In this document: positions 1-64,000 of the stretch, piece after piece | How the letters are laid out: each line of letters starts with the position of its first letter | Numbering within the stretch: the first letter of the stretch is position 1 | From: an uncultured Burkholderiales bacterium | Lineage (GTDB): Bacteria > Pseudomonadota > Gammaproteobacteria > Burkholderiales > Burkholderiaceae_C | Direction: 5' to 3' | DNA: 64,000 bases | Assembly: GCA_903830725.1 (NCBI GenBank) | Contig: CAIKVH010000048.1 | Location: 1 to 64,000, forward strand | Position numbers and translations under genes: made by a program | Notes under the pieces: model-generated | The model's input: the letters and a program-made list of their open reading frames with translations, nothing else | Databases searched by the model: none | Told to the model about the DNA's origin: nothing

Positions 1-78
1 AATGCACGGTGTTAAAGGTCGTCTGTCTATAGCTGGGGTTTCAAGTTAAGATCTCATTTTGTTAAATGGTAATGTCTT

Positions 79-726
79 ATGACTACTAATTTGAGCGTTT
101 TTAGATTAAAAAATCGTCTATTTTCAGCCCTAGTAATTATTTTTTTATTAGCCGAGCAAACCTACGGACAAAACGCACCGCCACAGCAGACTGTCCAGAG
201 TATTCGTTTGCGTGGAAATATTGTTGACGTGAATCTGCAGTCCATAATTTTGAAGGAAAGAAGTGGTGAGGTACTTTCTATCACGTTGGATGAGCAACTC
301 ACAGTTCAAGAGGTATACCCCATCGATATCTCTTCCATCGAGCGTAATGCCTTTATTGGAACCGCAGCCTTGGAGGATAAAAACGGTCGATTAGTTGCGC
401 TAGAGGTGCACGTGTTTCCTGAGTCCATGAGGGGAACCGGTGAGGGTCATAGGCCCTGGGATATTGCTCCAGGAAGCTCTATGACGAACGCTAATGTTGA
501 GGAGCTGGTTAGCGTTGGAAATTCAAGGGAGTTGCACCTTAAGTACAAAGGGGGGGAGAAAATTGTTTTTGTGCCCGAGTCTGTGCCAGTAGTGAGTTAC
601 AGACCTGCAAATGCGACTTTACTTCTAACAGGTGCGAACGTTATCTTGGTAGTAACTGAAAAAGATGGTCGTCCACACGCATCTAGAATCTCTGTGGGCA
701 GGGACGGATTCAAACCCCCCATGTAA
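79..726 (+). CDS. Exported DUF5666-like protein of unknown function
   Basis: This 215-residue protein is probably periplasmic. It starts with a short basic stretch and a hydrophobic segment (about residues 14-28) that ends in a plausible signal peptidase site near TYGQ. The mature part is beta-rich and seems to contain two similar halves: residues about 40-110 (RGNIVDV, an ITLDE strand, then LVALEVHVFPE) and about 140-205 (a VSVGNSRELHLKY strand, then VILVVTEKDGRPHASRISVGRDG). Between them lies the motif RGTGEGHRPWD, which I recall from uncharacterised proteobacterial proteins loosely grouped with DUF5666. The ATG at 79 has no strong ribosome binding site. The gene stands alone upstream of an unrelated gene, so context gives no function. 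Family placement is from memory and only moderately sure. Confidence 0.6.
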   Translation: MTTNLSVFRLKNRLFSALVIIFLLAEQTYGQNAPPQQTVQSIRLRGNIVDVNLQSIILKERSGEVLSITLDEQLTVQEVYPIDISSIERNAFIGTAALEDKNGRLVALEVHVFPESMRGTGEGHRPWDIAPGSSMTNANVEELVSVGNSRELHLKYKGGEKIVFVPESVPVVSYRPANATLLLTGANVILVVTEKDGRPHASRISVGRDGFKPPM

Positions 727-782
727 CTTGATGAGCTAACTGGCACCAGAGCGACATGGATTAACGTCTGCATCTCCACTGT

Positions 783-796
783 GGCAATATATTGCC
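783..796. promoter_or_regulatory. 14-bp perfect palindrome
   Basis: GGCAATATATTGCC is a perfect 14-bp palindrome lying 57 bases after the first gene and about 190 bases before the next start. It is not followed by a T-tract, so it looks more like an operator than a terminator. No regulator can be assigned. Confidence 0.35.
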
Positions 797-986
797 GATT
801 TACTGTGCTACCAAGAAATTTAAATTGTTAAAACGTACTCTTTTTAATTAAGTTATTCAATACTTAGGTTCCTAACTCATCCCTAATGAGGGGTTAGGGG
901 TATTGATTCGAATTTAGTGAGCTAAGGCATGTTTTGTGCTTGTGGTTAAGTATCTAAACTGCAGCGCCTTTAGGTCGACAAATTCC

Positions 987-1874
987 ATGAGTATTAGTTC
1001 TTTAAACACAGCACTTCATAATCAAAATATCGGGTTAAATAACCCCCCTATAAGTAATGCAAGTCTCTACTCTTTAGGGGCTGCACTGAGTGGTGGGGAT
1101 ATGACAGGTGCAAAGAACATTTTTTCTGCCTTGTCTCAAAATTCATCAAATGCAAGTGCCGATACAACTACTCAATCATTAATGGGACAACTGGGTAATG
1201 CGCTTAACGGGGGGAATGTTTCACAGGCTAAGCAAATTACTAGCGCACTACAAAACTTGCAAACGCAAGGTAGCGTTAGTAATCCATTATTGGATACAGG
1301 TAGCGGGGCGGCAACAAGCTCGAGTTTAAATGACTCCTTATTTAGTGCGCTATCTTCATCAGACCTGAGTTTAGGAGGAGCCACTTCCTTGGCAGGTATT
1401 TCCTCACCACTAGCTACTGGTTTGGTGAGTCCTGCTCAAGAAATTGCACAGAATATGGACACGTTCCTTAAAAATTTACTCGCTACGCTTCAATCAAACG
1501 CATCGACATCACCTGCTGCAGTTGCTGGATCAAGTACTTCCAAAATTTCCAATTCAAGTGCGCCGGTTAAGCAAAATCCCTATGCCTCAACTGGTCCAAA
1601 CCAGATGTCAGGAGGACTACAAAGTTTAATTCAACAATTGGCTAAAAATCCTAATGCCGCTGCCGAACTGAATACAAGCCTTGACACTACTAAGGGAACA
1701 AATCCAATCTCAAACGATCCGCAAGTTAGTCAGTTACAAAACAGCTACGATAAACTCATAAGCTCTCAGGGCGGTGAGGGAGGCTCAGCCGCTTTAATTT
1801 CATTTTTACAAAATTTTGAAACTAATATGAAAAGTATGCAACCCAGCGGGGGATTGTTAAACTTACAGGCCTAA
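987..1874 (+). CDS. Ser/Asn/Gln-rich repeat protein, function unknown
   Basis: I place the start at the ATG at 987 (295 residues) rather than at the in-frame GTG at 936, because the extra 17 residues do not look like a natural N-terminus. The protein has no signal peptide and is very rich in Ser, Asn, Gln, Leu and Ala. Two 20-residue repeats sit at about residues 30-49 and 69-88, of the form LGxALxGGxxxxAKxxxxAL. Similar helical repeats occur in uncharacterised Burkholderiales proteins. The middle is low-complexity and the C-terminal 70 residues are again helical (ISFLQNFETNMKSMQ). It could be a surface-associated or secreted adaptor-like protein, but nothing in the sequence shows that. The neighbours do not help. 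Confidence 0.55.
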   Translation: MSISSLNTALHNQNIGLNNPPISNASLYSLGAALSGGDMTGAKNIFSALSQNSSNASADTTTQSLMGQLGNALNGGNVSQAKQITSALQNLQTQGSVSNPLLDTGSGAATSSSLNDSLFSALSSSDLSLGGATSLAGISSPLATGLVSPAQEIAQNMDTFLKNLLATLQSNASTSPAAVAGSSTSKISNSSAPVKQNPYASTGPNQMSGGLQSLIQQLAKNPNAAAELNTSLDTTKGTNPISNDPQVSQLQNSYDKLISSQGGEGGSAALISFLQNFETNMKSMQPSGGLLNLQA

Positions 1875-1999
1875 CTAAGCCTCTAAAAAAGCAATTAACG
1901 AAGCTTCTTCGCAAGTTCGCAAAAATCTTCAGCCTCATTTGACTGCTATCTGGTCTGATATATAGGGAGCAATTAGATTTATAGCAAAGCTACAAAAAT

Positions 2000-2755
2000 T
2001 TAAAATTTGTAGCCAAGGCCAATTAGCGCGTTGTAGTAACTGCCTGCAGCTGTTCCAGAGTAACTCGCTGTTCCTAGGAGCGTAGTCAACGAAGTAGATT
2101 GAGTAAGTGCTTTTTTAGTCACGTAGTTGAATTCTGTAAACCAATAAACCTGATCGGATAAAATATTTTTAAATCCAATTCCGAGGTCACTACCGCTAAG
2201 GCTTGAAGTTTGACTTGTTGAGGTAGTGGAAGTTGAGGTCGTAATCGTATAGTCTTTTTGAACGCTTCCCCAAATATAGCCTAATTTTAAATAGATCAGG
2301 GAGTCGGGATTTAACTCCCATGCTGGGGTGATATTAAATGTATAGTTTCCATTGTTACGAAAATTTCCACTTACCGTACTAGAAGTTGGTAATGTGGCAA
2401 TTGATATTCCGTAATTATTTGCAGTCGATCCAAAAGGATGAGCATCTAGGCTTACACCCAAAAGTAAATTTTCTTTAATTGTCTTTAGATATCCCGCCGT
2501 AATAATCCCAGTTCCTTTACTTGAGTTCTCAATATACGGCGTTGTGGCAAAGCTATGGGTTGTAACGGTGAGTGGAGTACTGGATAGAGTAAAGTTGGTT
2601 TGGGTCATTCCCGCTCCAATTTGACCGTAAATCCCTTCAAATTTGCTTTCAGCGGATGCGGCTGACATCATAATTAAAGTTGAGGCAAGGTGAACCGCAA
2701 AGGGGGTCGCAGATCTTTGCTTGTCAAAAGTAACTTTAAAGCATTTGTACATCAC
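2000..2755 (-). CDS. Outer-membrane beta-barrel protein
   Basis: This 251-residue protein has an N-terminal signal with a likely cleavage after Ala35 (SAASA then ESKF). The mature chain shows alternating polar/apolar strands with many Ser, Thr, Gly and Tyr residues, and it ends in GLGYKF, the C-terminal aromatic signature recognised by the BAM complex. The size suggests a small barrel of about 8-10 strands, as in the OmpA/OmpW/Opa-like porin-family proteins. Extracellular loops appear as Ser/Thr-rich stretches, for example near residues 155-185. The stated start gives a rather long signal; I found no better one. It lies downstream of the aceE-type gene on the same strand, 122 bases away, and is probably transcribed separately. 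Confidence 0.7.
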   Translation of the reverse strand: MMYKCFKVTFDKQRSATPFAVHLASTLIMMSAASAESKFEGIYGQIGAGMTQTNFTLSSTPLTVTTHSFATTPYIENSSKGTGIITAGYLKTIKENLLLGVSLDAHPFGSTANNYGISIATLPTSSTVSGNFRNNGNYTFNITPAWELNPDSLIYLKLGYIWGSVQKDYTITTSTSTTSTSQTSSLSGSDLGIGFKNILSDQVYWFTEFNYVTKKALTQSTSLTTLLGTASYSGTAAGSYYNALIGLGYKF

Positions 2756-2813
2756 TAGTAGTATAGCTACAAGTTTTAGATATTTTCACAACATATCTTT
2801 TTCAGCTTTGAGA

Positions 2814-2840
2814 AGTTGTTCTTTTTACAACTCTTTGTAA
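2814..2840. promoter_or_regulatory. Overlapping inverted repeats upstream of the barrel gene
   Basis: AGTTGT (2814-2819) pairs with ACAACT (2827-2832), and TTACAA (2825-2830) pairs with TTGTAA (2835-2840). The two stems share bases, so only one can form at a time. The position fits the promoter or leader of the outer-membrane gene or the 3' end of the E1 transcript. Confidence 0.3.
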
Positions 2841-2877
2841 TACATTGCGATGACAGATTGATTTATTGAAAATTCAT

Positions 2878-5532
2878 TTATTGCAATGAAAATACTGCGG
2901 CCTGCGCAATGTGTGCTGCATCAACTTGAAAAAAATCTCTTAAAGCTGAGCGTGTATCACTTCGGCCAAATCCGTCTGTTCCAAGGCTCAAATATTTACG
3001 GCCTTCTGGCAAATAGGCTCGAATGCTCTCTGGAACCGATCTCACGTAATCACAAGCAGCAATGATGGGACCCACGCTCATCTCGAGTTGACTGCAAATA
3101 AATGCCTTACGTCCCGCAGCATTTCCTTGAATGGTTAGCTTTTCTACTTCAAGTCCATCCCTTGCTAATTCACTCCAACTGGTAATGCTAAATACCTCGG
3201 AATCAATTCCTTGTTCTTTTAGAATTTTTTGAGCTTTAACCACCTCCGTCAAAATCGCACCTGAACCTAATAGGGTAACTTTTTTAGACTTGTCCTTGGT
3301 TTTTGCGGTGTTGGGCTCAGAATGACTTGAGCTTGAGAGTTTGTAGCAACCTTTTATGATGTGCGATTTGTCTACCAATCCAATGCTAGGTTGCTGGTAA
3401 TTTTCATTCATGAGTGTTACATAGTAAAAGACATCCTTTTGCAGTTCCATCATCTCCCTCATGCCGTGATCAATGATGATTGACATCTCAAAAGCATATG
3501 CCGGATCGTAAGCCTTGCAATTTGGAATAGTCGCCGCAATCAAATGGCTCGAACCGTCTTGGTGTTGAAGTCCTTCCCCTCCAAGGGTAGTGCGACCAGA
3601 AGTAGCACCTAACAAAAAGCCTCTAGACCTTTGATCGGCGGCAGCCCAAATCGCATCTCCGACTCTTTGAAAACCAAACATTGAGTAGTAGATATAAAAG
3701 GGCAACATGGGCAAGCCGTGAACGCTGTAACTTGTGGCTGCTGCGGTCCAACTCGCGATTGCACCAGCCTCACTGATGCCTTCCTCCAAAATTTGCCCAT
3801 CCAAGGCCTCTCTATAACTGAGCACAGATCCAATATCCTCAGGCTCATAGCGTTGACCAACGCTTGAGTAAATTCCGACTTGTTTAAATAAATTAGCCAT
3901 TCCAAAAGTTCTGGCTTCATCTGCAACAATAGGTACTATACGTGGGCCGACATTTTTTTCTTTAAGCAAGTTACCCAGCAAGCGAACGAAGGCCATTGTT
4001 GTAGACATTTCTTTGCCTTCGGCGTCAAGGGCAAATGCTGCGTATGATTCAAGTTGGGGAATATTTAGTTTGGGTGCTTCACTGGTTCGTTTGGGTATGT
4101 ACCCCCCAAGAGTCGCTCTCTTGACGTGTAAGTATTTCATTTCGGCTGAATCTTCAGCCGGTTTGTAAAACTCCAAATCAATGACTTGTTGGTCAGTCAT
4201 GGGCAAGTTAAATCGGTTCCTGAACTCGATGAGTGCTGTTTCATCAAGTTTCTTTTGGCTATGCGTCGTCATCTTTCCCTGACCAGCGCTACCCATGCCG
4301 TATCCTTTTTTGGTGTGGGCTAAGATTACTACAGGTTGGCCTATGTGCTTTGCTGCGGCTTCATAAGCTGCATATATCTTTACTAAATCGTGGCCACCAC
4401 GTTTAAGTCGATCAATTTGTTCATCCGTCATGCCCTGGGCAAGTTGAGCAAGTTCAGGGTTTTGGCCAAAAAAGTGATCTCTATTAAATCGACCGTCTTT
4501 GGCTGCGAAAGTTTGCATCTGACCATCAACAGTGTTGGAGAAAGCGCGGATGAGTGCCGCGTTCACGTCCCTTGCAAATAGACCGTCCCAATCACTTCCC
4601 CAAATAAGTTTTATGACTCTCCATCCAGCGCCTACAAAGAGTTGTTCAAGCTCGTCGATGATCCGACCATTCCCTCTAACCGGACCATCTAAGCGTTGCA
4701 GGTTGCAATTAACAACCCAAATTAAATTGTCCAATCGTTCGCGAGAAGCCAACGTTAGCGCACTCATGCTCTCAGGCTCATCCATCTCCCCGTCACCGAA
4801 CACACCCCATACTTTTCTGGCCGTACAGTCAAGCAATTTTCTGTCGGTTAAGTAGCGCATGAACCGAGCGTGATAGATGGAGCTTATGGGACCTATGCCC
4901 ATGGAGCCAGTAGGAAATTGCCAAAAATCTGGCATCAGCCAAGGATGTGGGTAGGAACTGAGTCCGCGGGCACCTCTTGAGGGGGCAGTTATCTCCTGTC
5001 TGTAGCTTGAGAGATCATTTGCGCTGAGCCGACCTTCGATAAATGCCCTTGCGTAAACTCCAGGAGCACTGTGGGGTTGATAAAAAACCAAGTCCCCACC
5101 CTGGGTGTTGTTCCGTGCTTTAAAGAAGTGGTTGAATCCTACCTCAAATAAATCCGCAGCACTAGCGTAACTTGATATGTGGCCCCCTAGTTCACCGTAG
5201 GCTGAATTAGCCCTCGCAACCATCGCAAGCGCATTCCAGCGCATGAGCGATGCAAGCTTCTCCTCTAATGCAAGATCGCCGGGGAAGGGGGGCTGTTCCT
5301 CAACTGGGATGGTGTTGATGTAATGGGTGACCAGGTTAGGGGCCCACTTAACACCTAACTTGGAGGAAAGGGTGTGGAGTGTGTTGAGAATAAAGTGAGC
5401 CCGGACAGGGCCATGAGAGCTTAAAAGCGTAGTAAAAGCATCTCTCCATTCCTGAGTTTCTCCGGGGTCAGCGTCCTCAATGAGGTCGGTAGTAGTGAGT
5501 TGGTTCAGGCTGGGGAAGTTTGGCAAATTCAT
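2878..5532 (-). CDS. aceE: Homodimeric 2-oxoacid dehydrogenase E1 (AceE family; pyruvate or 2-oxobutyrate)
   Basis: The enzyme decarboxylates a 2-oxoacid with thiamine diphosphate and transfers the acyl group to the lipoyl domain of E2. At 884 residues it matches the homodimeric AceE family. Visible marks are the N-terminal E2-contact region (residues about 15-60), a conserved HISSYASAADLFEVGFNHFF block, and the ThDP motif starting at Gly246-Asp247-Gly248 and ending in the VVNCN segment near residue 277. The start is an ATG with a weak Shine-Dalgarno. No aceF or lpd follows, which is unusual for the housekeeping pyruvate dehydrogenase operon. An Lrp/AsnC regulator diverges from it 104 bases away. 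That arrangement resembles Pseudomonas mdeB-mdeR, where the E1 homologue acts on 2-oxobutyrate from methionine breakdown. AceE family is certain; the substrate is not. Confidence 0.93.
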   Translation of the reverse strand: MNLPNFPSLNQLTTTDLIEDADPGETQEWRDAFTTLLSSHGPVRAHFILNTLHTLSSKLGVKWAPNLVTHYINTIPVEEQPPFPGDLALEEKLASLMRWNALAMVARANSAYGELGGHISSYASAADLFEVGFNHFFKARNNTQGGDLVFYQPHSAPGVYARAFIEGRLSANDLSSYRQEITAPSRGARGLSSYPHPWLMPDFWQFPTGSMGIGPISSIYHARFMRYLTDRKLLDCTARKVWGVFGDGEMDEPESMSALTLASRERLDNLIWVVNCNLQRLDGPVRGNGRIIDELEQLFVGAGWRVIKLIWGSDWDGLFARDVNAALIRAFSNTVDGQMQTFAAKDGRFNRDHFFGQNPELAQLAQGMTDEQIDRLKRGGHDLVKIYAAYEAAAKHIGQPVVILAHTKKGYGMGSAGQGKMTTHSQKKLDETALIEFRNRFNLPMTDQQVIDLEFYKPAEDSAEMKYLHVKRATLGGYIPKRTSEAPKLNIPQLESYAAFALDAEGKEMSTTMAFVRLLGNLLKEKNVGPRIVPIVADEARTFGMANLFKQVGIYSSVGQRYEPEDIGSVLSYREALDGQILEEGISEAGAIASWTAAATSYSVHGLPMLPFYIYYSMFGFQRVGDAIWAAADQRSRGFLLGATSGRTTLGGEGLQHQDGSSHLIAATIPNCKAYDPAYAFEMSIIIDHGMREMMELQKDVFYYVTLMNENYQQPSIGLVDKSHIIKGCYKLSSSSHSEPNTAKTKDKSKKVTLLGSGAILTEVVKAQKILKEQGIDSEVFSITSWSELARDGLEVEKLTIQGNAAGRKAFICSQLEMSVGPIIAACDYVRSVPESIRAYLPEGRKYLSLGTDGFGRSDTRSALRDFFQVDAAHIAQAAVFSLQ

Positions 5533-5636
5533 GATGTAACTTTATATGAAAATACATCGAATATTATGCTTTTTATGCGCATTAATTTAATTTATACGGT
5601 ATAAAATTCTATTTAAATGATTATTAGCAGAATATT
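5533..5636. promoter_or_regulatory. Divergent promoter region with Lrp-like sites
   Basis: This 104-base AT-rich region separates the E1 gene from the Lrp/AsnC gene. It contains two copies of the element GAATATTATG (around 5558 and 5630), and the sequence AGCAGAATATTATGA next to the regulator start resembles the degenerate Lrp consensus YAGHAWATTWTDCTR. Autoregulation plus control of the E1 gene is inferred from this arrangement. Confidence 0.45.
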
Positions 5637-6110
5637 ATGAATATAGATGCCATAGATTTGAAAATTCTCGAGCAGCTCCAAGAGGACAGTTCTCTGACCA
5701 ATGTGGAGTTAGCGAGGAGAGTGCATTTATCGGCCTCTCCGTGCTTAATGAGAGTAAAAAATCTGGAAACCCAAGGCGTTATTAAGCGCTACGTTGCCTT
5801 ATCGGATCCCCACAAGTTAGGGCTTGGATTAAATGTTTTTATATCAATAAGTTTAAAGGAGCAATCTAAGCCGGCGCTATCTGATTTTGAGGACAGCATT
5901 TGTAAGCATGACGAGGTCATGGAGTGTTACCTGATGACGGGCGATAGTGATTACCTGATACGAGTGGCTGTGGCTGATATCGCCGCATTAGAGCGATTTA
6001 TTTTGGAGCGACTTACGCCCATACCTGGCATTGAGAAAATAAGATCTAGTTTTGCCCTCAAACAGGTACGCTATAAAACTGCTTTGCCCCTTAAATCCAT
6101 AAACTCATAA
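5637..6110 (+). CDS. Lrp/AsnC family transcriptional regulator
   Basis: This 157-residue protein has the standard two-domain layout: an N-terminal winged helix-turn-helix (residues about 4-60, beginning IDAIDLKILEQLQEDSSL and including NVELARRVHLSASP) and a C-terminal ligand-binding RAM domain (about 65-150, with VMECYLMTGDSDYLIRV). Family members oligomerise into octamers and respond to amino acids. The gene diverges from the AceE-type E1 gene, so that gene is the most likely target. The same pairing is known for MdeR with the methionine gamma-lyase and 2-oxobutyrate dehydrogenase genes of Pseudomonas putida. The family is clear; the effector is inference. Confidence 0.93.
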   Translation: MNIDAIDLKILEQLQEDSSLTNVELARRVHLSASPCLMRVKNLETQGVIKRYVALSDPHKLGLGLNVFISISLKEQSKPALSDFEDSICKHDEVMECYLMTGDSDYLIRVAVADIAALERFILERLTPIPGIEKIRSSFALKQVRYKTALPLKSINS

Positions 6111-6175
6111 ACAGTTAGAATTTTGTGTGTGCTGAACCTTAAGTTGAGCATTTCATAAACACATTGGGACTACAC

Positions 6176-7219
6176 ATGTTAGGAAAATTTGTAAAGATTC
6201 TTTCTAAAGATATGGCTATTGACTTGGGCACAGCAAACACGCTCATTTATGTCAGCGGTCAAGGGGTCATATTAGATGAGCCCTCTGTAGTAGTCGTTAA
6301 AAATGAAGGGGGATTCAGGTCTAAGCGTTCAGTGTTAGCAGTGGGTAATGAAGCCAAGGCAATGATAGGTCGCGTCCCAAGCGGACTAGAGGCGATACGG
6401 CCCATGAAAGACGGGGTCATTGCCGACTTTACGGTCACTGAATTGATGATTAAGTATTTCATCAAAAAAATATATAAAAATTCATTGCTCAGACCAAGTC
6501 CTCGAATTGTCATTTGTGTTCCCTGTGGCTCCACGCAAGTCGAGCGCAGAGCAATTAGAGAGTCCGCCCTAGGAGCTGGGGCCTCTCAGGTTTTCCTCCT
6601 AGAGGAGCCAATGGCAGCAGCAATTGGAGCGGGTATCAACATATCTGAGGCAGTTGGCTCGATGGTGGTTGATATTGGAGGAGGAACCACGGAGATAGGA
6701 ATTATTTCCCTGGGGGGAATGGTCTACAAGTCAGGCGTAAGAGTTGGAGGAGATAAATTTGATGAAGCAATCGTTACCTATGTCAGGCGCAATTTCGGTA
6801 TTTTGATAGGTGATCAGACGGCGGAGAATTTAAAAATCAATATCGGTATGGCCTACCCGGGTCTTGAAGTTTTGGAGATGGAGGTGAATGGTCGTAACTT
6901 GAATCAGGGTATCCCTCAAAGCTTTACCATTTCCTCCTCAGAGATCATGGAGGCTTTGACCGATCCTATCAATGAATTGGTTAGCGCAATCAAATTGGCG
7001 TTAGAACATACGCCCCCTGAACTGGGGGCGGATATTTCCGATAGAGGTGTTATGCTAACTGGGGGCGGAGCCCTACTAAAAGGGTTAGACCGTTTGGTGC
7101 AAGAGGAGACAGGGCTACCTGTTCTAATTGCAGAGGATCCGCTGGGATGTGTCGCTAGAGGTTGCGGTATCGTTTTGGATAATTTGGATCAATCCATAAA
7201 TATTTTCTCAAACGATTAG
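6176..7219 (+). CDS. mreB: MreB-family actin-like protein
   Basis: MreB is a bacterial actin that polymerises under the inner membrane and guides the elongation machinery. The start at the ATG 6176 gives 347 residues and the family N-terminus ([20 protein letters not shown]); an upstream in-frame TTG at 6164 would add four residues. Phosphate-1 ([11 protein letters not shown]), connect-1 ([17 protein letters not shown]), phosphate-2 ([13 protein letters not shown]) and adenosine ([13 protein letters not shown]) motifs are all intact, as is the N-terminal amphipathic helix that binds membrane. No mreC, mreD, mrdA or rodA follows; a DUF2798 gene does. The usual betaproteobacterial mreB opens an mreBCD operon, so this may be a paralogue or a displaced copy. 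It differs from typical copies at the C-terminus, which ends QSINIFSND. Confidence 0.92.
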
Positions 7220-7228
7220 GACACTTAT

Positions 7229-7462
7229 ATGTTTACAAAACCAATCATCATTTTCGCTCTTTTTATGGGGCTCTTTGCCTCCATCACTCTCACAGGAACT
7301 ATCACACTAACGAAGCAAGGTTTTGGGGATCAGTTTTTTGAACAGTGGCTTCATCTTTGGATAATTGCTTACCCCGTCGCAGTAGCCTGCATTATTGTGT
7401 ACCGACCCTTCGCAAACTTTCTTACCCAAAGATGTTTGGAGCTTTTAGAGAGCAGGCAATAA
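7229..7462 (+). CDS. DUF2798 two-helix membrane protein
   Basis: This 77-residue protein has two predicted transmembrane helices, at about residues 5-27 and 42-62, joined by a short loop containing DQFFEQWLHLW. That spacing and the YPVAVACIIVYRP segment match the DUF2798 family of small inner-membrane proteins of unknown function. It starts nine bases after the mreB stop, so the two genes are probably cotranscribed. Whether it has any link with MreB is unknown. Confidence 0.75.
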   Translation: MFTKPIIIFALFMGLFASITLTGTITLTKQGFGDQFFEQWLHLWIIAYPVAVACIIVYRPFANFLTQRCLELLESRQ

Positions 7463-7493
7463 GACTAGAATAATTTAATACCGATTTTGATTT

Positions 7494-8396
7494 TCAATCT
7501 TTAGTTGAATATTTCTTGTCAAATTCAGCGACCCAGTCAAACCCCATCAGTTGAGAGAATTTCTGAAAATCGTAGATTGGCATATCTGCTTTATAGCTCG
7601 ATCCAGTCATTTTAAAGTGACTGTAAACTGATTCAAATGCGGCTCCAGCAGCCAAAAAAGCAGTTGTTGGGAAAATTGCTAATCTAAAACCCAATCTTTG
7701 AAGCTCAGCTTGACTAAGGACTGGGGTACGACCTCCATCTACCATGTTGGCAACCAAAGGGAGATCAAACGCTCTGCCGAGTTTCTCCATTTCTTCAACG
7801 GATTCCGGACTCTCTATAAAGAGCAGATCAGCCCCTGCTTTCGCATATTGCTCAGCTCGGCGCATCGCCTCATCTAGTCCGAGAGTTGTTCGTGCATCAG
7901 TTCTTGCAATGATCAAAAAATTCGGGTCCTCCCTGGTTTCAACAGCAACTCGAATTTTTTGAACCATATCTGAAGATTCGATAACCCTTCTTCCCAGCAT
8001 ATGTCCACATTTCTTGGGAAACTCTTGATCCTCTAATTGAATTGCGCAGGCCCCTGACTCTTCATAGCTACGCACTGTGTGCATAACGTTCAGTAAGCCT
8101 CCGTACCCAGTATCGGCGTCGCAGATTAGGGGAGTTTTTGTGATTTTTGCAAATTGAGAAACTCGGTTTAACATTTCTGTGGCCGTTGCAATGCCCGCGT
8201 CAGGTAGACCTAAATAGGAAGCCACCGTTCCGTAGCCAGTCATATAAAGGGCATCAAAATCTTGCAAGTCAGCCATCTTCGCCGAAATCATCTCAAACAC
8301 TCCTGGCGCAATGACCAGAGAGCCTGATCGAATTTTGGAGCTAAGAGCGACTCTTCTATCTTTAAAGGTTGGTGCTTTTTTATTCGGGGTAGGCAT
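7494..8396 (-). CDS. Isocitrate lyase / PEP mutase family enzyme
   Basis: This 300-residue enzyme belongs to the PEP mutase/isocitrate lyase superfamily, a TIM barrel that makes or breaks C-C or C-P bonds next to a carboxylate. It shows the family signature KKCGHMLGRRVI with the catalytic-loop Cys, the metal-binding DADTGYGG, and QLEDQEFPKKCG. Length and motifs fit the group that includes 2-methylisocitrate lyase, carboxyvinyl-carboxyphosphonate phosphorylmutase, dimethylmalate lyase and oxaloacetate decarboxylase. I chose the ATG at 8396 over an upstream TTG at 8438, because the added 14 residues are Pro/Lys-rich and unlike the family. It is divergent from a Bug solute-binding gene 158 bases away, so the two may act on the same di- or tricarboxylate. 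Exact substrate unknown. Confidence 0.85.
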   Translation of the reverse strand: MPTPNKKAPTFKDRRVALSSKIRSGSLVIAPGVFEMISAKMADLQDFDALYMTGYGTVASYLGLPDAGIATATEMLNRVSQFAKITKTPLICDADTGYGGLLNVMHTVRSYEESGACAIQLEDQEFPKKCGHMLGRRVIESSDMVQKIRVAVETREDPNFLIIARTDARTTLGLDEAMRRAEQYAKAGADLLFIESPESVEEMEKLGRAFDLPLVANMVDGGRTPVLSQAELQRLGFRLAIFPTTAFLAAGAAFESVYSHFKMTGSSYKADMPIYDFQKFSQLMGFDWVAEFDKKYSTKD

Positions 8397-8554
8397 ATGC
8401 TTCGGTGGTTTCTGGGTTGAATTAAATGAAGGCTTCAATTAGATCATCAGTTATGCCAGCGCGATATTGGGAGTATCTAGGGTATTAAAGCTAGCGGGTT
8501 CGGATTTATTAATATAGAATTTATTGACACTTTATTCATTTGGGGAGACGTAAG

Positions 8555-9577
8555 TTGAGAGTTAACTTATTGGTAGCAATATTTTTCAAATGTAATTCAT
8601 TTTTGAAACCCCTTCAATTAATTAGCTTAATCTGTGGAGCGATCATTTGGACCCCTGTGCTTGTCCAAGCTCAGCAGATCTACCCCTCTAAACCCATACG
8701 CTTAGTTGTCCCTTTCACCCCAGGCGGCGTCACGGATACTAGTGGACGATTGATAGCAGAGTTTTTATCTAAAAGGCTTGGACAGCAGGTTATTGTGGAC
8801 AACAGACCAGGGGCGTCTGGCAACATTGGGACTCAACAGGTTGCGCTAGCAGAACCCGATGGATACACCTTACTTCTCGCTTTTGATGGAACTATGGTCA
8901 TCAATCCCCATTTGTTTGAGAGAATCCCGTTTAACACTCTGCGTGACTTCTCAAGCGTTGGCAAGATCGGCGACGCAGTTTTGATCTTGGTTGCTTATCC
9001 GGGTACGCAACTAAAGACTTTAAAAGATGTGGTCGAAACCTCGAAACAAACTTCTCAGGGTCTGGCATACGGGACCTCGGGCACGGGCGGTACTCCCCAT
9101 ATCGCTGGTGAAATCCTCAAATACCGCACAGGCGCCAATCTTGTCCACATCCCTTACAAGGGGGGAGGGCAAGCTTTGACTGATGTATTGGGCGGAAATA
9201 TTCCACTTGTGTACACCGCAATTGCCGGCGCAGTTCAGTATGTGAAAACGGCTAAATTAGTGCCCATTGCTGTCTCTAGTGCGCAGCGCTCAAAGTCGTT
9301 ACCCGACGTGCCGACATTCATAGAGGGGGGTTTATCAGATTTTGAGATCAATTCATGGGTTGGAATCATGGCACCTATGAAGACGCCCAAGCCCATAATA
9401 GATAAACTCAACGCAGAGCTCAACTTTGTATTGAACGACCCAGAGGTTAAGGAGCGTCTGAGCACTTTAGGCATTATGCCGACACCACAATCTCCTGAGA
9501 AGTTTAACGACCAAATTAGACGCGATCTAGAACGCTACGGAACTATTATTAAAACCTCCGGGATCAGGATGGATTAG
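8555..9577 (+). CDS. Bug/TctC-family tricarboxylate-type solute-binding protein
   Basis: This is a periplasmic binding protein of the tripartite tricarboxylate transporter type. I place the start at the TTG at 8555 because GGGGAG at 8542-8547 lies seven bases upstream; this gives 340 residues and a signal peptide with a hydrophobic core at about residues 20-37 and a cleavage near VQAQQ. The mature N-terminus IYPSKPIRLVVPFTPGGVTD is diagnostic of the Bug family, as are the DNRPGASGNIGT ligand loop and the LADG-like EPDGYTLLLA. No TctA or TctB membrane genes are in the window, so it must share membrane components encoded elsewhere or act as a sensor. Its stop overlaps the stop of the convergent Bug gene by four bases. 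Confidence 0.92.
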   Translation: MRVNLLVAIFFKCNSFLKPLQLISLICGAIIWTPVLVQAQQIYPSKPIRLVVPFTPGGVTDTSGRLIAEFLSKRLGQQVIVDNRPGASGNIGTQQVALAEPDGYTLLLAFDGTMVINPHLFERIPFNTLRDFSSVGKIGDAVLILVAYPGTQLKTLKDVVETSKQTSQGLAYGTSGTGGTPHIAGEILKYRTGANLVHIPYKGGGQALTDVLGGNIPLVYTAIAGAVQYVKTAKLVPIAVSSAQRSKSLPDVPTFIEGGLSDFEINSWVGIMAPMKTPKPIIDKLNAELNFVLNDPEVKERLSTLGIMPTPQSPEKFNDQIRRDLERYGTIIKTSGIRMD

Positions 9578-10608
9578 TCCTCAACCATGCCTGACTGCTT
9601 AATCACCACACTCAGTTTGCTACGCTCAGTCGATATAAACTGATTGAAACTGGCTCTGGAGCCCCCAACGGGTTCAATACCCACGGCTTGAAGTCGACTT
9701 GCAATCGCTTCGCTTTTAATACCCGTATCGATCGCCTTTGCCATCATATCTAGTATGGCCTCAGGGGTTCCCTTTGGGGCGTGTAGACCGGCCCAGTGCG
9801 CTATCTTTAGCTCTGTATATCCTTGTTCTATAGCTGTTTGCAAATCAGGGAGGGCTGCGATGCGTTGTGTCCAAGTGGTTGCAAGCGCTCGAATACGCCC
9901 ACTCTTAAGATGAGGTAAAACAATAATGCTTGCCTCAGAGGTTGCGTCAACCTGCGCGCCAATAACTGCGTTGAGGGACTCGGAGCCACTCTTGAAGGGA
10001 ACAACTTGTAAATTTGCGTTGTGCTTGAGATTTAGTAATTCAGCCACGAAATGAGGAGTGCTTCCAGTACCCGCAGTCGAGAAATTCAGTCCATTAGGCG
10101 TTTGAGATTTTTGGACTAAGTCCTTTAAGCTCATGTATGGAGAGCTTGCAGGGACGATAATAATTGAAGGGGCAAGCGCAATCATCGCAACTGGGACTAG
10201 ATCGGAGTCCTTATAGGGCATTGATTTTTTAATCATGCTGTTGGATATCACGCCAGAGGCACTAATTAAAAATGTATATCCATCCGCAGAACTCTTAGCG
10301 ACAAAGTCTGCTCCTAGTGTGGTGCCAGCGCCAGGTTTGTTATCAATCAAAATGGCCTGATTGAGGTTGAGCGCTTTACTTGCACCTTCAGCCCCTGCGC
10401 GACCAATCAGATCGTTTGCTCCCCCGGCTGCAAACGGGACAACAAAGTGAATTTGTTTGTTGGGCCAAGCCGAAGTTGAGGACCAGCCAGAAGCTGCGCT
10501 CATCCCCGCCAATCCACCTAATAAAGTCCTCCTGAAAGAGGTGAGTGTGAGGGTGGTTTTCGTGAGGTTTTTTAAAAGTTCACGGCGGCCATTTATTTCA
10601 TTAAACAT
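9574..10608 (-). CDS. Bug/TctC-family solute-binding protein, possible Tat substrate
   Basis: The 344-residue protein has the Bug family core: a WPNKQIHFVVPFAAGGANDL first strand and loop, the DNKPGAGTTLGADFVA ligand loop, and GTGSTPHFVAELLN. The N-terminus contains two arginine pairs; SFRRTLLGGLAG followed by a weakly hydrophobic stretch and a site near TSAWP looks like a twin-arginine signal, so export by Tat is plausible. It sits just upstream of a Liv-type ATP-binding gene's 3' end, on the same strand and 30 bases downstream of it, but the Liv operon already has its own binding protein. Ligand unknown. Confidence 0.9.
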   Translation of the reverse strand: MFNEINGRRELLKNLTKTTLTLTSFRRTLLGGLAGMSAASGWSSTSAWPNKQIHFVVPFAAGGANDLIGRAGAEGASKALNLNQAILIDNKPGAGTTLGADFVAKSSADGYTFLISASGVISNSMIKKSMPYKDSDLVPVAMIALAPSIIIVPASSPYMSLKDLVQKSQTPNGLNFSTAGTGSTPHFVAELLNLKHNANLQVVPFKSGSESLNAVIGAQVDATSEASIIVLPHLKSGRIRALATTWTQRIAALPDLQTAIEQGYTELKIAHWAGLHAPKGTPEAILDMMAKAIDTGIKSEAIASRLQAVGIEPVGGSRASFNQFISTERSKLSVVIKQSGMVED

Positions 10609-10638
10609 TGATTAGCCTATCGGTATCAAAATTGCAGA

Positions 10639-11367
10639 TTAGTGATTGGAGCCCGTGCCCAGGTATGCGGCTTTAACTGCGGGGTCGTTCTTAAGTTGAT
10701 GGGCTTCGCCGTGTACGGAAATTCGTCCATTTTCCAGCACGTAACCATAATCAGCAACATTTAAGGCAGCAGCAGCAAACTGTTCTACCAAGAGCATTGT
10801 CACGCCTTCGCTTTTAAGGCGCTGAATGATCTTGAAAACCTCCTCAACCAAAATGGGAGCAAGACCCATTGATGGTTCATCTAGAAGTACTACCTCAGGA
10901 TTGAGCATCACTGCACGAGCCATGGCCAACATTTGTTGTTCGCCGCCAGACAAAGTGCCTGCCAATTGATTGCGCCTTTCTTGCAATCTTGGGAAGAGCT
11001 CCATTGCTCGCTCCATATCGCCCTTTACGTCTCCCTTAGGGCGACTTCCTGTGAGTCGAGGGAAAGCCCCTAAAAGCAGGTTGTCCGTGACACTCATGGT
11101 CGAGAAAACGCGTCGTCCCTCAGGTGAATGAGCAAGTCCTAATTTTGCAATCTGATTCGATTCAAGTCCTTGAATGCTTTTGCCGTTCAGCGTGATGCTT
11201 CCGGCGCTAGGCTTAATCATCCCCGAAATGGCCCTCATGGTAGTTGTTTTACCAGCACCATTGGAGCCGATAAGCGTTACTACTTTACCTTTTGGAACGT
11301 GGATGGATATGCCTTGAAGGACGAGGACCTTCCCGTATCCGGCTTGTAAGTTCTCGATTTTTAACAT
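10639..11367 (-). CDS. livF: LivF-type ABC transporter ATP-binding protein
   Basis: This 242-residue ATPase is one of the two nucleotide-binding subunits of a branched-chain amino acid-type importer. It carries an intact Walker A (GSNGAGKTT, about residues 34-42), the LivF-specific HSPEGRRVF block, the signature LSGGEQQML and Walker B VVLLDEPSMGLAP. It is the last gene of a minus-strand operon ordered binding protein, LivH, fused LivM-LivG, LivF. The gap to the fused gene is 58 bases. Liv-type systems carry many substrates besides Leu/Ile/Val, so the substrate is open. Confidence 0.93.
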   Translation of the reverse strand: MLKIENLQAGYGKVLVLQGISIHVPKGKVVTLIGSNGAGKTTTMRAISGMIKPSAGSITLNGKSIQGLESNQIAKLGLAHSPEGRRVFSTMSVTDNLLLGAFPRLTGSRPKGDVKGDMERAMELFPRLQERRNQLAGTLSGGEQQMLAMARAVMLNPEVVLLDEPSMGLAPILVEEVFKIIQRLKSEGVTMLLVEQFAAAALNVADYGYVLENGRISVHGEAHQLKNDPAVKAAYLGTGSNH

Positions 11368-11425
11368 GCTAAATGTACTCTCGTATTAATCTTAAGAAAA
11401 ATTCAATGGGCGATCAGCTGCTTCT

Positions 11426-13354
11426 TTACGCCGCGGATGCGCCTAAATAAGCTTCAATGACTTTCTCATCTGCTTGAACATCAGCTGGCTTGCCCTCTGC
11501 GATTTTTTGTCCAAAATCCAAAACGCTTACTTTGTCGCAAATACTCATCACCATATCCATGTGGTGTTCAATCAAGACAACAGTAATACCATTTTCCTTT
11601 ATCTTGCGGATGATATTGACCAACTCCTTGATGTCTGGAGCGGTTAGACCAGCTGCGGGTTCGTCCAGCAACAAAAGCTGTGGATCTAAGGCCAGGGCGC
11701 GAGCAATCTCTAAAAGGCGCTGGCGACCATAAGGCAAATTCCTTGCTTCCTCGTAGGCCAATTCACCTAGCCCAACAAACTGGAGTAATCCAAAAGCCTT
11801 TTGTGTAGCAGTGTCCTCTTCGTGAGAATAACGAGGCGTATTAAGTGCAATGTCAATTAGATTGCTTTTAAAAGTATGGTGTAAGCCCACCATGACGTTT
11901 TGTAAAGCGGTCATTTCTCCAAACAATTGCACATTTTGGAATGTTCTGGCGATACCAGATAAAGCAATATCAGAGGAGGTGCGTCCGATGATGGTTTTTC
12001 CCTCAAAGTCAATATGACCATCCGTTGGATGGTAAATGCCAGTAAGTACATTCATCATCGTACTTTTGCCAGAACCATTGGGACCAATCAAACCGTGGAT
12101 AGAACCCCGTTCAATAGTTAAGCTAACTTCATTGATCGCTTTTAGACCACCAAATTGCATTAAAACTTTATCAGCAACCAATATGTTACTAGGCGCTGAA
12201 GCGTTGTGATCATGATGTATGCCACTCATCGCTTGAATAGAATGACTTAAATCCGAAGCCTGAACTTTGTGGTTGCGTATTAAAGCCGTTTTCACAAATC
12301 CAATAATTCCGTCTTGCAAGTAATAGACAACAAATAAGATCATCAATCCAAAAATCGACAATCTCCAGTCCGTAATGTTGGTTAGCACAAATGAGAAAGC
12401 TGCCAACGAGCAAGTGCCAATCACAGGCACTAAAGTTGACCTAATGGAGGTACGTTTTTTCCCAACTGCAATCACTGCGCCAATAAAAATGGTTGCAGCG
12501 AGTAAAGAGGACACCATCCGAAAGGTTCCTAAATCATCTAGTAGTTTAGGTAACAGCACAATAATTGCCGCCCCCAAAATCGATCCAGACCGGGTCTTAC
12601 GTCCGCCCATGATCGTTGCAAGCAAGAAAAGCACGGTTAATTCAAAGTTATATGTGTTAGGGGATATGTACTGCTCCGAATAAGCGTACAAACTACCCGC
12701 AAGACCGGCAAATCCAGCACTAATCACAAAAGCATAAACTTTATATTTGTAAACTGATACCCCCATACAGTCTGACGCGATTGGGCTTCCTCTCAAAGCT
12801 TCAAAAGCACGTCCGAGTTGGGACTTTAAAATTCGGTGAACAACTAGTAAGGAAATGGCTAGGAAAAAGCACACAACCCAATAGTAGGTTTGATCATCGA
12901 GTTTGTAACCGGCAAATACAGGTTTAGGAACCTTAATTCCCATGGGGCCCTCTGTCATGAAGGTCATCTCGTTTATGAGAATTTGAATAATTGTGCCAAA
13001 TGCCAATGTGACCATAGCCAAATATGGACCAGATACTCTTAGTGCAGGTAAAGCCAACACAGCGCCAAAAAAGGCTGTTACAGCAATGCCCATTGGTAAT
13101 ATGATCCATAAAGGCGCGGAGAACTTGAGGAACAAGACACCGACCGTGTAGGCGCCAATTCCAAATAGACCAGAGTGACCAAGAGAGACTTGTCCGGTAT
13201 AGCCGACAACAATATCTAGTCCAAAGAGAAGTATGGAGTAGATCATGATCGTCTCGATCAGGTGAATGTAGTAGGGATTTTGGTTGATTAATGGCACCAT
13301 TAACAAAGCTAAGAAACCAAGTACAGCAACTATCCAGTTATTCTTATTTGACAT
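11426..13354 (-). CDS. livM: Fused LivM permease and LivG ATP-binding protein
   Basis: This 642-residue protein joins two subunits that are usually separate. Residues 1-300 form the LivM permease with about nine membrane segments and the family motif SLGHSGLFGIGAYT (about 57-70). Two further hydrophobic segments (about 307-327 and 332-348) and a His/Ser-rich linker (360-390) lead into a LivG-type ATPase at about 390-640, with Walker A GPNGSGKS (424-431), a LivG-like ARTFQNVQLF Q-loop region, PYGRQRLLEIARAL as signature and Walker B LLLLDEPAAGL. The start is separated from the LivH stop by two bases. Fusions of this sort occur in some Burkholderiales; the two extra membrane segments are worth noting. 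The reading frame is open throughout, with no sign of a frameshift artefact. Confidence 0.92.
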   Translation of the reverse strand: MSNKNNWIVAVLGFLALLMVPLINQNPYYIHLIETIMIYSILLFGLDIVVGYTGQVSLGHSGLFGIGAYTVGVLFLKFSAPLWIILPMGIAVTAFFGAVLALPALRVSGPYLAMVTLAFGTIIQILINEMTFMTEGPMGIKVPKPVFAGYKLDDQTYYWVVCFFLAISLLVVHRILKSQLGRAFEALRGSPIASDCMGVSVYKYKVYAFVISAGFAGLAGSLYAYSEQYISPNTYNFELTVLFLLATIMGGRKTRSGSILGAAIIVLLPKLLDDLGTFRMVSSLLAATIFIGAVIAVGKKRTSIRSTLVPVIGTCSLAAFSFVLTNITDWRLSIFGLMILFVVYYLQDGIIGFVKTALIRNHKVQASDLSHSIQAMSGIHHDHNASAPSNILVADKVLMQFGGLKAINEVSLTIERGSIHGLIGPNGSGKSTMMNVLTGIYHPTDGHIDFEGKTIIGRTSSDIALSGIARTFQNVQLFGEMTALQNVMVGLHHTFKSNLIDIALNTPRYSHEEDTATQKAFGLLQFVGLGELAYEEARNLPYGRQRLLEIARALALDPQLLLLDEPAAGLTAPDIKELVNIIRKIKENGITVVLIEHHMDMVMSICDKVSVLDFGQKIAEGKPADVQADEKVIEAYLGASAA

Positions 13355-13356
13355 GA

Positions 13357-14235
13357 TTAAACCTTCTTAATTGCTGATTTACCAAACAAGCCCGCAGGCT
13401 TGACCGCCAATACAAGAAGTAATAAAACCAACCCGGGGACATCTTTGTATCCAGTTGAAATATAAAAACCAGTTGTGGTTTCAGCGATACCCAAAATGAT
13501 TCCACCAATGATGATGCCCATCCCACTGGTTAAGCCGCCAATAATTGCAACTGCGAAAGCTTTAAGTCCAAGGACGGAGCCCATCGTTGCTCCCGTAAGA
13601 GTCAAGGGCGCAATTAAAACCCCAGCAAATGCAGCGCTCATGGATGACAAAGCATAGGAAAAGGTAATGACTAGACCCGTATTGATGCCCATTAATTTTG
13701 CAGCATCACGGTCGTTAAAAGTTGCAACTACGGCTTTGCCGTAAATCGTTTTGCGGTTGAAAAATTCCACGGCCAGCATCATCAATATAGCCCCAGAAAT
13801 AACCAATATTTCCATGGGCAATACGTTTGCACCGAATAGCTTCATCGGGGCCTCTGGCAAAGGAGAAGGAAACCTTAAATCATCACGTCCCCAAATATTT
13901 TCGGCTACATTTTTAAAAATGATGCCTAAAGCAATGGTTGACATAATCCAACCGAACTCGCTCTTGATTTTGATGGCAGGTCGAACACCAATACGTTCAA
14001 CAAATGCGCCTTGAATCAAGCCAAATACCCCAACGATTGGGAGGGCAATCCAATAATCAATTTGCATTGCATCCACTAGCGTGAGGCCTACGAGGGCACC
14101 AAGCATTAGGGCATCACCTTGCCCAAAATTCAAGGTATCAGATGTGGCAAAGGTGAGTTGATAGCCAAAGGCGATGACTGCATAGATCATCCCTAAAGCG
14201 ATGCCGCTATAAATGAGTTGCAGTAAGATTTCCAT
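13357..14235 (-). CDS. livH: LivH-type ABC transporter permease
   Basis: This permease pairs with the fused LivM-LivG to form the membrane channel. I use the ATG at 14235 (292 residues), which yields the family N-terminus MEILLQLIYSGIALGMIYAV; the longer frame would begin inside the terminator-like hairpin just upstream. About eight membrane segments are visible, with the conserved LNFGQGDALMLGA block at about residues 40-52, LKAFAVAIIGG near 225 and a C-terminal LAVKPAGLFGK. It lies between the solute-binding gene and the fused gene in the same operon. Confidence 0.92.
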   Translation of the reverse strand: MEILLQLIYSGIALGMIYAVIAFGYQLTFATSDTLNFGQGDALMLGALVGLTLVDAMQIDYWIALPIVGVFGLIQGAFVERIGVRPAIKIKSEFGWIMSTIALGIIFKNVAENIWGRDDLRFPSPLPEAPMKLFGANVLPMEILVISGAILMMLAVEFFNRKTIYGKAVVATFNDRDAAKLMGINTGLVITFSYALSSMSAAFAGVLIAPLTLTGATMGSVLGLKAFAVAIIGGLTSGMGIIIGGIILGIAETTTGFYISTGYKDVPGLVLLLLVLAVKPAGLFGKSAIKKV

Positions 14236-14256
14236 AATATAAAATTTTGTAAAGAA

Positions 14257-14292
14257 TAAAAAAAGCACCAAGGTCCATGCGGACTTGGTGCT
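14257..14292 (-). terminator. Hairpin plus T-tract between solute-binding gene and livH
   Basis: On the minus strand, AGCACCAAGTCC pairs with GGACCTTGGTGCT across a four-base loop with one bulged base (14264-14292), and a run of seven T follows. It looks like a Rho-independent terminator. Its place between the solute-binding gene and the permease gene suggests partial termination, giving more binding protein than membrane components. Confidence 0.7.
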
Positions 14293-14339
14293 ATTTTAGA
14301 AGAAATATTGAGTCTATAACTCAATATTCAGTTGAGGTC

Positions 14340-15551
14340 TTATTTTTTGCTTTGTTTCAAGCGAAGATCAGCACCTTTTTTACGATCTTCCTCGTAGGCG
14401 TATACGACTTTACCCCCTTTAACTTCACCAAAAACGGGAATATTCATAGTAATCGCTTCGTGGTCGTCTTTGTTAAAAGGTTTGTTGTAAACCGTTACTA
14501 CGCCTTCAACCTTGTCTTGTAGGTTTTCTAACGCATCTTTGATCTTCTTACCGTCTGTGGATCCTGCTTGCTTGATCGCTGCAGCTAACAAATAAACTGA
14601 ATCATAGGCCTGCGCAGCGGATACGGGAGACTCAATCCGACCATTTTTAGGCTTAACACTTTTCAGGTAAGCATCAATAAAGGCCTTACGCTTTTGTGTG
14701 TTAGGGTCTTGAATGAATGTCTCTGGCATACGCGCACCCTCGCCGCCAGGGCCAGCGTTATCAATAAAGTTAGACATTGACAGGGTCCAGCTACCAATCA
14801 TTGGGACCTTCCAACCCAATTTTGTCATGCCATTTGCAATCTGAGCTAACTCGGGACCAATACCATAAGTCAAAATAACCTCAGCTCCAGCTTCCTTAGC
14901 TTTGAGCAACTGCGCAGTCATATCTACATCCTTGATGTTGAATTTTTCAACAGCAACTGGTGTGATGTTTTTAGCCGCCAATGCCTTTGTCAGATCATCT
15001 TTGCCTAATTGACCATAGTTAGTAGAGTCAGCCAAAATGGCGACCTTGGTAAACTTACGACGAACAATAGCCTCTTCGACAATCATTGGAGCCTGGATGG
15101 AGTCGTTTGCAGAGTTACGGAAAATGTAGTTATCTGGAAATTCAGGCGGTAAAAATTGTTTGGTTAGGATGGAACCAGTTGCAACGTTATTCATAACGGG
15201 GATCTTTGCTTCTTCGTACAAGCGCTGAGCGGCAAGGGCTACGCCGGTATTGATGAATCCGACAGTAGCAACAACCTTTTCTTTATTGATGAGTTCCTCA
15301 GCAATTTGAACGCCACGTTCATTTTTTGCTTCATCATCGCGCTCAATTGCAACTAACTTTTGGCCTAAAACGCCGCCATTTTTATTAATCTCTTCAATTG
15401 CGATTTTGACGCCTTCTCTCATGCTAACGCCCATTGAAGAAGAGCCACCGGTATAAGGTCCGGTAACGCCAATTTTGATGTCATCAGCAAAACCTAAGCT
15501 TGCTGTGAGCATCATGGCTATCATTGAGCTTTTCTTAAAACCTTTAATCAT
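14340..15551 (-). CDS. Liv-type ABC transporter substrate-binding protein
   Basis: This 403-residue periplasmic protein belongs to the type I periplasmic-binding fold (Leu/Ile/Val-binding, Peripla_BP_6). The ATG at 15551 is chosen because GGGGAA lies nine bases upstream and it gives a proper signal peptide (KGFKKSS, hydrophobic core, LGFADDI). The mature chain starts IKIGVTGPYTGGSSSMG, has the INKNGGVLGQKL motif and VATVGFINTGVALA loop. It heads the minus-strand operon with LivH, the fused LivM-LivG and LivF. A palindrome upstream at 15590-15609 may be the operator. Related proteins bind amino acids, amides or aromatic acids, so the ligand is open. Confidence 0.9.
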   Translation of the reverse strand: MIKGFKKSSMIAMMLTASLGFADDIKIGVTGPYTGGSSSMGVSMREGVKIAIEEINKNGGVLGQKLVAIERDDEAKNERGVQIAEELINKEKVVATVGFINTGVALAAQRLYEEAKIPVMNNVATGSILTKQFLPPEFPDNYIFRNSANDSIQAPMIVEEAIVRRKFTKVAILADSTNYGQLGKDDLTKALAAKNITPVAVEKFNIKDVDMTAQLLKAKEAGAEVILTYGIGPELAQIANGMTKLGWKVPMIGSWTLSMSNFIDNAGPGGEGARMPETFIQDPNTQKRKAFIDAYLKSVKPKNGRIESPVSAAQAYDSVYLLAAAIKQAGSTDGKKIKDALENLQDKVEGVVTVYNKPFNKDDHEAITMNIPVFGEVKGGKVVYAYEEDRKKGADLRLKQSKK

Positions 15552-15589
15552 ATTTAAATTCCCCGTGGACAATGTTGAAAATTCGTGCC

Positions 15590-15609
15590 GACCCATATAT
15601 ATATAGGTC
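15590..15609. promoter_or_regulatory. Near-perfect AT-rich palindrome upstream of the solute-binding gene
   Basis: GACC at one end pairs with GGTC at the other around an ATATATATATA core, with a single mismatched pair. It lies about 40 bases upstream of the solute-binding gene start on the minus strand, a suitable place for an operator or an mRNA leader hairpin. Confidence 0.35.
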
Positions 15610-15775
15610 AATCCATTTGTAATACTACCTACTTCTTTTGTAAATCTCTCTAATAGTTTACCCTATGTATTGGCAGTGTAAAGACCTTAGTTAATTACGG
15701 TTGATTATTTTCCATTGAATTATTTTTGATTGGGGTAACATACTTTAATCATAAAAATTAATTTAATCATCACCC

Positions 15776-16297
15776 ATGGCAATCACACTTACAAATTCGA
15801 CTATTCCCGCAATATTAAATATATTGGACAATCTCTCTCATCTTTTGGAGAAGGCTCAAGTCGACTCCAAGACCAGAGGATATGACTCAAAGGTATTGGT
15901 TGATTTTCGCATGGCACCTGACATGCTCCCTCTTAAAACTCAAGTTTTAATAGCCTGCGACGCTGCAAAATTCTGTGTTGCACGGGTCAGTGGGTTGGAA
16001 GCCCCAAAGTTTGCAGATTCCGAATCTTCAATGGAAGAATTGCAGGAGCGCATTAAAAAAACAACTGACTGGTTGCGCACTGTGCCCGCAAATGCTTTAG
16101 ACGGTATGGAGGATGAGCAGGTGACCTTCCCGGTAGGGAAAGAGGCTACTAAAACGATGCGGGGACAAGATTACGTTTTCTTTTGGGCGGTGCCCAATGT
16201 TTACTTTCACGTCACAACGGTATACAACATTTTGCGACATAACGGTGTTCAAATCGGCAAGCGCGACTACTTGGTGGGCTCAGGCAATTTAGTTTAA
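15776..16297 (+). CDS. DUF1993 family protein
   Basis: This 173-residue soluble protein matches the DUF1993 family, which has a DinB-like four-helix-bundle character. Visible marks are the N-terminal TIPAILNILDNLSHLLEKA helix, the LVDFRMAPDMLPLKTQV segment, the PKFADSESSMEELQERI block and the C-terminal FHVTTVYNILRHNGVQIGKRDYL. The two His residues near the C-terminus and one in the family core suggest possible metal binding, though that is inference. It sits between two Liv-type operons that run away from it and is probably its own transcription unit. Confidence 0.85.
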   Translation: MAITLTNSTIPAILNILDNLSHLLEKAQVDSKTRGYDSKVLVDFRMAPDMLPLKTQVLIACDAAKFCVARVSGLEAPKFADSESSMEELQERIKKTTDWLRTVPANALDGMEDEQVTFPVGKEATKTMRGQDYVFFWAVPNVYFHVTTVYNILRHNGVQIGKRDYLVGSGNLV

Positions 16298-16325
16298 TAT
16301 GCTTACAAAACTTTGAAACTGAGAG

Positions 16326-16343
16326 GACAAATTAAAATTTGTC
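16326..16343. promoter_or_regulatory. Inverted repeat after the DUF1993 gene
   Basis: GACAAATT and AATTTGTC form a perfect eight-base inverted repeat with a two-base spacer. It lies 29 bases after the DUF1993 stop and upstream of the second Liv operon. There is no T-tract, so an operator is as likely as a weak terminator. Confidence 0.35.
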
Positions 16344-16407
16344 TTAAAGATTAGTAATGTTATTCGTGTTATCCCTAAAGCCCGTACTAAATTTATATTG
16401 AAGTGGT

Positions 16408-16425
16408 TACACTCTGCGAAGTGTA
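16408..16425. promoter_or_regulatory. Small inverted repeat upstream of the second Liv operon
   Basis: TACACT and AGTGTA face each other with a six-base spacer, about 50 bases before the first gene of the operon. This is a plausible regulator-binding site; no regulator can be named. Confidence 0.3.
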
Positions 16426-16474
16426 GGCATACAAATCACGCTTCACGAAATTTTAATCTTCCTCGGAGTTATTT

Positions 16475-17248
16475 TTGTCACAAGAAATTTTGCTTGATAT
16501 CCAAGGCCTAACCAAAGAGTTTAAAGGCTTTGTTGCTGTCAGTGACGTTAATTTAAACGTTACTCGCGGATCCATTCATGCATTAATTGGTCCCAATGGA
16601 GCAGGAAAAACTACGCTATTTAACTTGCTAACTAACTTTCTTGTTCCTACTCAAGGTAATATTTTCTTCAAGGGTGTAAACATCACGCATGAAAAGCCTG
16701 CGCAAATTGCAAGACGCGGTATGGTCCGTTCATTCCAAATTTCTGCTGTGTTTCCTCATATGACTGTTTTAGAGAATGTGAGGGTTGCTTTGCAACAAAA
16801 ACAAAATGTTGCTTTTAATTTTTGGCAATCTGAGAAATCACTCCATCATCTGCATGCACGCGCAATGGAGCTCTTAGACTCAGTTGATTTGCATAGTTTC
16901 GCAGACGAACTCGCTGTCAACTTACCTTATGGCCGAAAACGAGCTCTTGAGCTAGCTACTACTTTAGCACTTGAGCCAGAATTGATGCTCCTAGATGAGC
17001 CCACTCAAGGCATGGGTCATGAGGATGTAGACCGAGTCACGCAACTCATAAAGAAGGTTGCTGCTGGTCGCACGGTTTTAATGGTTGAGCACAACATGAA
17101 TGTGGTGTCCTCCATAGCAGACCGAATCACTGTGCTTCAAAGGGGTGCTGTAATTGCAGATGGCAATTACAGGGAGGTCTCCCAAAATCCTTTGGTCGTT
17201 GAGGCTTACATGGGGTCTACCGAGCACGAACTCGTAGGCGCCCATTGA
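16475..17248 (+). CDS. livG: LivG-type ABC transporter ATP-binding protein
   Basis: This 257-residue ATPase starts at a TTG with CGGAG about six bases upstream. It has Walker A GPNGAGKTT (about residues 37-45), the LivG-type RSFQISAVFPHMTVLENV region, the variant signature NLPYGRKRALELATTLAL and Walker B LMLLDEPTQGMGHED. It leads a plus-strand operon in the uncommon order LivG, LivF, binding protein, LivH, LivM. The NLPYGRKR motif in place of LSYGxQR is usual for LivG subfamilies. Substrate unknown. Confidence 0.92.
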   Translation: MSQEILLDIQGLTKEFKGFVAVSDVNLNVTRGSIHALIGPNGAGKTTLFNLLTNFLVPTQGNIFFKGVNITHEKPAQIARRGMVRSFQISAVFPHMTVLENVRVALQQKQNVAFNFWQSEKSLHHLHARAMELLDSVDLHSFADELAVNLPYGRKRALELATTLALEPELMLLDEPTQGMGHEDVDRVTQLIKKVAAGRTVLMVEHNMNVVSSIADRITVLQRGAVIADGNYREVSQNPLVVEAYMGSTEHELVGAH

Positions 17249-17290
17249 GCTTTATCGCGCCCATATACGTCTAACTTATCTTTTAAAAAT

Positions 17291-18013
17291 ATGAACAGTG
17301 TCTCCTCCAAAGAGTTGCTTAAGGTTGAGAACTTACAGGCCTGGTACGGTGAGTCCCACATCCTTCACGGCGTGAATCTCTCCGTGAATAAGGGCGAGGT
17401 GGTAACGCTTTTGGGAAGAAATGGATCTGGAAGAACCACGACCCTAAGGGCTATCATGGGTTTGACTGGGTCAAGATCTGGATCAATTACTGTGAACGGA
17501 GTGGAGAGTATCGATTTAAGTACACATCAAATTGCCAGGCTTGGTCTTGGTTATTGTCCTGAGGAGCGCGGAATTTTCTCCTCCCTATCTACCTATGAAA
17601 ATTTAATACTGCCCCCAAAAATTAAAGGTACTGATGGGGGTATGTCTGTCAATGAGATCTATGCAATGTTTAGCAATCTGAAAGAACGCGCAGACAGTCC
17701 CGGTACTAGGCTATCTGGGGGCGAACAGCAAATGTTAGCCGTTGCCAGAATTCTAAGAACTGGAGCAAGGCTATTACTACTCGATGAAATCTCTGAGGGT
17801 CTTGCACCCGTTATCGTTCAAAAATTAGGCATCATGATCGCCACTTTAAAGCAAGCCGGATTTACGATCATTCTGGTAGAGCAAAATTTTCGTTTTGCCG
17901 CTCCCCTAGCGGATCGTTTCTATGTGATGGAGCACGGTCAAATTGTTCAGCAATTCAATCACGCTGAGTTGCCCTCCAAAATGTCAATGTTGCATGAGTT
18001 CTTAGGTGTTTAA
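17291..18013 (+). CDS. livF: LivF-type ABC ATP-binding protein with Arg in Walker A
   Basis: This 240-residue subunit pairs with the preceding LivG. The Walker A reads GRNGSGRTT (residues 42-50), so the invariant Lys is replaced by Arg48; the DNA (GGA AGA ACC) shows this directly. The rest is intact: the LGYCPEERGIF block, the signature LSGGEQQMLAVAR and Walker B LLLLDEISEGLAP. In most ABC ATPases a Lys-to-Arg change at this site greatly lowers hydrolysis, so this site may be degenerate, with the partner LivG doing most of the work. I recall that a subset of burkholderial LivF proteins has the same change, which would make it a stable family trait rather than decay. Confidence 0.92.
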   Translation: MNSVSSKELLKVENLQAWYGESHILHGVNLSVNKGEVVTLLGRNGSGRTTTLRAIMGLTGSRSGSITVNGVESIDLSTHQIARLGLGYCPEERGIFSSLSTYENLILPPKIKGTDGGMSVNEIYAMFSNLKERADSPGTRLSGGEQQMLAVARILRTGARLLLLDEISEGLAPVIVQKLGIMIATLKQAGFTIILVEQNFRFAAPLADRFYVMEHGQIVQQFNHAELPSKMSMLHEFLGV

Positions 18014-18039
18014 GTTTTTTTTTGAAGGATGATCAAATT

Positions 18040-19239
18040 ATGAAATTTGTTAAAAAAGCTCTTACTATCGCCCTTGGAGTTGCCCTCGCCAGCCCACTGA
18101 TTTCCCGAGCAGGTAATGAAGTTGTTATCGGTGATATCGACGACATGTCCGGCCTTTACTCTGACGTTTTAGGTCCTGGCGGTGTAGAAGCTGCCAAGAT
18201 GGCTATTGAGGATTTTGGCGGAACAGTACTGGGTAAGAAAATTACCTTTTTAAGTGCTGATCACCAAAATAAGCCTGATGTTGGCTCCAGCAAATTTAGA
18301 GAGTGGGTAGATAAGAACGAATTGAACATGTTGCTAGGCGGTGCAAATACCGGAGTCAGTCTGGCAATGGCGAAGGTCGCCAATGAAAAGAAGACTGTAT
18401 TTTTTGCAATTGGAGCAGGTGGATCCTCTTTGACCAACGCTGACTGCACGCCCTATACGATTCACTACGCTTACGATACAACTGCACTGGCTAACGGGAC
18501 GGCAAAGGTCATTACAGAGAATGGCGGGAAGACCTGGTATTTCTTAACAGCTGATTATGCGTTTGGCACCCAACTCCAAAATGCAGCAACCAAAGTTGCA
18601 ACCGAGAACGGCGGTAAGTCAATTGGCTCAGTGAGAGTCCCTTTGTCTGCAACTGATTTTTCTTCTTTCTTGCTTCAGGCACAAGGTTCTAAGGCCCAGG
18701 TGTTGGGACTTGCGAATGCGGGCGCTGACTTTACGAATTCCCTTAAAGCGGCTAATGAATTTGGTGTTACCAAGACCATGCAGCCGGCTGCCTTGCTAGC
18801 CTTTATCAGTGATATTCATAGTCTGGGATTAAAGACTGCTCAAGGACTTTACCTAACTGACGGTTGGTACTGGGATATGAACAATGAGACGCGTGCTTTT
18901 GGTAAGCGCTACTTCGCCAAAATGAAGAAGGAGCCAACAATGGTTCAAGCTGCTTATTACTCGGCGACAATGAATTATTTGAAAGCTGTCAAAGCAGCCA
19001 ACACAACTGACACTGAGAAAGTGATGGCGGAGTTGAGAAAAATGAAGATCAATGACTTCTTTGCAAAAGACGGCTACATAAGGGCTGACGGTGTAATGGT
19101 TCACGAAATGTACGTCATGCAAGTCAAAACGCCTCAGGAATCGCAGTACCCATGGGATTACTACAAACTCATCAAGAAGGTGAAGGGCGAGGAAGCGTTT
19201 GGTCCTGTATCTGATACCTGCCCATACTTGAAGAAGTAA
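18040..19239 (+). CDS. Liv-type ABC transporter substrate-binding protein
   Basis: This 399-residue periplasmic binding protein starts at the ATG at 18040, ten bases after GAAGGA; an in-frame TTG at 18022 would only add a charged extension. The signal peptide is MKFVKKALTIALGVALA with cleavage near SRAGN. The mature chain has the type I periplasmic-binding fold: VVIGDIDDMSGLYSDVLGPG, ADHQNKPDVGSSKFREW and LLGGANTGVSLAMAKVA. The two Cys residues near residue 145 and at the C-terminus (DTCPYLKK) are typical of the subgroup annotated as binding branched-chain or aromatic compounds. A run of nine T lies in the 26-base gap after livF. Confidence 0.9.
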   Translation: MKFVKKALTIALGVALASPLISRAGNEVVIGDIDDMSGLYSDVLGPGGVEAAKMAIEDFGGTVLGKKITFLSADHQNKPDVGSSKFREWVDKNELNMLLGGANTGVSLAMAKVANEKKTVFFAIGAGGSSLTNADCTPYTIHYAYDTTALANGTAKVITENGGKTWYFLTADYAFGTQLQNAATKVATENGGKSIGSVRVPLSATDFSSFLLQAQGSKAQVLGLANAGADFTNSLKAANEFGVTKTMQPAALLAFISDIHSLGLKTAQGLYLTDGWYWDMNNETRAFGKRYFAKMKKEPTMVQAAYYSATMNYLKAVKAANTTDTEKVMAELRKMKINDFFAKDGYIRADGVMVHEMYVMQVKTPQESQYPWDYYKLIKKVKGEEAFGPVSDTCPYLKK

Positions 19240-19293
19240 AACTTCACTGATGACCATTTTCTTCAACCCCTTATTTGCTGATGCTGATTCAAT

Positions 19294-20178
19294 ATGACTG
19301 ATATTTTTGGAATCCCACTACAAGTCATTTTGGGTCAGCTGTTGCTTGGACTGGTGAACGGCTCCTTTTACGCAATGCTCAGCCTAGGCTTGGCCGTAAT
19401 ATTTGGGCTTTTAGGAGTGGTCAATTTTGCGCACGGCGCCTTCTACATGCTGGGGGCCTATGCGACCTGGATATTTTTAGATGTATTTGATTTTGGTTAT
19501 TGGTGGGCCTTGCTCTTATCTCCACTTGCCATTGGAATCATTGGAATTATTTTAGAAAGGCTATTTTTAAGGCACCTCTACAAAGTTGATCCTTTGTACG
19601 GATTGCTTCTAACTTTTGGCCTTTCTTTGATTGCTGAGGGTGTACTTAGAGAGGCTTTTGGTGCCTCTGGTCAAACCTACCCAGTTCCAGAGCTACTGCA
19701 GGGGACTATAGATGTGGGCTTCATGTTTTTGCCCATCTATAGAGTATGGGTGATTTTGTCTTCCCTGACTATTTGCTTTCTCACCTGGTATCTGATTGAG
19801 CGAACTCAACTAGGCTCCACGCTCAGGGCTGCTACGGAGAATCCGAAGCTCGTCCAAGCTTTTGGAATTAATGTACCCATGATTGTTATGTTTACTTACG
19901 CAGCTGGTGTTGCTTTGGCTGCTTTAGCCGGGGTTCTCTCAGCTCCAGTCATACAAGTCTCACCGCTTATGGGTTCATCACTTGTTATTGTTGTATTTGC
20001 AGTTGTTGTGATTGGCGGCATGGGTTCAATCATGGGTTCAATTTTAAGTGGTGTTGGCTTAGGGGTGATCGAGGGTTTCACCAAAGTCTTCTACCCTGAG
20101 GCATCAAACATTGTGGTATTCCTGATTATGGCAATTGTTTTGTGCTGGCGTCCTGCTGGTTTATTTGGTAAAGAGTAG
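19294..20178 (+). CDS. livH: LivH-type ABC transporter permease
   Basis: This 294-residue inner-membrane protein shows about eight membrane segments and the LivH marks: LLLGLVNGSFYAMLSLGLAV at the N-terminus, VNFAHGAFYMLGAY at about residues 43-56, the RAATENPKLVQAFGINV cytoplasmic coupling loop near 175-195 that contacts the ATPase, FAVVVIGGMGSIMGS near 235 and the closing CWRPAGLFGKE. It follows the binding-protein gene by 54 bases and is four bases ahead of livM. Confidence 0.92.
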   Translation: MTDIFGIPLQVILGQLLLGLVNGSFYAMLSLGLAVIFGLLGVVNFAHGAFYMLGAYATWIFLDVFDFGYWWALLLSPLAIGIIGIILERLFLRHLYKVDPLYGLLLTFGLSLIAEGVLREAFGASGQTYPVPELLQGTIDVGFMFLPIYRVWVILSSLTICFLTWYLIERTQLGSTLRAATENPKLVQAFGINVPMIVMFTYAAGVALAALAGVLSAPVIQVSPLMGSSLVIVVFAVVVIGGMGSIMGSILSGVGLGVIEGFTKVFYPEASNIVVFLIMAIVLCWRPAGLFGKE

Positions 20179-20181
20179 AAA

Positions 20182-21120
20182 ATGCATATGACACGTAACA
20201 CTACTTTTTATTCCATATTGTTGCTATTGGCGCTATTGGCGCCTTGGGCCGGGGTGTACCCAATATTTTTGATGACTATATTTTGCTACGCAATATTTGC
20301 GTGTGCATTTAATTTAATGCTCGGATACTCTGGGATGCTCTCGTTTGGACACGCTGCCTACTTTGGCGTCTCCTCTTACATCACTGCCTGGTTGCTCACA
20401 TCTTACGCATGGTCAACTCCATCGGCTATCTTGGTCGGCGCATTATCATCAACGCTTTTAGGGCTTTTGATTGGATTAATAGCAATCCGGCGATCTGGTA
20501 TTTATTTCGCAATGATTACTCTTGCCTTGTCGCAACTCGTGTATTTTGTTTGCTTAGAGGCCCCCTTTACGGGTGGTGAGAACGGCATTCAGGGCGTCCC
20601 CCGTGGTGATTTATTTGGACTCATCTCGCTTGGCGATGATTTATCCATGTATTACTTCGTACTTATTGTCTTTATTTTGGTGTATCTTTTCATACAGCGA
20701 ATTGTTAACTCACCCTTTGGGCAGGTTTTAAAAGCGATAAGGGAGAATGAACCACGTGCGTCGTCTCTAGGATATTTTGCGGATCATCAAAAACTTCTAG
20801 TATTCATCCTATCCAGCACCTTGGCCGGTCTGGCCGGTTCCCTTAAAACCCTTGTGCTTGGATTTGCAACGCTATCTGACGTGTTGCAGTCAACATCTGG
20901 CGAGGTCATACTGATGACCATGTTAGGTGGGGCAGGAACGTTCTTTGGGCCAGTTTTGGGATCAGCGATTGTTGTAGCACTCCAAAACTTGCTTTCAGAC
21001 CGCGTAGGATCATGGGTGACAGTTATTATTGGTGCAATTTTTGTGATCTGTGTGATGGCCTTCAGAAGGGGTATCGTGGGCGAGTGGTTGGCTTTTATGG
21101 ATCGCAAACGCCACGATTGA
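20182..21120 (+). CDS. livM: LivM-type ABC transporter permease
   Basis: This 312-residue permease begins three bases after the livH stop. It has about nine membrane segments, the LivM motif GYSGMLSFGHAAYFGVSSY near residues 48-66, the GGENGIQGVPRG loop near 130, the IRENEPRASSLGYFADHQK coupling helix near 190 and a GGAGTFFGPVLGSAIVV segment near 250. It closes the plus-strand operon. The next gene is convergent and ends 10 bases away, with no obvious terminator hairpin between them. Confidence 0.92.
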   Translation: MHMTRNTTFYSILLLLALLAPWAGVYPIFLMTIFCYAIFACAFNLMLGYSGMLSFGHAAYFGVSSYITAWLLTSYAWSTPSAILVGALSSTLLGLLIGLIAIRRSGIYFAMITLALSQLVYFVCLEAPFTGGENGIQGVPRGDLFGLISLGDDLSMYYFVLIVFILVYLFIQRIVNSPFGQVLKAIRENEPRASSLGYFADHQKLLVFILSSTLAGLAGSLKTLVLGFATLSDVLQSTSGEVILMTMLGGAGTFFGPVLGSAIVVALQNLLSDRVGSWVTVIIGAIFVICVMAFRRGIVGEWLAFMDRKRHD

Positions 21121-21130
21121 ACACGACGCT

Positions 21131-22237
21131 TTAATCAGGTCTTGTGTAGTACTGAATAATATAGTCCTCCTCTATTTTTTCCCATTCTTTTGCAAAGCTG
21201 TCAGTTTTTATGTTTTCGTCGATCTTACTTTTCACATTAATAGGAACCTCACCCAAAATCGTGTACTGAACTGTACTTTCAGTACTTATCTTGAGGATAT
21301 TCATATCTATGACCAGATCCTTTATGCTGAATGGTTGTCCACTTGGTGGAAGATCTGTTTGAATAGGAATATTCAACTCTACATCATTCCAAGCATCGAA
21401 GGCCGCTCTTTTCACGTAAACTTCAATACCATAAATTGTTTTTTTGAATATTTCTATGAAGCAAGGCTTCTCTACTCTTAAAACAGTTATTGTTGAGATT
21501 TTGATAGAGCTTTGATCCTTTGTAGAAGTAAGCCACTTCAGTTTTTTACTTTCAAAATAATCTAATTCGTGACACTGGGCATCCTTATTAAACTTATAGA
21601 GCCATACTTTTGTAATTGAATTATTAAATTTAGGTGAACCTATTTCAATACTTTTTTCACAATACTTAATTCCCAAAATTGCCAATTCTGCTCCGTTGTA
21701 TTGATCTGAAAAATCAGACGTATAAGTTGCATCTCTTACGAATTTCCCATCACAGTCTACTGATTTAACCTTGAACCGAAGTCCTTTTAATTCATCAGAA
21801 AACTCTCCATTAAGATAGGTCGTGGAGGTCCCTTGACTGAATTCTGTGTAGGCCAATATGCATATTTGACCTGGATCAGGCTCAGGAGTTTCGACGGTGA
21901 ATCGTTCAACTAGAAACTCATCATCATAAAAGAGTTCTTGCAACTGATCATATGTTTTAGCTTCAGAATGTACATCTAGAATTTGATTCCATGATTCGTA
22001 ATCACACATTTGTACTGTGACTGGCTCACCTTTATCAATAGTTAAGGTACAAGTAGTATCGTTATTATCTGCATAAAATCCACGAGCAATTGGGTTATGG
22101 TAGTCGCAATATTGTGAAATTAAATGTGATATACCAACTTCCTTTGATGATGCATCGGCAATTAACGATGTCAGTCTCTGGGGCGACAGGTAATAAACAT
22201 CACAAATTAAACCCTTACCCTTTAGTTCTAGAATCAT
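21131..22237 (-). CDS. Unrecognised 368-residue protein
   Basis: I do not recognise this protein. It starts at an ATG with GAGGAAA a few bases upstream and has neither a signal peptide nor a membrane segment. The composition is acidic, with many Asp, Glu, Tyr, Ile and Lys residues and about ten Cys. Secondary structure looks largely beta: repeated short strands such as LRFKVKSVDCDG, ISTITVLRVEKPCF and IYGIEVYVKRAAF. A WEKIEEDYIIQYYTRPD segment closes it. Codon use seems more AT-rich than in the neighbours, which would fit recent acquisition. It lies 128 bases downstream of the kinase gene on the same strand, so it could be the last gene of that transcription unit. Confidence 0.7.
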   Translation of the reverse strand: MILELKGKGLICDVYYLSPQRLTSLIADASSKEVGISHLISQYCDYHNPIARGFYADNNDTTCTLTIDKGEPVTVQMCDYESWNQILDVHSEAKTYDQLQELFYDDEFLVERFTVETPEPDPGQICILAYTEFSQGTSTTYLNGEFSDELKGLRFKVKSVDCDGKFVRDATYTSDFSDQYNGAELAILGIKYCEKSIEIGSPKFNNSITKVWLYKFNKDAQCHELDYFESKKLKWLTSTKDQSSIKISTITVLRVEKPCFIEIFKKTIYGIEVYVKRAAFDAWNDVELNIPIQTDLPPSGQPFSIKDLVIDMNILKISTESTVQYTILGEVPINVKSKIDENIKTDSFAKEWEKIEEDYIIQYYTRPD

Positions 22238-22365
22238 GATTTCCTCGCTACGTTCGTCATTGGTTGGATCTCGTTTCTTACTTTATTGTGCTCAGCAATT
22301 TCCTTGAATCTCATATTTTGATTTCGTTAAATTAATGCGACTTATTCATTCTAAAAAGTATGTCC

Positions 22366-23763
22366 TTATTGCAAGGGTAGATCAATCGTGATTTGGGTGC
22401 CTTCAACCTCGGGGTTAATTTGTATACTCAAATGTCCACCTAATAAAGCGCATGTTTTTTGTGCAATCGGCAATCCAAGTCCGACACCGTGTTGGGAAAG
22501 ATCCTTGCCCCGCCAAAAGGGAGTTAGCATTTTTTCAAGATCGTCTGCAACTACGGATTTACCGTTATCTAGAACTCGCAGGAGGAGCCTCTCGTTTTGA
22601 ATGGTTGCATTTAAATAGACCTTATCTCCGCCGTAGTTAAAAGCGTTGTCGATTAAATTGTTCAATACCTCCTTAAGTAACGTAGAGTTGGTTTTGAATT
22701 TAAATGTACTCAAGGATTGCATTTCAGTACTTATTACAAAATTCTTGGAATTTTGTCTGAACACAGGTTTCCAGTGGTTTATCAAATCTACTACCAACTC
22801 ACCAAGCTCAATATCAGATGTTTCAATAGTGTTTACGCCCTCCGATCTTGCAAGCGTGAGCAACTGTCTAACCAACTGCGTCACCCTTGCAGAGGCGGAA
22901 CTCAGTTCGCTGAGCACCTCGGGGTTGGGGGGGGCCTTCGGACTCGCCTGGGACGTCCTTAGTAAATCATCAACTAACAGTTTGATGCCCGCTAGGGGCG
23001 TTCTTAGCTGATGTGCTGCATCCGATATGAATCGCCTTTCATGAGCGATTGCCTCTTGTAAACGCTTAAGCAAATCATTAATGTGGCTAATAAGTCCCTT
23101 CAACTCTGTGGGGACTTGAGAGATGGGGATGGCTGATAAATCATCAATTCCTCGTCGTGATACAGCGTCATTGATTGCATTTGCAGGAGCAAGACCATAG
23201 CGAATTCCAGCAAACAAGAGAGGCACGATTAGCACGGCCAAAGCAATTGCGGGTAAGAAAATTGCGGCTGCTAATTCTTTGGAAATTTGATTGCGTTTCG
23301 CTTGGGATTCGCCTACAAGCACCCAAACGTAACCTGGACTTTGTTTGTGCTCTAAACGAATGGCGACAACACGGAGATTGCCAAAATCATTTTCAGAGTC
23401 GAAGAATATAGGTATACCAGCTGTTTGTTCACTAGCCTCTTTTGGAAGTGAGAGCAGTGCGTTGCCGACTAATTTTTTGCCGTTCTGGTTAATCACCATG
23501 AAGCGCGAAGGCGAAAGTGAATCAAAAATTAGATAATCCGCTGTGTTTGGGTCAGCGGCAAAAACAGGCCCACTGTCATCCCAGTGTATTTGTGTTGCTA
23601 GAGCTAAAGCATCATCTTTCAAGATTCGGTCTAATGAAATTTGTGCAGAACGCCCAGCCAGCCAAAATGCGGCCAGAGTTGCGGCCAACGCAGATGCAAC
23701 CCATAGCCAAATAAATGTCAGCACAAGGTTTCTTCTGAGACTTTCTGCTTTAAAAAGGTTCAC
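22366..23763 (-). CDS. TctE-like sensor histidine kinase
   Basis: This 465-residue membrane kinase has a helix at about residues 13-36, a periplasmic region of about 125 residues resembling the 2CSK_N domain of TctE-type sensors, a second helix at 163-186, a short HAMP-like linker, and the kinase core. The H-box HERRFISDAAHQLRTPLAG puts the phosphoacceptor at His251. The N-box (LLKEVLNNLIDNAFNYGG), the G1 region (LRVLDNGKS) and the G2 glycines (HGVGLGLPIAQKTC) are intact. The GTG start overlaps the regulator stop by four bases (GTGA), a sign of translational coupling. TctDE pairs sense tricarboxylates and control tctCBA; no such operon is next to it, although four Bug proteins are in the window. 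Confidence 0.9.
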   Translation of the reverse strand: MNLFKAESLRRNLVLTFIWLWVASALAATLAAFWLAGRSAQISLDRILKDDALALATQIHWDDSGPVFAADPNTADYLIFDSLSPSRFMVINQNGKKLVGNALLSLPKEASEQTAGIPIFFDSENDFGNLRVVAIRLEHKQSPGYVWVLVGESQAKRNQISKELAAAIFLPAIALAVLIVPLLFAGIRYGLAPANAINDAVSRRGIDDLSAIPISQVPTELKGLISHINDLLKRLQEAIAHERRFISDAAHQLRTPLAGIKLLVDDLLRTSQASPKAPPNPEVLSELSSASARVTQLVRQLLTLARSEGVNTIETSDIELGELVVDLINHWKPVFRQNSKNFVISTEMQSLSTFKFKTNSTLLKEVLNNLIDNAFNYGGDKVYLNATIQNERLLLRVLDNGKSVVADDLEKMLTPFWRGKDLSQHGVGLGLPIAQKTCALLGGHLSIQINPEVEGTQITIDLPLQ

Positions 23764-24428
23764 TCTGAGGCCTCCAAGGCGTAACCGGTGCCACGAACTG
23801 TAATAATTGAGACCCCGGTATCCGCTAATTTACGTCTTAGCTTTAAGATATAAATTTCTACGGCATTGGCAGTAAAGTTCGTGTCCCAACTCGACATCGC
23901 AGATACGATCCTACTCTTGGGAACGGCTTGACCAGAGGAGCCCATTAGTAATTCAAGTAAAGTCGCCTCCCTAGGACTAACAAGAATCCGCTGATCTTTG
24001 TGGAAAAGTTCACGACTTTCGGTATTAAAAGCGAGGTCCCCGTTTCTCAGAATCTGTGTCATATTGCCAGTTCGTCGTCTGACAATCGCGCGGATCCGCG
24101 CAATGAGCTCCGGGGGCTCAAAGGGCTTGGTGAGATAGTCGTCGCCTCCGCTATTGAGACCTAAAACTCTGTCCTGTAATTCATCGCGCGCAGTGAGGAT
24201 TAGGACAGCGTGTTTGAGCCCTTTAGAGCGCCATTCTTTTAATACTGAAATGCCATCTATTTTGGGTAAGCTTAAATCTAGAACTGCAATATCGTAAGTT
24301 TCAGTCAGTGTGGCCGCTAAGGCAAGTTCTCCGTTGTCCACAGTATCAACTTGCCAGCCCTCTGCAAGCAGCGTTCTTTTGAGCCCTAACCGCAGGGCTG
24401 AGTCATCTTCTACGATCAGTACGCGCAT
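23760..24428 (-). CDS. OmpR-family response regulator (TctD/QseB-like)
   Basis: This 222-residue regulator has a receiver domain (residues 1-115) with the acidic pocket EDD at 7-9, phosphoacceptor Asp51 (VLDLSLPKIDG), Thr79 and Lys101 (YLTKPFEP). The C-terminal winged helix covers about 125-220, with LVSPREATLLELL and the recognition-helix region FTANAVEIYILKLRRKL. It precedes and overlaps the kinase gene by four bases, so the two are cotranscribed from a promoter near 24430, in the 38-base gap to the divergent CorA-type gene. The regulator is likely to bind there too. Confidence 0.92.
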   Translation of the reverse strand: MRVLIVEDDSALRLGLKRTLLAEGWQVDTVDNGELALAATLTETYDIAVLDLSLPKIDGISVLKEWRSKGLKHAVLILTARDELQDRVLGLNSGGDDYLTKPFEPPELIARIRAIVRRRTGNMTQILRNGDLAFNTESRELFHKDQRILVSPREATLLELLMGSSGQAVPKSRIVSAMSSWDTNFTANAVEIYILKLRRKLADTGVSIITVRGTGYALEASE

Positions 24429-24466
24429 ATTAGGGAAGTTTCACAAAGATTGTGTAAGATATCAGG

Positions 24467-25576
24467 ATGAGAATTTTTAACATAACACAAAATGGGGTCC
24501 AAGAGAGTGACCAACTTCCCCAGGACATGCCCTCAGAGGGTTTCCTTTGGATGGCCTTTGCAAGACGTGAATTTGAAGTGATGCAACAAACGGTTCAGAC
24601 GACGCTCGAGCGCTTATGTCAAGTGCAGATTGTAGATCTTCACATCACGGATATGCTGAATAATCAATTACCTTCACATTTTGACTTTTCCTCAGACTAC
24701 GATTTATTGATTTTTAGGAGGCTCGCTTCGGGGCAGTTTGAGACAGACCTAAGTGAGCCAGGAGCTGTGTTACACACACCGAGTCAAAGGGGCGGTCCAC
24801 CGGTCCTTCGTAAAATTGATACCAGTCCAGTTGCTTTCCTCGTACTATCTGGAATTCTAATTACCGTCCACCCAACGGACTGCTCCGTTAGAGATAGCTT
24901 TGCTGCAAGGTTGCTCAGCACTGCAAATACTTCCAACTCTGGCGCTAATGCTGCAGTTAAAAGAGTCCCCCAGAGTCCCTCTGATTTGATGCTCCGAATT
25001 GTCAGCCAAATGGTTGATGGTTATTTGAATCTAAGACGGGAACTCACAAAGCAATTAGACCATTGGCAAAGTGAATTGCTTAACCCAAGAACACGTTTTA
25101 AGAATTGGAATGCGTTATTAGATGCCAGGCTATCTTTACATATCTTGGATGAAATTAGCGAGGACCAGCGGTCTGCCGTACAAGATTGGATTGATTCTTT
25201 GGAGACCGTTTCTAAGGAGTCCGAAAGCACGCCTAAGGAATTAGAACTTTTGAAGCTCAGGAGTAGGGACGTTTTAGAGCACATTGAGAGGGTGGTTCAC
25301 CATGTAAGGCGATTAGAGCAAAGTGCAGAGACTGCAGTACAGATGCACTTCAATGCACAAAGCAACCGGACCAATGAAATCATGAGAACATTAACTGTGT
25401 TAACAGCTATATTTCTACCGCTTAATCTAATTACGGGTTTTTTTGGGATGAATTTCGAGAACTTTCCCTATATTCACACTGAGAACGGTATATTTTGGAC
25501 CATTTTTATAATGGTCTCAATTAGCCTTTTCTCAGTCATCTTCTTTTGGAGAAAGAAGTATTTAGGCGACCATTGA
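24467..25576 (+). CDS. CorA-family divalent metal transporter
   Basis: This 369-residue protein has the CorA layout: a large cytosolic alpha/beta domain, a long helix around residues 190-320, and two C-terminal transmembrane helices joined by the periplasmic loop. The selectivity motif Gly-Met-Asn is at 327-329 within TGFFGMNFENFPYI, and the basic C-terminus is WRKKYLGDH. The loop lacks the common MPE sequence and instead reads NFENFPY, as seen in several betaproteobacterial CorA/ZntB relatives. It could move Mg2+, Co2+ or Zn2+; the sequence does not settle this. It diverges from the two-component genes. Confidence 0.88.
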   Translation: MRIFNITQNGVQESDQLPQDMPSEGFLWMAFARREFEVMQQTVQTTLERLCQVQIVDLHITDMLNNQLPSHFDFSSDYDLLIFRRLASGQFETDLSEPGAVLHTPSQRGGPPVLRKIDTSPVAFLVLSGILITVHPTDCSVRDSFAARLLSTANTSNSGANAAVKRVPQSPSDLMLRIVSQMVDGYLNLRRELTKQLDHWQSELLNPRTRFKNWNALLDARLSLHILDEISEDQRSAVQDWIDSLETVSKESESTPKELELLKLRSRDVLEHIERVVHHVRRLEQSAETAVQMHFNAQSNRTNEIMRTLTVLTAIFLPLNLITGFFGMNFENFPYIHTENGIFWTIFIMVSISLFSVIFFWRKKYLGDH

Positions 25577-25580
25577 ACCC

Positions 25581-25916
25581 TTACTGGGAAAGGTTCCAGA
25601 TCTGTGTTGAGCGCGCACCACTTCTGCAATAGGCAAGCACGGGCGTTTTAGCATTCTTAATAGTGTGTGCAAACTCCTTGACGAGCTCTTCAGTGAGTTG
25701 ACCGCTCGTGAAGGGGATGTTGAAAAACTCTAACCCCAATTTCTCGGCTGCAGCCTTTATCAAAGCGTGGCTGGGCTGGTCGGGGCCGCCTTCACCGTCA
25801 GGGCGATTACAGATAATAGTTTTAAACCCCTCAGATGCAATTTGCTCTAAATCCGAGATGGCGATTTGTGGGGCAGTTGCGAATGCAGGGGTGTGGGAGG
25901 TAATTTGAGCGCTCAT
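25581..25916 (-). CDS. TIGR01244-type sulfurtransferase/phosphatase-like protein
   Basis: This 111-residue cytosolic protein matches the TIGR01244 family, which has a dual-specificity-phosphatase-like fold and is often fused to metallo-beta-lactamase enzymes in sulfide metabolism. It shows the opening ATAPQIAISDLEQIASEGF, the ICNRPDGEGGPDQPSH segment around residues 36-50, and the active loop with nucleophile Cys97 and Arg102 (YCRSGARSTQIW). The loop length matches the rhodanese-type CxxGxR. Nearby genes do not indicate a partner. Confidence 0.85.
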   Translation of the reverse strand: MSAQITSHTPAFATAPQIAISDLEQIASEGFKTIICNRPDGEGGPDQPSHALIKAAAEKLGLEFFNIPFTSGQLTEELVKEFAHTIKNAKTPVLAYCRSGARSTQIWNLSQ

Positions 25917-25974
25917 AATTTGAATTTTTGTGGGTTGTCTTTGAACAAGTTACTCGGGAGGATTGGAATTGAAT

Positions 25975-27642
25975 TTAAGTTTTTAAGAATTGGGGGGAGC
26001 CTTGTATTAACTTCCAAAGCTCTGCCTCGCTGGGGGTCAAAAGATTTGCAAGTTTTTGCATTGTCTCAGTTGGCTCATGCTGGACCAAGATGCCGAGTTG
26101 GCGAATTCTTGATAATTTCTTGACGAAATGTTCTAGTGCTTGATCCGTATTGTCGGCAATTTCAAGCAGTGGCTGGGGAATTAGGTCCTCAGATATCTTG
26201 AACTCATATTGCACCTTGTCTATGATGCCTTTGAGTTGCTCTGGCGAAAGATTGAGACGTTTACCCTCATTCAATACAAATTCGTCTTGTAAATTTATTG
26301 AAAACCCCATTTTAAGTCTTTGATAAAGCGCAATAGAGAGGTTGTTTTTATCGGCGTAAAGTTCATCTGCAAAAGATGATGCTAATAATGCAGAAGGTAT
26401 TGCAAAAATACCAACACCAATAACGGCCATTAATATGGTCATGACTCGACCAACAGTGGTCAAAGGCGTAAGGTCACCGTAGCCAACCGAGCTCAGCGTG
26501 ATAACTGCCCAGTAAATCGAAGCGGGGATATTTTCGTACTTGTCTGGCTGACTGTCATGCTCCATTAGATAGGCTAAGCTAGCAGCCAATACAACCATCA
26601 GCATCATAATGAAAAGCGAAGCAGCTAAGATAGGAGTTTCACGAGTGAACACACGCTTTAGTACTGCAGTGGAGTTGTTTTGTTTTGTAATTTTCAGCAG
26701 CCTCATTAGTCTAAAGACTCTAAGGAAACGAAGATCAAATAGATGGTGTAAGAATAGTTCTAAAAAGAAGGGAATGATCGCTAGAAAATCGATGATGGAG
26801 GCAAATCTAAGGGAGTGTTTAACACGGCCGGAAAACCATTTCTTGAAAATCGGGTCTTCAACGCAGGAATATAGTTTAAGAAAATACTCAATACTAAATA
26901 AGCCGACAGCAATCGAGTCAATGATAATGAATTGTGTGCTTAAAAGGTAGTGTATTGACTCAACGGATTCAATGACAACGGCGATTACTGAGATGACTAC
27001 CCACCAAGCGATTAAGCGGTCAAACATCTCGTGAATTGCACCGCCGTATTCGCTTGGGAATACAACTGAATACATTTTTTGGCGAAAGGTTCTCTTTGCG
27101 TTCAAAGCCATGAATTCCTGGTAAGCAGGGATCAGCACTCTGAAGAGTTTTAACATTCTTAGCAATCGTAAAAATCTGAGAACTCTCAGATCTATGGGTA
27201 AGAATGCTTGAAAATAAAACGGTGCAACAGCCAAGAAATCAATGACTGCAAAGGGACTAAATACATATGCGGCCCTGGTAAAGCGTCGATTTTTGAACTC
27301 CTGGTCCTCGGGTGCGAGGTATAAACGTGTTAAGTATTCAATCGTAAAAACAATGACTGAGAAAACATCGAACACGTGAAAAAATTGTTCATGAGCTTGA
27401 AAAATTGCGGGTATGCGCTCAACAACCAGTGCAAATAGGTTGATGATGATTAAAAAACTGATCCATCCATCAATTTGCTGGTGCTTGTTATCCTCAATCT
27501 CAGGATCGAGTAAGTAGGTATATATTTTTTGGCGAACAGTTGAGCAACGCCCTAACGCCTCACTGAGCGTAAGGGGACTTGACTGGTTTGTAATAAGGGG
27601 CAGGGAACTCGGTGTTGAACTCATTATCAGTTGGGGAGCCAT
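25975..27642 (-). CDS. Potassium channel with two tandem voltage-sensor domains and one pore
   Basis: Numbering is from the ATG at 27642 (555 residues); the frame stays open to a TTG at 27690, and no start has a good ribosome binding site. The first sensor domain has S1 at about 59-76, S2 89-109, S3 127-144 and S4 151-170 with basic residues every third position (R153, R156, R159, R162, K165, R168). The second repeats this: S1 208-229, S2 238-258, S3 281-297 and S4 303-320 (R305, R308, R311, R314, K317, K320). The pore follows with S5 at 338-359, the filter TLSSVGYGD at 382-390 and S6 at 397-424. The two sensors resemble each other (FSIEYFLKLY versus FTIEYLTRLY; IIDFLAIIPFFLE versus VIDFLAVAPFYFQ), so they arose by duplication. 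The C-terminal 125 residues are helical and cytosolic. The usual Kv-like subunit has one sensor and six helices; this has ten. Confidence 0.88.
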   Translation of the reverse strand: MAPQLIMSSTPSSLPLITNQSSPLTLSEALGRCSTVRQKIYTYLLDPEIEDNKHQQIDGWISFLIIINLFALVVERIPAIFQAHEQFFHVFDVFSVIVFTIEYLTRLYLAPEDQEFKNRRFTRAAYVFSPFAVIDFLAVAPFYFQAFLPIDLRVLRFLRLLRMLKLFRVLIPAYQEFMALNAKRTFRQKMYSVVFPSEYGGAIHEMFDRLIAWWVVISVIAVVIESVESIHYLLSTQFIIIDSIAVGLFSIEYFLKLYSCVEDPIFKKWFSGRVKHSLRFASIIDFLAIIPFFLELFLHHLFDLRFLRVFRLMRLLKITKQNNSTAVLKRVFTRETPILAASLFIMMLMVVLAASLAYLMEHDSQPDKYENIPASIYWAVITLSSVGYGDLTPLTTVGRVMTILMAVIGVGIFAIPSALLASSFADELYADKNNLSIALYQRLKMGFSINLQDEFVLNEGKRLNLSPEQLKGIIDKVQYEFKISEDLIPQPLLEIADNTDQALEHFVKKLSRIRQLGILVQHEPTETMQKLANLLTPSEAELWKLIQGSPQFLKT

Positions 27643-30031
<2,389 letters not shown>

Positions 30032-30053
30032 ACGGGAAGAGTGAGCTAACAAA

Positions 30054-30104
30054 GCCGGTTAGAAGGTCGAAGTATCGAGTTTGCTCCTTCTAACTGCTTT
30101 TTTT
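30054..30104 (+). terminator. Rho-independent terminator of thiC
   Basis: GCCGGTTAGAAGG (30054-30066) pairs with CCTTCTAACTGC (30086-30097), with a minor mismatch near the base, and is followed by seven T. It lies 22 bases after the thiC stop. Confidence 0.8.
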
Positions 30105-30432
30105 AGTTATATTTATCATTAATGAGCGTATTTAGTTGCTATATGAAGCAATTACTGGCATAGTACTGGCTTCGATATTCAAGTCGTGTTGTTGTTGTTC
30201 GGTTGGCCTGTGCTTAAACCACTTTGGATGAATTTACTTTATCCGTTATGAGTGGACCAAGTTATCTCCCTCTCACCATCCCCTCCCTCTTGAGCTTCGC
30301 CCTTGGGGGAGTTGGTCCAAAGCTTACTTCCTCTATTTTTAAAGCAAGCATTATTGCGGTTTGCAATTAGCAAATCACTGATGAGATTTGGTCAAGAGGA
30401 ATCTATCCTCTGAGACCCCACCGGAGCGGGAC
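30105..30432 (+). other. Noncoding stretch between thiC terminator and infA
   Basis: There is no gene I can support here. An eight-base inverted repeat, TGGACCAA (30253-30260) and TTGGTCCA (30312-30319), encloses a pyrimidine-rich stretch with CTCCC and a GGGGGAG that can extend the stem. This could be a structured 5' leader for infA. The infA ribosome binding site is GGAG at 30423-30426. Confidence 0.4.
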
Positions 30433-30699
30433 ATGGCAAAAGAAGAAATGTTGGAGATGAACGGCGTTGTGAACGAGGTTTTACCCGACTCAAGATATAG
30501 AGTTATGTTAGATAACGGACACGGACTTATTGCTTATACAGCTGGCAAGATGAGAATGCACCACATCCGTATTTTGGCCGGAGACAAGGTGACGCTTGAA
30601 CTCTCGCCCTACGACATGACCAAAGGTCGAATTACATTTAGACATATTGCGGGTAAGGGACCTTCTTCAGGCCATGCGCCAAAGCGGAAAACTTATTGA
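30433..30699 (+). CDS. infA: Translation initiation factor IF-1
   Basis: IF-1 binds the ribosomal A site of the 30S subunit and helps IF-2 and IF-3 during initiation. The start at the ATG 30433 (88 residues) gives the family N-terminus [13 protein letters not shown]; the open frame to 30388 would add an unlikely extension. The OB-fold is complete: [41 protein letters not shown] and [13 protein letters not shown] short basic tail ([13 protein letters not shown]) makes it longer than the 72-residue E. coli protein, as in the second IF-1 copy found in many Betaproteobacteria. Its stop overlaps the next start by one base. Confidence 0.95.
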
Positions 30700-31376
30700 T
30701 GTCCCACCCTTTGGGTGAGCAGACGGGCTACAAAATTAAAGTGGAGAGCATAGAGGTTGATGGTGGTAAAACGCTTGAAATCAGGTCTTTACTCGACCGG
30801 ATGCAGTTCTCGGATGATGAGGGTATCGCAGAGGCACTAGGTATATCCTCAGCACAGTGGCCATTGTTTGGGCTAGTTTGGCCTTCTGAACAAAAACTCG
30901 CCAATCTAATGCAAAAGTGGATTTTGCCAATTGGCCCTATTTTGGAAATAGGTTGCGGTCTAGCCCTTGCCAGTTTAGTCGTCCACCGCAGGCTAGGGGA
31001 CATAACCGCAAGTGACTGTCATCCCCTTACAGAGTCTTTTCTTAAGCACAACCTAACGCTAAATCATTTGCCTTCGATGAAATATAGTGTCGGGCATTGG
31101 TTCAGGGAGAATCCAAATCTTGGAAAATTTTCACTAATTATTGGTAGTGACGTTCTTTACGACAGAATGTATCCGTCGAATTTAGCAAAATTTATTCAAC
31201 TGCATGCACTACCCAGTGCACAGGTTTTGATTGTGGATCCGAACCGAGGTAACAGCGCCGAGTTTTGCAAAATAATGAAAAACAACGGCTTCACTCTCTC
31301 CCAGTCAATGCTCAAGGGTCCGTTGTATGATTACAGCCCCTATAGAGGACGACTTTTAAATTTTCTCAGAGAGTAG
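30699..31376 (+). CDS. Class I SAM-dependent methyltransferase (METTL21-like)
   Basis: This 225-residue protein begins at an ATG that overlaps the infA stop (TGATG), so the two are translationally coupled. The SAM-binding motif I is ILEIGCGLALASLVVH (about residues 85-100), followed by DITASDCHPL as motif II and LIIGSDVLYDRMYPSNL as the motif characteristic of the METTL21/lysine-methyltransferase-like group (PF10294). The N-terminal 60 residues contain the WPLFGLVWPSEQKLANLM block, also typical of that group. Eukaryotic members methylate lysines of chaperones and elongation factors. A protein substrate in the translation apparatus is therefore an attractive but unproven idea here. Confidence 0.82.
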   Translation: MSHPLGEQTGYKIKVESIEVDGGKTLEIRSLLDRMQFSDDEGIAEALGISSAQWPLFGLVWPSEQKLANLMQKWILPIGPILEIGCGLALASLVVHRRLGDITASDCHPLTESFLKHNLTLNHLPSMKYSVGHWFRENPNLGKFSLIIGSDVLYDRMYPSNLAKFIQLHALPSAQVLIVDPNRGNSAEFCKIMKNNGFTLSQSMLKGPLYDYSPYRGRLLNFLRE

Positions 31377-31387
31377 TTTATATTAAG

Positions 31388-31777
31388 TCAATTAAAAGAA
31401 GCAATGTTAAGCTTATGCATCGCATAAGCGTTATTTTCCTCTGTATCTGATAGCACCCAACCCTCGGTCAATAATCTTGTCATGTATTGCTTGTTATACA
31501 AGAATGACATGATTAGTTGAAACAGACCGAATGTAAAAAAGGTAAGTACCAGGTGAAATAAACCGACCGCTATTTCACCGCGAAAAACTGGTACAAACCA
31601 GCCAAATACCAAGTAACTCCAGGACCATCCTACGTAGCCGTTTTTAACAATACCAGAGGCGGGGTGGCGCACAAGAACTTTTTTTTGAAGTCCAACAAGT
31701 GCAAATCCAAAAATGAATGGTAAAAGAACTATGGTTAATATGACCCAGTTCCATGCATCAAAATCGTCCATTGACAT
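31388..31777 (-). CDS. Small membrane protein, DUF2628-like
   Basis: This 129-residue protein has three hydrophobic segments: about residues 11-28, 54-67 and 71-92. The central part, GYVGWSWSYLVFGWFVPVFRG followed by an FHLVLTFFTFGLFQLIMSFLYNK stretch, resembles small inner-membrane proteins grouped with DUF2628, in which a Trp/Phe-rich segment ends in FRGD/E. The C-terminus is cytosolic and polar. No function is known. It is convergent with the methyltransferase gene and 113 bases from the divergent CoA-transferase gene. Confidence 0.6.
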   Translation of the reverse strand: MSMDDFDAWNWVILTIVLLPFIFGFALVGLQKKVLVRHPASGIVKNGYVGWSWSYLVFGWFVPVFRGEIAVGLFHLVLTFFTFGLFQLIMSFLYNKQYMTRLLTEGWVLSDTEENNAYAMHKLNIASFN

Positions 31778-31890
31778 TAGCCTTGTATTTAGATGTGGGT
31801 TTTCATTGAGGTGAAGCGTTGCTACTTTAGAGTATAAACGGAGTCATGTTTTTTGGAAATCGCTATGTCCATTAGGTATGGCTCTCTCAT

Positions 31891-33072
31891 ATGTCAAAAA
31901 TAACCGCATCATCCGCATTATCTCGTTTCCGGGTACTCGATTTATCCAGAGTCCGTGCGGGTCCGGCTTGTGTGCGTCAATTGGCTGATTTTGGGGCCGA
32001 TGTTATAAAGATCGAAAATGTGAATCCTGAGGACTTAGCTGGACCAAGGGAGAGCTCAGATTTTCAAAACCTGCACAGGAACAAACGCTCAATAACGCTT
32101 AATTTAAAGTCAGAAGAAGGTCTCTCCCTTTTCAAAGATCTCGTTAAAACAGCCGATGTCGTAGTCGAGAACTATAGACCTGATGTAAAACACCGATTAG
32201 GTATTGATTATGAATCGCTAAAAGTAATTAATCCTAAAATAATCTTAGCAAGTATCTCAGGATTCGGACAGGACGGTCCCTATGAAAAGCGTCCCGGTTT
32301 TGATCAGTTGGCTCAAGGGCTATCGGGCTTGATGTCCGTCACAGGTAATCCAGGTGAGGGGCCGATGCGCGTTGGTGCTGCTGTGGCGGATGTGGCTGCA
32401 GGATTTTTGGCTGCTATGGGCGTGTTGACGGCATTGTTAGAGCGCGAGGTAAGTGGGCAAGGCCAGTGGGTGCAGTCCAATCTGCTGCAAGCCGGACTGG
32501 CTTTGTTGGACTTTCAAGCGGCAAGGTACACCATGTCTGGGGAGGTTGCAAAACAAATGGGGAACGACCATCCCACCTTTATGCCCACATCTGCCTATCA
32601 AACTCTTGATGGCTATATCAACATTGCAGTTTCTGGTCTTGGAATGTGGGAGAAGTTTTGTGCAAGTGTTGAAAGAGTAGATTTGTTGGGCGATGCGGAG
32701 TTCCAGACTGGACCCGGGAGATCTAAAGCTAGGACGCGGCTAAATGCTGAAATCAACAACACGACGCGATGTAAATCCACTCGTGAATGGATGGAGATCT
32801 TGAACAGGGATGGGATCCCCTGCGGACCCATTTATACAATGGACCAGGTATTTGCTGATCCTCAAGTAAAGCATCTGAGGGCAAGTGCCCCCGTTGATCA
32901 TCCAGAACTGGGAGAATTGCAGTTGATCAATCAACCTGTAAAGTTGTCCAGAACACCAGCCCAACTTAAGACCGCATCTCCTTTGAGGGGATTTCATACG
33001 CGCGATGTTCTTAGGGAGCTTGGACTCTCGGAGCAAAAAATAGATCGCTTCTTTGCTGAGGGCATCGTCTAA
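31891..33072 (+). CDS. Family III CoA-transferase (CaiB/BaiF)
   Basis: This 393-residue enzyme moves CoA between carboxylic acids. The family marks are LDLSRVRAGPACVRQLADFG at the N-terminus, the NKRSITLNLKSEEG loop, VVENYRPDVKHRLGID, SISGFGQDGPYEKRPGFD, and the catalytic aspartate Asp167 in MRVGAAVADVAAG. It opens a module with a crotonase and a Bug solute-binding protein, 97 and 3 bases apart. Together they suggest uptake and CoA activation of an organic acid followed by hydration, isomerisation or decarboxylation. The acid cannot be named. An eight-G run lies between this gene and the next. Confidence 0.92.
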   Translation: MSKITASSALSRFRVLDLSRVRAGPACVRQLADFGADVIKIENVNPEDLAGPRESSDFQNLHRNKRSITLNLKSEEGLSLFKDLVKTADVVVENYRPDVKHRLGIDYESLKVINPKIILASISGFGQDGPYEKRPGFDQLAQGLSGLMSVTGNPGEGPMRVGAAVADVAAGFLAAMGVLTALLEREVSGQGQWVQSNLLQAGLALLDFQAARYTMSGEVAKQMGNDHPTFMPTSAYQTLDGYINIAVSGLGMWEKFCASVERVDLLGDAEFQTGPGRSKARTRLNAEINNTTRCKSTREWMEILNRDGIPCGPIYTMDQVFADPQVKHLRASAPVDHPELGELQLINQPVKLSRTPAQLKTASPLRGFHTRDVLRELGLSEQKIDRFFAEGIV

Positions 33073-33169
33073 ACTCTTTGGAGCGATAAACAGATAAACT
33101 CTTGGCTATACCGGGGGGGGCCTTCACTTTTTCTCATCTCTCTTTATCAACAAATTTCAAATCCAATTC

Positions 33170-33952
33170 ATGTCAAAAGTTATTACTCAAAAACACGGAG
33201 CAATTGCTCACCTCATTCTCTCCAATCCAGACAAAATGAATGCTATGACTATGGAGATGTGGCAAGCTATTCCCTCGGCCCTCCAAGCTTTTGATCATGA
33301 TCCTGAGGTCAGGGTTATTGTGATTTCTGGGGACGGTGAAAAAGCATTCATATCCGGGGCGGATATTTCGCAGTTCGATAAACTGCGGGGCACAGAGGAA
33401 GCCCAGGCACAGTACAACGCCTGTGTGAGCGACGCTTACGCAGCGCCCATTCTTTGTTCTAAACCTGTCATTGCAAGCATCAGGGGATACTGTTTTGGGG
33501 GAGGTCTCGGATTTGCAGCTTCATGCGATGTACGTATCTGCGCAGAAGATGCGCAGTTCAGAATGCCTGCTGCCCGCTTGGGCCTTGGGTACGATCCCAG
33601 TGGTGTTAAGCGTTTTATGGACATTTTGGGGGCAGCTAACACAGCAGATATTTTCTATTCTGCAAGAAGGTTTGATGCAAAAAATGCATTGCATATGGGC
33701 TTTGTTAGCCAAGTACACCCAGTCAATGAGCTTCAGTCGCAGACCTTAGCCTACGCGCAGATGGTTTCTGAAAATGCCCCGTTGACAATGGCTGCTGCTA
33801 AGTTTGCAATACGTCAAGGACTCATGGACGAGTCAGAAAAAGACCTTATTACTGCAAGGCAGATGGTTAAGGAATGTTTTGCGAGCGAGGACTATAAGGA
33901 AGGTAGAAAAGCGTTTGCAGAAAAAAGAACGCCTGTTTTTAAGGGAGTATGA
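33170..33952 (+). CDS. Enoyl-CoA hydratase/isomerase family protein with altered active site
   Basis: This 260-residue protein has the crotonase fold. The oxyanion hole is intact: FISGADISQF (around residue 60-69) and CFGGGLGFAASCD (108-120). Aligning by eye to mammalian hydratase, the two catalytic glutamates fall at Ala134 (MPAARLGLG instead of PEILLG) and Asp160 (NTADIFYS instead of MEMVLTG). A classical syn-hydratase needs both, so this enzyme may be an isomerase, decarboxylase or thioesterase-like member. It lies between the CoA-transferase and a Bug protein in one likely operon. Confidence 0.88.
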   Translation: MSKVITQKHGAIAHLILSNPDKMNAMTMEMWQAIPSALQAFDHDPEVRVIVISGDGEKAFISGADISQFDKLRGTEEAQAQYNACVSDAYAAPILCSKPVIASIRGYCFGGGLGFAASCDVRICAEDAQFRMPAARLGLGYDPSGVKRFMDILGAANTADIFYSARRFDAKNALHMGFVSQVHPVNELQSQTLAYAQMVSENAPLTMAAAKFAIRQGLMDESEKDLITARQMVKECFASEDYKEGRKAFAEKRTPVFKGV

Positions 33953-33955
33953 ACT

Positions 33956-34957
33956 GTGTTTAATCTAACATCAGGACGAAACAACAACCTAAGGAAAAGC
34001 ATTTCCTGGATGCTCTTTTGCTTATCAATCCTACTGGCTCAAATAGCACAGGGACAATCGAGTTATCCTGAAAAACCCATCAAACTGGTGGTCGGTTATC
34101 CACCCGGTGGTTCTGCTGACTTTGTCACGCGAGTCACTGCAGACGAATTATCCAAGGAACTTGGTGTCTCTGTATTGGTGGATAACAAACCAGGTGCGGG
34201 GGGCTCTATTGCTGCAGAATTGGTTTCTAAGCAACCCGCTGATGGATATACCTTTGCAGTGCTAGGTCCCCATGCTCTCATTAAGGCGCTCTTTCCTAAA
34301 TTAAGCTTTGATCCAGATAAAGAGCTTTTGCCTATAACGAGTCTCGCTGTTGGATCGATGATCATTTGCGTGAACCCCAAAACTCCTTTTAAAACGCTTA
34401 AAGAGTTGATCGACTATGCAAAATTACATCCACAACAACTCTTTAGTGCAGCCTCAGGGAACGGATCTACCCCGCACTTGGCTGCCGCTTTGTTTGAGTC
34501 AAGTGCGGGGGTTAAATTCTCAACAGTACAGTTTAAGGGAGGAGGCGCTGCAGCCCAGTCAACGATGGCAGGAGATACCCAGGTGATGTTCGCTACCCCG
34601 CCCACCGTGCTCGGTTTTATTAAAGCGGGCATGCTGAGGCCCCTATCTGTGACTACAGCTAAAGCCTCTCCAGCAGTTCCCGGAATTCCTGGGGCACTTG
34701 AGAGCGGACTAGCCGGATATGATACTAATTTCTCCTTTGGGTTATACGCACCCAAGGGTACACCGCCAGAGTTGATGAAGAAAGTGTTTGAGGGGGTAAC
34801 TAAAGGCCTTCAGCACAGTGGCATCAAGGAGCGCTTTGCTTTTCAGGGAATGGACGTTTACACCTCCAAGTCAATGGATGCTTTTGACTTGGAACTAAAA
34901 GCGGATGCTCCTAATGTTTATAGAGCTGTTAAAGAGTCAGGTGCAAAGGTTGAGTAG
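33956..34957 (+). CDS. Bug/TctC-family solute-binding protein
   Basis: This 333-residue periplasmic protein starts at a GTG with AAGGGAG eight bases upstream, four bases after the crotonase stop. The signal peptide has a hydrophobic core at about residues 16-28 (WMLFCLSILLAQIAQG). The Bug marks follow: SYPEKPIKLVVGYPPGGSADF, DNKPGAGGSIAAELV, QPADGYTFAVLGPHAL and GNGSTPHLAAALFE. Coupling to the CoA-transferase and crotonase genes suggests that its ligand is the acid those enzymes use. As with the other Bug genes here, no TctAB membrane partner is nearby. Confidence 0.92.
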   Translation: MFNLTSGRNNNLRKSISWMLFCLSILLAQIAQGQSSYPEKPIKLVVGYPPGGSADFVTRVTADELSKELGVSVLVDNKPGAGGSIAAELVSKQPADGYTFAVLGPHALIKALFPKLSFDPDKELLPITSLAVGSMIICVNPKTPFKTLKELIDYAKLHPQQLFSAASGNGSTPHLAAALFESSAGVKFSTVQFKGGGAAAQSTMAGDTQVMFATPPTVLGFIKAGMLRPLSVTTAKASPAVPGIPGALESGLAGYDTNFSFGLYAPKGTPPELMKKVFEGVTKGLQHSGIKERFAFQGMDVYTSKSMDAFDLELKADAPNVYRAVKESGAKVE

Positions 34958-35049
34958 GGTGCTCTTATTAAAGAGATGGGAAGAAACTTTTGTTGATTTG
35001 TGAAATAGGAATTATGGGATTGTTAATTTATCTACCTAAATCAATAATT

Positions 35050-35073
35050 CACCGATTCACCGACTCGCCGATT
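35050..35073. repeat. Three tandem 8-bp repeats
   Basis: CACCGATT, CACCGACT and CGCCGATT follow each other directly, about 75 bases upstream of the dehydratase start. They could be a multi-site operator or a remnant of slippage. Confidence 0.4.
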
Positions 35074-35145
35074 AGGGCTTGAACAGCTTAAAAGAATGAC
35101 TTGCACTTTAAACTGATAATTTAAATACTCTGAAATAAAATTTTT

Positions 35146-36897
35146 ATGACTGACAAAAAACAAACTGAGTCCGTTAGAGCTGCCAGCGGCATGCGCAAAG
35201 GATTGACAAATTACGGAGATACAGGTTTTTCACTCTTTCTGCGCAAGGCATTTATCAAAGGCGCGGGCTATTCTGACAAGGCACTTGATAGAGTTGTCGT
35301 GGGTATTGCTAACACTGGAAGTTCCTACAACCCCTGTCACGGTAACGCACCCCAATTGATTGAAGCTGTAAAGCGCGGAGTAATGCTTGCAGGTGGTTTA
35401 CCCATGGATTTTCCAACCATCTCAATTGGGGAAAGCTTTGCGCAGCCAACCAGTATGTTCTTGCGCAATTTAATGTCGATGGATACTGAGGAGATGATTC
35501 GCGCTCAACCCATGGATTCGATCGTATTAATTGGCGGGTGTGATAAAACTGTCCCCGCTCAATTAATGGGCGCTGCATCTGCGGGCATACCTTCAATTCA
35601 ATTGATTACGGGTTCGATGTTGACGGGTTCTCATCAAGGCGAGAGAGTTGGTGCTTGTACGGACTGTCGAAGGTATTGGGGAAAATTTAGAGCGGGTGAA
35701 ATAGATGAGCAGGAAATTTCAGCCGTCAACAACCAACTCGTGGCAAGCGTTGGTACATGTTCTGTCATGGGCACAGCAAGTACTATGGCTTGTATAGCCG
35801 AGGCCTTAGGAATGACAGTGCCAGGCGGAGCGTCACCTCCTGCAGTCACTGCAGATAGGATCAGAATTGCTGAGGAAACAGGCGCTCAAGCGGTAAAAAT
35901 TGCGCAGAATCAACTAACGATAGACAAAATCTTAACTGCTGATGCGCTTGAAAACGCGATGAGGGTTTTGCTCGCTATTGGGGGCTCGACTAACGGTATT
36001 GTCCATTTGGCTGCAATTGCAGGACGAGTGGGTTTTGATATCGATATGCAAGCTTTAGACCGTATGGGGCGTGAAACTCCGGTTCTTCTTGATCTAAAAC
36101 CATCCGGTTCACACTATATGGAGGATTTTCACAAAGCCGGTGGGATGGCTACTTTGTTACGAGAGTTAAAGCCATTGTTAAAGCTTAACGCTCTTACTGT
36201 TATGGGTCGCACCTTGGGTGAGCAACTCGAGTTGGATGGTCCCGGATTTAAACAAGACGTGGTTCGCAGTATGGCTAACCCTATTTACCCTCAAGGTGGA
36301 ATCGCTGTTTTGAACGGTAACTTGGCGCCCGGGGGAGCAGTGATCAAACAATCTGCAGCCAATCCAGAGTTGATGGAGCATGAAGGGCGTGCCGTTGTAT
36401 TTGAAAATATGGAGGATATGGCTGCCCGCATTGATAGTGATGATTTAGACGTTACTGCGACGGATGTGCTCGTTTTGAAAAACATCGGTCCTAAGGGAGC
36501 CCCTGGAATGCCAGAGGCGGGATATTTGCCGATTCCACAAAAGTTAGCTCGCATGGGCGTTAAAGATATGGTCCGCATTTCAGATGGACGCATGAGTGGA
36601 ACAGCTTTTGGAACCATCGTCTTGCACGTCACTCCAGAATCTGCCGTCGGTGGTCCATTGGCCCATGTTCGAAATGGGGACCGTATAAGACTCAGCGTGA
36701 AAAATCGCGAAATAAGCTTATTGATTGGTGACGCAGAGCTTGCACAACGGGGAGTTGATAATCCAGTTCACGAGCCAGTCGCCGCACGCGGGTATCGCAA
36801 ATTATTCCTCCAAACCGTAACTCAGGCAGATAAGGGCGTAGATTTTGACTTTTTAAGATCTGAGCATACTCAGGGCTCAACGCCGAAATTGGGTTGA
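35146..36897 (+). CDS. IlvD/Edd-family sugar-acid dehydratase
   Basis: This 583-residue Fe-S dehydratase removes water from a 2,3-dihydroxy acid. The three cluster cysteines are Cys64 (SYNPCHGN), Cys132 (IGGCDKTVPAQ, with the adjacent Asp and the Lys134 that is carbamylated in family members) and Cys205 (SVGTCSVMGTAST). The segment ACTDCRRYWGKFRAGEID is characteristic of the subgroup acting on pentonates and hexonates such as arabinonate, xylonate or fuconate, rather than of the branched-chain enzyme. The C-terminal RISDGRMSGTAFG block is intact. It precedes the LysR and UxaA genes of the sugar-acid island. The exact substrate is inferred only at class level. Confidence 0.88.
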   Translation: MTDKKQTESVRAASGMRKGLTNYGDTGFSLFLRKAFIKGAGYSDKALDRVVVGIANTGSSYNPCHGNAPQLIEAVKRGVMLAGGLPMDFPTISIGESFAQPTSMFLRNLMSMDTEEMIRAQPMDSIVLIGGCDKTVPAQLMGAASAGIPSIQLITGSMLTGSHQGERVGACTDCRRYWGKFRAGEIDEQEISAVNNQLVASVGTCSVMGTASTMACIAEALGMTVPGGASPPAVTADRIRIAEETGAQAVKIAQNQLTIDKILTADALENAMRVLLAIGGSTNGIVHLAAIAGRVGFDIDMQALDRMGRETPVLLDLKPSGSHYMEDFHKAGGMATLLRELKPLLKLNALTVMGRTLGEQLELDGPGFKQDVVRSMANPIYPQGGIAVLNGNLAPGGAVIKQSAANPELMEHEGRAVVFENMEDMAARIDSDDLDVTATDVLVLKNIGPKGAPGMPEAGYLPIPQKLARMGVKDMVRISDGRMSGTAFGTIVLHVTPESAVGGPLAHVRNGDRIRLSVKNREISLLIGDAELAQRGVDNPVHEPVAARGYRKLFLQTVTQADKGVDFDFLRSEHTQGSTPKLG

Positions 36898-36989
36898 GAT
36901 AGGGGGAAATTTACTCATCCGGTTTGCCCCGAGGCTGCGAGACCAAATGCGCGAATCCCTTTAATTAACGCCTAGCTAAGTTTTTAGGT

Positions 36990-37853
36990 TCAAAAGAGTT
37001 TCTTAGCGTCTTCGAGTAAATGCTCAGCAAGAACAGATTTTGGACCATTGCTCCAAAGTAGTCCCATACGGCGAACCGGTGCAGGCGAAGGCAATGGGAT
37101 TCGCACAATCTTCAGCCCCTCGGACCAAGGGGGCGTCCAGTCCGGTAGCAAAGAGACGCCAAGCCCTTGATGAACAAATGCAGCAATAGCGTGAAGTCCG
37201 TCTATCTCAATGCGCTCACGTGGCTGAATTTGATTTTCTTTCAAATAGTTATCCGCAAGCTTACCCCCCCACATATGACGGTCGTATCTTATAAAAGGCT
37301 CATTATTGAGAAGCTCAAAAGGATCTCTTCCCGCCATATTCTCTGGGGCAATAACGCACAAAGGCTCGTTCACTAAAACCCTCCACTCACAGGATTTGGG
37401 GAGTTTAAATTGGGGTTCAACGATGACTGCAGCGTCCAAAGAGCCATTGGTCACCATTTGGTACAAGGCTGCTGAGTTTCCCGGCTCTATGAACACCGCT
37501 AGATTGGGATAACGTTTGTAGAGTCCGCATAAAAGCGGGGCGATAATACCGCTTAATGTAGAGGCAGAAGCGCCAAGTCGGAATTCCCCGAGTGACGCTT
37601 CGTTATTGGCCATTGCATGCAGGTTTCGAACATTTTGAACCAACTCCCTGGCACTGGCAAGAACACGCATCCCAGCCTCCGTGGACTTGACAGTCCTCCC
37701 AACTCTCCTTAAGAGGGGGGTTCCCAGTTCATCCTCAATGGCCTTTATGCGAGCAGTAACAGCGGCTGGGGAGAGATCAAGGCGCCTAGCAGCTTCAGCT
37801 ACCGAGCCACACTCGATAACAGTAACAAAGCTTTGAAGAAATTGAGTTTCCAT
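36990..37853 (-). CDS. LysR-family transcriptional regulator
   Basis: This 287-residue regulator has an N-terminal winged helix-turn-helix (METQFLQSFVTVIECGSVAE, then RRLDLSPAAVTARIKAIEDE) and a C-terminal two-lobed effector domain from about residue 90. It is divergent from the UxaA/GarD-type dehydratase gene 196 bases away, so that gene and the following island are the likely targets, with a sugar acid as the probable co-inducer. It is convergent with the IlvD-type gene. Confidence 0.93.
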   Translation of the reverse strand: METQFLQSFVTVIECGSVAEAARRLDLSPAAVTARIKAIEDELGTPLLRRVGRTVKSTEAGMRVLASARELVQNVRNLHAMANNEASLGEFRLGASASTLSGIIAPLLCGLYKRYPNLAVFIEPGNSAALYQMVTNGSLDAAVIVEPQFKLPKSCEWRVLVNEPLCVIAPENMAGRDPFELLNNEPFIRYDRHMWGGKLADNYLKENQIQPRERIEIDGLHAIAAFVHQGLGVSLLPDWTPPWSEGLKIVRIPLPSPAPVRRMGLLWSNGPKSVLAEHLLEDAKKLF

Positions 37854-37925
37854 TTTGACAAATTGGTTTCGTTAATGTTTGAAGATGGAATTGCATGATT
37901 GATGAGTTCTTATTAAACACTAACA

Positions 37926-37942
37926 ATACAAAAAGTATATAC
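37926..37942. promoter_or_regulatory. Candidate LysR-type binding site
   Basis: ATAC-AAAAA-GTAT is an inverted repeat in the divergent region, overlapping the palindrome GTATATAC. LysR-type sites usually have T-N11-A spacing, so this one is shorter than the norm; the call rests on position and symmetry. Confidence 0.35.
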
Positions 37943-38049
37943 GAAGTGAAAACTTTGCTTGATCAACCCAGACGCAGCCTAGCAATGCAATCTAAAACCT
38001 CATTTTTGCCTGTATTTTCTCAAAAGCTATCGAATTGGATTTGGGCATC

Positions 38050-39597
38050 ATGATTGAAACTAAAACCAAAAGCATAACTGGATCCGTGATCCGTTTGCAT
38101 CCATCCGACAACGTTGTTATAGCCCGAATCGATGTAGGTATTGGGTCCAGGATAGAGTCGGAGGGTTTTACCAGCCGCAGTCAAGTACCCGCAGGACACA
38201 AGATTGCGGCTGTTGATATTACCAAAGGCTCTGCAATTTTAAAATACGATACATGTATTGGATTTGCATCAACTGATATTACTGCTGGCACCTATGTGCA
38301 TTCGCATAATGTGAGTTTTCAGGAGTATGACCGGGATTACGCTTACGCGAGAAATTACCAAGCTACGCCAATTCTGCCAATTGATCAGCAAGCTCAATTT
38401 ATGGGTTATGTGAGGTCTGATGGTCAAGTGGGTACTCGAAACTTTATTGGTATTCTCTCAACCGTCAACTGCTCAGCCACTGTTGTGCACAAGGTTGCCG
38501 AGGCCTTTACGGCTGAGCGTTTAAGTGAGTTTCCAAACATCGACGGAGTAGTTGGTTTAAGTCACGGCCTTGGATGTGGCATGGAGATGTCGGGCGAGCC
38601 CATGGAGTTGTTACGTCGCACCATTGGGGGGTACGCGAGAAATCCAAATTTTGCCGCCGTTCTAATTATCGGTTTGGGTTGTGAGCGAAATCAACTCGCT
38701 GGGCTGATGGGGCAAGAAGGGCTGGAAACCAACCCGCGTCTAAAAACATTTGTTATGCAGGAAAATGGGGGGACGCGCAAAACTATTGAGGATGCAGTTG
38801 CTACTATTCAATCTATGCTTGCGCAAGCAAACGATGTTCGTCGTGAGCCTGTGTCCGCGAGTCATTTGAAAATTGGTCTGCAGTGTGGGGGGTCTGATGG
38901 TTTTTCATCCATCACTGCGAACCCAGCTCTGGGTGCGGCTATGGATATTCTGGTGCGCCATGGCGGAACCCCGATTCTCTCAGAGACACCTGAAATTTAC
39001 GGTGTGGAACATACACTGACTAGACGTGCTGTGAGCAAGCAAGTTGGTGAAAAACTGATAGAGCGTATTCGATGGTGGAAGGATGTGTATTCTCCCGGAC
39101 GAGATGTCCAAATTAACGGAGCAGTTAGTCCTGGAAATCAGGTAGGCGGATTGGCCAACATTTTTGAGAAATCCTTGGGATCATCTATGAAGGGCGGAAC
39201 AACTGGATTAATGCAAGTCTACCGTTACGCTGAACCCGTTCTGGACCATGGACTTGTGTTTATGGATACCCCTGGGTTTGACCCTTGCTCAGCAACTGGA
39301 CAAATTGCGGGCGGTGCAAACATGATCATGTTCACGACAGGAAGGGGATCTATGTTTGGGGCAAAGCCTGTGCCCTCGGTCAAGCTTGCTACAAATACAC
39401 CTATGTACGAGCGGCTGATGGAGGATATGGATCTTAACTGCGGCGAGATACTGGACGGGACGGCGACCTTGCAGGAGATTGGTCAGAAAATATTTGAACT
39501 CATGCTTAGGGTTGCCTCTGGTGAGCGAACCAAGAGTGAACTGTTGGATCTTGGAGACCATGAGTTTGTGCCCTGGAATATTGGTGTTGTTAGTTAA
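38050..39597 (+). CDS. UxaA/GarD-family aldarate or altronate dehydratase
   Basis: The start at the ATG at 38050 gives 515 residues; an in-frame TTG lies 15 bases upstream. The protein has an N-terminal SAF-like domain (about 1-95, with SVIRLHPSDNVVIARIDVGIG) and the large C-terminal UxaA domain (MGYVRSDGQVGTRNFIGI, GVVGLSHGLGCGMEMSGEP, LIIGLGCERNQL, LKIGLQCGGSDGFSSITANP). That is the one-chain layout of altronate dehydratase and galactarate dehydratase GarD. With a DapA-family gene next and a uronate dehydrogenase nearby, an aldarate (galactarate or glucarate) substrate seems more likely than altronate. The gene opens the island downstream of the divergent LysR. Confidence 0.88.
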   Translation: MIETKTKSITGSVIRLHPSDNVVIARIDVGIGSRIESEGFTSRSQVPAGHKIAAVDITKGSAILKYDTCIGFASTDITAGTYVHSHNVSFQEYDRDYAYARNYQATPILPIDQQAQFMGYVRSDGQVGTRNFIGILSTVNCSATVVHKVAEAFTAERLSEFPNIDGVVGLSHGLGCGMEMSGEPMELLRRTIGGYARNPNFAAVLIIGLGCERNQLAGLMGQEGLETNPRLKTFVMQENGGTRKTIEDAVATIQSMLAQANDVRREPVSASHLKIGLQCGGSDGFSSITANPALGAAMDILVRHGGTPILSETPEIYGVEHTLTRRAVSKQVGEKLIERIRWWKDVYSPGRDVQINGAVSPGNQVGGLANIFEKSLGSSMKGGTTGLMQVYRYAEPVLDHGLVFMDTPGFDPCSATGQIAGGANMIMFTTGRGSMFGAKPVPSVKLATNTPMYERLMEDMDLNCGEILDGTATLQEIGQKIFELMLRVASGERTKSELLDLGDHEFVPWNIGVVS

Positions 39598-39686
39598 AGT
39601 TGTTTGAAAACTGACCCACATATCTTCCTGGTAACATATATTTTCCCTTAAATTTTTAACAAGAATTGATATAACTTTTAAACATT

Positions 39687-40619
39687 ATGAGCACTATTCA
39701 TCCAAAACCAGGTGGCATTTACTCTCCCGTACTGACACCTTTTAATACCGACCGTAGCCCCGATCACGACCGCTTTGTGCGGCACTGCCGTTGGCTAATC
39801 GAGCAAGACGTCGGCTTGGCATTTTTTGGCACCAACTCAGAAGCTACATCTCTTACTTTAGTAGAGAAGCATAAACTTCTAGACTCTCTCATTGATGCAA
39901 AAATTCCTCCTCACCGAATGATGCCAGGCACAGGCGCATGTGCGCTTGGGGATGCAATTGAGCTGACTAAGCACGCCGTGGACGCAGGTTGTGGCGGCGT
40001 ATTGATGCTGCCACCCTTTTATTACAAAGGTGTGAGCGATGAGGGCTTATTTAGAGCGTATTCAACGGTGATTGATTCTGTGGCAGATGAAAGGTTACGT
40101 GTTTACCTTTATCACATTCCACAAGTCTCTGGAGTCCCAATTCCTTTGACTTTGATTGAGCGTTTAATGAAAGCATATCCTAAAGCAATTGCTGGCATCA
40201 AGGACAGCTCTGGCGACTGGAATAACACGCAAGCAATGTTGAAAGAATTCCAGCCTCACGGATTTGATGTCTTTGCTGGAAGTGAAAACTTTCTTTTAGC
40301 CAACCTGCGAGGCGGTGGTGTGGGATGCATCACAGCAACTGGAAATGTAAATCCTGGTGCAATTGTGCAGTTGTATAAAACTTGGAAAGAAAAATCAGCA
40401 GACGATACGCAATCTAAATTAGATGCGACGCGTGCAGCATTTGCAAAATTCCCGATGATTCCCGCAATGAAAGCGGCAATTGCTTGGAAAACTGGCCGCT
40501 CAGATTGGAGCACCGTTCGTCCCCCATTGATTGAGTTGAATCCCGATCAGGTGAGTCAATTACAGGAGTTACTTGAAAAGGTTCAATTTGAGATGCCCAA
40601 TGCGCTGAGCCTAGCTTAA
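39687..40619 (+). CDS. DapA-family lyase/dehydratase (possible 5-dehydro-4-deoxyglucarate dehydratase)
   Basis: This 310-residue TIM-barrel protein has the Schiff-base Lys172 (AIAGIKDSSGDW) and the partner Tyr142 (YLYHIP). The N-terminal GGIYSPVLTPF and GTNSEATSLT stretches differ from true dihydrodipicolinate synthase (GTTGE) and point to the sugar-acid-acting part of the family. Following a UxaA/GarD dehydratase, the role could be conversion of 5-keto-4-deoxyglucarate to 2-oxoglutarate semialdehyde (KdgD-like), or an aldolase reaction on a 2-keto-3-deoxy acid. The choice cannot be made from motifs alone. Confidence 0.88.
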   Translation: MSTIHPKPGGIYSPVLTPFNTDRSPDHDRFVRHCRWLIEQDVGLAFFGTNSEATSLTLVEKHKLLDSLIDAKIPPHRMMPGTGACALGDAIELTKHAVDAGCGGVLMLPPFYYKGVSDEGLFRAYSTVIDSVADERLRVYLYHIPQVSGVPIPLTLIERLMKAYPKAIAGIKDSSGDWNNTQAMLKEFQPHGFDVFAGSENFLLANLRGGGVGCITATGNVNPGAIVQLYKTWKEKSADDTQSKLDATRAAFAKFPMIPAMKAAIAWKTGRSDWSTVRPPLIELNPDQVSQLQELLEKVQFEMPNALSLA

Positions 40620-40627
40620 AGCTGTAA

Positions 40628-40689
40628 CTACTGTCGTCCATTCATATGAGCAATTTTTTAAACTAATTATTCAGATGAATGGACAGTAG
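40628..40689 (+). terminator. Imperfect long inverted repeat after the DapA-family gene
   Basis: CTACTG-TCG-TCCATTCAT (40628-40645) pairs with ATGAATGGACAGTAG (40675-40689); a three-base bulge interrupts 15 pairs, and the loop is about 29 bases with a T-rich core. It begins nine bases after the stop codon. The following sequence is T-rich but without a clean T run, so it may be a terminator or an mRNA-stabilising hairpin. Confidence 0.45.
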
Positions 40690-40911
40690 ATGATTTTAAG
40701 TTTTTGAATGAATTCGATATTGCTTTTTTATTTTTTCAAAGACTCATTATTGAAATGAATATGTATTTTTAAAAAGTTAAAAGTAATTCCTCTCACTAGG
40801 GAAGTTACTGATTATTTAAAAAGTATTGCTCATTAAAATTACATATCAAAATTTATTAATAAATTAAATTTAAATTTAAACTTACTAAACCAACCTAAAG
40901 CGAGAACATTT

Positions 40912-42183
40912 ATGACTACAGAAAACAATCTTAATCGTAGCTTGCAAACTGATTCCGAAAGTTCGAGTGATTTAAAAATGGAGCGTCCTAACGAAAAAAG
41001 ACGCGACTTAGGTAAAGCAATCGGAGGTGCAATTCTTACCTCTGGTTTAGGTTTCCCAATGATTGGGCGCGCTGCTGTTGATCCAGTAAATATTGGAGCT
41101 TTGTACCCCGTAACAGGCAGTATGGCGCAAATTGGATTGCAATGCGTTGCAGCCGCTAAACTAGCTGTAGAGATGATCAACCAAGAGGGCGGCATCAAAT
41201 CTTTGGGCGGGGCAAAAATTAATTTAATCATCTCCGATGTTCAAAGTGATACGACTGTTACTAGGACCGAGACGGACCGTTTGATTACTAGCAATAAACT
41301 TTCTGCAATTCACGGATGCTACGCTTCTGCTTTAACTTTAATTGCAAGTGAAGTTGCTGAGCGCGCAAAAGTTCCTTTGGTCACGGGATCTAGTTCTGAT
41401 ATGTTGAACAAGGGCGGGCGTAGCTATACATTCACACCTTTCTCGCGTGCCTCTCAGTTTGCATTGGCTCAGTTGCAAATGGCTAAGCTTGTATCTGAGA
41501 AGCCAAAGGTTGCGGTTATTTTTGAAAATACCGCTTTCGGAACGTCATCATCTAACGGACTAAAAGAGCAGGCAGTCACTGAGGGCGTTGAGATCGTAAT
41601 GTTTGAGCCTTATTCAGCGGGTTTGACCGATGCTGCACCCTTGATCAATAAAGTTAAAGCGTCTGGTGCAAACATGCTGTTCTCAGTCTCTTATTTAAAT
41701 GACTTAATTCTTATCGTAAGAACCATTAAGCAGTTTGGACTGAAGATTGCTGTGAACGGCGGCTCTGGTGGCTTTGTGATGGAGGACTTCTACAAGAACG
41801 TTGGCACAGCTGCCGAAGGTCTGATGGGTGTCGCTCACTGGAACCACGATATGAGTCCTGATGCGCAACGTGTGAATGCGGAATATAAAAAGAGAAACGG
41901 TGAGTTTTTGTTTGAATCTGCCGGAAGCACGATGTCGATTACTTATATGTTGGCTGATTCGATTGAGCGTGCGGCATCAAGAGACCCGCAAAAAGTCAGG
42001 GAAGCCTTGGCTAATATCGATGTATCTCATGGCTACGCTGCCATGGGGCCAAGTGGACGAGTGAAGTTTGGCCCTGATGGCAGGAATATTTATGGTCGTC
42101 CTTTGGGTGTGCAATGGCAAAACGGTGACTTAGTCACAGTTTTTCCTAAAGCTGACGCAAAAGCTCCGATGTTGAAGTCTTAA
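40912..42183 (+). CDS. Liv-type ABC transporter substrate-binding protein, possible Tat substrate
   Basis: This 423-residue protein has an unusually long polar N-terminus before the export signal: KRRDLGKAIGGAILTSGLGF at about residues 29-48 looks like a twin-arginine signal with a weak hydrophobic core. The mature chain starts near VDPVNIGALYPVTGSMAQIG and has the type I binding-protein fold (AVEMINQEGGIKSLGG, IHGCYASALTLIASEVAE). It is the first gene of a complete ABC operon inside the sugar-acid island, so a uronate, aldarate or lactone ligand is more likely here than an amino acid; that is inference from context. Confidence 0.9.
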   Translation: MTTENNLNRSLQTDSESSSDLKMERPNEKRRDLGKAIGGAILTSGLGFPMIGRAAVDPVNIGALYPVTGSMAQIGLQCVAAAKLAVEMINQEGGIKSLGGAKINLIISDVQSDTTVTRTETDRLITSNKLSAIHGCYASALTLIASEVAERAKVPLVTGSSSDMLNKGGRSYTFTPFSRASQFALAQLQMAKLVSEKPKVAVIFENTAFGTSSSNGLKEQAVTEGVEIVMFEPYSAGLTDAAPLINKVKASGANMLFSVSYLNDLILIVRTIKQFGLKIAVNGGSGGFVMEDFYKNVGTAAEGLMGVAHWNHDMSPDAQRVNAEYKKRNGEFLFESAGSTMSITYMLADSIERAASRDPQKVREALANIDVSHGYAAMGPSGRVKFGPDGRNIYGRPLGVQWQNGDLVTVFPKADAKAPMLKS

Positions 42184-42199
42184 TTTAAAACGAATCTCA

Positions 42200-43069
42200 A
42201 TGACTGAAACAATAATTCAGGCGATAGTTAATGGCCTATTGATCGGTGGTATTTACGCGCTAGTAAGTATTGGAGTAACGCTTATTTTTGGCGTTATCAA
42301 GATTGTTAATTTTGCGCATGGTGAATTTGTAATGATAGGAATGTACATAACGTACTTCCTATCAACACTTTTTGCTATAGATCCACTTGTATCGTTACTG
42401 ATATCTATGCCTGTTTTATTTGTTGTTGGCGTATTAATTCAGCACTTTCTAATTAGACGCGTTCTTGGTTTGAATGATCTGCCTCAGATTTTTCTTACCT
42501 TTGCGATGTCTTTATTGCTGATTAATGTTTGCTTGATGCTTTTCTCGGCGAACTACAGATCTGTTCACACTTGGTATTCGGATGAGGCTTTCAATGTCCT
42601 TGGTATTTTTATTCCACTAGCAAAACTTATTTCGTTTGTAGTTGCAATGGTGTTGAGTGTTGCCCTTTGGATATTTTTGCATACCACTGACTTGGGTAAG
42701 GCAATGAGGGCGTCCTCCCAAAATAGAGTCGTAGCGCAACTGATGGGCATCAATCCTAACCGTGTGTTTGCTGTAGCGCTTGGCGTTGCCTTGGCATTGG
42801 CTGGTGCAGCGGGATCGCTCTTAATGCCTTTTTATCCAGCGACCCCGATGGTTGGGCAGATATTTGTGTTGATGGCTTTTGTGGCGGTTGTTTTGGGTAC
42901 TCTCGGAAATGTAAGAGGGGCTCTCGTTGCGAGCTTGTTGATGGGAGTGGCTGAGTCGCTTGGCGTCCAGTTTATTGGAGCAGATTCTGGATTAATTGTT
43001 GTCTTTATCTTGTTATTGACAACACTTGCATTAAAGCCAGGCGGTTTAGCTACGGGATGGAAAAATTGA
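42200..43069 (+). CDS. livH: LivH-type ABC transporter permease
   Basis: This 289-residue permease shows about eight membrane segments, the LivH block IVNFAHGEFVMIGMY at about residues 34-48, the coupling-loop RASSQNRVVAQLMGIN near 175-190, and the C-terminal ALKPGGLATGW. It starts 16 bases after the binding-protein gene and overlaps the next permease gene by 13 bases, so the transporter genes are tightly coupled. Confidence 0.92.
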   Translation: MTETIIQAIVNGLLIGGIYALVSIGVTLIFGVIKIVNFAHGEFVMIGMYITYFLSTLFAIDPLVSLLISMPVLFVVGVLIQHFLIRRVLGLNDLPQIFLTFAMSLLLINVCLMLFSANYRSVHTWYSDEAFNVLGIFIPLAKLISFVVAMVLSVALWIFLHTTDLGKAMRASSQNRVVAQLMGINPNRVFAVALGVALALAGAAGSLLMPFYPATPMVGQIFVLMAFVAVVLGTLGNVRGALVASLLMGVAESLGVQFIGADSGLIVVFILLLTTLALKPGGLATGWKN

Positions 43070-44049
43070 TTGTATTTTCAAGCCAACTGAAATGGGCCAT
43101 TTATCTTGCATTAGCAGCGCTGATGCTTTCATTGCCCTTGCTCATCAATAGCTCCTTTGCTATTGAAATTTTAATTCGTATTATTTTATTTTCATTCATA
43201 GGTACTGCCTGGAATTTACTAGGCGGCTATGCAAAGCAATTGTCCCTTGGACATGCAACTTTTTTTGGACTGGGGGCATATACATCCACTATCCTTCAAA
43301 TCAAATTTGGTATTTCACCTTGGATCGGTATGTTTGCAGGTGGTTTGCTAGGGACTATTGCAAGCTTACCTATGGGGTGGCTATGCTTTAGGCTTAAGGG
43401 CCCCTATTTCACCATCTCTACTATCGCAACAACGAATGTGTTGATGCTTGTCTTTCTTAAGTTTCGCGATTTCGCCTGGGGTGCAGAGGGAACAACGATC
43501 CCAAACCTGGGCCATGCGCCACTGATGATGCAATTTGAAACCAAAATACCTTATTACTATATTATTTTAATTTTGCTCTTTATCGCTTTGATGATCACTG
43601 CTTGGATAGAGCGTTCTAGGGTCGGTTATTACCTTGTTGCTTTGGGTGAAGATGAGGACGCTGCTGCTGCGAGCGGGGTAGATGTAGTAAAGGTTAAGCG
43701 CAATATATTTATGATATCTGCCTTTTTAACGGGCTTGGCTGGAACTTTTTATACCCAATACATTTACTTTATTGATCCGCAAACTGCGTTTAATTTTAAT
43801 ATCTCGATTGAGGCCGCACTTGTGTCCATTGTGGGAGGTATTGGAACACTTTGGGGTCCATTAATTGGTACAGTTTTGCTAGAGACCACTTCAGCTTTGC
43901 TTCAAAGTTGGTTTGGAAATTCTATTGGGGGCATACAACTCACCATATACAGTTTAATTTTAATGGCCGTAATTTTATGGCGTCCTACTGGAATTGTTGG
44001 CTATGTTAAAGAAGTGTATAACCGTCGTAAAAATAGAGGCACAGAGTAA
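43057..44049 (+). CDS. livM: LivM-type ABC transporter permease
   Basis: This 330-residue permease starts inside the end of livH. It has about nine membrane segments, the LivM block GYAKQLSLGHATFFGLGAYT at about residues 54-73, the GPYFTISTIAT segment near 115, the coupling helix GEDEDAAAASGVDVVKVKR near 200-218 and the closing ILWRPTGIVGYVKEV. It is followed three bases later by the ATPase gene. Confidence 0.92.
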   Translation: MEKLIVFSSQLKWAIYLALAALMLSLPLLINSSFAIEILIRIILFSFIGTAWNLLGGYAKQLSLGHATFFGLGAYTSTILQIKFGISPWIGMFAGGLLGTIASLPMGWLCFRLKGPYFTISTIATTNVLMLVFLKFRDFAWGAEGTTIPNLGHAPLMMQFETKIPYYYIILILLFIALMITAWIERSRVGYYLVALGEDEDAAAASGVDVVKVKRNIFMISAFLTGLAGTFYTQYIYFIDPQTAFNFNISIEAALVSIVGGIGTLWGPLIGTVLLETTSALLQSWFGNSIGGIQLTIYSLILMAVILWRPTGIVGYVKEVYNRRKNRGTE

Positions 44050-44052
44050 TTT

Positions 44053-44799
44053 ATGAGTGATGCCCTAGTTATTAAAAATTTAAATAAGAAATTTGGTGGA
44101 CTGCACGTCATTAATGATGTCTCCTTCACTGTCAAACAAAATCAGACATTGGCGTTGATTGGGCCCAACGGAGCGGGTAAAACAACAGCCTTTAATTTGA
44201 TCATGGGCTTTTATCAGCCTGAGAGTGGATCCATCAACGCGTTTGGACGCGAAATTGGAGGGTTAAAGCCACACCAAGTTTGTGATATTGGGTTGGCCAG
44301 AACGTTTCAAGTTGCAAAGCCGTTTGGAGGAATGACTGTTTTGGATAATGTCATGACTGGTGCGTTCTTAAGAAATTCGAGTCCATCAAAAGCTCGAGAT
44401 GCAGCTAGAGAGGCAATCAATTTTTTAGGCCTAGGTGCTCGTGAGAATTTCGCTGCCAGGGACCTCACAACGATCGATCAGCGCAGATTGGAAATGGCTC
44501 GTGCTCTTGCTACAAATCCAAAAATTCTTTTGCTAGACGAGGTTATGGCTGGTTTGAATCCTTCGGAGGTTGATCAGGCTGTAGGCTTGATTGATAAATT
44601 GGCGGCTCGCGGTCTCACCATCGTGATCGTAGAGCATTTAATGAGGGCAATTATGGCTGTCGCAAAATATATAGTTGTTCTTGACCATGGACAAAAAATC
44701 GCTGAGGGCTCACCTAGTGAGGTTATAAACGATCCTGAGGTGATTAGGGCATATTTAGGATCTAGTTATCTTGAAGCTAAAGAGGCTCTTCATGATTGA
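44053..44799 (+). CDS. livG: LivG-type ABC transporter ATP-binding protein
   Basis: This 248-residue ATPase has Walker A GPNGAGKTT (about residues 37-45), the LivG-type LARTFQVAKPFGGMTVLDNV, the degenerate signature DLTTIDQRRLEMARALA in place of LSYGQQR, and Walker B ILLLDEVMAGLNPSE, with the less common Glu-Val-Met after the catalytic pair. It overlaps the following LivF gene by eight bases. Confidence 0.92.
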   Translation: MSDALVIKNLNKKFGGLHVINDVSFTVKQNQTLALIGPNGAGKTTAFNLIMGFYQPESGSINAFGREIGGLKPHQVCDIGLARTFQVAKPFGGMTVLDNVMTGAFLRNSSPSKARDAAREAINFLGLGARENFAARDLTTIDQRRLEMARALATNPKILLLDEVMAGLNPSEVDQAVGLIDKLAARGLTIVIVEHLMRAIMAVAKYIVVLDHGQKIAEGSPSEVINDPEVIRAYLGSSYLEAKEALHD

Positions 44800-45496
44800 A
44801 CTTAGTGGAGTTGGTGCAGGTTACGGATCTGTAAAAGCAATCAACGATATATCTATCAAGGTTGAGGAGGGTGAGGCTGTTGGACTCTTGGGCGCTAATG
44901 GGGCTGGAAAAAGCACAACATTGCGTTCCATATCAGGTCTGTTGAAATTGACTTCAGGAAAAATTACATTCATGGGGCAAGACCTGGCAAACTTGATGCC
45001 TCACCAAATTACAGAACTCGGTATAGCTCATGTGCCTGAGGGTCGGCAAGTATTTCCTGAAATGACGGTTCACGAAAATTTAGAAATTGGTTCCTATGCG
45101 CCGCGTGCAAAAGCGGATAGGGCCAGATCCTTGGACCTGGTGTACACCATATTCCCAAGGTTGGCAGAAAGAAGGGACCAACTTGCTGGGACGATGAGCG
45201 GTGGTGAGCAACAAATGTTAGTCGTCGGACGTGGTCTCATGTTAAAGCCGCGGTTGCTGATGTTGGATGAACCGTCCCTAGGTCTGTCTCCTGTAATGTG
45301 TGACGTAACATTTGAAAAAATTCGTGAAATCCATAAAATGGGTACTGCTATTTTATTGGTTGAGCAAAATGTTTCTAGAGCTTTAAGTCTTGTCCAAAGA
45401 GCTTACGTACTCGAGGGAGGCAAGGTCATCATGCACGGAGCCAGTAAGGATTTACTAAACAACCCACAAGTTCAGTCCGCATATTTGGGTATTTAA
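44792..45496 (+). CDS. livF: LivF-type ABC transporter ATP-binding protein
   Basis: I start this gene at the ATG at 44792 (234 residues), which gives the family N-terminus MIELSGVGAGYGS, overlaps livG by eight bases and has AGAGG upstream. Walker A is GANGAGKST, the LivF-specific block is IAHVPEGRQVFPEM, the signature is MSGGEQQMLVVGR and Walker B is LLMLDEPSLGLSP. All catalytic residues are present, in contrast with the Arg-containing LivF encoded near 17.3 kb. It completes the ABC operon just before the uronate dehydrogenase gene. Confidence 0.92.
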   Translation: MIELSGVGAGYGSVKAINDISIKVEEGEAVGLLGANGAGKSTTLRSISGLLKLTSGKITFMGQDLANLMPHQITELGIAHVPEGRQVFPEMTVHENLEIGSYAPRAKADRARSLDLVYTIFPRLAERRDQLAGTMSGGEQQMLVVGRGLMLKPRLLMLDEPSLGLSPVMCDVTFEKIREIHKMGTAILLVEQNVSRALSLVQRAYVLEGGKVIMHGASKDLLNNPQVQSAYLGI

Positions 45497-45525
45497 TCCG
45501 TTTGGTTTTACGTTTTGGAGTTTGA

Positions 45526-46335
45526 ATGAAGAAAATACTTATCACCGGATCTGGTGGAATGATTGGTAAGGTCTTAAGAGAGGGCTTGAGGAACCAATAT
45601 GAGCTGATCCGCTGCCTTGATATATCGGATCAAGAGGCTGCTTCAGCGAAAGAGGAAGTGATTAAGTGTGACCTACGCGATGTCGATGGACTTAACAAAG
45701 CAATGCACGGCATAGACTGCGTTATTCATTTGGCTGGAGTTTCTGTTGAAGATTCATGGGAGAAGATACTCCCCGCAAACATCGAAGGCTGTTATAACGC
45801 ATTCTCAATTGCGCAACAAAATAACGTAAAACGATTTATCTTTGCCAGTTCAAATCACGCTGTTGGATTTCATAGACGGGAAAGATTTATAGATACCGAT
45901 GTCCAAACCAGGCCCGACGGCCGGTACGGCGTTTCCAAAGTTTTTGGAGAGGCTTTAGGACGTCTATACGCAGATAAATACGGCGTTCAAGTTGCTTGCC
46001 TTCGAATTGGATCTTTTAGACCTAATAACAAGCCAGCCGATATTAGACAACTCAATACCTGGATCAGCCACAGGGATATGATTGGCTTGACTAAAGCGTG
46101 CATAGATCACCCTGGATTTCATTATGAAATTATTTACGGTGTTTCTAATAATTTAAGAAACAGATTTGACAATACACCAGTTAAGCATATGGGATATAGA
46201 CCCGTGGACAATGCTGAAGATTTTAGAGATGAGGTCTATAAAAATAGTCCCAAAGAAGATCCGGTGAGTGAGCTTTTCCACGGCGCTATGTATTGCCCAA
46301 TGGAGTTCGTTGGCAACACGGATGCGATTGAATAA
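45526..46335 (+). CDS. udh: Uronate dehydrogenase-like NAD-dependent oxidoreductase
   Basis: This 269-residue short-chain dehydrogenase of the extended epimerase type has the NAD motif TGSGGMIG (residues 7-14), and the catalytic Ser109, Tyr134 and Lys138 (FASSNHAVGF and RYGVSKVFGEALG). The segments SSNHAVGFHRRE, CLRIGSFRPNNKPADIRQLNTW and HYEIIYGVSNN are those of uronate dehydrogenase, which oxidises glucuronate or galacturonate to the aldaro-lactone. The length fits (about 265 residues). It follows the Liv-type transporter by 29 bases, so uptake and first oxidation are in one operon. No lactonase gene is seen in the window. Confidence 0.85.
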   Translation: MKKILITGSGGMIGKVLREGLRNQYELIRCLDISDQEAASAKEEVIKCDLRDVDGLNKAMHGIDCVIHLAGVSVEDSWEKILPANIEGCYNAFSIAQQNNVKRFIFASSNHAVGFHRRERFIDTDVQTRPDGRYGVSKVFGEALGRLYADKYGVQVACLRIGSFRPNNKPADIRQLNTWISHRDMIGLTKACIDHPGFHYEIIYGVSNNLRNRFDNTPVKHMGYRPVDNAEDFRDEVYKNSPKEDPVSELFHGAMYCPMEFVGNTDAIE

Positions 46336-46523
46336 TTAGGTTCAAATCATATTTCCCAACTTAAAATGTGCCAAAAATACCAAGGCATTTAAGGGCGGGA
46401 TATATGGGATGGGGCGAATATATATTAATTCTCTCTTGCGTTAAAGTCGATTTAAAATGGGCTAAGTTTTAACATGTCCAACACGGGTTCTAAGAATGCC
46501 AATGCTGCAAAGGATTTTTACAT

Positions 46524-47543
46524 ATGTCAGCACCTCATAAATCTGAAAATAGGCCAATGCGTATAGGACTAATAGGTGCAGGATGGGTGACTCAGCATCA
46601 CCTTGCGGGTTGGTCTAAACACGCCAACCGTGCGCGCGTAGTCTCTATCGCAGATCCTAATCAGGAGCAGGCACAAAGCCGTGCCAGTGCGTTTGGTATA
46701 GATCAACTTTTTGAATCTGCAGAGAAAATGCTTGCTCACGGAGGTCTTGATGCAGTGGATATAGCGTCTCCGCGGGAGACGCATGCGGATCTTGTGCGCA
46801 TGGTCGCACGACACGGGCTTCCTGTGCTTTGTCAAAAGCCACTCGCCCCGACTTATCAGGAGGCCTGCGCTTTGGTGGCACAAACAAAGGGCATGACTCG
46901 TCTTATGGTGCATGAGAATTGGCGGTTCAGACCTTACTACCGCCAAATCTCAAAGTGGCTAAACGAACACCGCATCGGTCCAGTTGTTCAGGCTCAAATG
47001 ACTTTGCTTACCTCTGGGTTGATCGAAAACCAGCAGGGTCGATATCCTACCATTGACAGACAACCCTTTATGGCATCCCTTAATAGGGCGTTGGTAATGG
47101 AGATATTGATTCACCACATAGATACGCTTCGGTTCTTGCTCGGAGATATGCACCTGGTACATGCTCGCTTAGGCCACAGTTGCAAGGCTATGACGGGTGA
47201 GGATAGGGCTTCGCTGATTTTTGAAGCAAGTAGCGGGGCGACTGTAAGCTTGCTGTCTAACTTGCGAGTATGGGGCGAGCCTGAGGCTAAGCCAGATGAG
47301 CTCCTATTGATTGGTGAGACGGGTACTATTCGGTTATCGGGCGACACCTTAAGTAGCCATGGTAACGCTGCTGAACAGTTAAAGTACGACATGCCCGCTT
47401 GTTACTCTGAGTCTTACGCTGCAACGATCGGACACTTTTTGGACGCACTAGAGGCAGATAGCGCTTTTGAGACGAATCCTGAGGACAACCTCCAAACGCT
47501 TCGATTGGTGGAGGAAATTTATGCTTTTGGCTCGAATGTATAA
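46524..47543 (+). CDS. Gfo/Idh/MocA family oxidoreductase
   Basis: This 339-residue protein has an N-terminal Rossmann fold (RIGLIGAGWVTQHHLAGW, residues 13-30) and the LCQKPLAPTYQEA loop, in which the Lys of the KP pair is the usual catalytic or cofactor-contact lysine. The C-terminal domain carries the VMEILIHHIDTLRFLLGD segment with the conserved His pair. AAAGGA lies nine bases before the start. Family members oxidise or epimerise sugars, inositols and sugar acids with NAD(P). Its place between a uronate dehydrogenase and a Bug protein suggests a sugar-acid substrate, but the family is too broad for a name. Confidence 0.88.
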   Translation: MSAPHKSENRPMRIGLIGAGWVTQHHLAGWSKHANRARVVSIADPNQEQAQSRASAFGIDQLFESAEKMLAHGGLDAVDIASPRETHADLVRMVARHGLPVLCQKPLAPTYQEACALVAQTKGMTRLMVHENWRFRPYYRQISKWLNEHRIGPVVQAQMTLLTSGLIENQQGRYPTIDRQPFMASLNRALVMEILIHHIDTLRFLLGDMHLVHARLGHSCKAMTGEDRASLIFEASSGATVSLLSNLRVWGEPEAKPDELLLIGETGTIRLSGDTLSSHGNAAEQLKYDMPACYSESYAATIGHFLDALEADSAFETNPEDNLQTLRLVEEIYAFGSNV

Positions 47544-47570
47544 GAAAATTAATCTAACTTAAATTCTATT

Positions 47571-48617
47571 ATGAACTCTTTGTTCGGATATCTTTTGAAA
47601 TACACGCTAATTGCCAAATCCAATTTGAGACTATCCCGGTCTTTGCTGTTGTCTATTGCCGTTGTGATGTTGGTGGGACAAGACCCGTCTTGGGCGCAAT
47701 CTCCTGTTTATCCCGCGCGCCCGATAAAGCTGATTGTGCCCTTTCCACCCGGCGGTGCAACGGATGTGATTGGACGCATCATGGCGCAAGAACTGTCAAA
47801 GTCCTTAAATCAACAAGTACTAGTAGAAAACAAATCCGGGGATAGTGGCAATTTAGGAGCGGAGTTTGTGGCTAAGTCACAAGCTGATGGGTACACACTT
47901 TTATTAGCCGCTTTAACATCCCATTCCATAAACGCAAATCTTGAAAAATCTGCACTACGCTATGACCTAGAAAAGGACTTTAGTCCCGTATCAGTTGTTG
48001 GAGTTGTTCCTCTGGTTTTTGTGGTGAATCCAAGCTTACCCATAAAAAATATGAAAGAATTTGTTGCTTATGCAAAAGCAAATCCAGGCAAACTGACATT
48101 TGCCTCGTCTGGCGCCGGAGCCCCCCAAAGGTTAGCGATGGAGATGTTTCGGTTTCAACAAGGGCTTGACATGTTACACATACCCTATAAAGGAAGTGGC
48201 CCTGCGATGACGGATTTGGTGGGTGGCCAAGTACTGTGTATGTCTGAGACTGTGCCTGCGGCAATATCCTTTATCCAAACGGGTAAGTTAAGAGCTTTAG
48301 CCGTTTCTACTTCAACAAGAATTAGCCAGTTGCCAGATGTTCCAACTGTGACAGAGGCGACCGGAATGGCTAATTTTGATGTGGTATCTATGTTTGGCGT
48401 TTTGGCACCCGCGGGAACTCCTAAAGTAATCATCACACAATTAAATGAATCTGCTAGGAGCATATTGCAACGACAAGACGTGAAAGACCGGATGCTGGTA
48501 GCGGGGGTATATACAAATTATTTAAACCCCTCAGATTCTAGTAAACGAATTCATAACGAGTTGACAATGTGGTCTAAAGTAATTAAGGACTCAAATATCA
48601 ATTTAAATGAAAATTAA
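47571..48617 (+). CDS. Bug/TctC-family solute-binding protein
   Basis: This 348-residue periplasmic protein has a hydrophobic signal core at about residues 25-38 and a cleavage near SWAQSP. The Bug marks are VYPARPIKLIVPFPPGGATDV, ENKSGDSGNLGAEFVA, SQADGYTLLLA and SSGAGAPQRLAMEMF. The ligand loop reads NKSGDSGN instead of NRPGAGGN, a small departure. It precedes the tetronate genes by about 150 bases. A four-carbon sugar acid is a reasonable guess for its ligand, given that position, though the membrane partner is missing here too. Confidence 0.92.
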   Translation: MNSLFGYLLKYTLIAKSNLRLSRSLLLSIAVVMLVGQDPSWAQSPVYPARPIKLIVPFPPGGATDVIGRIMAQELSKSLNQQVLVENKSGDSGNLGAEFVAKSQADGYTLLLAALTSHSINANLEKSALRYDLEKDFSPVSVVGVVPLVFVVNPSLPIKNMKEFVAYAKANPGKLTFASSGAGAPQRLAMEMFRFQQGLDMLHIPYKGSGPAMTDLVGGQVLCMSETVPAAISFIQTGKLRALAVSTSTRISQLPDVPTVTEATGMANFDVVSMFGVLAPAGTPKVIITQLNESARSILQRQDVKDRMLVAGVYTNYLNPSDSSKRIHNELTMWSKVIKDSNINLNEN

Positions 48618-48769
48618 CCCTGTGGATTGAGTCTAAGAGTTCCAAGCCCTATAGAAAGCTCCAAACGGGGTGTTTTTCGAGTCAAATATTGCTAGTTTTC
48701 CTTAGAAGTACCTGCTGAGTAGAGGTTTATACTTAAACATACAAATATATGATTTAAGGAATCTCCCAC

Positions 48770-49678
48770 ATGGAAAACGTACCGAAAAAGACGATTGGAC
48801 TGATTGGACTTGGCGCGATGGGCCGAGGAATGGCAGAGTCTTTGCGGCGAGGGGGGCACGAAGTGCATGTCTGCGATGTCAGACATGAGGCTGCAAAGTC
48901 TTTTGCCCAGGGCGGGGGCGTTGCGCATGAGACTCCGGCCCAACTTGCTGCGCAGTGTGCTGTGGTCATCAGCGTTGTGGTTAATGCAGATCAAACAGAG
49001 CAAGTGCTTTTCGGCGAAGGCGGCGCTGCACAGGCGATGAAGAAAGGCAGTGTCTTTGTCATGTGCTCAACCGTTACCCCGACCTGGTCTGTTAATTTGG
49101 AGCAAAGACTTGCGGAGATGGGCATTTTGTATTTGGACGCCCCTATCTCTGGTGGCGCAGCTAAAGCCAACCAAGGACAGATCACTATGATGACTGCCGG
49201 AAGTCCGAAAGCCTATGAAGTGTGCAATGATGCGCTTGATGCCATGGCTGGTAAAGTCTACAGATTGGGGGACAAAGCGGGGGCGGGAAGCAAAGTAAAA
49301 GTCATCAATCAATTGCTCGCTGGAGTACACATCGCCGCCGCCGCCGAGGCGATGGCACTTGGTATTAGGGAAGGCGTTGATCCAGAGTCCTTATATGAGG
49401 TGATTACGCATAGCGCTGGAAACAGTTGGATGTTTGAGAACCGAATGCCCCACGTTTTAGCAAGTGACTACACTCCTTTATCAGCCGTAGATATCTTTGT
49501 TAAAGATTTAGGATTGGTGTTGGATATGGCGCGCACCACCAAATTCCCTCTGCCTTTATCCAGTACAGCACATCAAATGTTTATGCAAGCCTCCAGCGCT
49601 GGTTATGCAAAAGAAGATGACAGTGCAGTCATTAAAATCTTTCCTGGAATCGACCTACCCAAATCAAAATCAAAGTAG
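48770..49678 (+). CDS. ltnD: L-threonate dehydrogenase LtnD-like
   Basis: This 302-residue member of the 3-hydroxyisobutyrate dehydrogenase family has the NAD motif GLIGLGAMGRGMAESL (residues 10-25), the substrate loop DAPISGGAAKANQG (123-136) and the catalytic Lys177 (GSKVKVINQLLAG). LtnD oxidises L-threonate to 2-oxo-tetronate. The three genes that follow encode the other steps of that route, which makes this assignment firmer than the family alone would allow; a D-erythronate- or D-threonate-acting relative cannot be excluded. Confidence 0.88.
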   Translation: MENVPKKTIGLIGLGAMGRGMAESLRRGGHEVHVCDVRHEAAKSFAQGGGVAHETPAQLAAQCAVVISVVVNADQTEQVLFGEGGAAQAMKKGSVFVMCSTVTPTWSVNLEQRLAEMGILYLDAPISGGAAKANQGQITMMTAGSPKAYEVCNDALDAMAGKVYRLGDKAGAGSKVKVINQLLAGVHIAAAAEAMALGIREGVDPESLYEVITHSAGNSWMFENRMPHVLASDYTPLSAVDIFVKDLGLVLDMARTTKFPLPLSSTAHQMFMQASSAGYAKEDDSAVIKIFPGIDLPKSKSK

Positions 49679-49732
49679 TCAAAAATAGGTTTTTCCAAAA
49701 GTTTAGATGTATTTTTAAAAAGTAATTTAAAT

Positions 49733-50998
49733 ATGAAGCAGATTTTGTTAGGTTGTATTGCAGACGATTTTACTGGCGCTACAGATCTCGCTAACAATTT
49801 GGTTCGAGCGGGAATGCGTGTAATCCAAACCGTTGGCGTGCCAAGTGGTGACCTAGAAAGTAGCGTGGATGCAGTCGTGATTGCCTTAAAGTCTCGAACC
49901 ATTGATCCTGAATTGGCTGTCAGTCAATCCCTTGATGCCCTTGCTTGGTTAAAAAAAGCTGGTGCTCGCCAAATTTACTTTAAATATTGCTCAACCTTTG
50001 ATAGCACGTCTAAAGGCAACATCGGCCCCGTCACGGCAGCGCTGATGAAGGCTTTGCAAACTTCGTTTACTGTCGTTACACCCGCTTTTCCAGATAACGG
50101 TAGGACGATTGTGAAAGGGCATTTGTTCGTTGGCGACGAGTTATTGTCAGATTCTTCGATGCGGAACCATCCGCTCACCCCTATGACCGACTCGAGCTTG
50201 GTCAGACTCATGCAGTCCCAGTTCTCAGCTCGGGTGGGGCTCATTGATTACAAAGTGGTCTCTAAGGGGCATCTGGCGATAAGAGACCGAATCACTGAGT
50301 TGACCAAGGAGGGTATTGGTGCCGCTGTGGTTGATGCTTTGAGCAATGATGACTTGATGCAACTTGGAATAGCTGTCAAAGATCTCCCACTTGTGACAGC
50401 TGGATCTGGTCTTGCAATTGGACTGCCTCAAAACTTTGGTCTGAAGCCCAACCAGTCGCATGCAGAATTACCCCATCGTAATGGGTGGCGAGCCATCTTA
50501 TCAGGCAGTTGCTCGGAGATGACGCTCAAGCAAGTCAATCACTTTAAGGCGCAAGGAAACCCCTGTTACGAAATCGATCCCATGGAGCTATCGGGCAGCA
50601 CTAAGTGTATAGCCGATGCAATTGATTGGGCTAAGGATCAATATAGTAGAGGCGAGGGACCGATCTTGATTTATTCAACTTCGTCTCCCGAACAGGTCAA
50701 GGCGGTTCAAAAGGAATTGAGCGTCAAAGATGCGGGCGAGCTCGTAGAAAAAGCCATGGGCGAGTTAGCGCAGGCGTTGGTTCTTATGGGCGTTGGCCAA
50801 CTATTGGTGGCAGGAGGTGAGACCTCCGGTGTGTGTGTTCAGTCCCTTAAAATCGAGCAACTCCAAATCGGTCCTCAAATCGATCCTGGAGTGCCTTGGT
50901 GTTTCTCTAAAACGCCGAGCAATTTACACCTTGCGCTCAAATCTGGAAATTTTGGGCGTGAAGATTTCTTTACCTATGCATGGTCTGTGCTTGATTAG
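49733..50998 (+). CDS. otnK: 3-oxo-tetronate kinase OtnK
   Basis: This 421-residue kinase belongs to the four-carbon acid sugar kinase family (formerly DUF1537). The N-terminal domain opens CIADDFTGATDLANNLVRAG, the family signature, and includes IYFKYCSTFDSTSKGNIGPV. The C-terminal nucleotide-binding domain shows AILSGSCSEMTLKQV, LLVAGGETSGVCVQSL and GPQIDPGVPWC. OtnK phosphorylates 3-oxo-tetronate at O4. Length and order (LtnD, OtnK, OtnC, OtnI) match described tetronate operons. The next gene starts two bases after the stop. Confidence 0.92.
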   Translation: MKQILLGCIADDFTGATDLANNLVRAGMRVIQTVGVPSGDLESSVDAVVIALKSRTIDPELAVSQSLDALAWLKKAGARQIYFKYCSTFDSTSKGNIGPVTAALMKALQTSFTVVTPAFPDNGRTIVKGHLFVGDELLSDSSMRNHPLTPMTDSSLVRLMQSQFSARVGLIDYKVVSKGHLAIRDRITELTKEGIGAAVVDALSNDDLMQLGIAVKDLPLVTAGSGLAIGLPQNFGLKPNQSHAELPHRNGWRAILSGSCSEMTLKQVNHFKAQGNPCYEIDPMELSGSTKCIADAIDWAKDQYSRGEGPILIYSTSSPEQVKAVQKELSVKDAGELVEKAMGELAQALVLMGVGQLLVAGGETSGVCVQSLKIEQLQIGPQIDPGVPWCFSKTPSNLHLALKSGNFGREDFFTYAWSVLD

Positions 50999-51000
50999 CA

Positions 51001-51720
51001 ATGTCATTGATTAATTTTATGGATGAAAACCTTGCTCGGCAGGAGATTTGTCGCGTGGGCAAGAGCTTGTTTGAGCGCGGGTATGTTCACTCAAGTGCTG
51101 GCAATATCAGCGTGCGATTAACGGACGGATTTTTAATTACGCCGACCGATGCTGTATTGGGATTTTTGGATCCAGCCCGTATAAGTAAAGTTGATATTAA
51201 CGGAAATCATATTAGTGGTGATAAGCCCAGCAAAACTTTGGCCTTGCACCAGGCCATAGTTTCATCTGCTTTGCATAGTTATCCATGCACATCCTGTGTC
51301 ATTCACACTCACAGTACCTACTGTGTTGCATTAAGTATTCAAGCGAGTGCAAGAAATAGTGAATCGGGGGAGCATAGTGGTCAGTTGCATCAAGAACTTT
51401 TGCCCCCAATAACCCCGTACTTTGTTATGAAGGTGGGCCATGTGCCACACATACCTTATCGCAGGCCTGGGGATACAAAGGTTGTGCGTGAGGTGAGCGA
51501 TGTGATCGCCCGTTATGCGCAAAAAGGGACGCCTATCCGCTCAATCATGCTAAGTGTGCTGGGGCCAATGGTTTGGCATGACACTCCGGCTAAAGCCATG
51601 GCAACTTTAGAGGAGTTAGAGGAGTCAGCGAAACTCACGCTCTTAACATCCCCTGGTTTCTCCCGGCTTCAGGACTCCCAGATTCAAGAGTTAAGAGAAG
51701 TCTTTAAAGCCGTTTGGTAA
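51001..51720 (+). CDS. otnC: 3-oxo-tetronate 4-phosphate decarboxylase OtnC (class II aldolase family)
   Basis: This 239-residue protein has the class II aldolase/adducin fold. The phosphate-binding segment is HSSAGNISVRL (residues about 30-40), the metal ligands lie in CVIHTHSTYCVAL (about 99-111), and VPHIPYRRPGDTKV follows. OtnC decarboxylates 3-oxo-tetronate 4-phosphate to dihydroxyacetone phosphate. The start could also be a second ATG six codons downstream; neither has a clear ribosome binding site, which fits translational coupling with otnK. Confidence 0.9.
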   Translation: MSLINFMDENLARQEICRVGKSLFERGYVHSSAGNISVRLTDGFLITPTDAVLGFLDPARISKVDINGNHISGDKPSKTLALHQAIVSSALHSYPCTSCVIHTHSTYCVALSIQASARNSESGEHSGQLHQELLPPITPYFVMKVGHVPHIPYRRPGDTKVVREVSDVIARYAQKGTPIRSIMLSVLGPMVWHDTPAKAMATLEELEESAKLTLLTSPGFSRLQDSQIQELREVFKAVW

Positions 51721-51780
51721 AGATCAGTAATCTCTTTATTGCACAAGTATTTCTACACACCAATTTTTTGAAAGTAATGA

Positions 51781-52722
51781 ATGCCTAATTTCGCAGCAAA
51801 CTTGTCCATGATGTACACAGAGGTTTCTTTTTTGGAACGATTTGAACTCGCCGCAAAAGATGGCTTTAAGGCGGTCGAGTATTTGTTTCCCTATGCCTGG
51901 CCCGCTGAGGAGTTGGCCAAGCGTTTGAAAGCTAACGGATTAAAGCAGGTCTTGATGAACGCCCCCCCTGGCGGCGTTAGCAAAGAGACCATCGAGCAAG
52001 CTTGGAGTGGTGGAGTCAGAGGACTGAGTTCCTTGCCTGCCTACAAAGAGCAATTTAGACAAGGATTTTCTATGGCCCTGGAGTACGCGCAGGTTCTCGA
52101 GTGCTCCAGAATTCATGTGATGGCAGGTTTAATACCCGAGACAGATAGAAAACTATTGAAACGTCATACGCAGCTTCCCGTTAGCTTGCAAACCAGCAGT
52201 GACGCGGTGCACACCAACTCGCAGCTGAGGGAGTGTTACCTTGAGAATTTAAAGTGGGCCTGTGACCAAGCCAAGGGAGCGGGACGTGACATTTTGATTG
52301 AGCCCATCAACACCCGCGATATTCCTCACTTCTTTTTAAACAAACAGGCCGACGCACATCAAATTATTCAGGAGCTTGGCTGCAGTAATTTGAAGGTTCA
52401 AATGGATTTATTTCACGCTCAAATCGTTGAAGGCGATTTGGCGAGCAAGATTAGAGAATATTTACCAACAGGACGGGTTGGACATTTTCAAATTGCCGGC
52501 GTCCCAAAGAGACACGAACCCGATACGGGAGAGCTTAATTATCCCTACCTCTTTGACCTGATTGACGAGGTAAGTGTTGCCTCCTCATGGTCAGGATGGA
52601 TTGGATGTGAATACAACCCCTTAAACGGCGTAAAAGCGGGGGGGACCTCAAATGGACTTAATTGGTTGAGAAATTACCAGCAGTCCAAAGGACTCAATCA
52701 CTTTGGATCTAACAATAATTGA
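51781..52722 (+). CDS. otnI: 2-oxo-tetronate isomerase OtnI (hydroxypyruvate isomerase family)
   Basis: This 313-residue TIM barrel belongs to the hydroxypyruvate isomerase family. Marks are the opening NFAANLSMMYTEVSFLERFE, the GFKAVEYLFPYAW strand, the metal-ligand region ILIEPINTRDIPHFFLN and the C-terminal GWIGCEYNPL. OtnI converts 2-oxo-tetronate to 3-oxo-tetronate. It is about 50 residues longer than the usual 260; extra sequence sits in the middle (around residues 120-155, with a Lys/Thr-rich insertion between strands). The order within the cluster supports the assignment. Confidence 0.88.
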   Translation: MPNFAANLSMMYTEVSFLERFELAAKDGFKAVEYLFPYAWPAEELAKRLKANGLKQVLMNAPPGGVSKETIEQAWSGGVRGLSSLPAYKEQFRQGFSMALEYAQVLECSRIHVMAGLIPETDRKLLKRHTQLPVSLQTSSDAVHTNSQLRECYLENLKWACDQAKGAGRDILIEPINTRDIPHFFLNKQADAHQIIQELGCSNLKVQMDLFHAQIVEGDLASKIREYLPTGRVGHFQIAGVPKRHEPDTGELNYPYLFDLIDEVSVASSWSGWIGCEYNPLNGVKAGGTSNGLNWLRNYQQSKGLNHFGSNNN

Positions 52723-52764
52723 AAAACTAGCTCTTACTATTTTCATTCAAATTTTATTATCGAT

Positions 52765-53310
52765 ATGAATAAACCATTAAACGCCTCGGATTTGCAAACT
52801 GCCGCGGATGATCGTATTCCTTATCAAAAACCTCAGCCCTGGGGGATGAGGCCAGATATGGTGGTTAAAGATTTAATGAACGATGATCCAAAAATGTGGG
52901 CAACTATTGCGCCTGGCATTACATCTCGTCCCATACACTTGAACGTGACTGGAGGGTATTACGTTCACCTACTAAGGGTCACTCGCTCTGGGCTTCTTCA
53001 AAGACATCGCCATTCAGGGCAAGTTCATGCTTACGTGATACGAGGTAAGTGGCTGTATTTGGAGCATGACTGGGTGGCTGAGGAGGGGAGTTATGTGTTT
53101 GAGCCACCCGGTGAGACACACACTTTAATCGTTCCGGATGATTGCAAAGATATGGTGACACTCTTCACAGTTCACGGATCGTTAATGTATGTTGACCCGC
53201 AGGGCAACTCACTTGGGTATGATGACGTGTTTTCTAGAATCGAAAAATACCGCACACATTTCGAGAGTGTGGGTCTTGGCGCAGATTACGTGGAGCATTT
53301 CATGCGGTAG
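52765..53310 (+). CDS. Cupin protein, 2,4'-dihydroxyacetophenone dioxygenase-like
   Basis: This 181-residue single-domain cupin has the metal-binding first motif LLQRHRHSGQVHAYVIRGKW (residues about 76-95) and the second motif PPGETHTLIVPDD (about 114-126), providing the usual three His. The overall pattern, with ITSRPIHLNVTGGYYVHLLRV before and FTVHGSLMYVDPQG after, resembles the 2,4'-dihydroxyacetophenone dioxygenase family, Fe-dependent C-C-cleaving enzymes. In this setting it may instead act on a sugar acid, or be an isomerase or sensor. It ends the tetronate run. Confidence 0.82.
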   Translation: MNKPLNASDLQTAADDRIPYQKPQPWGMRPDMVVKDLMNDDPKMWATIAPGITSRPIHLNVTGGYYVHLLRVTRSGLLQRHRHSGQVHAYVIRGKWLYLEHDWVAEEGSYVFEPPGETHTLIVPDDCKDMVTLFTVHGSLMYVDPQGNSLGYDDVFSRIEKYRTHFESVGLGADYVEHFMR

Positions 53311-53367
53311 CCAATTGCGTTTTAGACGCTCTTACTTCTTAATTTTTTCTTACTGCGGTATTACCAA

Positions 53368-54363
53368 ATGACAACTGAAATGCAATATATGGATCACGGG
53401 GCTGGCGGCAGTCCTGAGGTTTTGGTGAGCGCCCGTGGCCCCGTGCCAGACGTGAGAGAGGGGGAGGTCCTGATCAAGGTGATCTACGCTGGCGTGAACC
53501 GTCCAGATGTTTCTCAGCGAATGGGTAAATACCCCCCGCCTGCCGATGCCTCAAAAATTATGGGTCTAGAGGTTTCTGGTGAAATTGTTAAATTAGGTGA
53601 AGGAGTAACGACCTTCAGGGTCGGAGAGCTCGTCTGTGCCCTTTGTAACGGCGGCGGGTACGCGGAGTTTGTGAGTGTCCCAAGCGGGCAAGTTCTGCCT
53701 GTTCCAAAGGGCTTGTCTTTGCTTGAAGCTGCGGCTTTGCCGGAAAATTACTTTACCGTCTGGACCAACGTATTTCAGCGCGGTCGACTGGTGAAGGGGG
53801 AGAATTTTTTGGTTCACGGAGGCTCCTCAGGGATAGGGCTGACAGCTATTCAACTTGCTAAGGCGTTTGGTGCAAGGGTATTTTGTACGGTCGGCAGTGA
53901 AGAAAAAGCTCAAGCCTGCATCAAAGCGGGTGCTTCTGTAGCTATTAATTACAAATCACAAGATTTTGTGGAAGAAATTGCAAAGGATACTCAAAAAAAA
54001 GGAGTTCATCTTATTCTTGACATGGTGGGGGGGAGTTATATACAACGTAATTTGAAATCTCTAGGTATGGATGGGCGTTTGGTACAAATCGCATTTTTGC
54101 AACCATCCCTTGTTGAGGTGGATTGGTTGTCGGTCATGACAAAACGATTGACCTATACGGGCTCGACGCTTCGTCCACGAACTGCCCAGGATAAAACACA
54201 AATCGCAAGCGATTTAAAGCAACATGTTTGGCCACTATTGGAGTCCAAGGTCATTGCTCCTATCATCTATAAGGTCTTTGACTTAAAGGACGTGTCCAAA
54301 GCTCATGTGTTGATGGAGTCCTCTGAGCATATTGGAAAAATCATGCTTAAAGTTGCGCCTTGA
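53368..54363 (+). CDS. NAD(P)H quinone oxidoreductase, PIG3-type MDR family
   Basis: This 331-residue medium-chain reductase lacks the zinc-binding Cys residues of alcohol dehydrogenases. It has the NADPH motif GGSSGIGLTAIQLAKAFGA (about residues 150-168), the ENYFTVWTNVF segment and LIKVIYAGVNRPDVSQRMGKY near the N-terminus. These are features of the TP53I3/PIG3-type quinone oxidoreductases. It follows the cupin gene by 57 bases and may share its transcript; the metabolic tie with tetronate breakdown is not evident. Confidence 0.9.
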   Translation: MTTEMQYMDHGAGGSPEVLVSARGPVPDVREGEVLIKVIYAGVNRPDVSQRMGKYPPPADASKIMGLEVSGEIVKLGEGVTTFRVGELVCALCNGGGYAEFVSVPSGQVLPVPKGLSLLEAAALPENYFTVWTNVFQRGRLVKGENFLVHGGSSGIGLTAIQLAKAFGARVFCTVGSEEKAQACIKAGASVAINYKSQDFVEEIAKDTQKKGVHLILDMVGGSYIQRNLKSLGMDGRLVQIAFLQPSLVEVDWLSVMTKRLTYTGSTLRPRTAQDKTQIASDLKQHVWPLLESKVIAPIIYKVFDLKDVSKAHVLMESSEHIGKIMLKVAP

Positions 54364-54389
54364 GTTAACCAAGAAAACAGGCAACTCTT

Positions 54390-54860
54390 TCACAGTTTTT
54401 CTTTCTTTGTAACGAGCTTTACTAGTTTTAAGGCTGCTTTGCCAAAGATCTTAGACAGGGTGTATCGATGGGTTGCAAACAGGCGATAAGAGCGACGATA
54501 CAGAGGTTGAAGAACCTGAATGCCTAAGAGCCAAGACAGGATCTTTAGATCAACCATAGCGTAGGCAACCCTGAAAGCGTCAACGCCCAAGAGCGTTTGA
54601 CCGTCTAGGGTTTGGGCGTGAATGTTTGCAAGCGCATTCGCGCATGAGACACCACTCAAATTATCTAGGGCACAGGGTTGTCTGACATCTACGAACCCCA
54701 ACTTCCCCGTTTTATCCCGCGCGCTTAAATAGATCATTTCAGCTTTGCAAAGTGGGCAATTCCCGTCATAGTAGAGGGTTAGTAGGGCTACAGTATCAGA
54801 GGATGCTGCAACGTTTGCATTAGATGGGTCAGGAGAGACGGTATGGACAGGCATTTTCAT
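54390..54860 (-). CDS. DUF393 (thiol-disulfide oxidoreductase DCC family) protein
   Basis: This 156-residue protein contains the DUF393 signature LYYDGNCPLCKAEMIYL, with Cys35 and Cys38 forming a CPLC thioredoxin-like pair, followed by GKLGFVDVRQP and GVDAFRVAYAMVDLKILSWLLG. The first 25 residues are a nonconserved extension. Family members are thought to be redox proteins, though few have a tested function. It is convergent with the quinone oxidoreductase gene. Confidence 0.87.
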   Translation of the reverse strand: MKMPVHTVSPDPSNANVAASSDTVALLTLYYDGNCPLCKAEMIYLSARDKTGKLGFVDVRQPCALDNLSGVSCANALANIHAQTLDGQTLLGVDAFRVAYAMVDLKILSWLLGIQVLQPLYRRSYRLFATHRYTLSKIFGKAALKLVKLVTKKEKL

Positions 54861-54953
54861 AAAATAAATTTCTAAACCTCATTCTAGATCCATCGTCTTA
54901 AAATGATTTAAACTAGTTTCTTCAACAGTCTAACTCCTTAGTTTTTGTAGGGC

Positions 54954-55262
54954 ATGATCAAATTAACTCAATCCGACAGTAGTTTTAATGAATACTTGAA
55001 GCGCAGGCCTTTGTGGACTTTAGCCTCGGATCCGGACCAATTGGTGCGTGAATTCGCATTTAAAGATTTCGTTACAGCCTTTTCATTTATGACCAGTATT
55101 GCTCTTTTGGCTGAACAAATAAATCATCACCCAGATTGGAGTAACGTCTACAACAAAGTTACGATTAAACTCAGCACTCATGATGTCGGCGGCTTGAGTG
55201 AGAGAGACTTTGAGCTTGCGAAGCTTATTGACAATATTTACCTAAATTTTTCAAATGACTAA
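54954..55262 (+). CDS. phhB: 4a-hydroxytetrahydrobiopterin dehydratase (PCD/DCoH family)
   Basis: This 102-residue protein recycles the pterin cofactor of aromatic amino acid hydroxylases, or acts in molybdopterin-related metabolism when no such hydroxylase is present. It shows the motif [20 protein letters not shown] with His58, His59 and Trp62, then TTHD-like [20 protein letters not shown]. The length is normal. No phenylalanine hydroxylase gene is adjacent. Its end overlaps the amidase start by eight bases. Confidence 0.9.
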
Positions 55263-56622
55263 TCACAATTCAACACCTATTCACTCAAACATAGACCAAC
55301 TCCTGAAACGAATACATACTGGTGAATTGAGTTATTCGGAGTTGGTTCAGCAGTGTTTAGCGGGTTCTAAAAAGGAAAATGCAGCGAATGTTTTTACTAA
55401 AACATATGCTGACTCTGCCCTAGCAGTAGCTCACAACGCTGACTCACAACTCAAAGCAGGCGTTACCTTGCCTACACTTTGTGGACTACCGATTACGATT
55501 AAAGATTTATACGACGTCCGGGGCGAGGTGACTACTTCGGGCTCAGTGGTGCGACGGGACTCCAAGCCCGCTCTTGTCGATGCGACGATAGTTGAGCGCA
55601 TTAGAAACTCCGGCATGGCGATCATTGGTAAAACCAATATGAGTGAATTTGCATTCTCTGGAGTGGGTATCAATCCGCATTTAGGAACACCTCAAAATCC
55701 ATGTGATCCAACGCACCACCGTATCCCAGGGGGCTCAAGTTCGGGGGCGGCTGTGAGCGTTGCCCTAGGGTTAAGTGTTGCCGCGATTGGATCAGATACC
55801 GGAGGCTCGATTCGAATTCCAGCGGCACTTTGTGGCTTAGTAGGGTTTAAGAGCACCATGTCGCGTGTTCCGACGCAAGGGGCGGTGGAGTTGGCAAGAT
55901 CTCTCGATACGGTCTGTGCTATGACACGCAGTGTAAGCGATTGTTTAAGAATTGATGCGGTCCTCTCAGGCGCTCGTCTGGACGTTAAACCAAGACCTGT
56001 TAAGGGTGCACGTTTTGTTGTCGCTAAGACTTTGATGCAAGATGAGCTTGAGCCCTCAGTTGCTAAGGCCTTTGAGCGAAGTTTGAATTTGTTATCTAGT
56101 CAGGGCGCTGTGATCACTGAAATAGATTTGAGTGAGCTTGCAGAGATCACTCAAATTAATGCCCCGGGGGGCATCTCTCCTATCGAATCATATTCCGCTT
56201 GCAAAGAGTTTGTTGATCACGCATCCCATCAAATGGACCACCGTGTAGTTCAGCGTATGATGATGGGTAAGGGGGTTGCAGCGACGGATTACATTAAATT
56301 ATTAGATTCCCGCAGAGCATGGATATCCAGGATGGCTGAGATTTTGTTGCCATTTGATGCGCTAATAAGTCCAACAGTACCCATGCAAGCTCCAAAGACT
56401 CAAGCGCTCTTGGACTCGGATGAGGAGTTTTTCAGGGTTAATAGGTTACTGCTTAGAAACACATTTGCGATCAACTTCTTGGACGGATGCGCATTCTCAC
56501 TGCCCATGCATACACCAGATGAGCTACCGATGGGATTGATGTTGTCAGCTTGTGCAGGCAACGATGCCCGTTTGGCCGAGGTGGCTATGGGTGTAGAGAC
56601 TGCGCTTGACTTTAAGGGTTGA
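55255..56622 (+). CDS. Amidase signature-family enzyme
   Basis: This 455-residue hydrolase has the Ser-cisSer-Lys triad of the family: Lys83 (PITIKDLY), Ser161 in the GGSSSGAA stretch and nucleophile Ser185 ([10 protein letters not shown]). The [12 protein letters not shown] segment is also conserved. It resembles AtzF/GatA-type amidases acting on small amides; GatA function is unlikely because no gatB or gatC is nearby. The overlap with the pterin dehydratase gene suggests translational coupling without an obvious metabolic link. Confidence 0.9.
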
Positions 56623-56669
56623 TCAGAATTTCAAAAGTTGCAGACTTGTGAACTTGCCAGATGCGTTCA

Positions 56670-57362
56670 TTAAGTATTGATCAGGGTTAGTACGTCATCT
56701 AATGACCGGCCTGTATGGGATGGTTTTGGTCCTAGTGTTTCAAAGGGCAAGTCCTGGCGGTTAATCCAAAAACTTCTAAATCCAAACCAAGTAGCACCCA
56801 AAGCATCCCAAGAATTACTGGATACAAAAAGAACTTCTCTTTTGTCAACTGCGTAGTTTTGCAGAACCAGTCCATAACTCTCGGGAGAGGTTTTAAACTG
56901 CCTGACTGCATCGACAGAGATGACTTTATCGATTAATGTCGTCATCCCAGCACTTCGGACTGCAGTTGCTAACATGTCTGGGCTACCGTTGGAGAGGATG
57001 GCGGTCTTGTAGCCCCGTTTTTGCAGATCGTGAAGAACCCCCAAATTCTCTGGGAATGCTTTGAGCTCAGCATATTGGTCTAACAATTCCTTTTGCGCAT
57101 GTGATGTGAGCTCAAGTTTTAGTCGCTGGCACGAGTAATTGAGTGCTAGACGGGTGATATCCCAAAAAGATTGATAATGCCTGCTACCATTTGGATTGTG
57201 GGGGTCACTCATGGAGATGAGTCTTGAGTATTCTATTTGTTTGTCTCTCCACATGATAGAGAGGGCCTGCCCGTGTCCGGGAAACAAAGTCTCCGCCATT
57301 TTGGAGACGGAATAAACGTCAAAGAGCGTGCCGTAAGCGTCGAAAACTACAACTTTGAACAT
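56670..57362 (-). CDS. Haloacid dehalogenase, type II
   Basis: This 230-residue HAD-superfamily hydrolase starts at the ATG at 57362, which places the nucleophile motif VVFDAYGTLFDV right at the N-terminus; a longer frame adds eight residues. Motif 2 is AILSNGSPDML, and motif 3 lies in FVSSNSWDALGATWFGF. The combination is typical of (S)-2-haloacid dehalogenases, in which an Asp attacks the carbon bearing the halogen. Physiological substrates of such chromosomal copies are often unknown. Confidence 0.9.
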   Translation of the reverse strand: MFKVVVFDAYGTLFDVYSVSKMAETLFPGHGQALSIMWRDKQIEYSRLISMSDPHNPNGSRHYQSFWDITRLALNYSCQRLKLELTSHAQKELLDQYAELKAFPENLGVLHDLQKRGYKTAILSNGSPDMLATAVRSAGMTTLIDKVISVDAVRQFKTSPESYGLVLQNYAVDKREVLFVSSNSWDALGATWFGFRSFWINRQDLPFETLGPKPSHTGRSLDDVLTLINT

Positions 57363-57467
57363 ATCAAATCCCCTTTGGGTAAGCACTACTGAAAAGGGCT
57401 AAGCCGTTTTCATTTCTAATTAAAATAGAACTCTATCATACAAGTCAACTGAGGAAGGATTACAGAA

Positions 57468-57854
57468 TTGAAAACTGCTTATATCTGTCTGCTGATCGCA
57501 GGCTTAATGCCTGTTTTGTGCGCTGGAATTGCGAAATGGGGCTTCAAGCATTTTGACAACCATGATCCTCGCCAATGGTTAGCCAAACAAGTAGGGTACA
57601 GGGCGAGAGCAAACGCCGCCCAGGCCAATTGCTTTGAAGCATTTCCTTTTTTTGCTGCTAGTGTAGGTTGTGCACTAAGTTCCAATAGCGATTTAGACTC
57701 GCTCCAAATGATATGCGTTCTTTTTGTTGGATTTCGAGTCTTGTATATTCTCTTTTATATTTTAGATAAAGCCTCGCTAAGAACAATCGTATGGAGTGCT
57801 GCTTACGCCTGCGTGGTAGCCAATTTTATTCAAGCAATTTCGATGGTTGCATAG
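57468..57854 (+). CDS. MAPEG-family membrane protein
   Basis: This 128-residue protein starts at a TTG with the strong ribosome binding site GAGGAAGG eight bases upstream. It has four membrane helices, with the MAPEG signature YRARANAAQANCFEAFPFFAA after the first loop. Family members include glutathione transferases and eicosanoid enzymes in eukaryotes; bacterial copies are poorly understood. A terminator hairpin follows. Confidence 0.88.
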   Translation: MKTAYICLLIAGLMPVLCAGIAKWGFKHFDNHDPRQWLAKQVGYRARANAAQANCFEAFPFFAASVGCALSSNSDLDSLQMICVLFVGFRVLYILFYILDKASLRTIVWSAAYACVVANFIQAISMVA

Positions 57855-57872
57855 GGTTTCTTAACCCGCCTC

Positions 57873-57903
57873 AAACAAGACTCAAAGTGTCTTTGTTTTT
57901 ATT
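57873..57903 (+). terminator. Rho-independent terminator after the MAPEG gene
   Basis: AAACAAGAC (57873-57881) pairs with GTCTTTGTTT (57889-57898) with one bulged T, and T-rich sequence follows. It begins 18 bases after the stop codon. Confidence 0.65.
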
Positions 57904-58243
57904 TGCTAATGATGCGGCAGGCAGTTTTGATACCCTTGACTTGCTTCATTTCTTCACATCTTTTGATGCCCCTGCGTTCGCCTTCGGCTAATATTTTGAT
58001 GTACAAAGAGCAGGTAAATACCATTTTGTCATCATCGCTCAAGCTATCAAAGGCAGTTGCACAACTACCTACATCCCCTAAATCAGGCTCATTTTTACTG
58101 AATAGTTCTTGAATGGGAGCGGGCATTTCCCGGTACTTAACGATCGGATATAGGCCGCTTGTTTTATTGGCATAAGCCAATGATGCGCAAAGTCCAAGAC
58201 CCACCAGAATAAGGAAACCAAATTTTTTATTAAGTCGTAGCAT
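57899..58243 (-). CDS. Small exported Cys-containing protein, function unknown
   Basis: I start this at the ATG at 58243 (114 residues), giving a clean signal peptide: LRLNKK, a hydrophobic core FGFLILVGLGLCASLA and a site near AYANK. An ATG at 58267 has a stronger GGGGGAA upstream and is a real alternative. The mature part contains four Cys (SCATAF, FTCSLY, RCEEM, TACRI), which could form two disulfides, and an acidic helix around LFSKNEPDLGDV. It is the gene downstream of the DnaQ-like exonuclease on the same strand. I do not recognise the family. Confidence 0.6.
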   Translation of the reverse strand: MLRLNKKFGFLILVGLGLCASLAYANKTSGLYPIVKYREMPAPIQELFSKNEPDLGDVGSCATAFDSLSDDDKMVFTCSLYIKILAEGERRGIKRCEEMKQVKGIKTACRIISK

Positions 58244-58278
58244 TTTTCTACCTTTATAGATTCTCATGTGTTTCCCCC

Positions 58279-58296
58279 GGCGCTTTGAGGCGCTTT
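58279..58296. repeat. Direct repeat GGCGCTTT
   Basis: Two copies of GGCGCTTT are separated by GA, at the 3' end of the exonuclease gene. The GCGC cores could also pair as a short hairpin. It may mark the gene boundary. Confidence 0.3.
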
Positions 58297-59243
58297 TAAA
58301 GAGGGATTTGCTTTTTCTCACCGCCTCTTTGAGAGTAGCGTACTTTTCCTCCAATATGCTCCACCTCGACCACGGCCTTGCGGTTCTCATAGACATTTCG
58401 CTTTAACCAGGAAAGCTCTGCCTCTAATTCTTTTTCACTCGTCAACGTCCTGCTCCAAGTTCTTAGGTCTGCTGACCATCGGTAATTGCGCTGCTTAAGT
58501 ATTTCCTTAGTCTCAAAGGGCGAGCCCAAGGCGTAGAGCCGAATCTGGGGTTGGTTTAATGACTCTAGCAACTGAAGGAGCGCGGGTTGTTGGCTGTTGG
58601 GAAGGGTACAACTGAGGAGTTCTAGCAATGCACAGCAATCGGCGTCTGCCCGGTGGGCGTCATAGAAGAGGCCTTGCGTGTAGACCAAGAATTCTAATTT
58701 TGCAGATCCAAAACCCTCGGTCCTCCAGTCAATATCTTTCAGGCTACAGCCCCACAAGAAGTCTTGAAAACATGGCCAACGCATTTCCACGAACGCTCTA
58801 TCAAAGCCGGCGTTGTGGGCAATAACCACACTTACATTCTTTAAAAAATCGCTCACCTCCTCATCCGCAATAACGCACCCTTTGACCATTTCGTCCGTAA
58901 TGTTGTGAACGGCAGTGGAATCGGCAGGTATGGGAAAGCCGGGATCCTCATATTGATCAAACGTTTTGAGGACTTTGTAGATGATCCCCGTCTGCGGGTC
59001 GAACTCAAAGAGAATCATTCCCAGTTCAATGACTTTGTCCTTTTGGACATCCATTCCAGTCGTCTCTGTGTCTAAGACAACGCCCTTGCTGAGTGTTCTC
59101 TGGGGAGGCTGTGTGTGAAAAACCTTGTGAGGAATGAGACGGCGAAGAACTTTAAAGTCTGGGTGAGCGTCTAGGCGTCTTGCCAGTTCTTGAAGTTCCG
59201 TGTCTCCAAGCGGGTCTTGATCAGAGAATAAATCGTTTGTCAT
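58296..59243 (-). CDS. DnaQ-like 3'-5' exonuclease (DEDDh)
   Basis: This 315-residue protein has the DEDDh exonuclease domain: motif I VVLDTETTGMD with Asp58 and Glu60, motif II VVIAHNAGFDRAFVE, and motif III DAHRADADCCALLE. The N-terminal 50 residues and the C-terminal 90 (ALGSPFETKEILKQRNYRWS, LRTWSR) extend beyond the core. The C-terminal part is similar to a domain found in several proteobacterial DNA polymerase III epsilon-like proteins of unknown role. It could act in DNA repair or RNA turnover; it is not the main DnaQ, as rnhA is not adjacent. Confidence 0.87.
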   Translation of the reverse strand: MTNDLFSDQDPLGDTELQELARRLDAHPDFKVLRRLIPHKVFHTQPPQRTLSKGVVLDTETTGMDVQKDKVIELGMILFEFDPQTGIIYKVLKTFDQYEDPGFPIPADSTAVHNITDEMVKGCVIADEEVSDFLKNVSVVIAHNAGFDRAFVEMRWPCFQDFLWGCSLKDIDWRTEGFGSAKLEFLVYTQGLFYDAHRADADCCALLELLSCTLPNSQQPALLQLLESLNQPQIRLYALGSPFETKEILKQRNYRWSADLRTWSRTLTSEKELEAELSWLKRNVYENRKAVVEVEHIGGKVRYSQRGGEKKQIPL

Positions 59244-59396
59244 TCAGTGTATTTAAATTTTAATTTAAGATTTTTCTAGCTTAAGTGGGTTTGGATACCG
59301 CTAAAACTGCAACAAGAGTTAACATGAGGTCCTAGGCTTGGGTTTTGAAAATCCGATGCTATCTCTAGAATCAATCATTGAGCGAGGTTAAACCGT

Positions 59397-60395
59397 TTGA
59401 GCAAACGCAATCATTTGGATACAAAGGTTATCTTACACAGGAGAGGTCAGTTTCAGAATGTAATCGGGATTTTAAGCCTAGTTTTAGCCCTCAGCAGTGC
59501 TCGCGGCGTAGAACTGGGTTGGGACTCCGGTAATTCAGTGCATGAGAGCGCCAAGTCCGCGTGCCCCCACTTTTTTGTCCAAGGCAGCGAGCCCCGCATT
59601 TTGAATCCTAAGCTGGCATTAAATATCCGGCAACTGTGTTTCTCAAGTTTCGCGGTTGGGTATTCGCCTGTATCTAGAACTCCCCTTTGGTCCGCAGAAC
59701 ATCTCACCCGAGAGTCCCTTGCTCGTGCCAAGGGGTTAAAGAGGGTGAATGCCTTTCATGAGGAAAGTCGCCTCCCCATTTCTGAGCGTTCTTTTTTAAG
59801 TGACTACGCAAAGTCTGGCTTTGATAGAGGCCATATGAGCCCGTCCGCCGATCAACCCAGTGAGCAAGCTCAGCAAGACAGCTTCTCCCTTGCAAACATG
59901 GTTCCCCAAAATCCAAACAACAACCGTCATTTGTGGGAGGGTATAGAGAGCGCTACCCGAACCCGGGTGAAATCAGCCGGAGATTTGTACGTCATTACGG
60001 GACCTTTGTTTATTGGATCCTCAGTTGATCAGCTTCACGGGCGCGTGATGGTGCCTACGCATTTGTTTAAAATTATTTACGATCCTGCGCAAGGAGCGGC
60101 ATCTGCTTACTTAGTCTTAAATAAGGACACCGAGGAATACTCTGTTATAAGTCTAGAGGAATTAAGCAAGATCGCAGGCATTGATTTCTTGCCCATGTTG
60201 AATTCGAACGTGCAGCGTGTCAAAATTGAGTTGCCAACCCCAACACCGCATCACCAACGCTCAGATTCAAATTTTGATGTGCAAAAAGATGGGCGCAATC
60301 GCAACTCCTATGAAGCCCAGCCCCAAGCGCAGTCTGGCGCAGAGTTTCGACAGGTCGAGCACCTCTTAAAAGAAATTGCTCGGCATCTTAACTAA
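59397..60395 (+). CDS. DNA/RNA non-specific endonuclease (NucA family), exported
   Basis: This 332-residue nuclease has the beta-beta-alpha-metal fold with the DRGH motif (FDRGHMSPSAD, catalytic His146) and the metal-binding Asn region SLANMVPQNPNNNRHLWEG. The TTG start has GAGG nine bases upstream; no ATG is suitable. The N-terminus carries a basic stretch and a hydrophobic core (about residues 21-35, VIGILSLVLALSSA), so export is likely. The C-terminal 70 residues are polar and Gln-rich and lie outside the fold. Role: nutrient scavenging or defence against free DNA; not shown by context. Confidence 0.88.
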   Translation: MSKRNHLDTKVILHRRGQFQNVIGILSLVLALSSARGVELGWDSGNSVHESAKSACPHFFVQGSEPRILNPKLALNIRQLCFSSFAVGYSPVSRTPLWSAEHLTRESLARAKGLKRVNAFHEESRLPISERSFLSDYAKSGFDRGHMSPSADQPSEQAQQDSFSLANMVPQNPNNNRHLWEGIESATRTRVKSAGDLYVITGPLFIGSSVDQLHGRVMVPTHLFKIIYDPAQGAASAYLVLNKDTEEYSVISLEELSKIAGIDFLPMLNSNVQRVKIELPTPTPHHQRSDSNFDVQKDGRNRNSYEAQPQAQSGAEFRQVEHLLKEIARHLN

Positions 60396-60410
60396 CAACG
60401 ATTGATCTTT

Positions 60411-60695
60411 ATGTCTAATCCTTCCCAGAAACTTTCTCCCGGTTCTTTGAGATCGTTGATTGCCTTTAGCAACGAATCTCAAGTGATACAGATAGACTCC
60501 CTGCAAATAGAGAACCGCTTTGATAGGGTGACGCTCTCAGGGGATTTGGACTTAACAAAAGATAAGGTAGGCTTGGCTAAGGCCTGCGAGCTGAAAGCGC
60601 TGATAGATAGTGTTGTTCAAACTCTTCAACACCTAGAGCTTCCCGATCAAGTACAGATTGACCCAGTTGGGCGAGTAAATAACCCATTTAACTAA
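60411..60695 (+). CDS. Small protein of unknown function
   Basis: I start this 94-residue protein at the ATG at 60411, 15 bases after the nuclease stop; an in-frame TTG lies nine bases upstream. It is soluble and contains a beta-rich middle (VIQIDSLQIENRFDRVTLSGDLDLT) and a helix (KACELKALIDSVVQTLQHL). It ends RVNNPFN. I recall similar short proteins in other Burkholderiales but know no function. It probably shares a transcript with the nuclease gene. Confidence 0.65.
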   Translation: MSNPSQKLSPGSLRSLIAFSNESQVIQIDSLQIENRFDRVTLSGDLDLTKDKVGLAKACELKALIDSVVQTLQHLELPDQVQIDPVGRVNNPFN

Positions 60696-60955
60696 TTTAT
60701 GTATTAAATAGTTTTAATAATCATATCTTTATGTGATTTTGTGAACCGGTTGTAAGTCCAAAATATGAGCTCTAGTAATTAGTCTCTAGTCTCTAAACGT
60801 AGGGCTTACGAGCTAAATAGGGTATCAAACTCCCGGGTTTTCCCTATACTTGTCAACATGGTGAGGAATTGGACAGCAGATTCGAAACTCAACCCCAGGT
60901 TAAGACCCTTTTTAACTCTTTAACTTTTATATATTAACTAAACGGAGCTATTCAA

Positions 60956-61534
60956 ATGACAATGACACCAGAACAAATCGTAGCCGCTAACAAAGCAAAC
61001 TTTGAAACTTTAGTTGGTTTAACCAACAAAGCGGTTGCAGGCGTTGAGCAGTTGATCGAGCTAAACCTTGCGGCTACTAAAGCTGCTATGGAGGAAACTC
61101 ATTCACATACAAACGCGGCTTTAAGCGCTAAAGACAGCCAAGAGTTGCTGGCATTACAAGCTAGTATTTTCCAGCCCTTTGCAGAAAAAGTTGCAAATTA
61201 CAATCGTCATTTGTATGACATCGCCTCTGGAACTAGTTCCGATTTCAGCCACTTGGTTGAGAGCAAAATTGCGGAAGCGCAGCATACCTTCCACAGCATG
61301 TTTGACAACATGGCAAAGAACGCGCCTGCTGGAACTGAGTCAGCTGTTTCTGCTTTTAAAACAGCTATTGCCAGTGGTAACCAAGCCCTTGAGCAAGTTC
61401 AAAAGGCAGTGAAACAAGCCTCTGATTTAGCGGAGACCAATTTTAAAACGATGGCCAACACGGCTTTAAATGCTGCGCAAAGTACTTCGGCAACAACCGT
61501 TACTCCTAAAGCAACTAAAAAGCGCTCCTCTTAA
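60956..61534 (+). CDS. Phasin family protein
   Basis: Phasins coat polyhydroxyalkanoate granules. This 192-residue protein shows the family pattern: TPEQIVAANKANFETLVGLT at the N-terminus, an AGVEQLIELNLAATKAAMEE amphipathic helix, the ELLALQASIFQPFAEKVANYNRHLYDIAS block and a helical C-terminus ending in a Lys-rich tail (PKATKKRSS). GGAGC lies nine bases before the start. No PHA synthase gene is adjacent, as is common for phasins in Burkholderiales. Confidence 0.93.
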   Translation: MTMTPEQIVAANKANFETLVGLTNKAVAGVEQLIELNLAATKAAMEETHSHTNAALSAKDSQELLALQASIFQPFAEKVANYNRHLYDIASGTSSDFSHLVESKIAEAQHTFHSMFDNMAKNAPAGTESAVSAFKTAIASGNQALEQVQKAVKQASDLAETNFKTMANTALNAAQSTSATTVTPKATKKRSS

Positions 61535-61590
61535 GCTTCTGCCAACACAGCGGGAGCGATGCGAAAAACGTCCTCCCGGTTGGTTGATTG

Positions 61591-61632
61591 AATGCCCGCT
61601 GATGGTGAACCCATTGACGGGCATTATCTTTT
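61591..61632 (+). terminator. Probable terminator after the phasin gene
   Basis: AATGCCCG (61591-61598) pairs with CGGGCATT (61618-61625), with an inner ATGG/CCAT pairing; a modest T-rich stretch follows. It lies 56 bases after the stop codon. Confidence 0.55.
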
Positions 61633-61692
61633 GGATTTCTAGGAACATGTAGCTTGCTCTAAAATTAACGCTTTAATCAAACCGGATTTCAA

Positions 61693-62808
61693 GTGGAACA
61701 AGTCGATGCAGTTGTGATCGGAGCGGGGGTTGTGGGGTTGGCCGTTGCAAGGGCCATCGCGATAGAACTATCAAAGCATTGCGACTCGCCCTCAATCTAC
61801 GTTCTTGAACAGGCCGATAGCATTGGCACACAAACCAGTTCCAGAAACAGTGAGGTCATACATGCAGGGATATATTACCCATTTAACTCCCTAAAGGCTC
61901 AGTTATGCGTGAAGGGGCGAGAACTTTTATATTCTTACTTGCAGGAGCGGCATGTTCCTCATAGGCGTCTGGGTAAGTTGATCGTTGCTGTTAATGCGGA
62001 ACAGGACCAAATGCTTGAGGGGATCAAGCAGCGTGCAGAAAAGAACGGGGTGATGGACCTTGCTTTTTTAACCCAACAAGAGGCTCAGTCCTTGGAGCCA
62101 GAGTTGTCGTGTACTTCCGCCCTTTTATCCCCAAGCACCGGTATCTTGGACTCACATAGTTATATGCTCAGCCTTCAAGGAGATTTTGAAAATGCGGGCG
62201 GGGCAGTAGTCTTTCAAACCGAGGTTGTTTCGGCGGTCTGCTGCGCAGACAATATTTCTTTGCGCACCCAAAGTGGGGACACCATAGATACCAAAAGGGT
62301 AGTTAATTGCTCAGGCTTGAATGCTCCACTTTTGGCCAAGACCTTTGCGGGAGCTCAAGAGGCTAAGATTCCCGGTGCTTTTTATTGCAAGGGAAATTAT
62401 TTTCTTTTGCAGGGAAGATCCCCATTTAAACGCTTAATCTACCCTGTTCCCGAGGCAGCAGGTTTGGGCGTTCATCTAACTCTGGATTTAGGTGGACAGG
62501 TTAAATTTGGACCTGACGTTGAGTGGGTGATTGATCCTACCGAATTAACAGTTAATCCCAAACGAGGGGAGCTTTTTTATGGGGCTGTTAGAACTTATTG
62601 GCCCGCATTACCCGATAATGCGCTGATTCCTGGATATGCCGGAATACGTCCAAAAATCAATTCAGAGCACGAAAAATCTGAAGATTTTAAAATTTTGGAT
62701 GTACAAGATCACAACATTCCGGGGCTGATTCATCTGCTTGGAATCGAGTCACCCGGGATCACCAGCTCCCTAGCAATAGCAGAGGAGGTCGTTAAAAGAT
62801 TGTTCTAA
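61693..62808 (+). CDS. FAD-dependent oxidoreductase (L-2-hydroxyglutarate oxidase-like)
   Basis: This 371-residue flavoprotein starts at a GTG. It has the dinucleotide motif [17 protein letters not shown] (residues 7-23), the [21 protein letters not shown] block with the His typical of the DAO family, and the C-terminal [28 protein letters not shown]-contact segment. The [13 protein letters not shown] and [12 protein letters not shown] segments are those of the L-2-hydroxyglutarate oxidase/LhgO-like branch. The likely reaction is oxidation of a 2-hydroxyacid to a 2-oxoacid. It is convergent with pyrD. Confidence 0.87.
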
Positions 62809-62839
62809 TTGAACTTTCTTCAAGTAACACAACCTGTGA

Positions 62840-63991
62840 TTACTTGGCTTCACGACTCATCAGGGCTTGCGCAACCTCCGTTATCAAGCCTGGTCCACGG
62901 TAGATCAGGCCAGTATATATTTGCACCAAATTCGCCCCAGCGGCCAATTTTTCTAAGGCGTCTTTGTCACAACAAACACCGCCCACACCAATAATCGCAA
63001 AGTCAGGTCCTAAGCGGTTGCGCATCGTTTTTATAACGTTGTTGCTAGCTCTTAAAACTGGGGCCCCTGACAGTCCTCCTGCTTCATTTGCATGCACAGA
63101 GCCTTGCACGTCTTCGCGCGATAAAGTGGTATTTGTTGCAATTAAACCCCATGACTGAGTCGTTGAGTTAGGTGCATTTGAGGCAGAGGAATTTTTTATT
63201 TTGATTAAAGTGTTGGCAATGACCTCCATTTGAGCGTCATCTAAATCGGGGGCAATTTTTAGGAAAAGAGGTACATGCTTGTTGTGAATGCTCTGAAGCT
63301 TGATGCGTTCTTGCTCCAAGGTTATGAGCAGTTGCTCCAGGGCTTCATCATTTTGTAAAGAGCGAAGATTTTTGGTGTTCGGACTGGAGATGTTTACGGT
63401 AACGTAGTCTGCAAATTCGTAAACATCTCGTAAACAGATCAAATAATCGTTCGCAGCATCTTCAATGGGCGTAGATGCATTTTTCCCGATATTCAAACCC
63501 AGCAGCATTTGCGATGATTTTGAGGCCCGGGTAGTTCTGCGTTTGAACTTCGCAACTTTCACGTTTTTTATAAAGGTCTCGGTGCCTAAGTTATTAAATC
63601 CAAGCCTATTGATTAGTGCATTCTTCTGCGGGATACGAAACATTCGGGGCTTGGGGTTACCGTCTTGCGCAAGGGGAGTGACGGTCCCAACCTCAACAAA
63701 ACCAAATCCCATGGCATTAAATGCATCGATACATGCTGCGTTTTTATCCAAACCTGCTGCCAAACCTACTTTATTTGGGAATTTAAGACCCAAAAGCTCG
63801 ACTGGATCGCTAAGGGTATTTTGTCTGTAAAAAACGCTTAAAGGGGTGTTTTGGGTGTGCTTTAGAAATGCCAAGGTCAAATCGTGGGCATGTTCCGGAT
63901 CAAGCCTGAAAAGTATAGGGCGAACGAGCCGACAATAGAAAAAATTTAAGATTGAAGTAGAGAACATTGGATAATGCAGTTTGTTGGACAT
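62840..63991 (-). CDS. pyrD: Dihydroorotate dehydrogenase (quinone), class 2
   Basis: PyrD oxidises dihydroorotate to orotate in pyrimidine synthesis, feeding electrons to quinone at the membrane. The 383-residue protein has the class 2 N-terminal helices ([21 protein letters not shown]), the FMN motif [36 protein letters not shown], and the catalytic-Ser segment [13 protein letters not shown] second in-frame ATG lies 24 bases downstream, but GGGGGAC precedes the first. The gene starts nine bases from the window edge, so its promoter is not visible. Confidence 0.95.
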
Positions 63992-64000
63992 TCGTCCCCC

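Follow-up and report, generated by a model that had tools for sequence, protein, structure and literature searches.

Two basic questions of voltage gating are how many sensors are required per pore and whether one sensor can influence the gate by way of another instead of an S4-S5 linker. Both are raised by a gene in the window, the whole stretch of 64,000 nucleotides from an uncultured Burkholderiales bacterium that was analysed here. A first-pass annotation had read its product as a channel with two voltage-sensor domains (VSD1 and VSD2) ahead of one pore and knew of no described channel with such a layout. Our search of the PMC literature likewise found no VSD-VSD-pore channel, although prior mention in subscription papers is possible. 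Judged from its sequence, the VSD-VSD-pore architecture of the protein is as good as certain.

Layout of the channel gene

The coding sequence of the tandem-sensor potassium channel (25975..27642) had been located exactly at the outset; its strand, which was not stated then, is the minus strand, the gene being read from 27642 to 25975. It begins with ATG and encodes 555 amino acids followed by a stop. Translation may in fact begin at an alternative start, 27624, since several orthologues carry a methionine at residue 7 or close to it (MSS...).

All features of the gene are given on the same minus strand. VSD1 (27103..27486, residues 53-180) was delimited by model helices and by a sequence match to solved voltage sensors; in the model, S1 spans residues 53-75, S2 85-112, S3 130-144 and S4 152-180. 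Its S4 (27139..27186) carries R153, R156, R159, R162, K165 and R168. The inter-sensor linker (27043..27129, residues 172-200) is presumably cytoplasmic, and its residues P172, F177, N181, R187 and K189 are invariant or nearly so (alignment A2). VSD2 (26677..27042, residues 201-322) has model helices at 201-225, 228-262, 280-297 and 304-321, and Kv structures align over residues 181-454. The S4 of VSD2 (26683..26730) carries R305, R308, R311, R314, K317 and K320. In the S4-S5 linker region (26638..26676, residues 323-335) a helix is predicted at 324-334, in the position of an S4-S5 linker. The pore domain S5-P-S6 (26311..26637, residues 336-444) was defined by Pfam Ion_trans_2 and by the model, in which the helices lie at 336-361 and 396-444 and the pore helix at 372-384; the selectivity filter TLSSVGYGD occupies residues 382-390 (26473..26499). 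The remaining C-terminal region (25978..26310, residues 445-555) is helical in the model, and searches of Pfam and NCBIfam gave no family of its own for it.

Pfam Ion_trans matches two stretches of the protein (E limit 1), and the residues that mark a working sensor, Glu in S1, Phe/Glu in S2 and Asp in S3, each occur twice. Ion_trans_2, the pore family, matches one stretch (residues 346-423, E 1.2e-15), in agreement with the single S5-pore-S6 bearing TLSSVGYGD that had been noted at first, and thus the chain does not have two pore domains. As in potassium channels, a filter of the TVGYGD type, here TLSSVGYGD, lies between two pore helices, and directly before S5 stands a sensor, VSD2, with periodic S4 basic residues and S2/S3 acids. 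The one sensor per pore of a 6TM Kv chain was not found; there are two sensors and ten predicted helices, and the protein is therefore a Kv variant rather than an ordinary member. With 52.9 bits against a curated score of 300, it also falls outside the hyperpolarization-activated NCBIfam family K_channel_Meth.

Evidence for two genuine sensors

Six lysines or arginines at i+3 spacing occur at exactly two sites in the protein, residues 153 and 305. Among 100,000 whole-protein shuffles, 23 had one such site and none had two. These sites and the model helices agree with the two S1-S4 blocks, each with six S4 basic residues, that the first-pass annotation had described. VSD1 and VSD2 are 35% identical over 134 residues (E 3e-19), in an alignment that includes the stretch before S1, and their local score of 205 compares with 38 +/- 8 and a maximum of 69 in 1000 shuffles that preserve composition and hydropathy. 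The similarity of the two blocks, from which a duplication within the gene had been concluded, is thus upheld; the duplication itself is not shown, VSD1 and VSD2 standing in separate clades whose joining is not rejected. Searched alone against the PDB, VSD1 matches 33 sequences at E up to 0.1 (best E 6e-5), and these include sensors from KCNQ2, Kv4 and NaChBac-type channels of solved structure. These matches and the model show a genuine-looking sensor in the first block, which could have turned out not to be a four-helix sensor at all.

The AlphaFold2 model has a mean pLDDT of 79.6, a pTM of 0.59 and ten membrane helices in 4+6 order; it is a monomer built from a 15-row alignment of which 3 rows cover VSD1, and it does not fix the packing of VSD1. 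An earlier AlphaFold-type model from four sequences had a pLDDT of 65. In ten-residue blocks, pLDDT is 78-91 over VSD1 (residues 51-180), 64-74 over the S4 of VSD2 and 63 at the filter. The S4 of VSD1 is modelled as one long helix (152-180), followed by a short helix (186-194) into S1 of VSD2. In structure comparison, VSD2 and the pore align with Kv4.2 (Z 15.2, rmsd 5.5 A, 244 residues), and also with other Kv and KCNQ chains and with bacterial MloK1. The fold search, which covered the families in its list, matched the full model over VSD2 and the pore, so that VSD1 was tested mainly by sequence. A similar picture is given by a profile of 37 tandem proteins, which matches 229 PDB sequences; in each of the best 60, the match is a single stretch that begins beyond VSD1, no earlier than profile position 174.

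Proposed mode of action

By analogy with Kv channels, four chains would form one pore, surrounded by eight sensors whose S4 segments hold 48 basic residues in total. The gate would be operated by VSD2, which, like a Kv sensor, is connected to S5 through a short linker helix. VSD1 would lie outside VSD2. Its S4 is predicted to continue as a helix and then as the conserved linker reaching S1 of VSD2, so that movement of VSD1 could bias VSD2. At the inner membrane of the bacterium, the response to voltage would then be expected to be steeper or to proceed in two steps. To this tetrameric Kv-type channel with eight sensors, in which VSD2 would drive the gate and VSD1 modulate it through the linker, we assign a rough probability of 0.6. 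We infer the tetramer, the conduction of K+, the driving role of VSD2 and the modulating role of VSD1 alike. That the protein represents a channel class with two functional sensors per subunit and eight per pore, coupled from VSD1 to VSD2 via the linker and answering voltage in two stages or unusually steeply, has in our estimate slightly better than even odds.

Conservation of the sensor residues

The distinct frames at 137 loci were classified by profile into 50 of sensor-sensor-pore, 108 of sensor-pore and 9 of sensor-only type, and all 50 frames classed as tandem have one pore. In the alignment of these 50 tandem proteins, the window gene included, 21 sensor positions were scored. The six S4 basic residues are complete in VSD1 of 48 rows, in VSD2 of 49 and in both sensors of 48; a search for homologues keeping both S4 series, which had been proposed as a check, thus found all twelve residues in 48 of the 50 aligned proteins. 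Invariant positions are E102, R106, D135, R156, R159 and R162 in VSD1 and E252, D285, R311, R314 and K317 in VSD2, and R153, K165, R168, R305 and R308 differ in one or two rows. Only 4 rows deviate at any of the 21 positions: the Gemmobacter homologue, at seven positions, with charges lost in both S4 segments; L116, with one charge of VSD1 lost (R168); L107 (E225); and the cut frame L105, where a gap falls on E75. In the subfamily of L039_5811 and similar proteins, the VSD1 S4 opens with a small insertion and an acidic residue, and the six basic residues are kept.

Conservation of the functional columns (37 rows) is 0.985 in VSD1 and 0.991 in VSD2, compared to 0.608 and 0.635 in the remaining columns of the respective domains, and none of 20,000 random column sets reached these values. 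Consensus identity is 0.651 for VSD1, 0.673 for VSD2 and 0.825 for the pore. By these measures, VSD1 is constrained about as much as VSD2. Median dN/dS is 0.05 for VSD1, 0.09 for VSD2 and 0.02 for the pore in the one ortholog set with dS usable for all 10 of 10 pairs; the other two of the three sets, that of the window gene among them, were saturated, with few usable dS values. The alignments strongly indicate that evolution retains both sensors.

It could be proposed that VSD1 has lost voltage sensing and serves in structure or assembly, as T1 and S0 do elsewhere. The existence of VSD1-less paralogues and the degenerate S4 segments of the Gemmobacter copy are in favor of this proposal, but a mere scaffold needs no charges, and their retention in VSD1, with all six present in 48 of the 50 proteins, argues against it. 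The sensor columns of VSD1 are also far more conserved than the rest of the domain. We therefore regard an assembly domain as improbable, if the least improbable of the alternatives to a modulating sensor.

Gene neighbourhood

Upstream of the window gene and divergent from it lies thiC with a TPP riboswitch (27957-28062). The next gene downstream, with the same orientation as the channel gene, encodes a BLH_phosphatase (window 25581-25916), and a CorA gene and a two-component system follow. The phosphatase and thiC are kept in five of five orthologous loci (L100, L102, L104, L109 and L111), and the CorA and two-component genes in four, L109 being without them; neighbours in these loci were recognised by sequence start, and Pfam was applied to the window genes only. 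A functional link of the BLH_phosphatase with the channel is possible.

A protein of about 200 amino acids with one apparent membrane helix precedes the tandem genes of a different group, to which the window gene does not belong. It stands before 23 of the 46 tandem genes whose upstream sequence was long enough, that of 4 of the 50 being too short; partners were counted where stop-to-stop frames overlap or lie at most 15 bases apart. Three members gave no match in a Pfam search, and Cys residues can be seen by eye after the helix (L040:10197-10853, L039:11924-12535, L009:4476-5000). This protein is a candidate auxiliary subunit.

Other arrangements were also observed around tandem genes. Conserved single-sensor channels with altered filters adjoin them at L010, L039, L107, L112, L114, L130-L134 and other loci. 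These filters are of the TITSGYGN/H type (16 listed frames) or the SGWGN/AGWGN type (12 listed frames), and their sequences suggest a changed selectivity. At L039, a DUF4337 membrane protein (7493-8113) sits between altered-filter channels and the second tandem gene. Head-to-tail pairs of tandem-sensor genes occur in three genomes (L098:602-3825, L103:4626-7840, L137:2547-5803).

A role mainly in heteromers with the cell's other channels, to which the additional sensor would bring asymmetry, would fit those related genomes in which tandem genes adjoin altered-filter channels or pair head-to-tail, and the window genome itself holds two further family members elsewhere. The window gene and its five orthologous loci, however, have no adjoining channel gene, and we consider a mainly heteromeric role quite unlikely.

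A possible permeation path through VSD1

Beside the modulating role preferred here, VSD1 could itself be a permeation path, for protons as in Hv1 or for cations of the omega type, coupled to the K+ pore. The domain has four helices of its own in the model, and isolated VSDs such as Hv1 conduct protons. Hv1 is marked by a selectivity Asp in the middle of S1 and by the S4 signature RxWRxxRxxN, but S1 of VSD1 reads FLIIINLFALVVERI, without a mid-S1 Asp, its S4 is without the signature, and no Hv1 is among the 33 PDB sequences matched by VSD1. The absence of these features argues against a proton path and leaves conduction through VSD1 with a slim chance.

Distribution of tandem-sensor channels

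Besides the window gene, the window genome contains another tandem gene, with 51-54% identity to the first, and a single-sensor paralogue, which makes three family members. Of 84 genomes from the window's genus, 81 gave a family match and 75 a match spanning both sensors, with 107 such matches in total. Of the 40 good genomes (completeness of 90% or more, contamination of 5% or less), 37 hold such a match and 3 do not. A stop was flagged in 14 of the 107 matches; of five looked at, four have the whole tandem frame open and one is truly split. At L106:4772-6439, a stop between VSD1 and VSD2 divides the tandem gene into a separate VSD1 frame and a VSD2-pore frame. An ordinary Kv channel given a false N-terminus by misassembly or gene fusion in a draft genome of 144 contigs has next to no probability and is refuted by the same layout in 75 of 84 genomes, including the single-contig G080 and G177, and in other genera.

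Outside the genus, the tandem was found only in three genomes from two other genera of the order, on one contig of a viral collection and on one Gemmobacter plasmid. In the order (399 genomes), the listed both-sensor matches outside the own genome were those in G442, G566 and G591. In the family sample (150 genomes), the listed ones were in the own genus only (G000, G080), and a match in G121 runs from residue 114 with one stop. In the samples of the class (369 genomes) and phylum (299 genomes; 398 with the Gemmobacter query), the matches listed from beyond the order cover VSD2 and the pore, with the exception of G1130 in the 398-genome sample, where the match runs from query residue 87 with one stop. 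As all these searches covered samples, and those of the order, class and phylum scored no more than 3-4 candidates per genome, rare tandems elsewhere are possible. Four long open frames (G739, G681, G1156 and G1152), checked for hidden tandems, all have a single sensor by profile.

The 72,556 plasmid records gave 8 matches. Two were opened; one is the Gemmobacter tandem and the other an Aristaeella channel with a single sensor. Coverage of the query is 33-35% in the remaining six. The tandem protein of the Gemmobacter aquarius plasmid (L096:3740-5215, WP_159082572.1) is annotated as 'ion transporter', and the S4 charges are partly lost in both of its sensors; its best match in the 398-genome phylum sample is the tandem family. 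None of 4 matches in 50,697 phage records covers 80% of the query. Viral contigs, scanned twice, yielded a total of 16 related loci, of which one is a tandem (L095). There, the tandem gene is located at the contig end beside phage-like genes (L095:1-6419), and the contig is probably host DNA at a prophage border.

Origin of the tandem and of VSD1-less paralogues

The sensor tree has 68 rows and 135 columns, flagged as few. In the IQ-TREE result, the VSD1 sequences of all tandem rows but Gemmobacter form one clade (100/97), and the VSD2 sequences, Gemmobacter included, form another (98/91) that also contains three single-sensor rows, namely two VSD1-less paralogues and the split gene L106. The placement of the two clades relative to single-sensor channels is not settled by this tree. 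A constraint uniting VSD1 and VSD2 passed without rejection (p-AU 0.563, or 0.237 when the Gemmobacter VSD1 is included), and placing the Gemmobacter VSD1 with the other VSD1s gave p-AU 0.336. In both FastTree and IQ-TREE, the VSD1 clade stands beside the single-sensor Aristaeella channel L097, with IQ-TREE support that is not strong (80/82); this adjacency is a hint of a fusion origin. Intragenic duplication is unproven as the origin, the two sensors lying in separate clades in both programs with their joining not rejected, and duplication and fusion are thus both compatible with the trees.

In a FastTree of VSD2 plus pore, all 16 of 16 tandem rows group with six single-sensor rows (0.98). 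VSD1-less paralogues occur in some genomes that also carry tandem genes. In the six that were aligned, homology starts near the VSD1 S4 or further on. A motif related to the inter-sensor one (N..R.xRQK) can be recognised plainly in four of them; L060 has a modified version, and L003, the VSD1-less paralogue from the window genome, a weak one. Such a start of homology and such a motif fit a secondary loss of VSD1; ancestral absence is also possible. Probably, the tandem arose once and some copies then lost VSD1. Judged from these paralogues, VSD1 is dispensable in some family members, and VSD2 with the pore is suggested to be a workable unit.

Comparison with known channels

The tandem channel, its VSD1-less paralogues and about 100 sequence variants make the role of an added sensor testable in small bacterial proteins. 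If the eight-sensor reading is true, the VSD1-less paralogues are natural controls, and the layout is a possible design for steeper or staged voltage control. In the parts of PMC7576140 and PMC13095418 that were available, no sensor-sensor-pore channel appears. The layouts that come nearest in the literature searched are those of TPCs and of the tandem Kv-like channels, 2 x 6TM, known from SAR eukaryotes.

With Kv channels (Kv4, Kv2, KCNQ and the bacterial relative MloK1), the protein has in common the S1-S4 sensor, the S4-S5 helix, the S5-P-S6 pore and a TVGYGD-type filter. Kv channels have one sensor, whereas here an entire extra sensor is placed ahead of it. The 2 x 6TM tandem Kv-like channels also have two sensors in one chain, but they have two pores, compared to the 4+6 layout with one pore of the tandem-sensor channel. 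TPC1 and TPC2 likewise carry two sensors per chain. TPCs have two pore domains per chain and are dimeric, in contrast to the one pore per chain found here. Hv1, VSP and TMEM266 are stand-alone sensors. Like VSD1, they are not directly joined to a pore; unlike them, the extra sensor described here is not separate but is joined to a second sensor and its pore.
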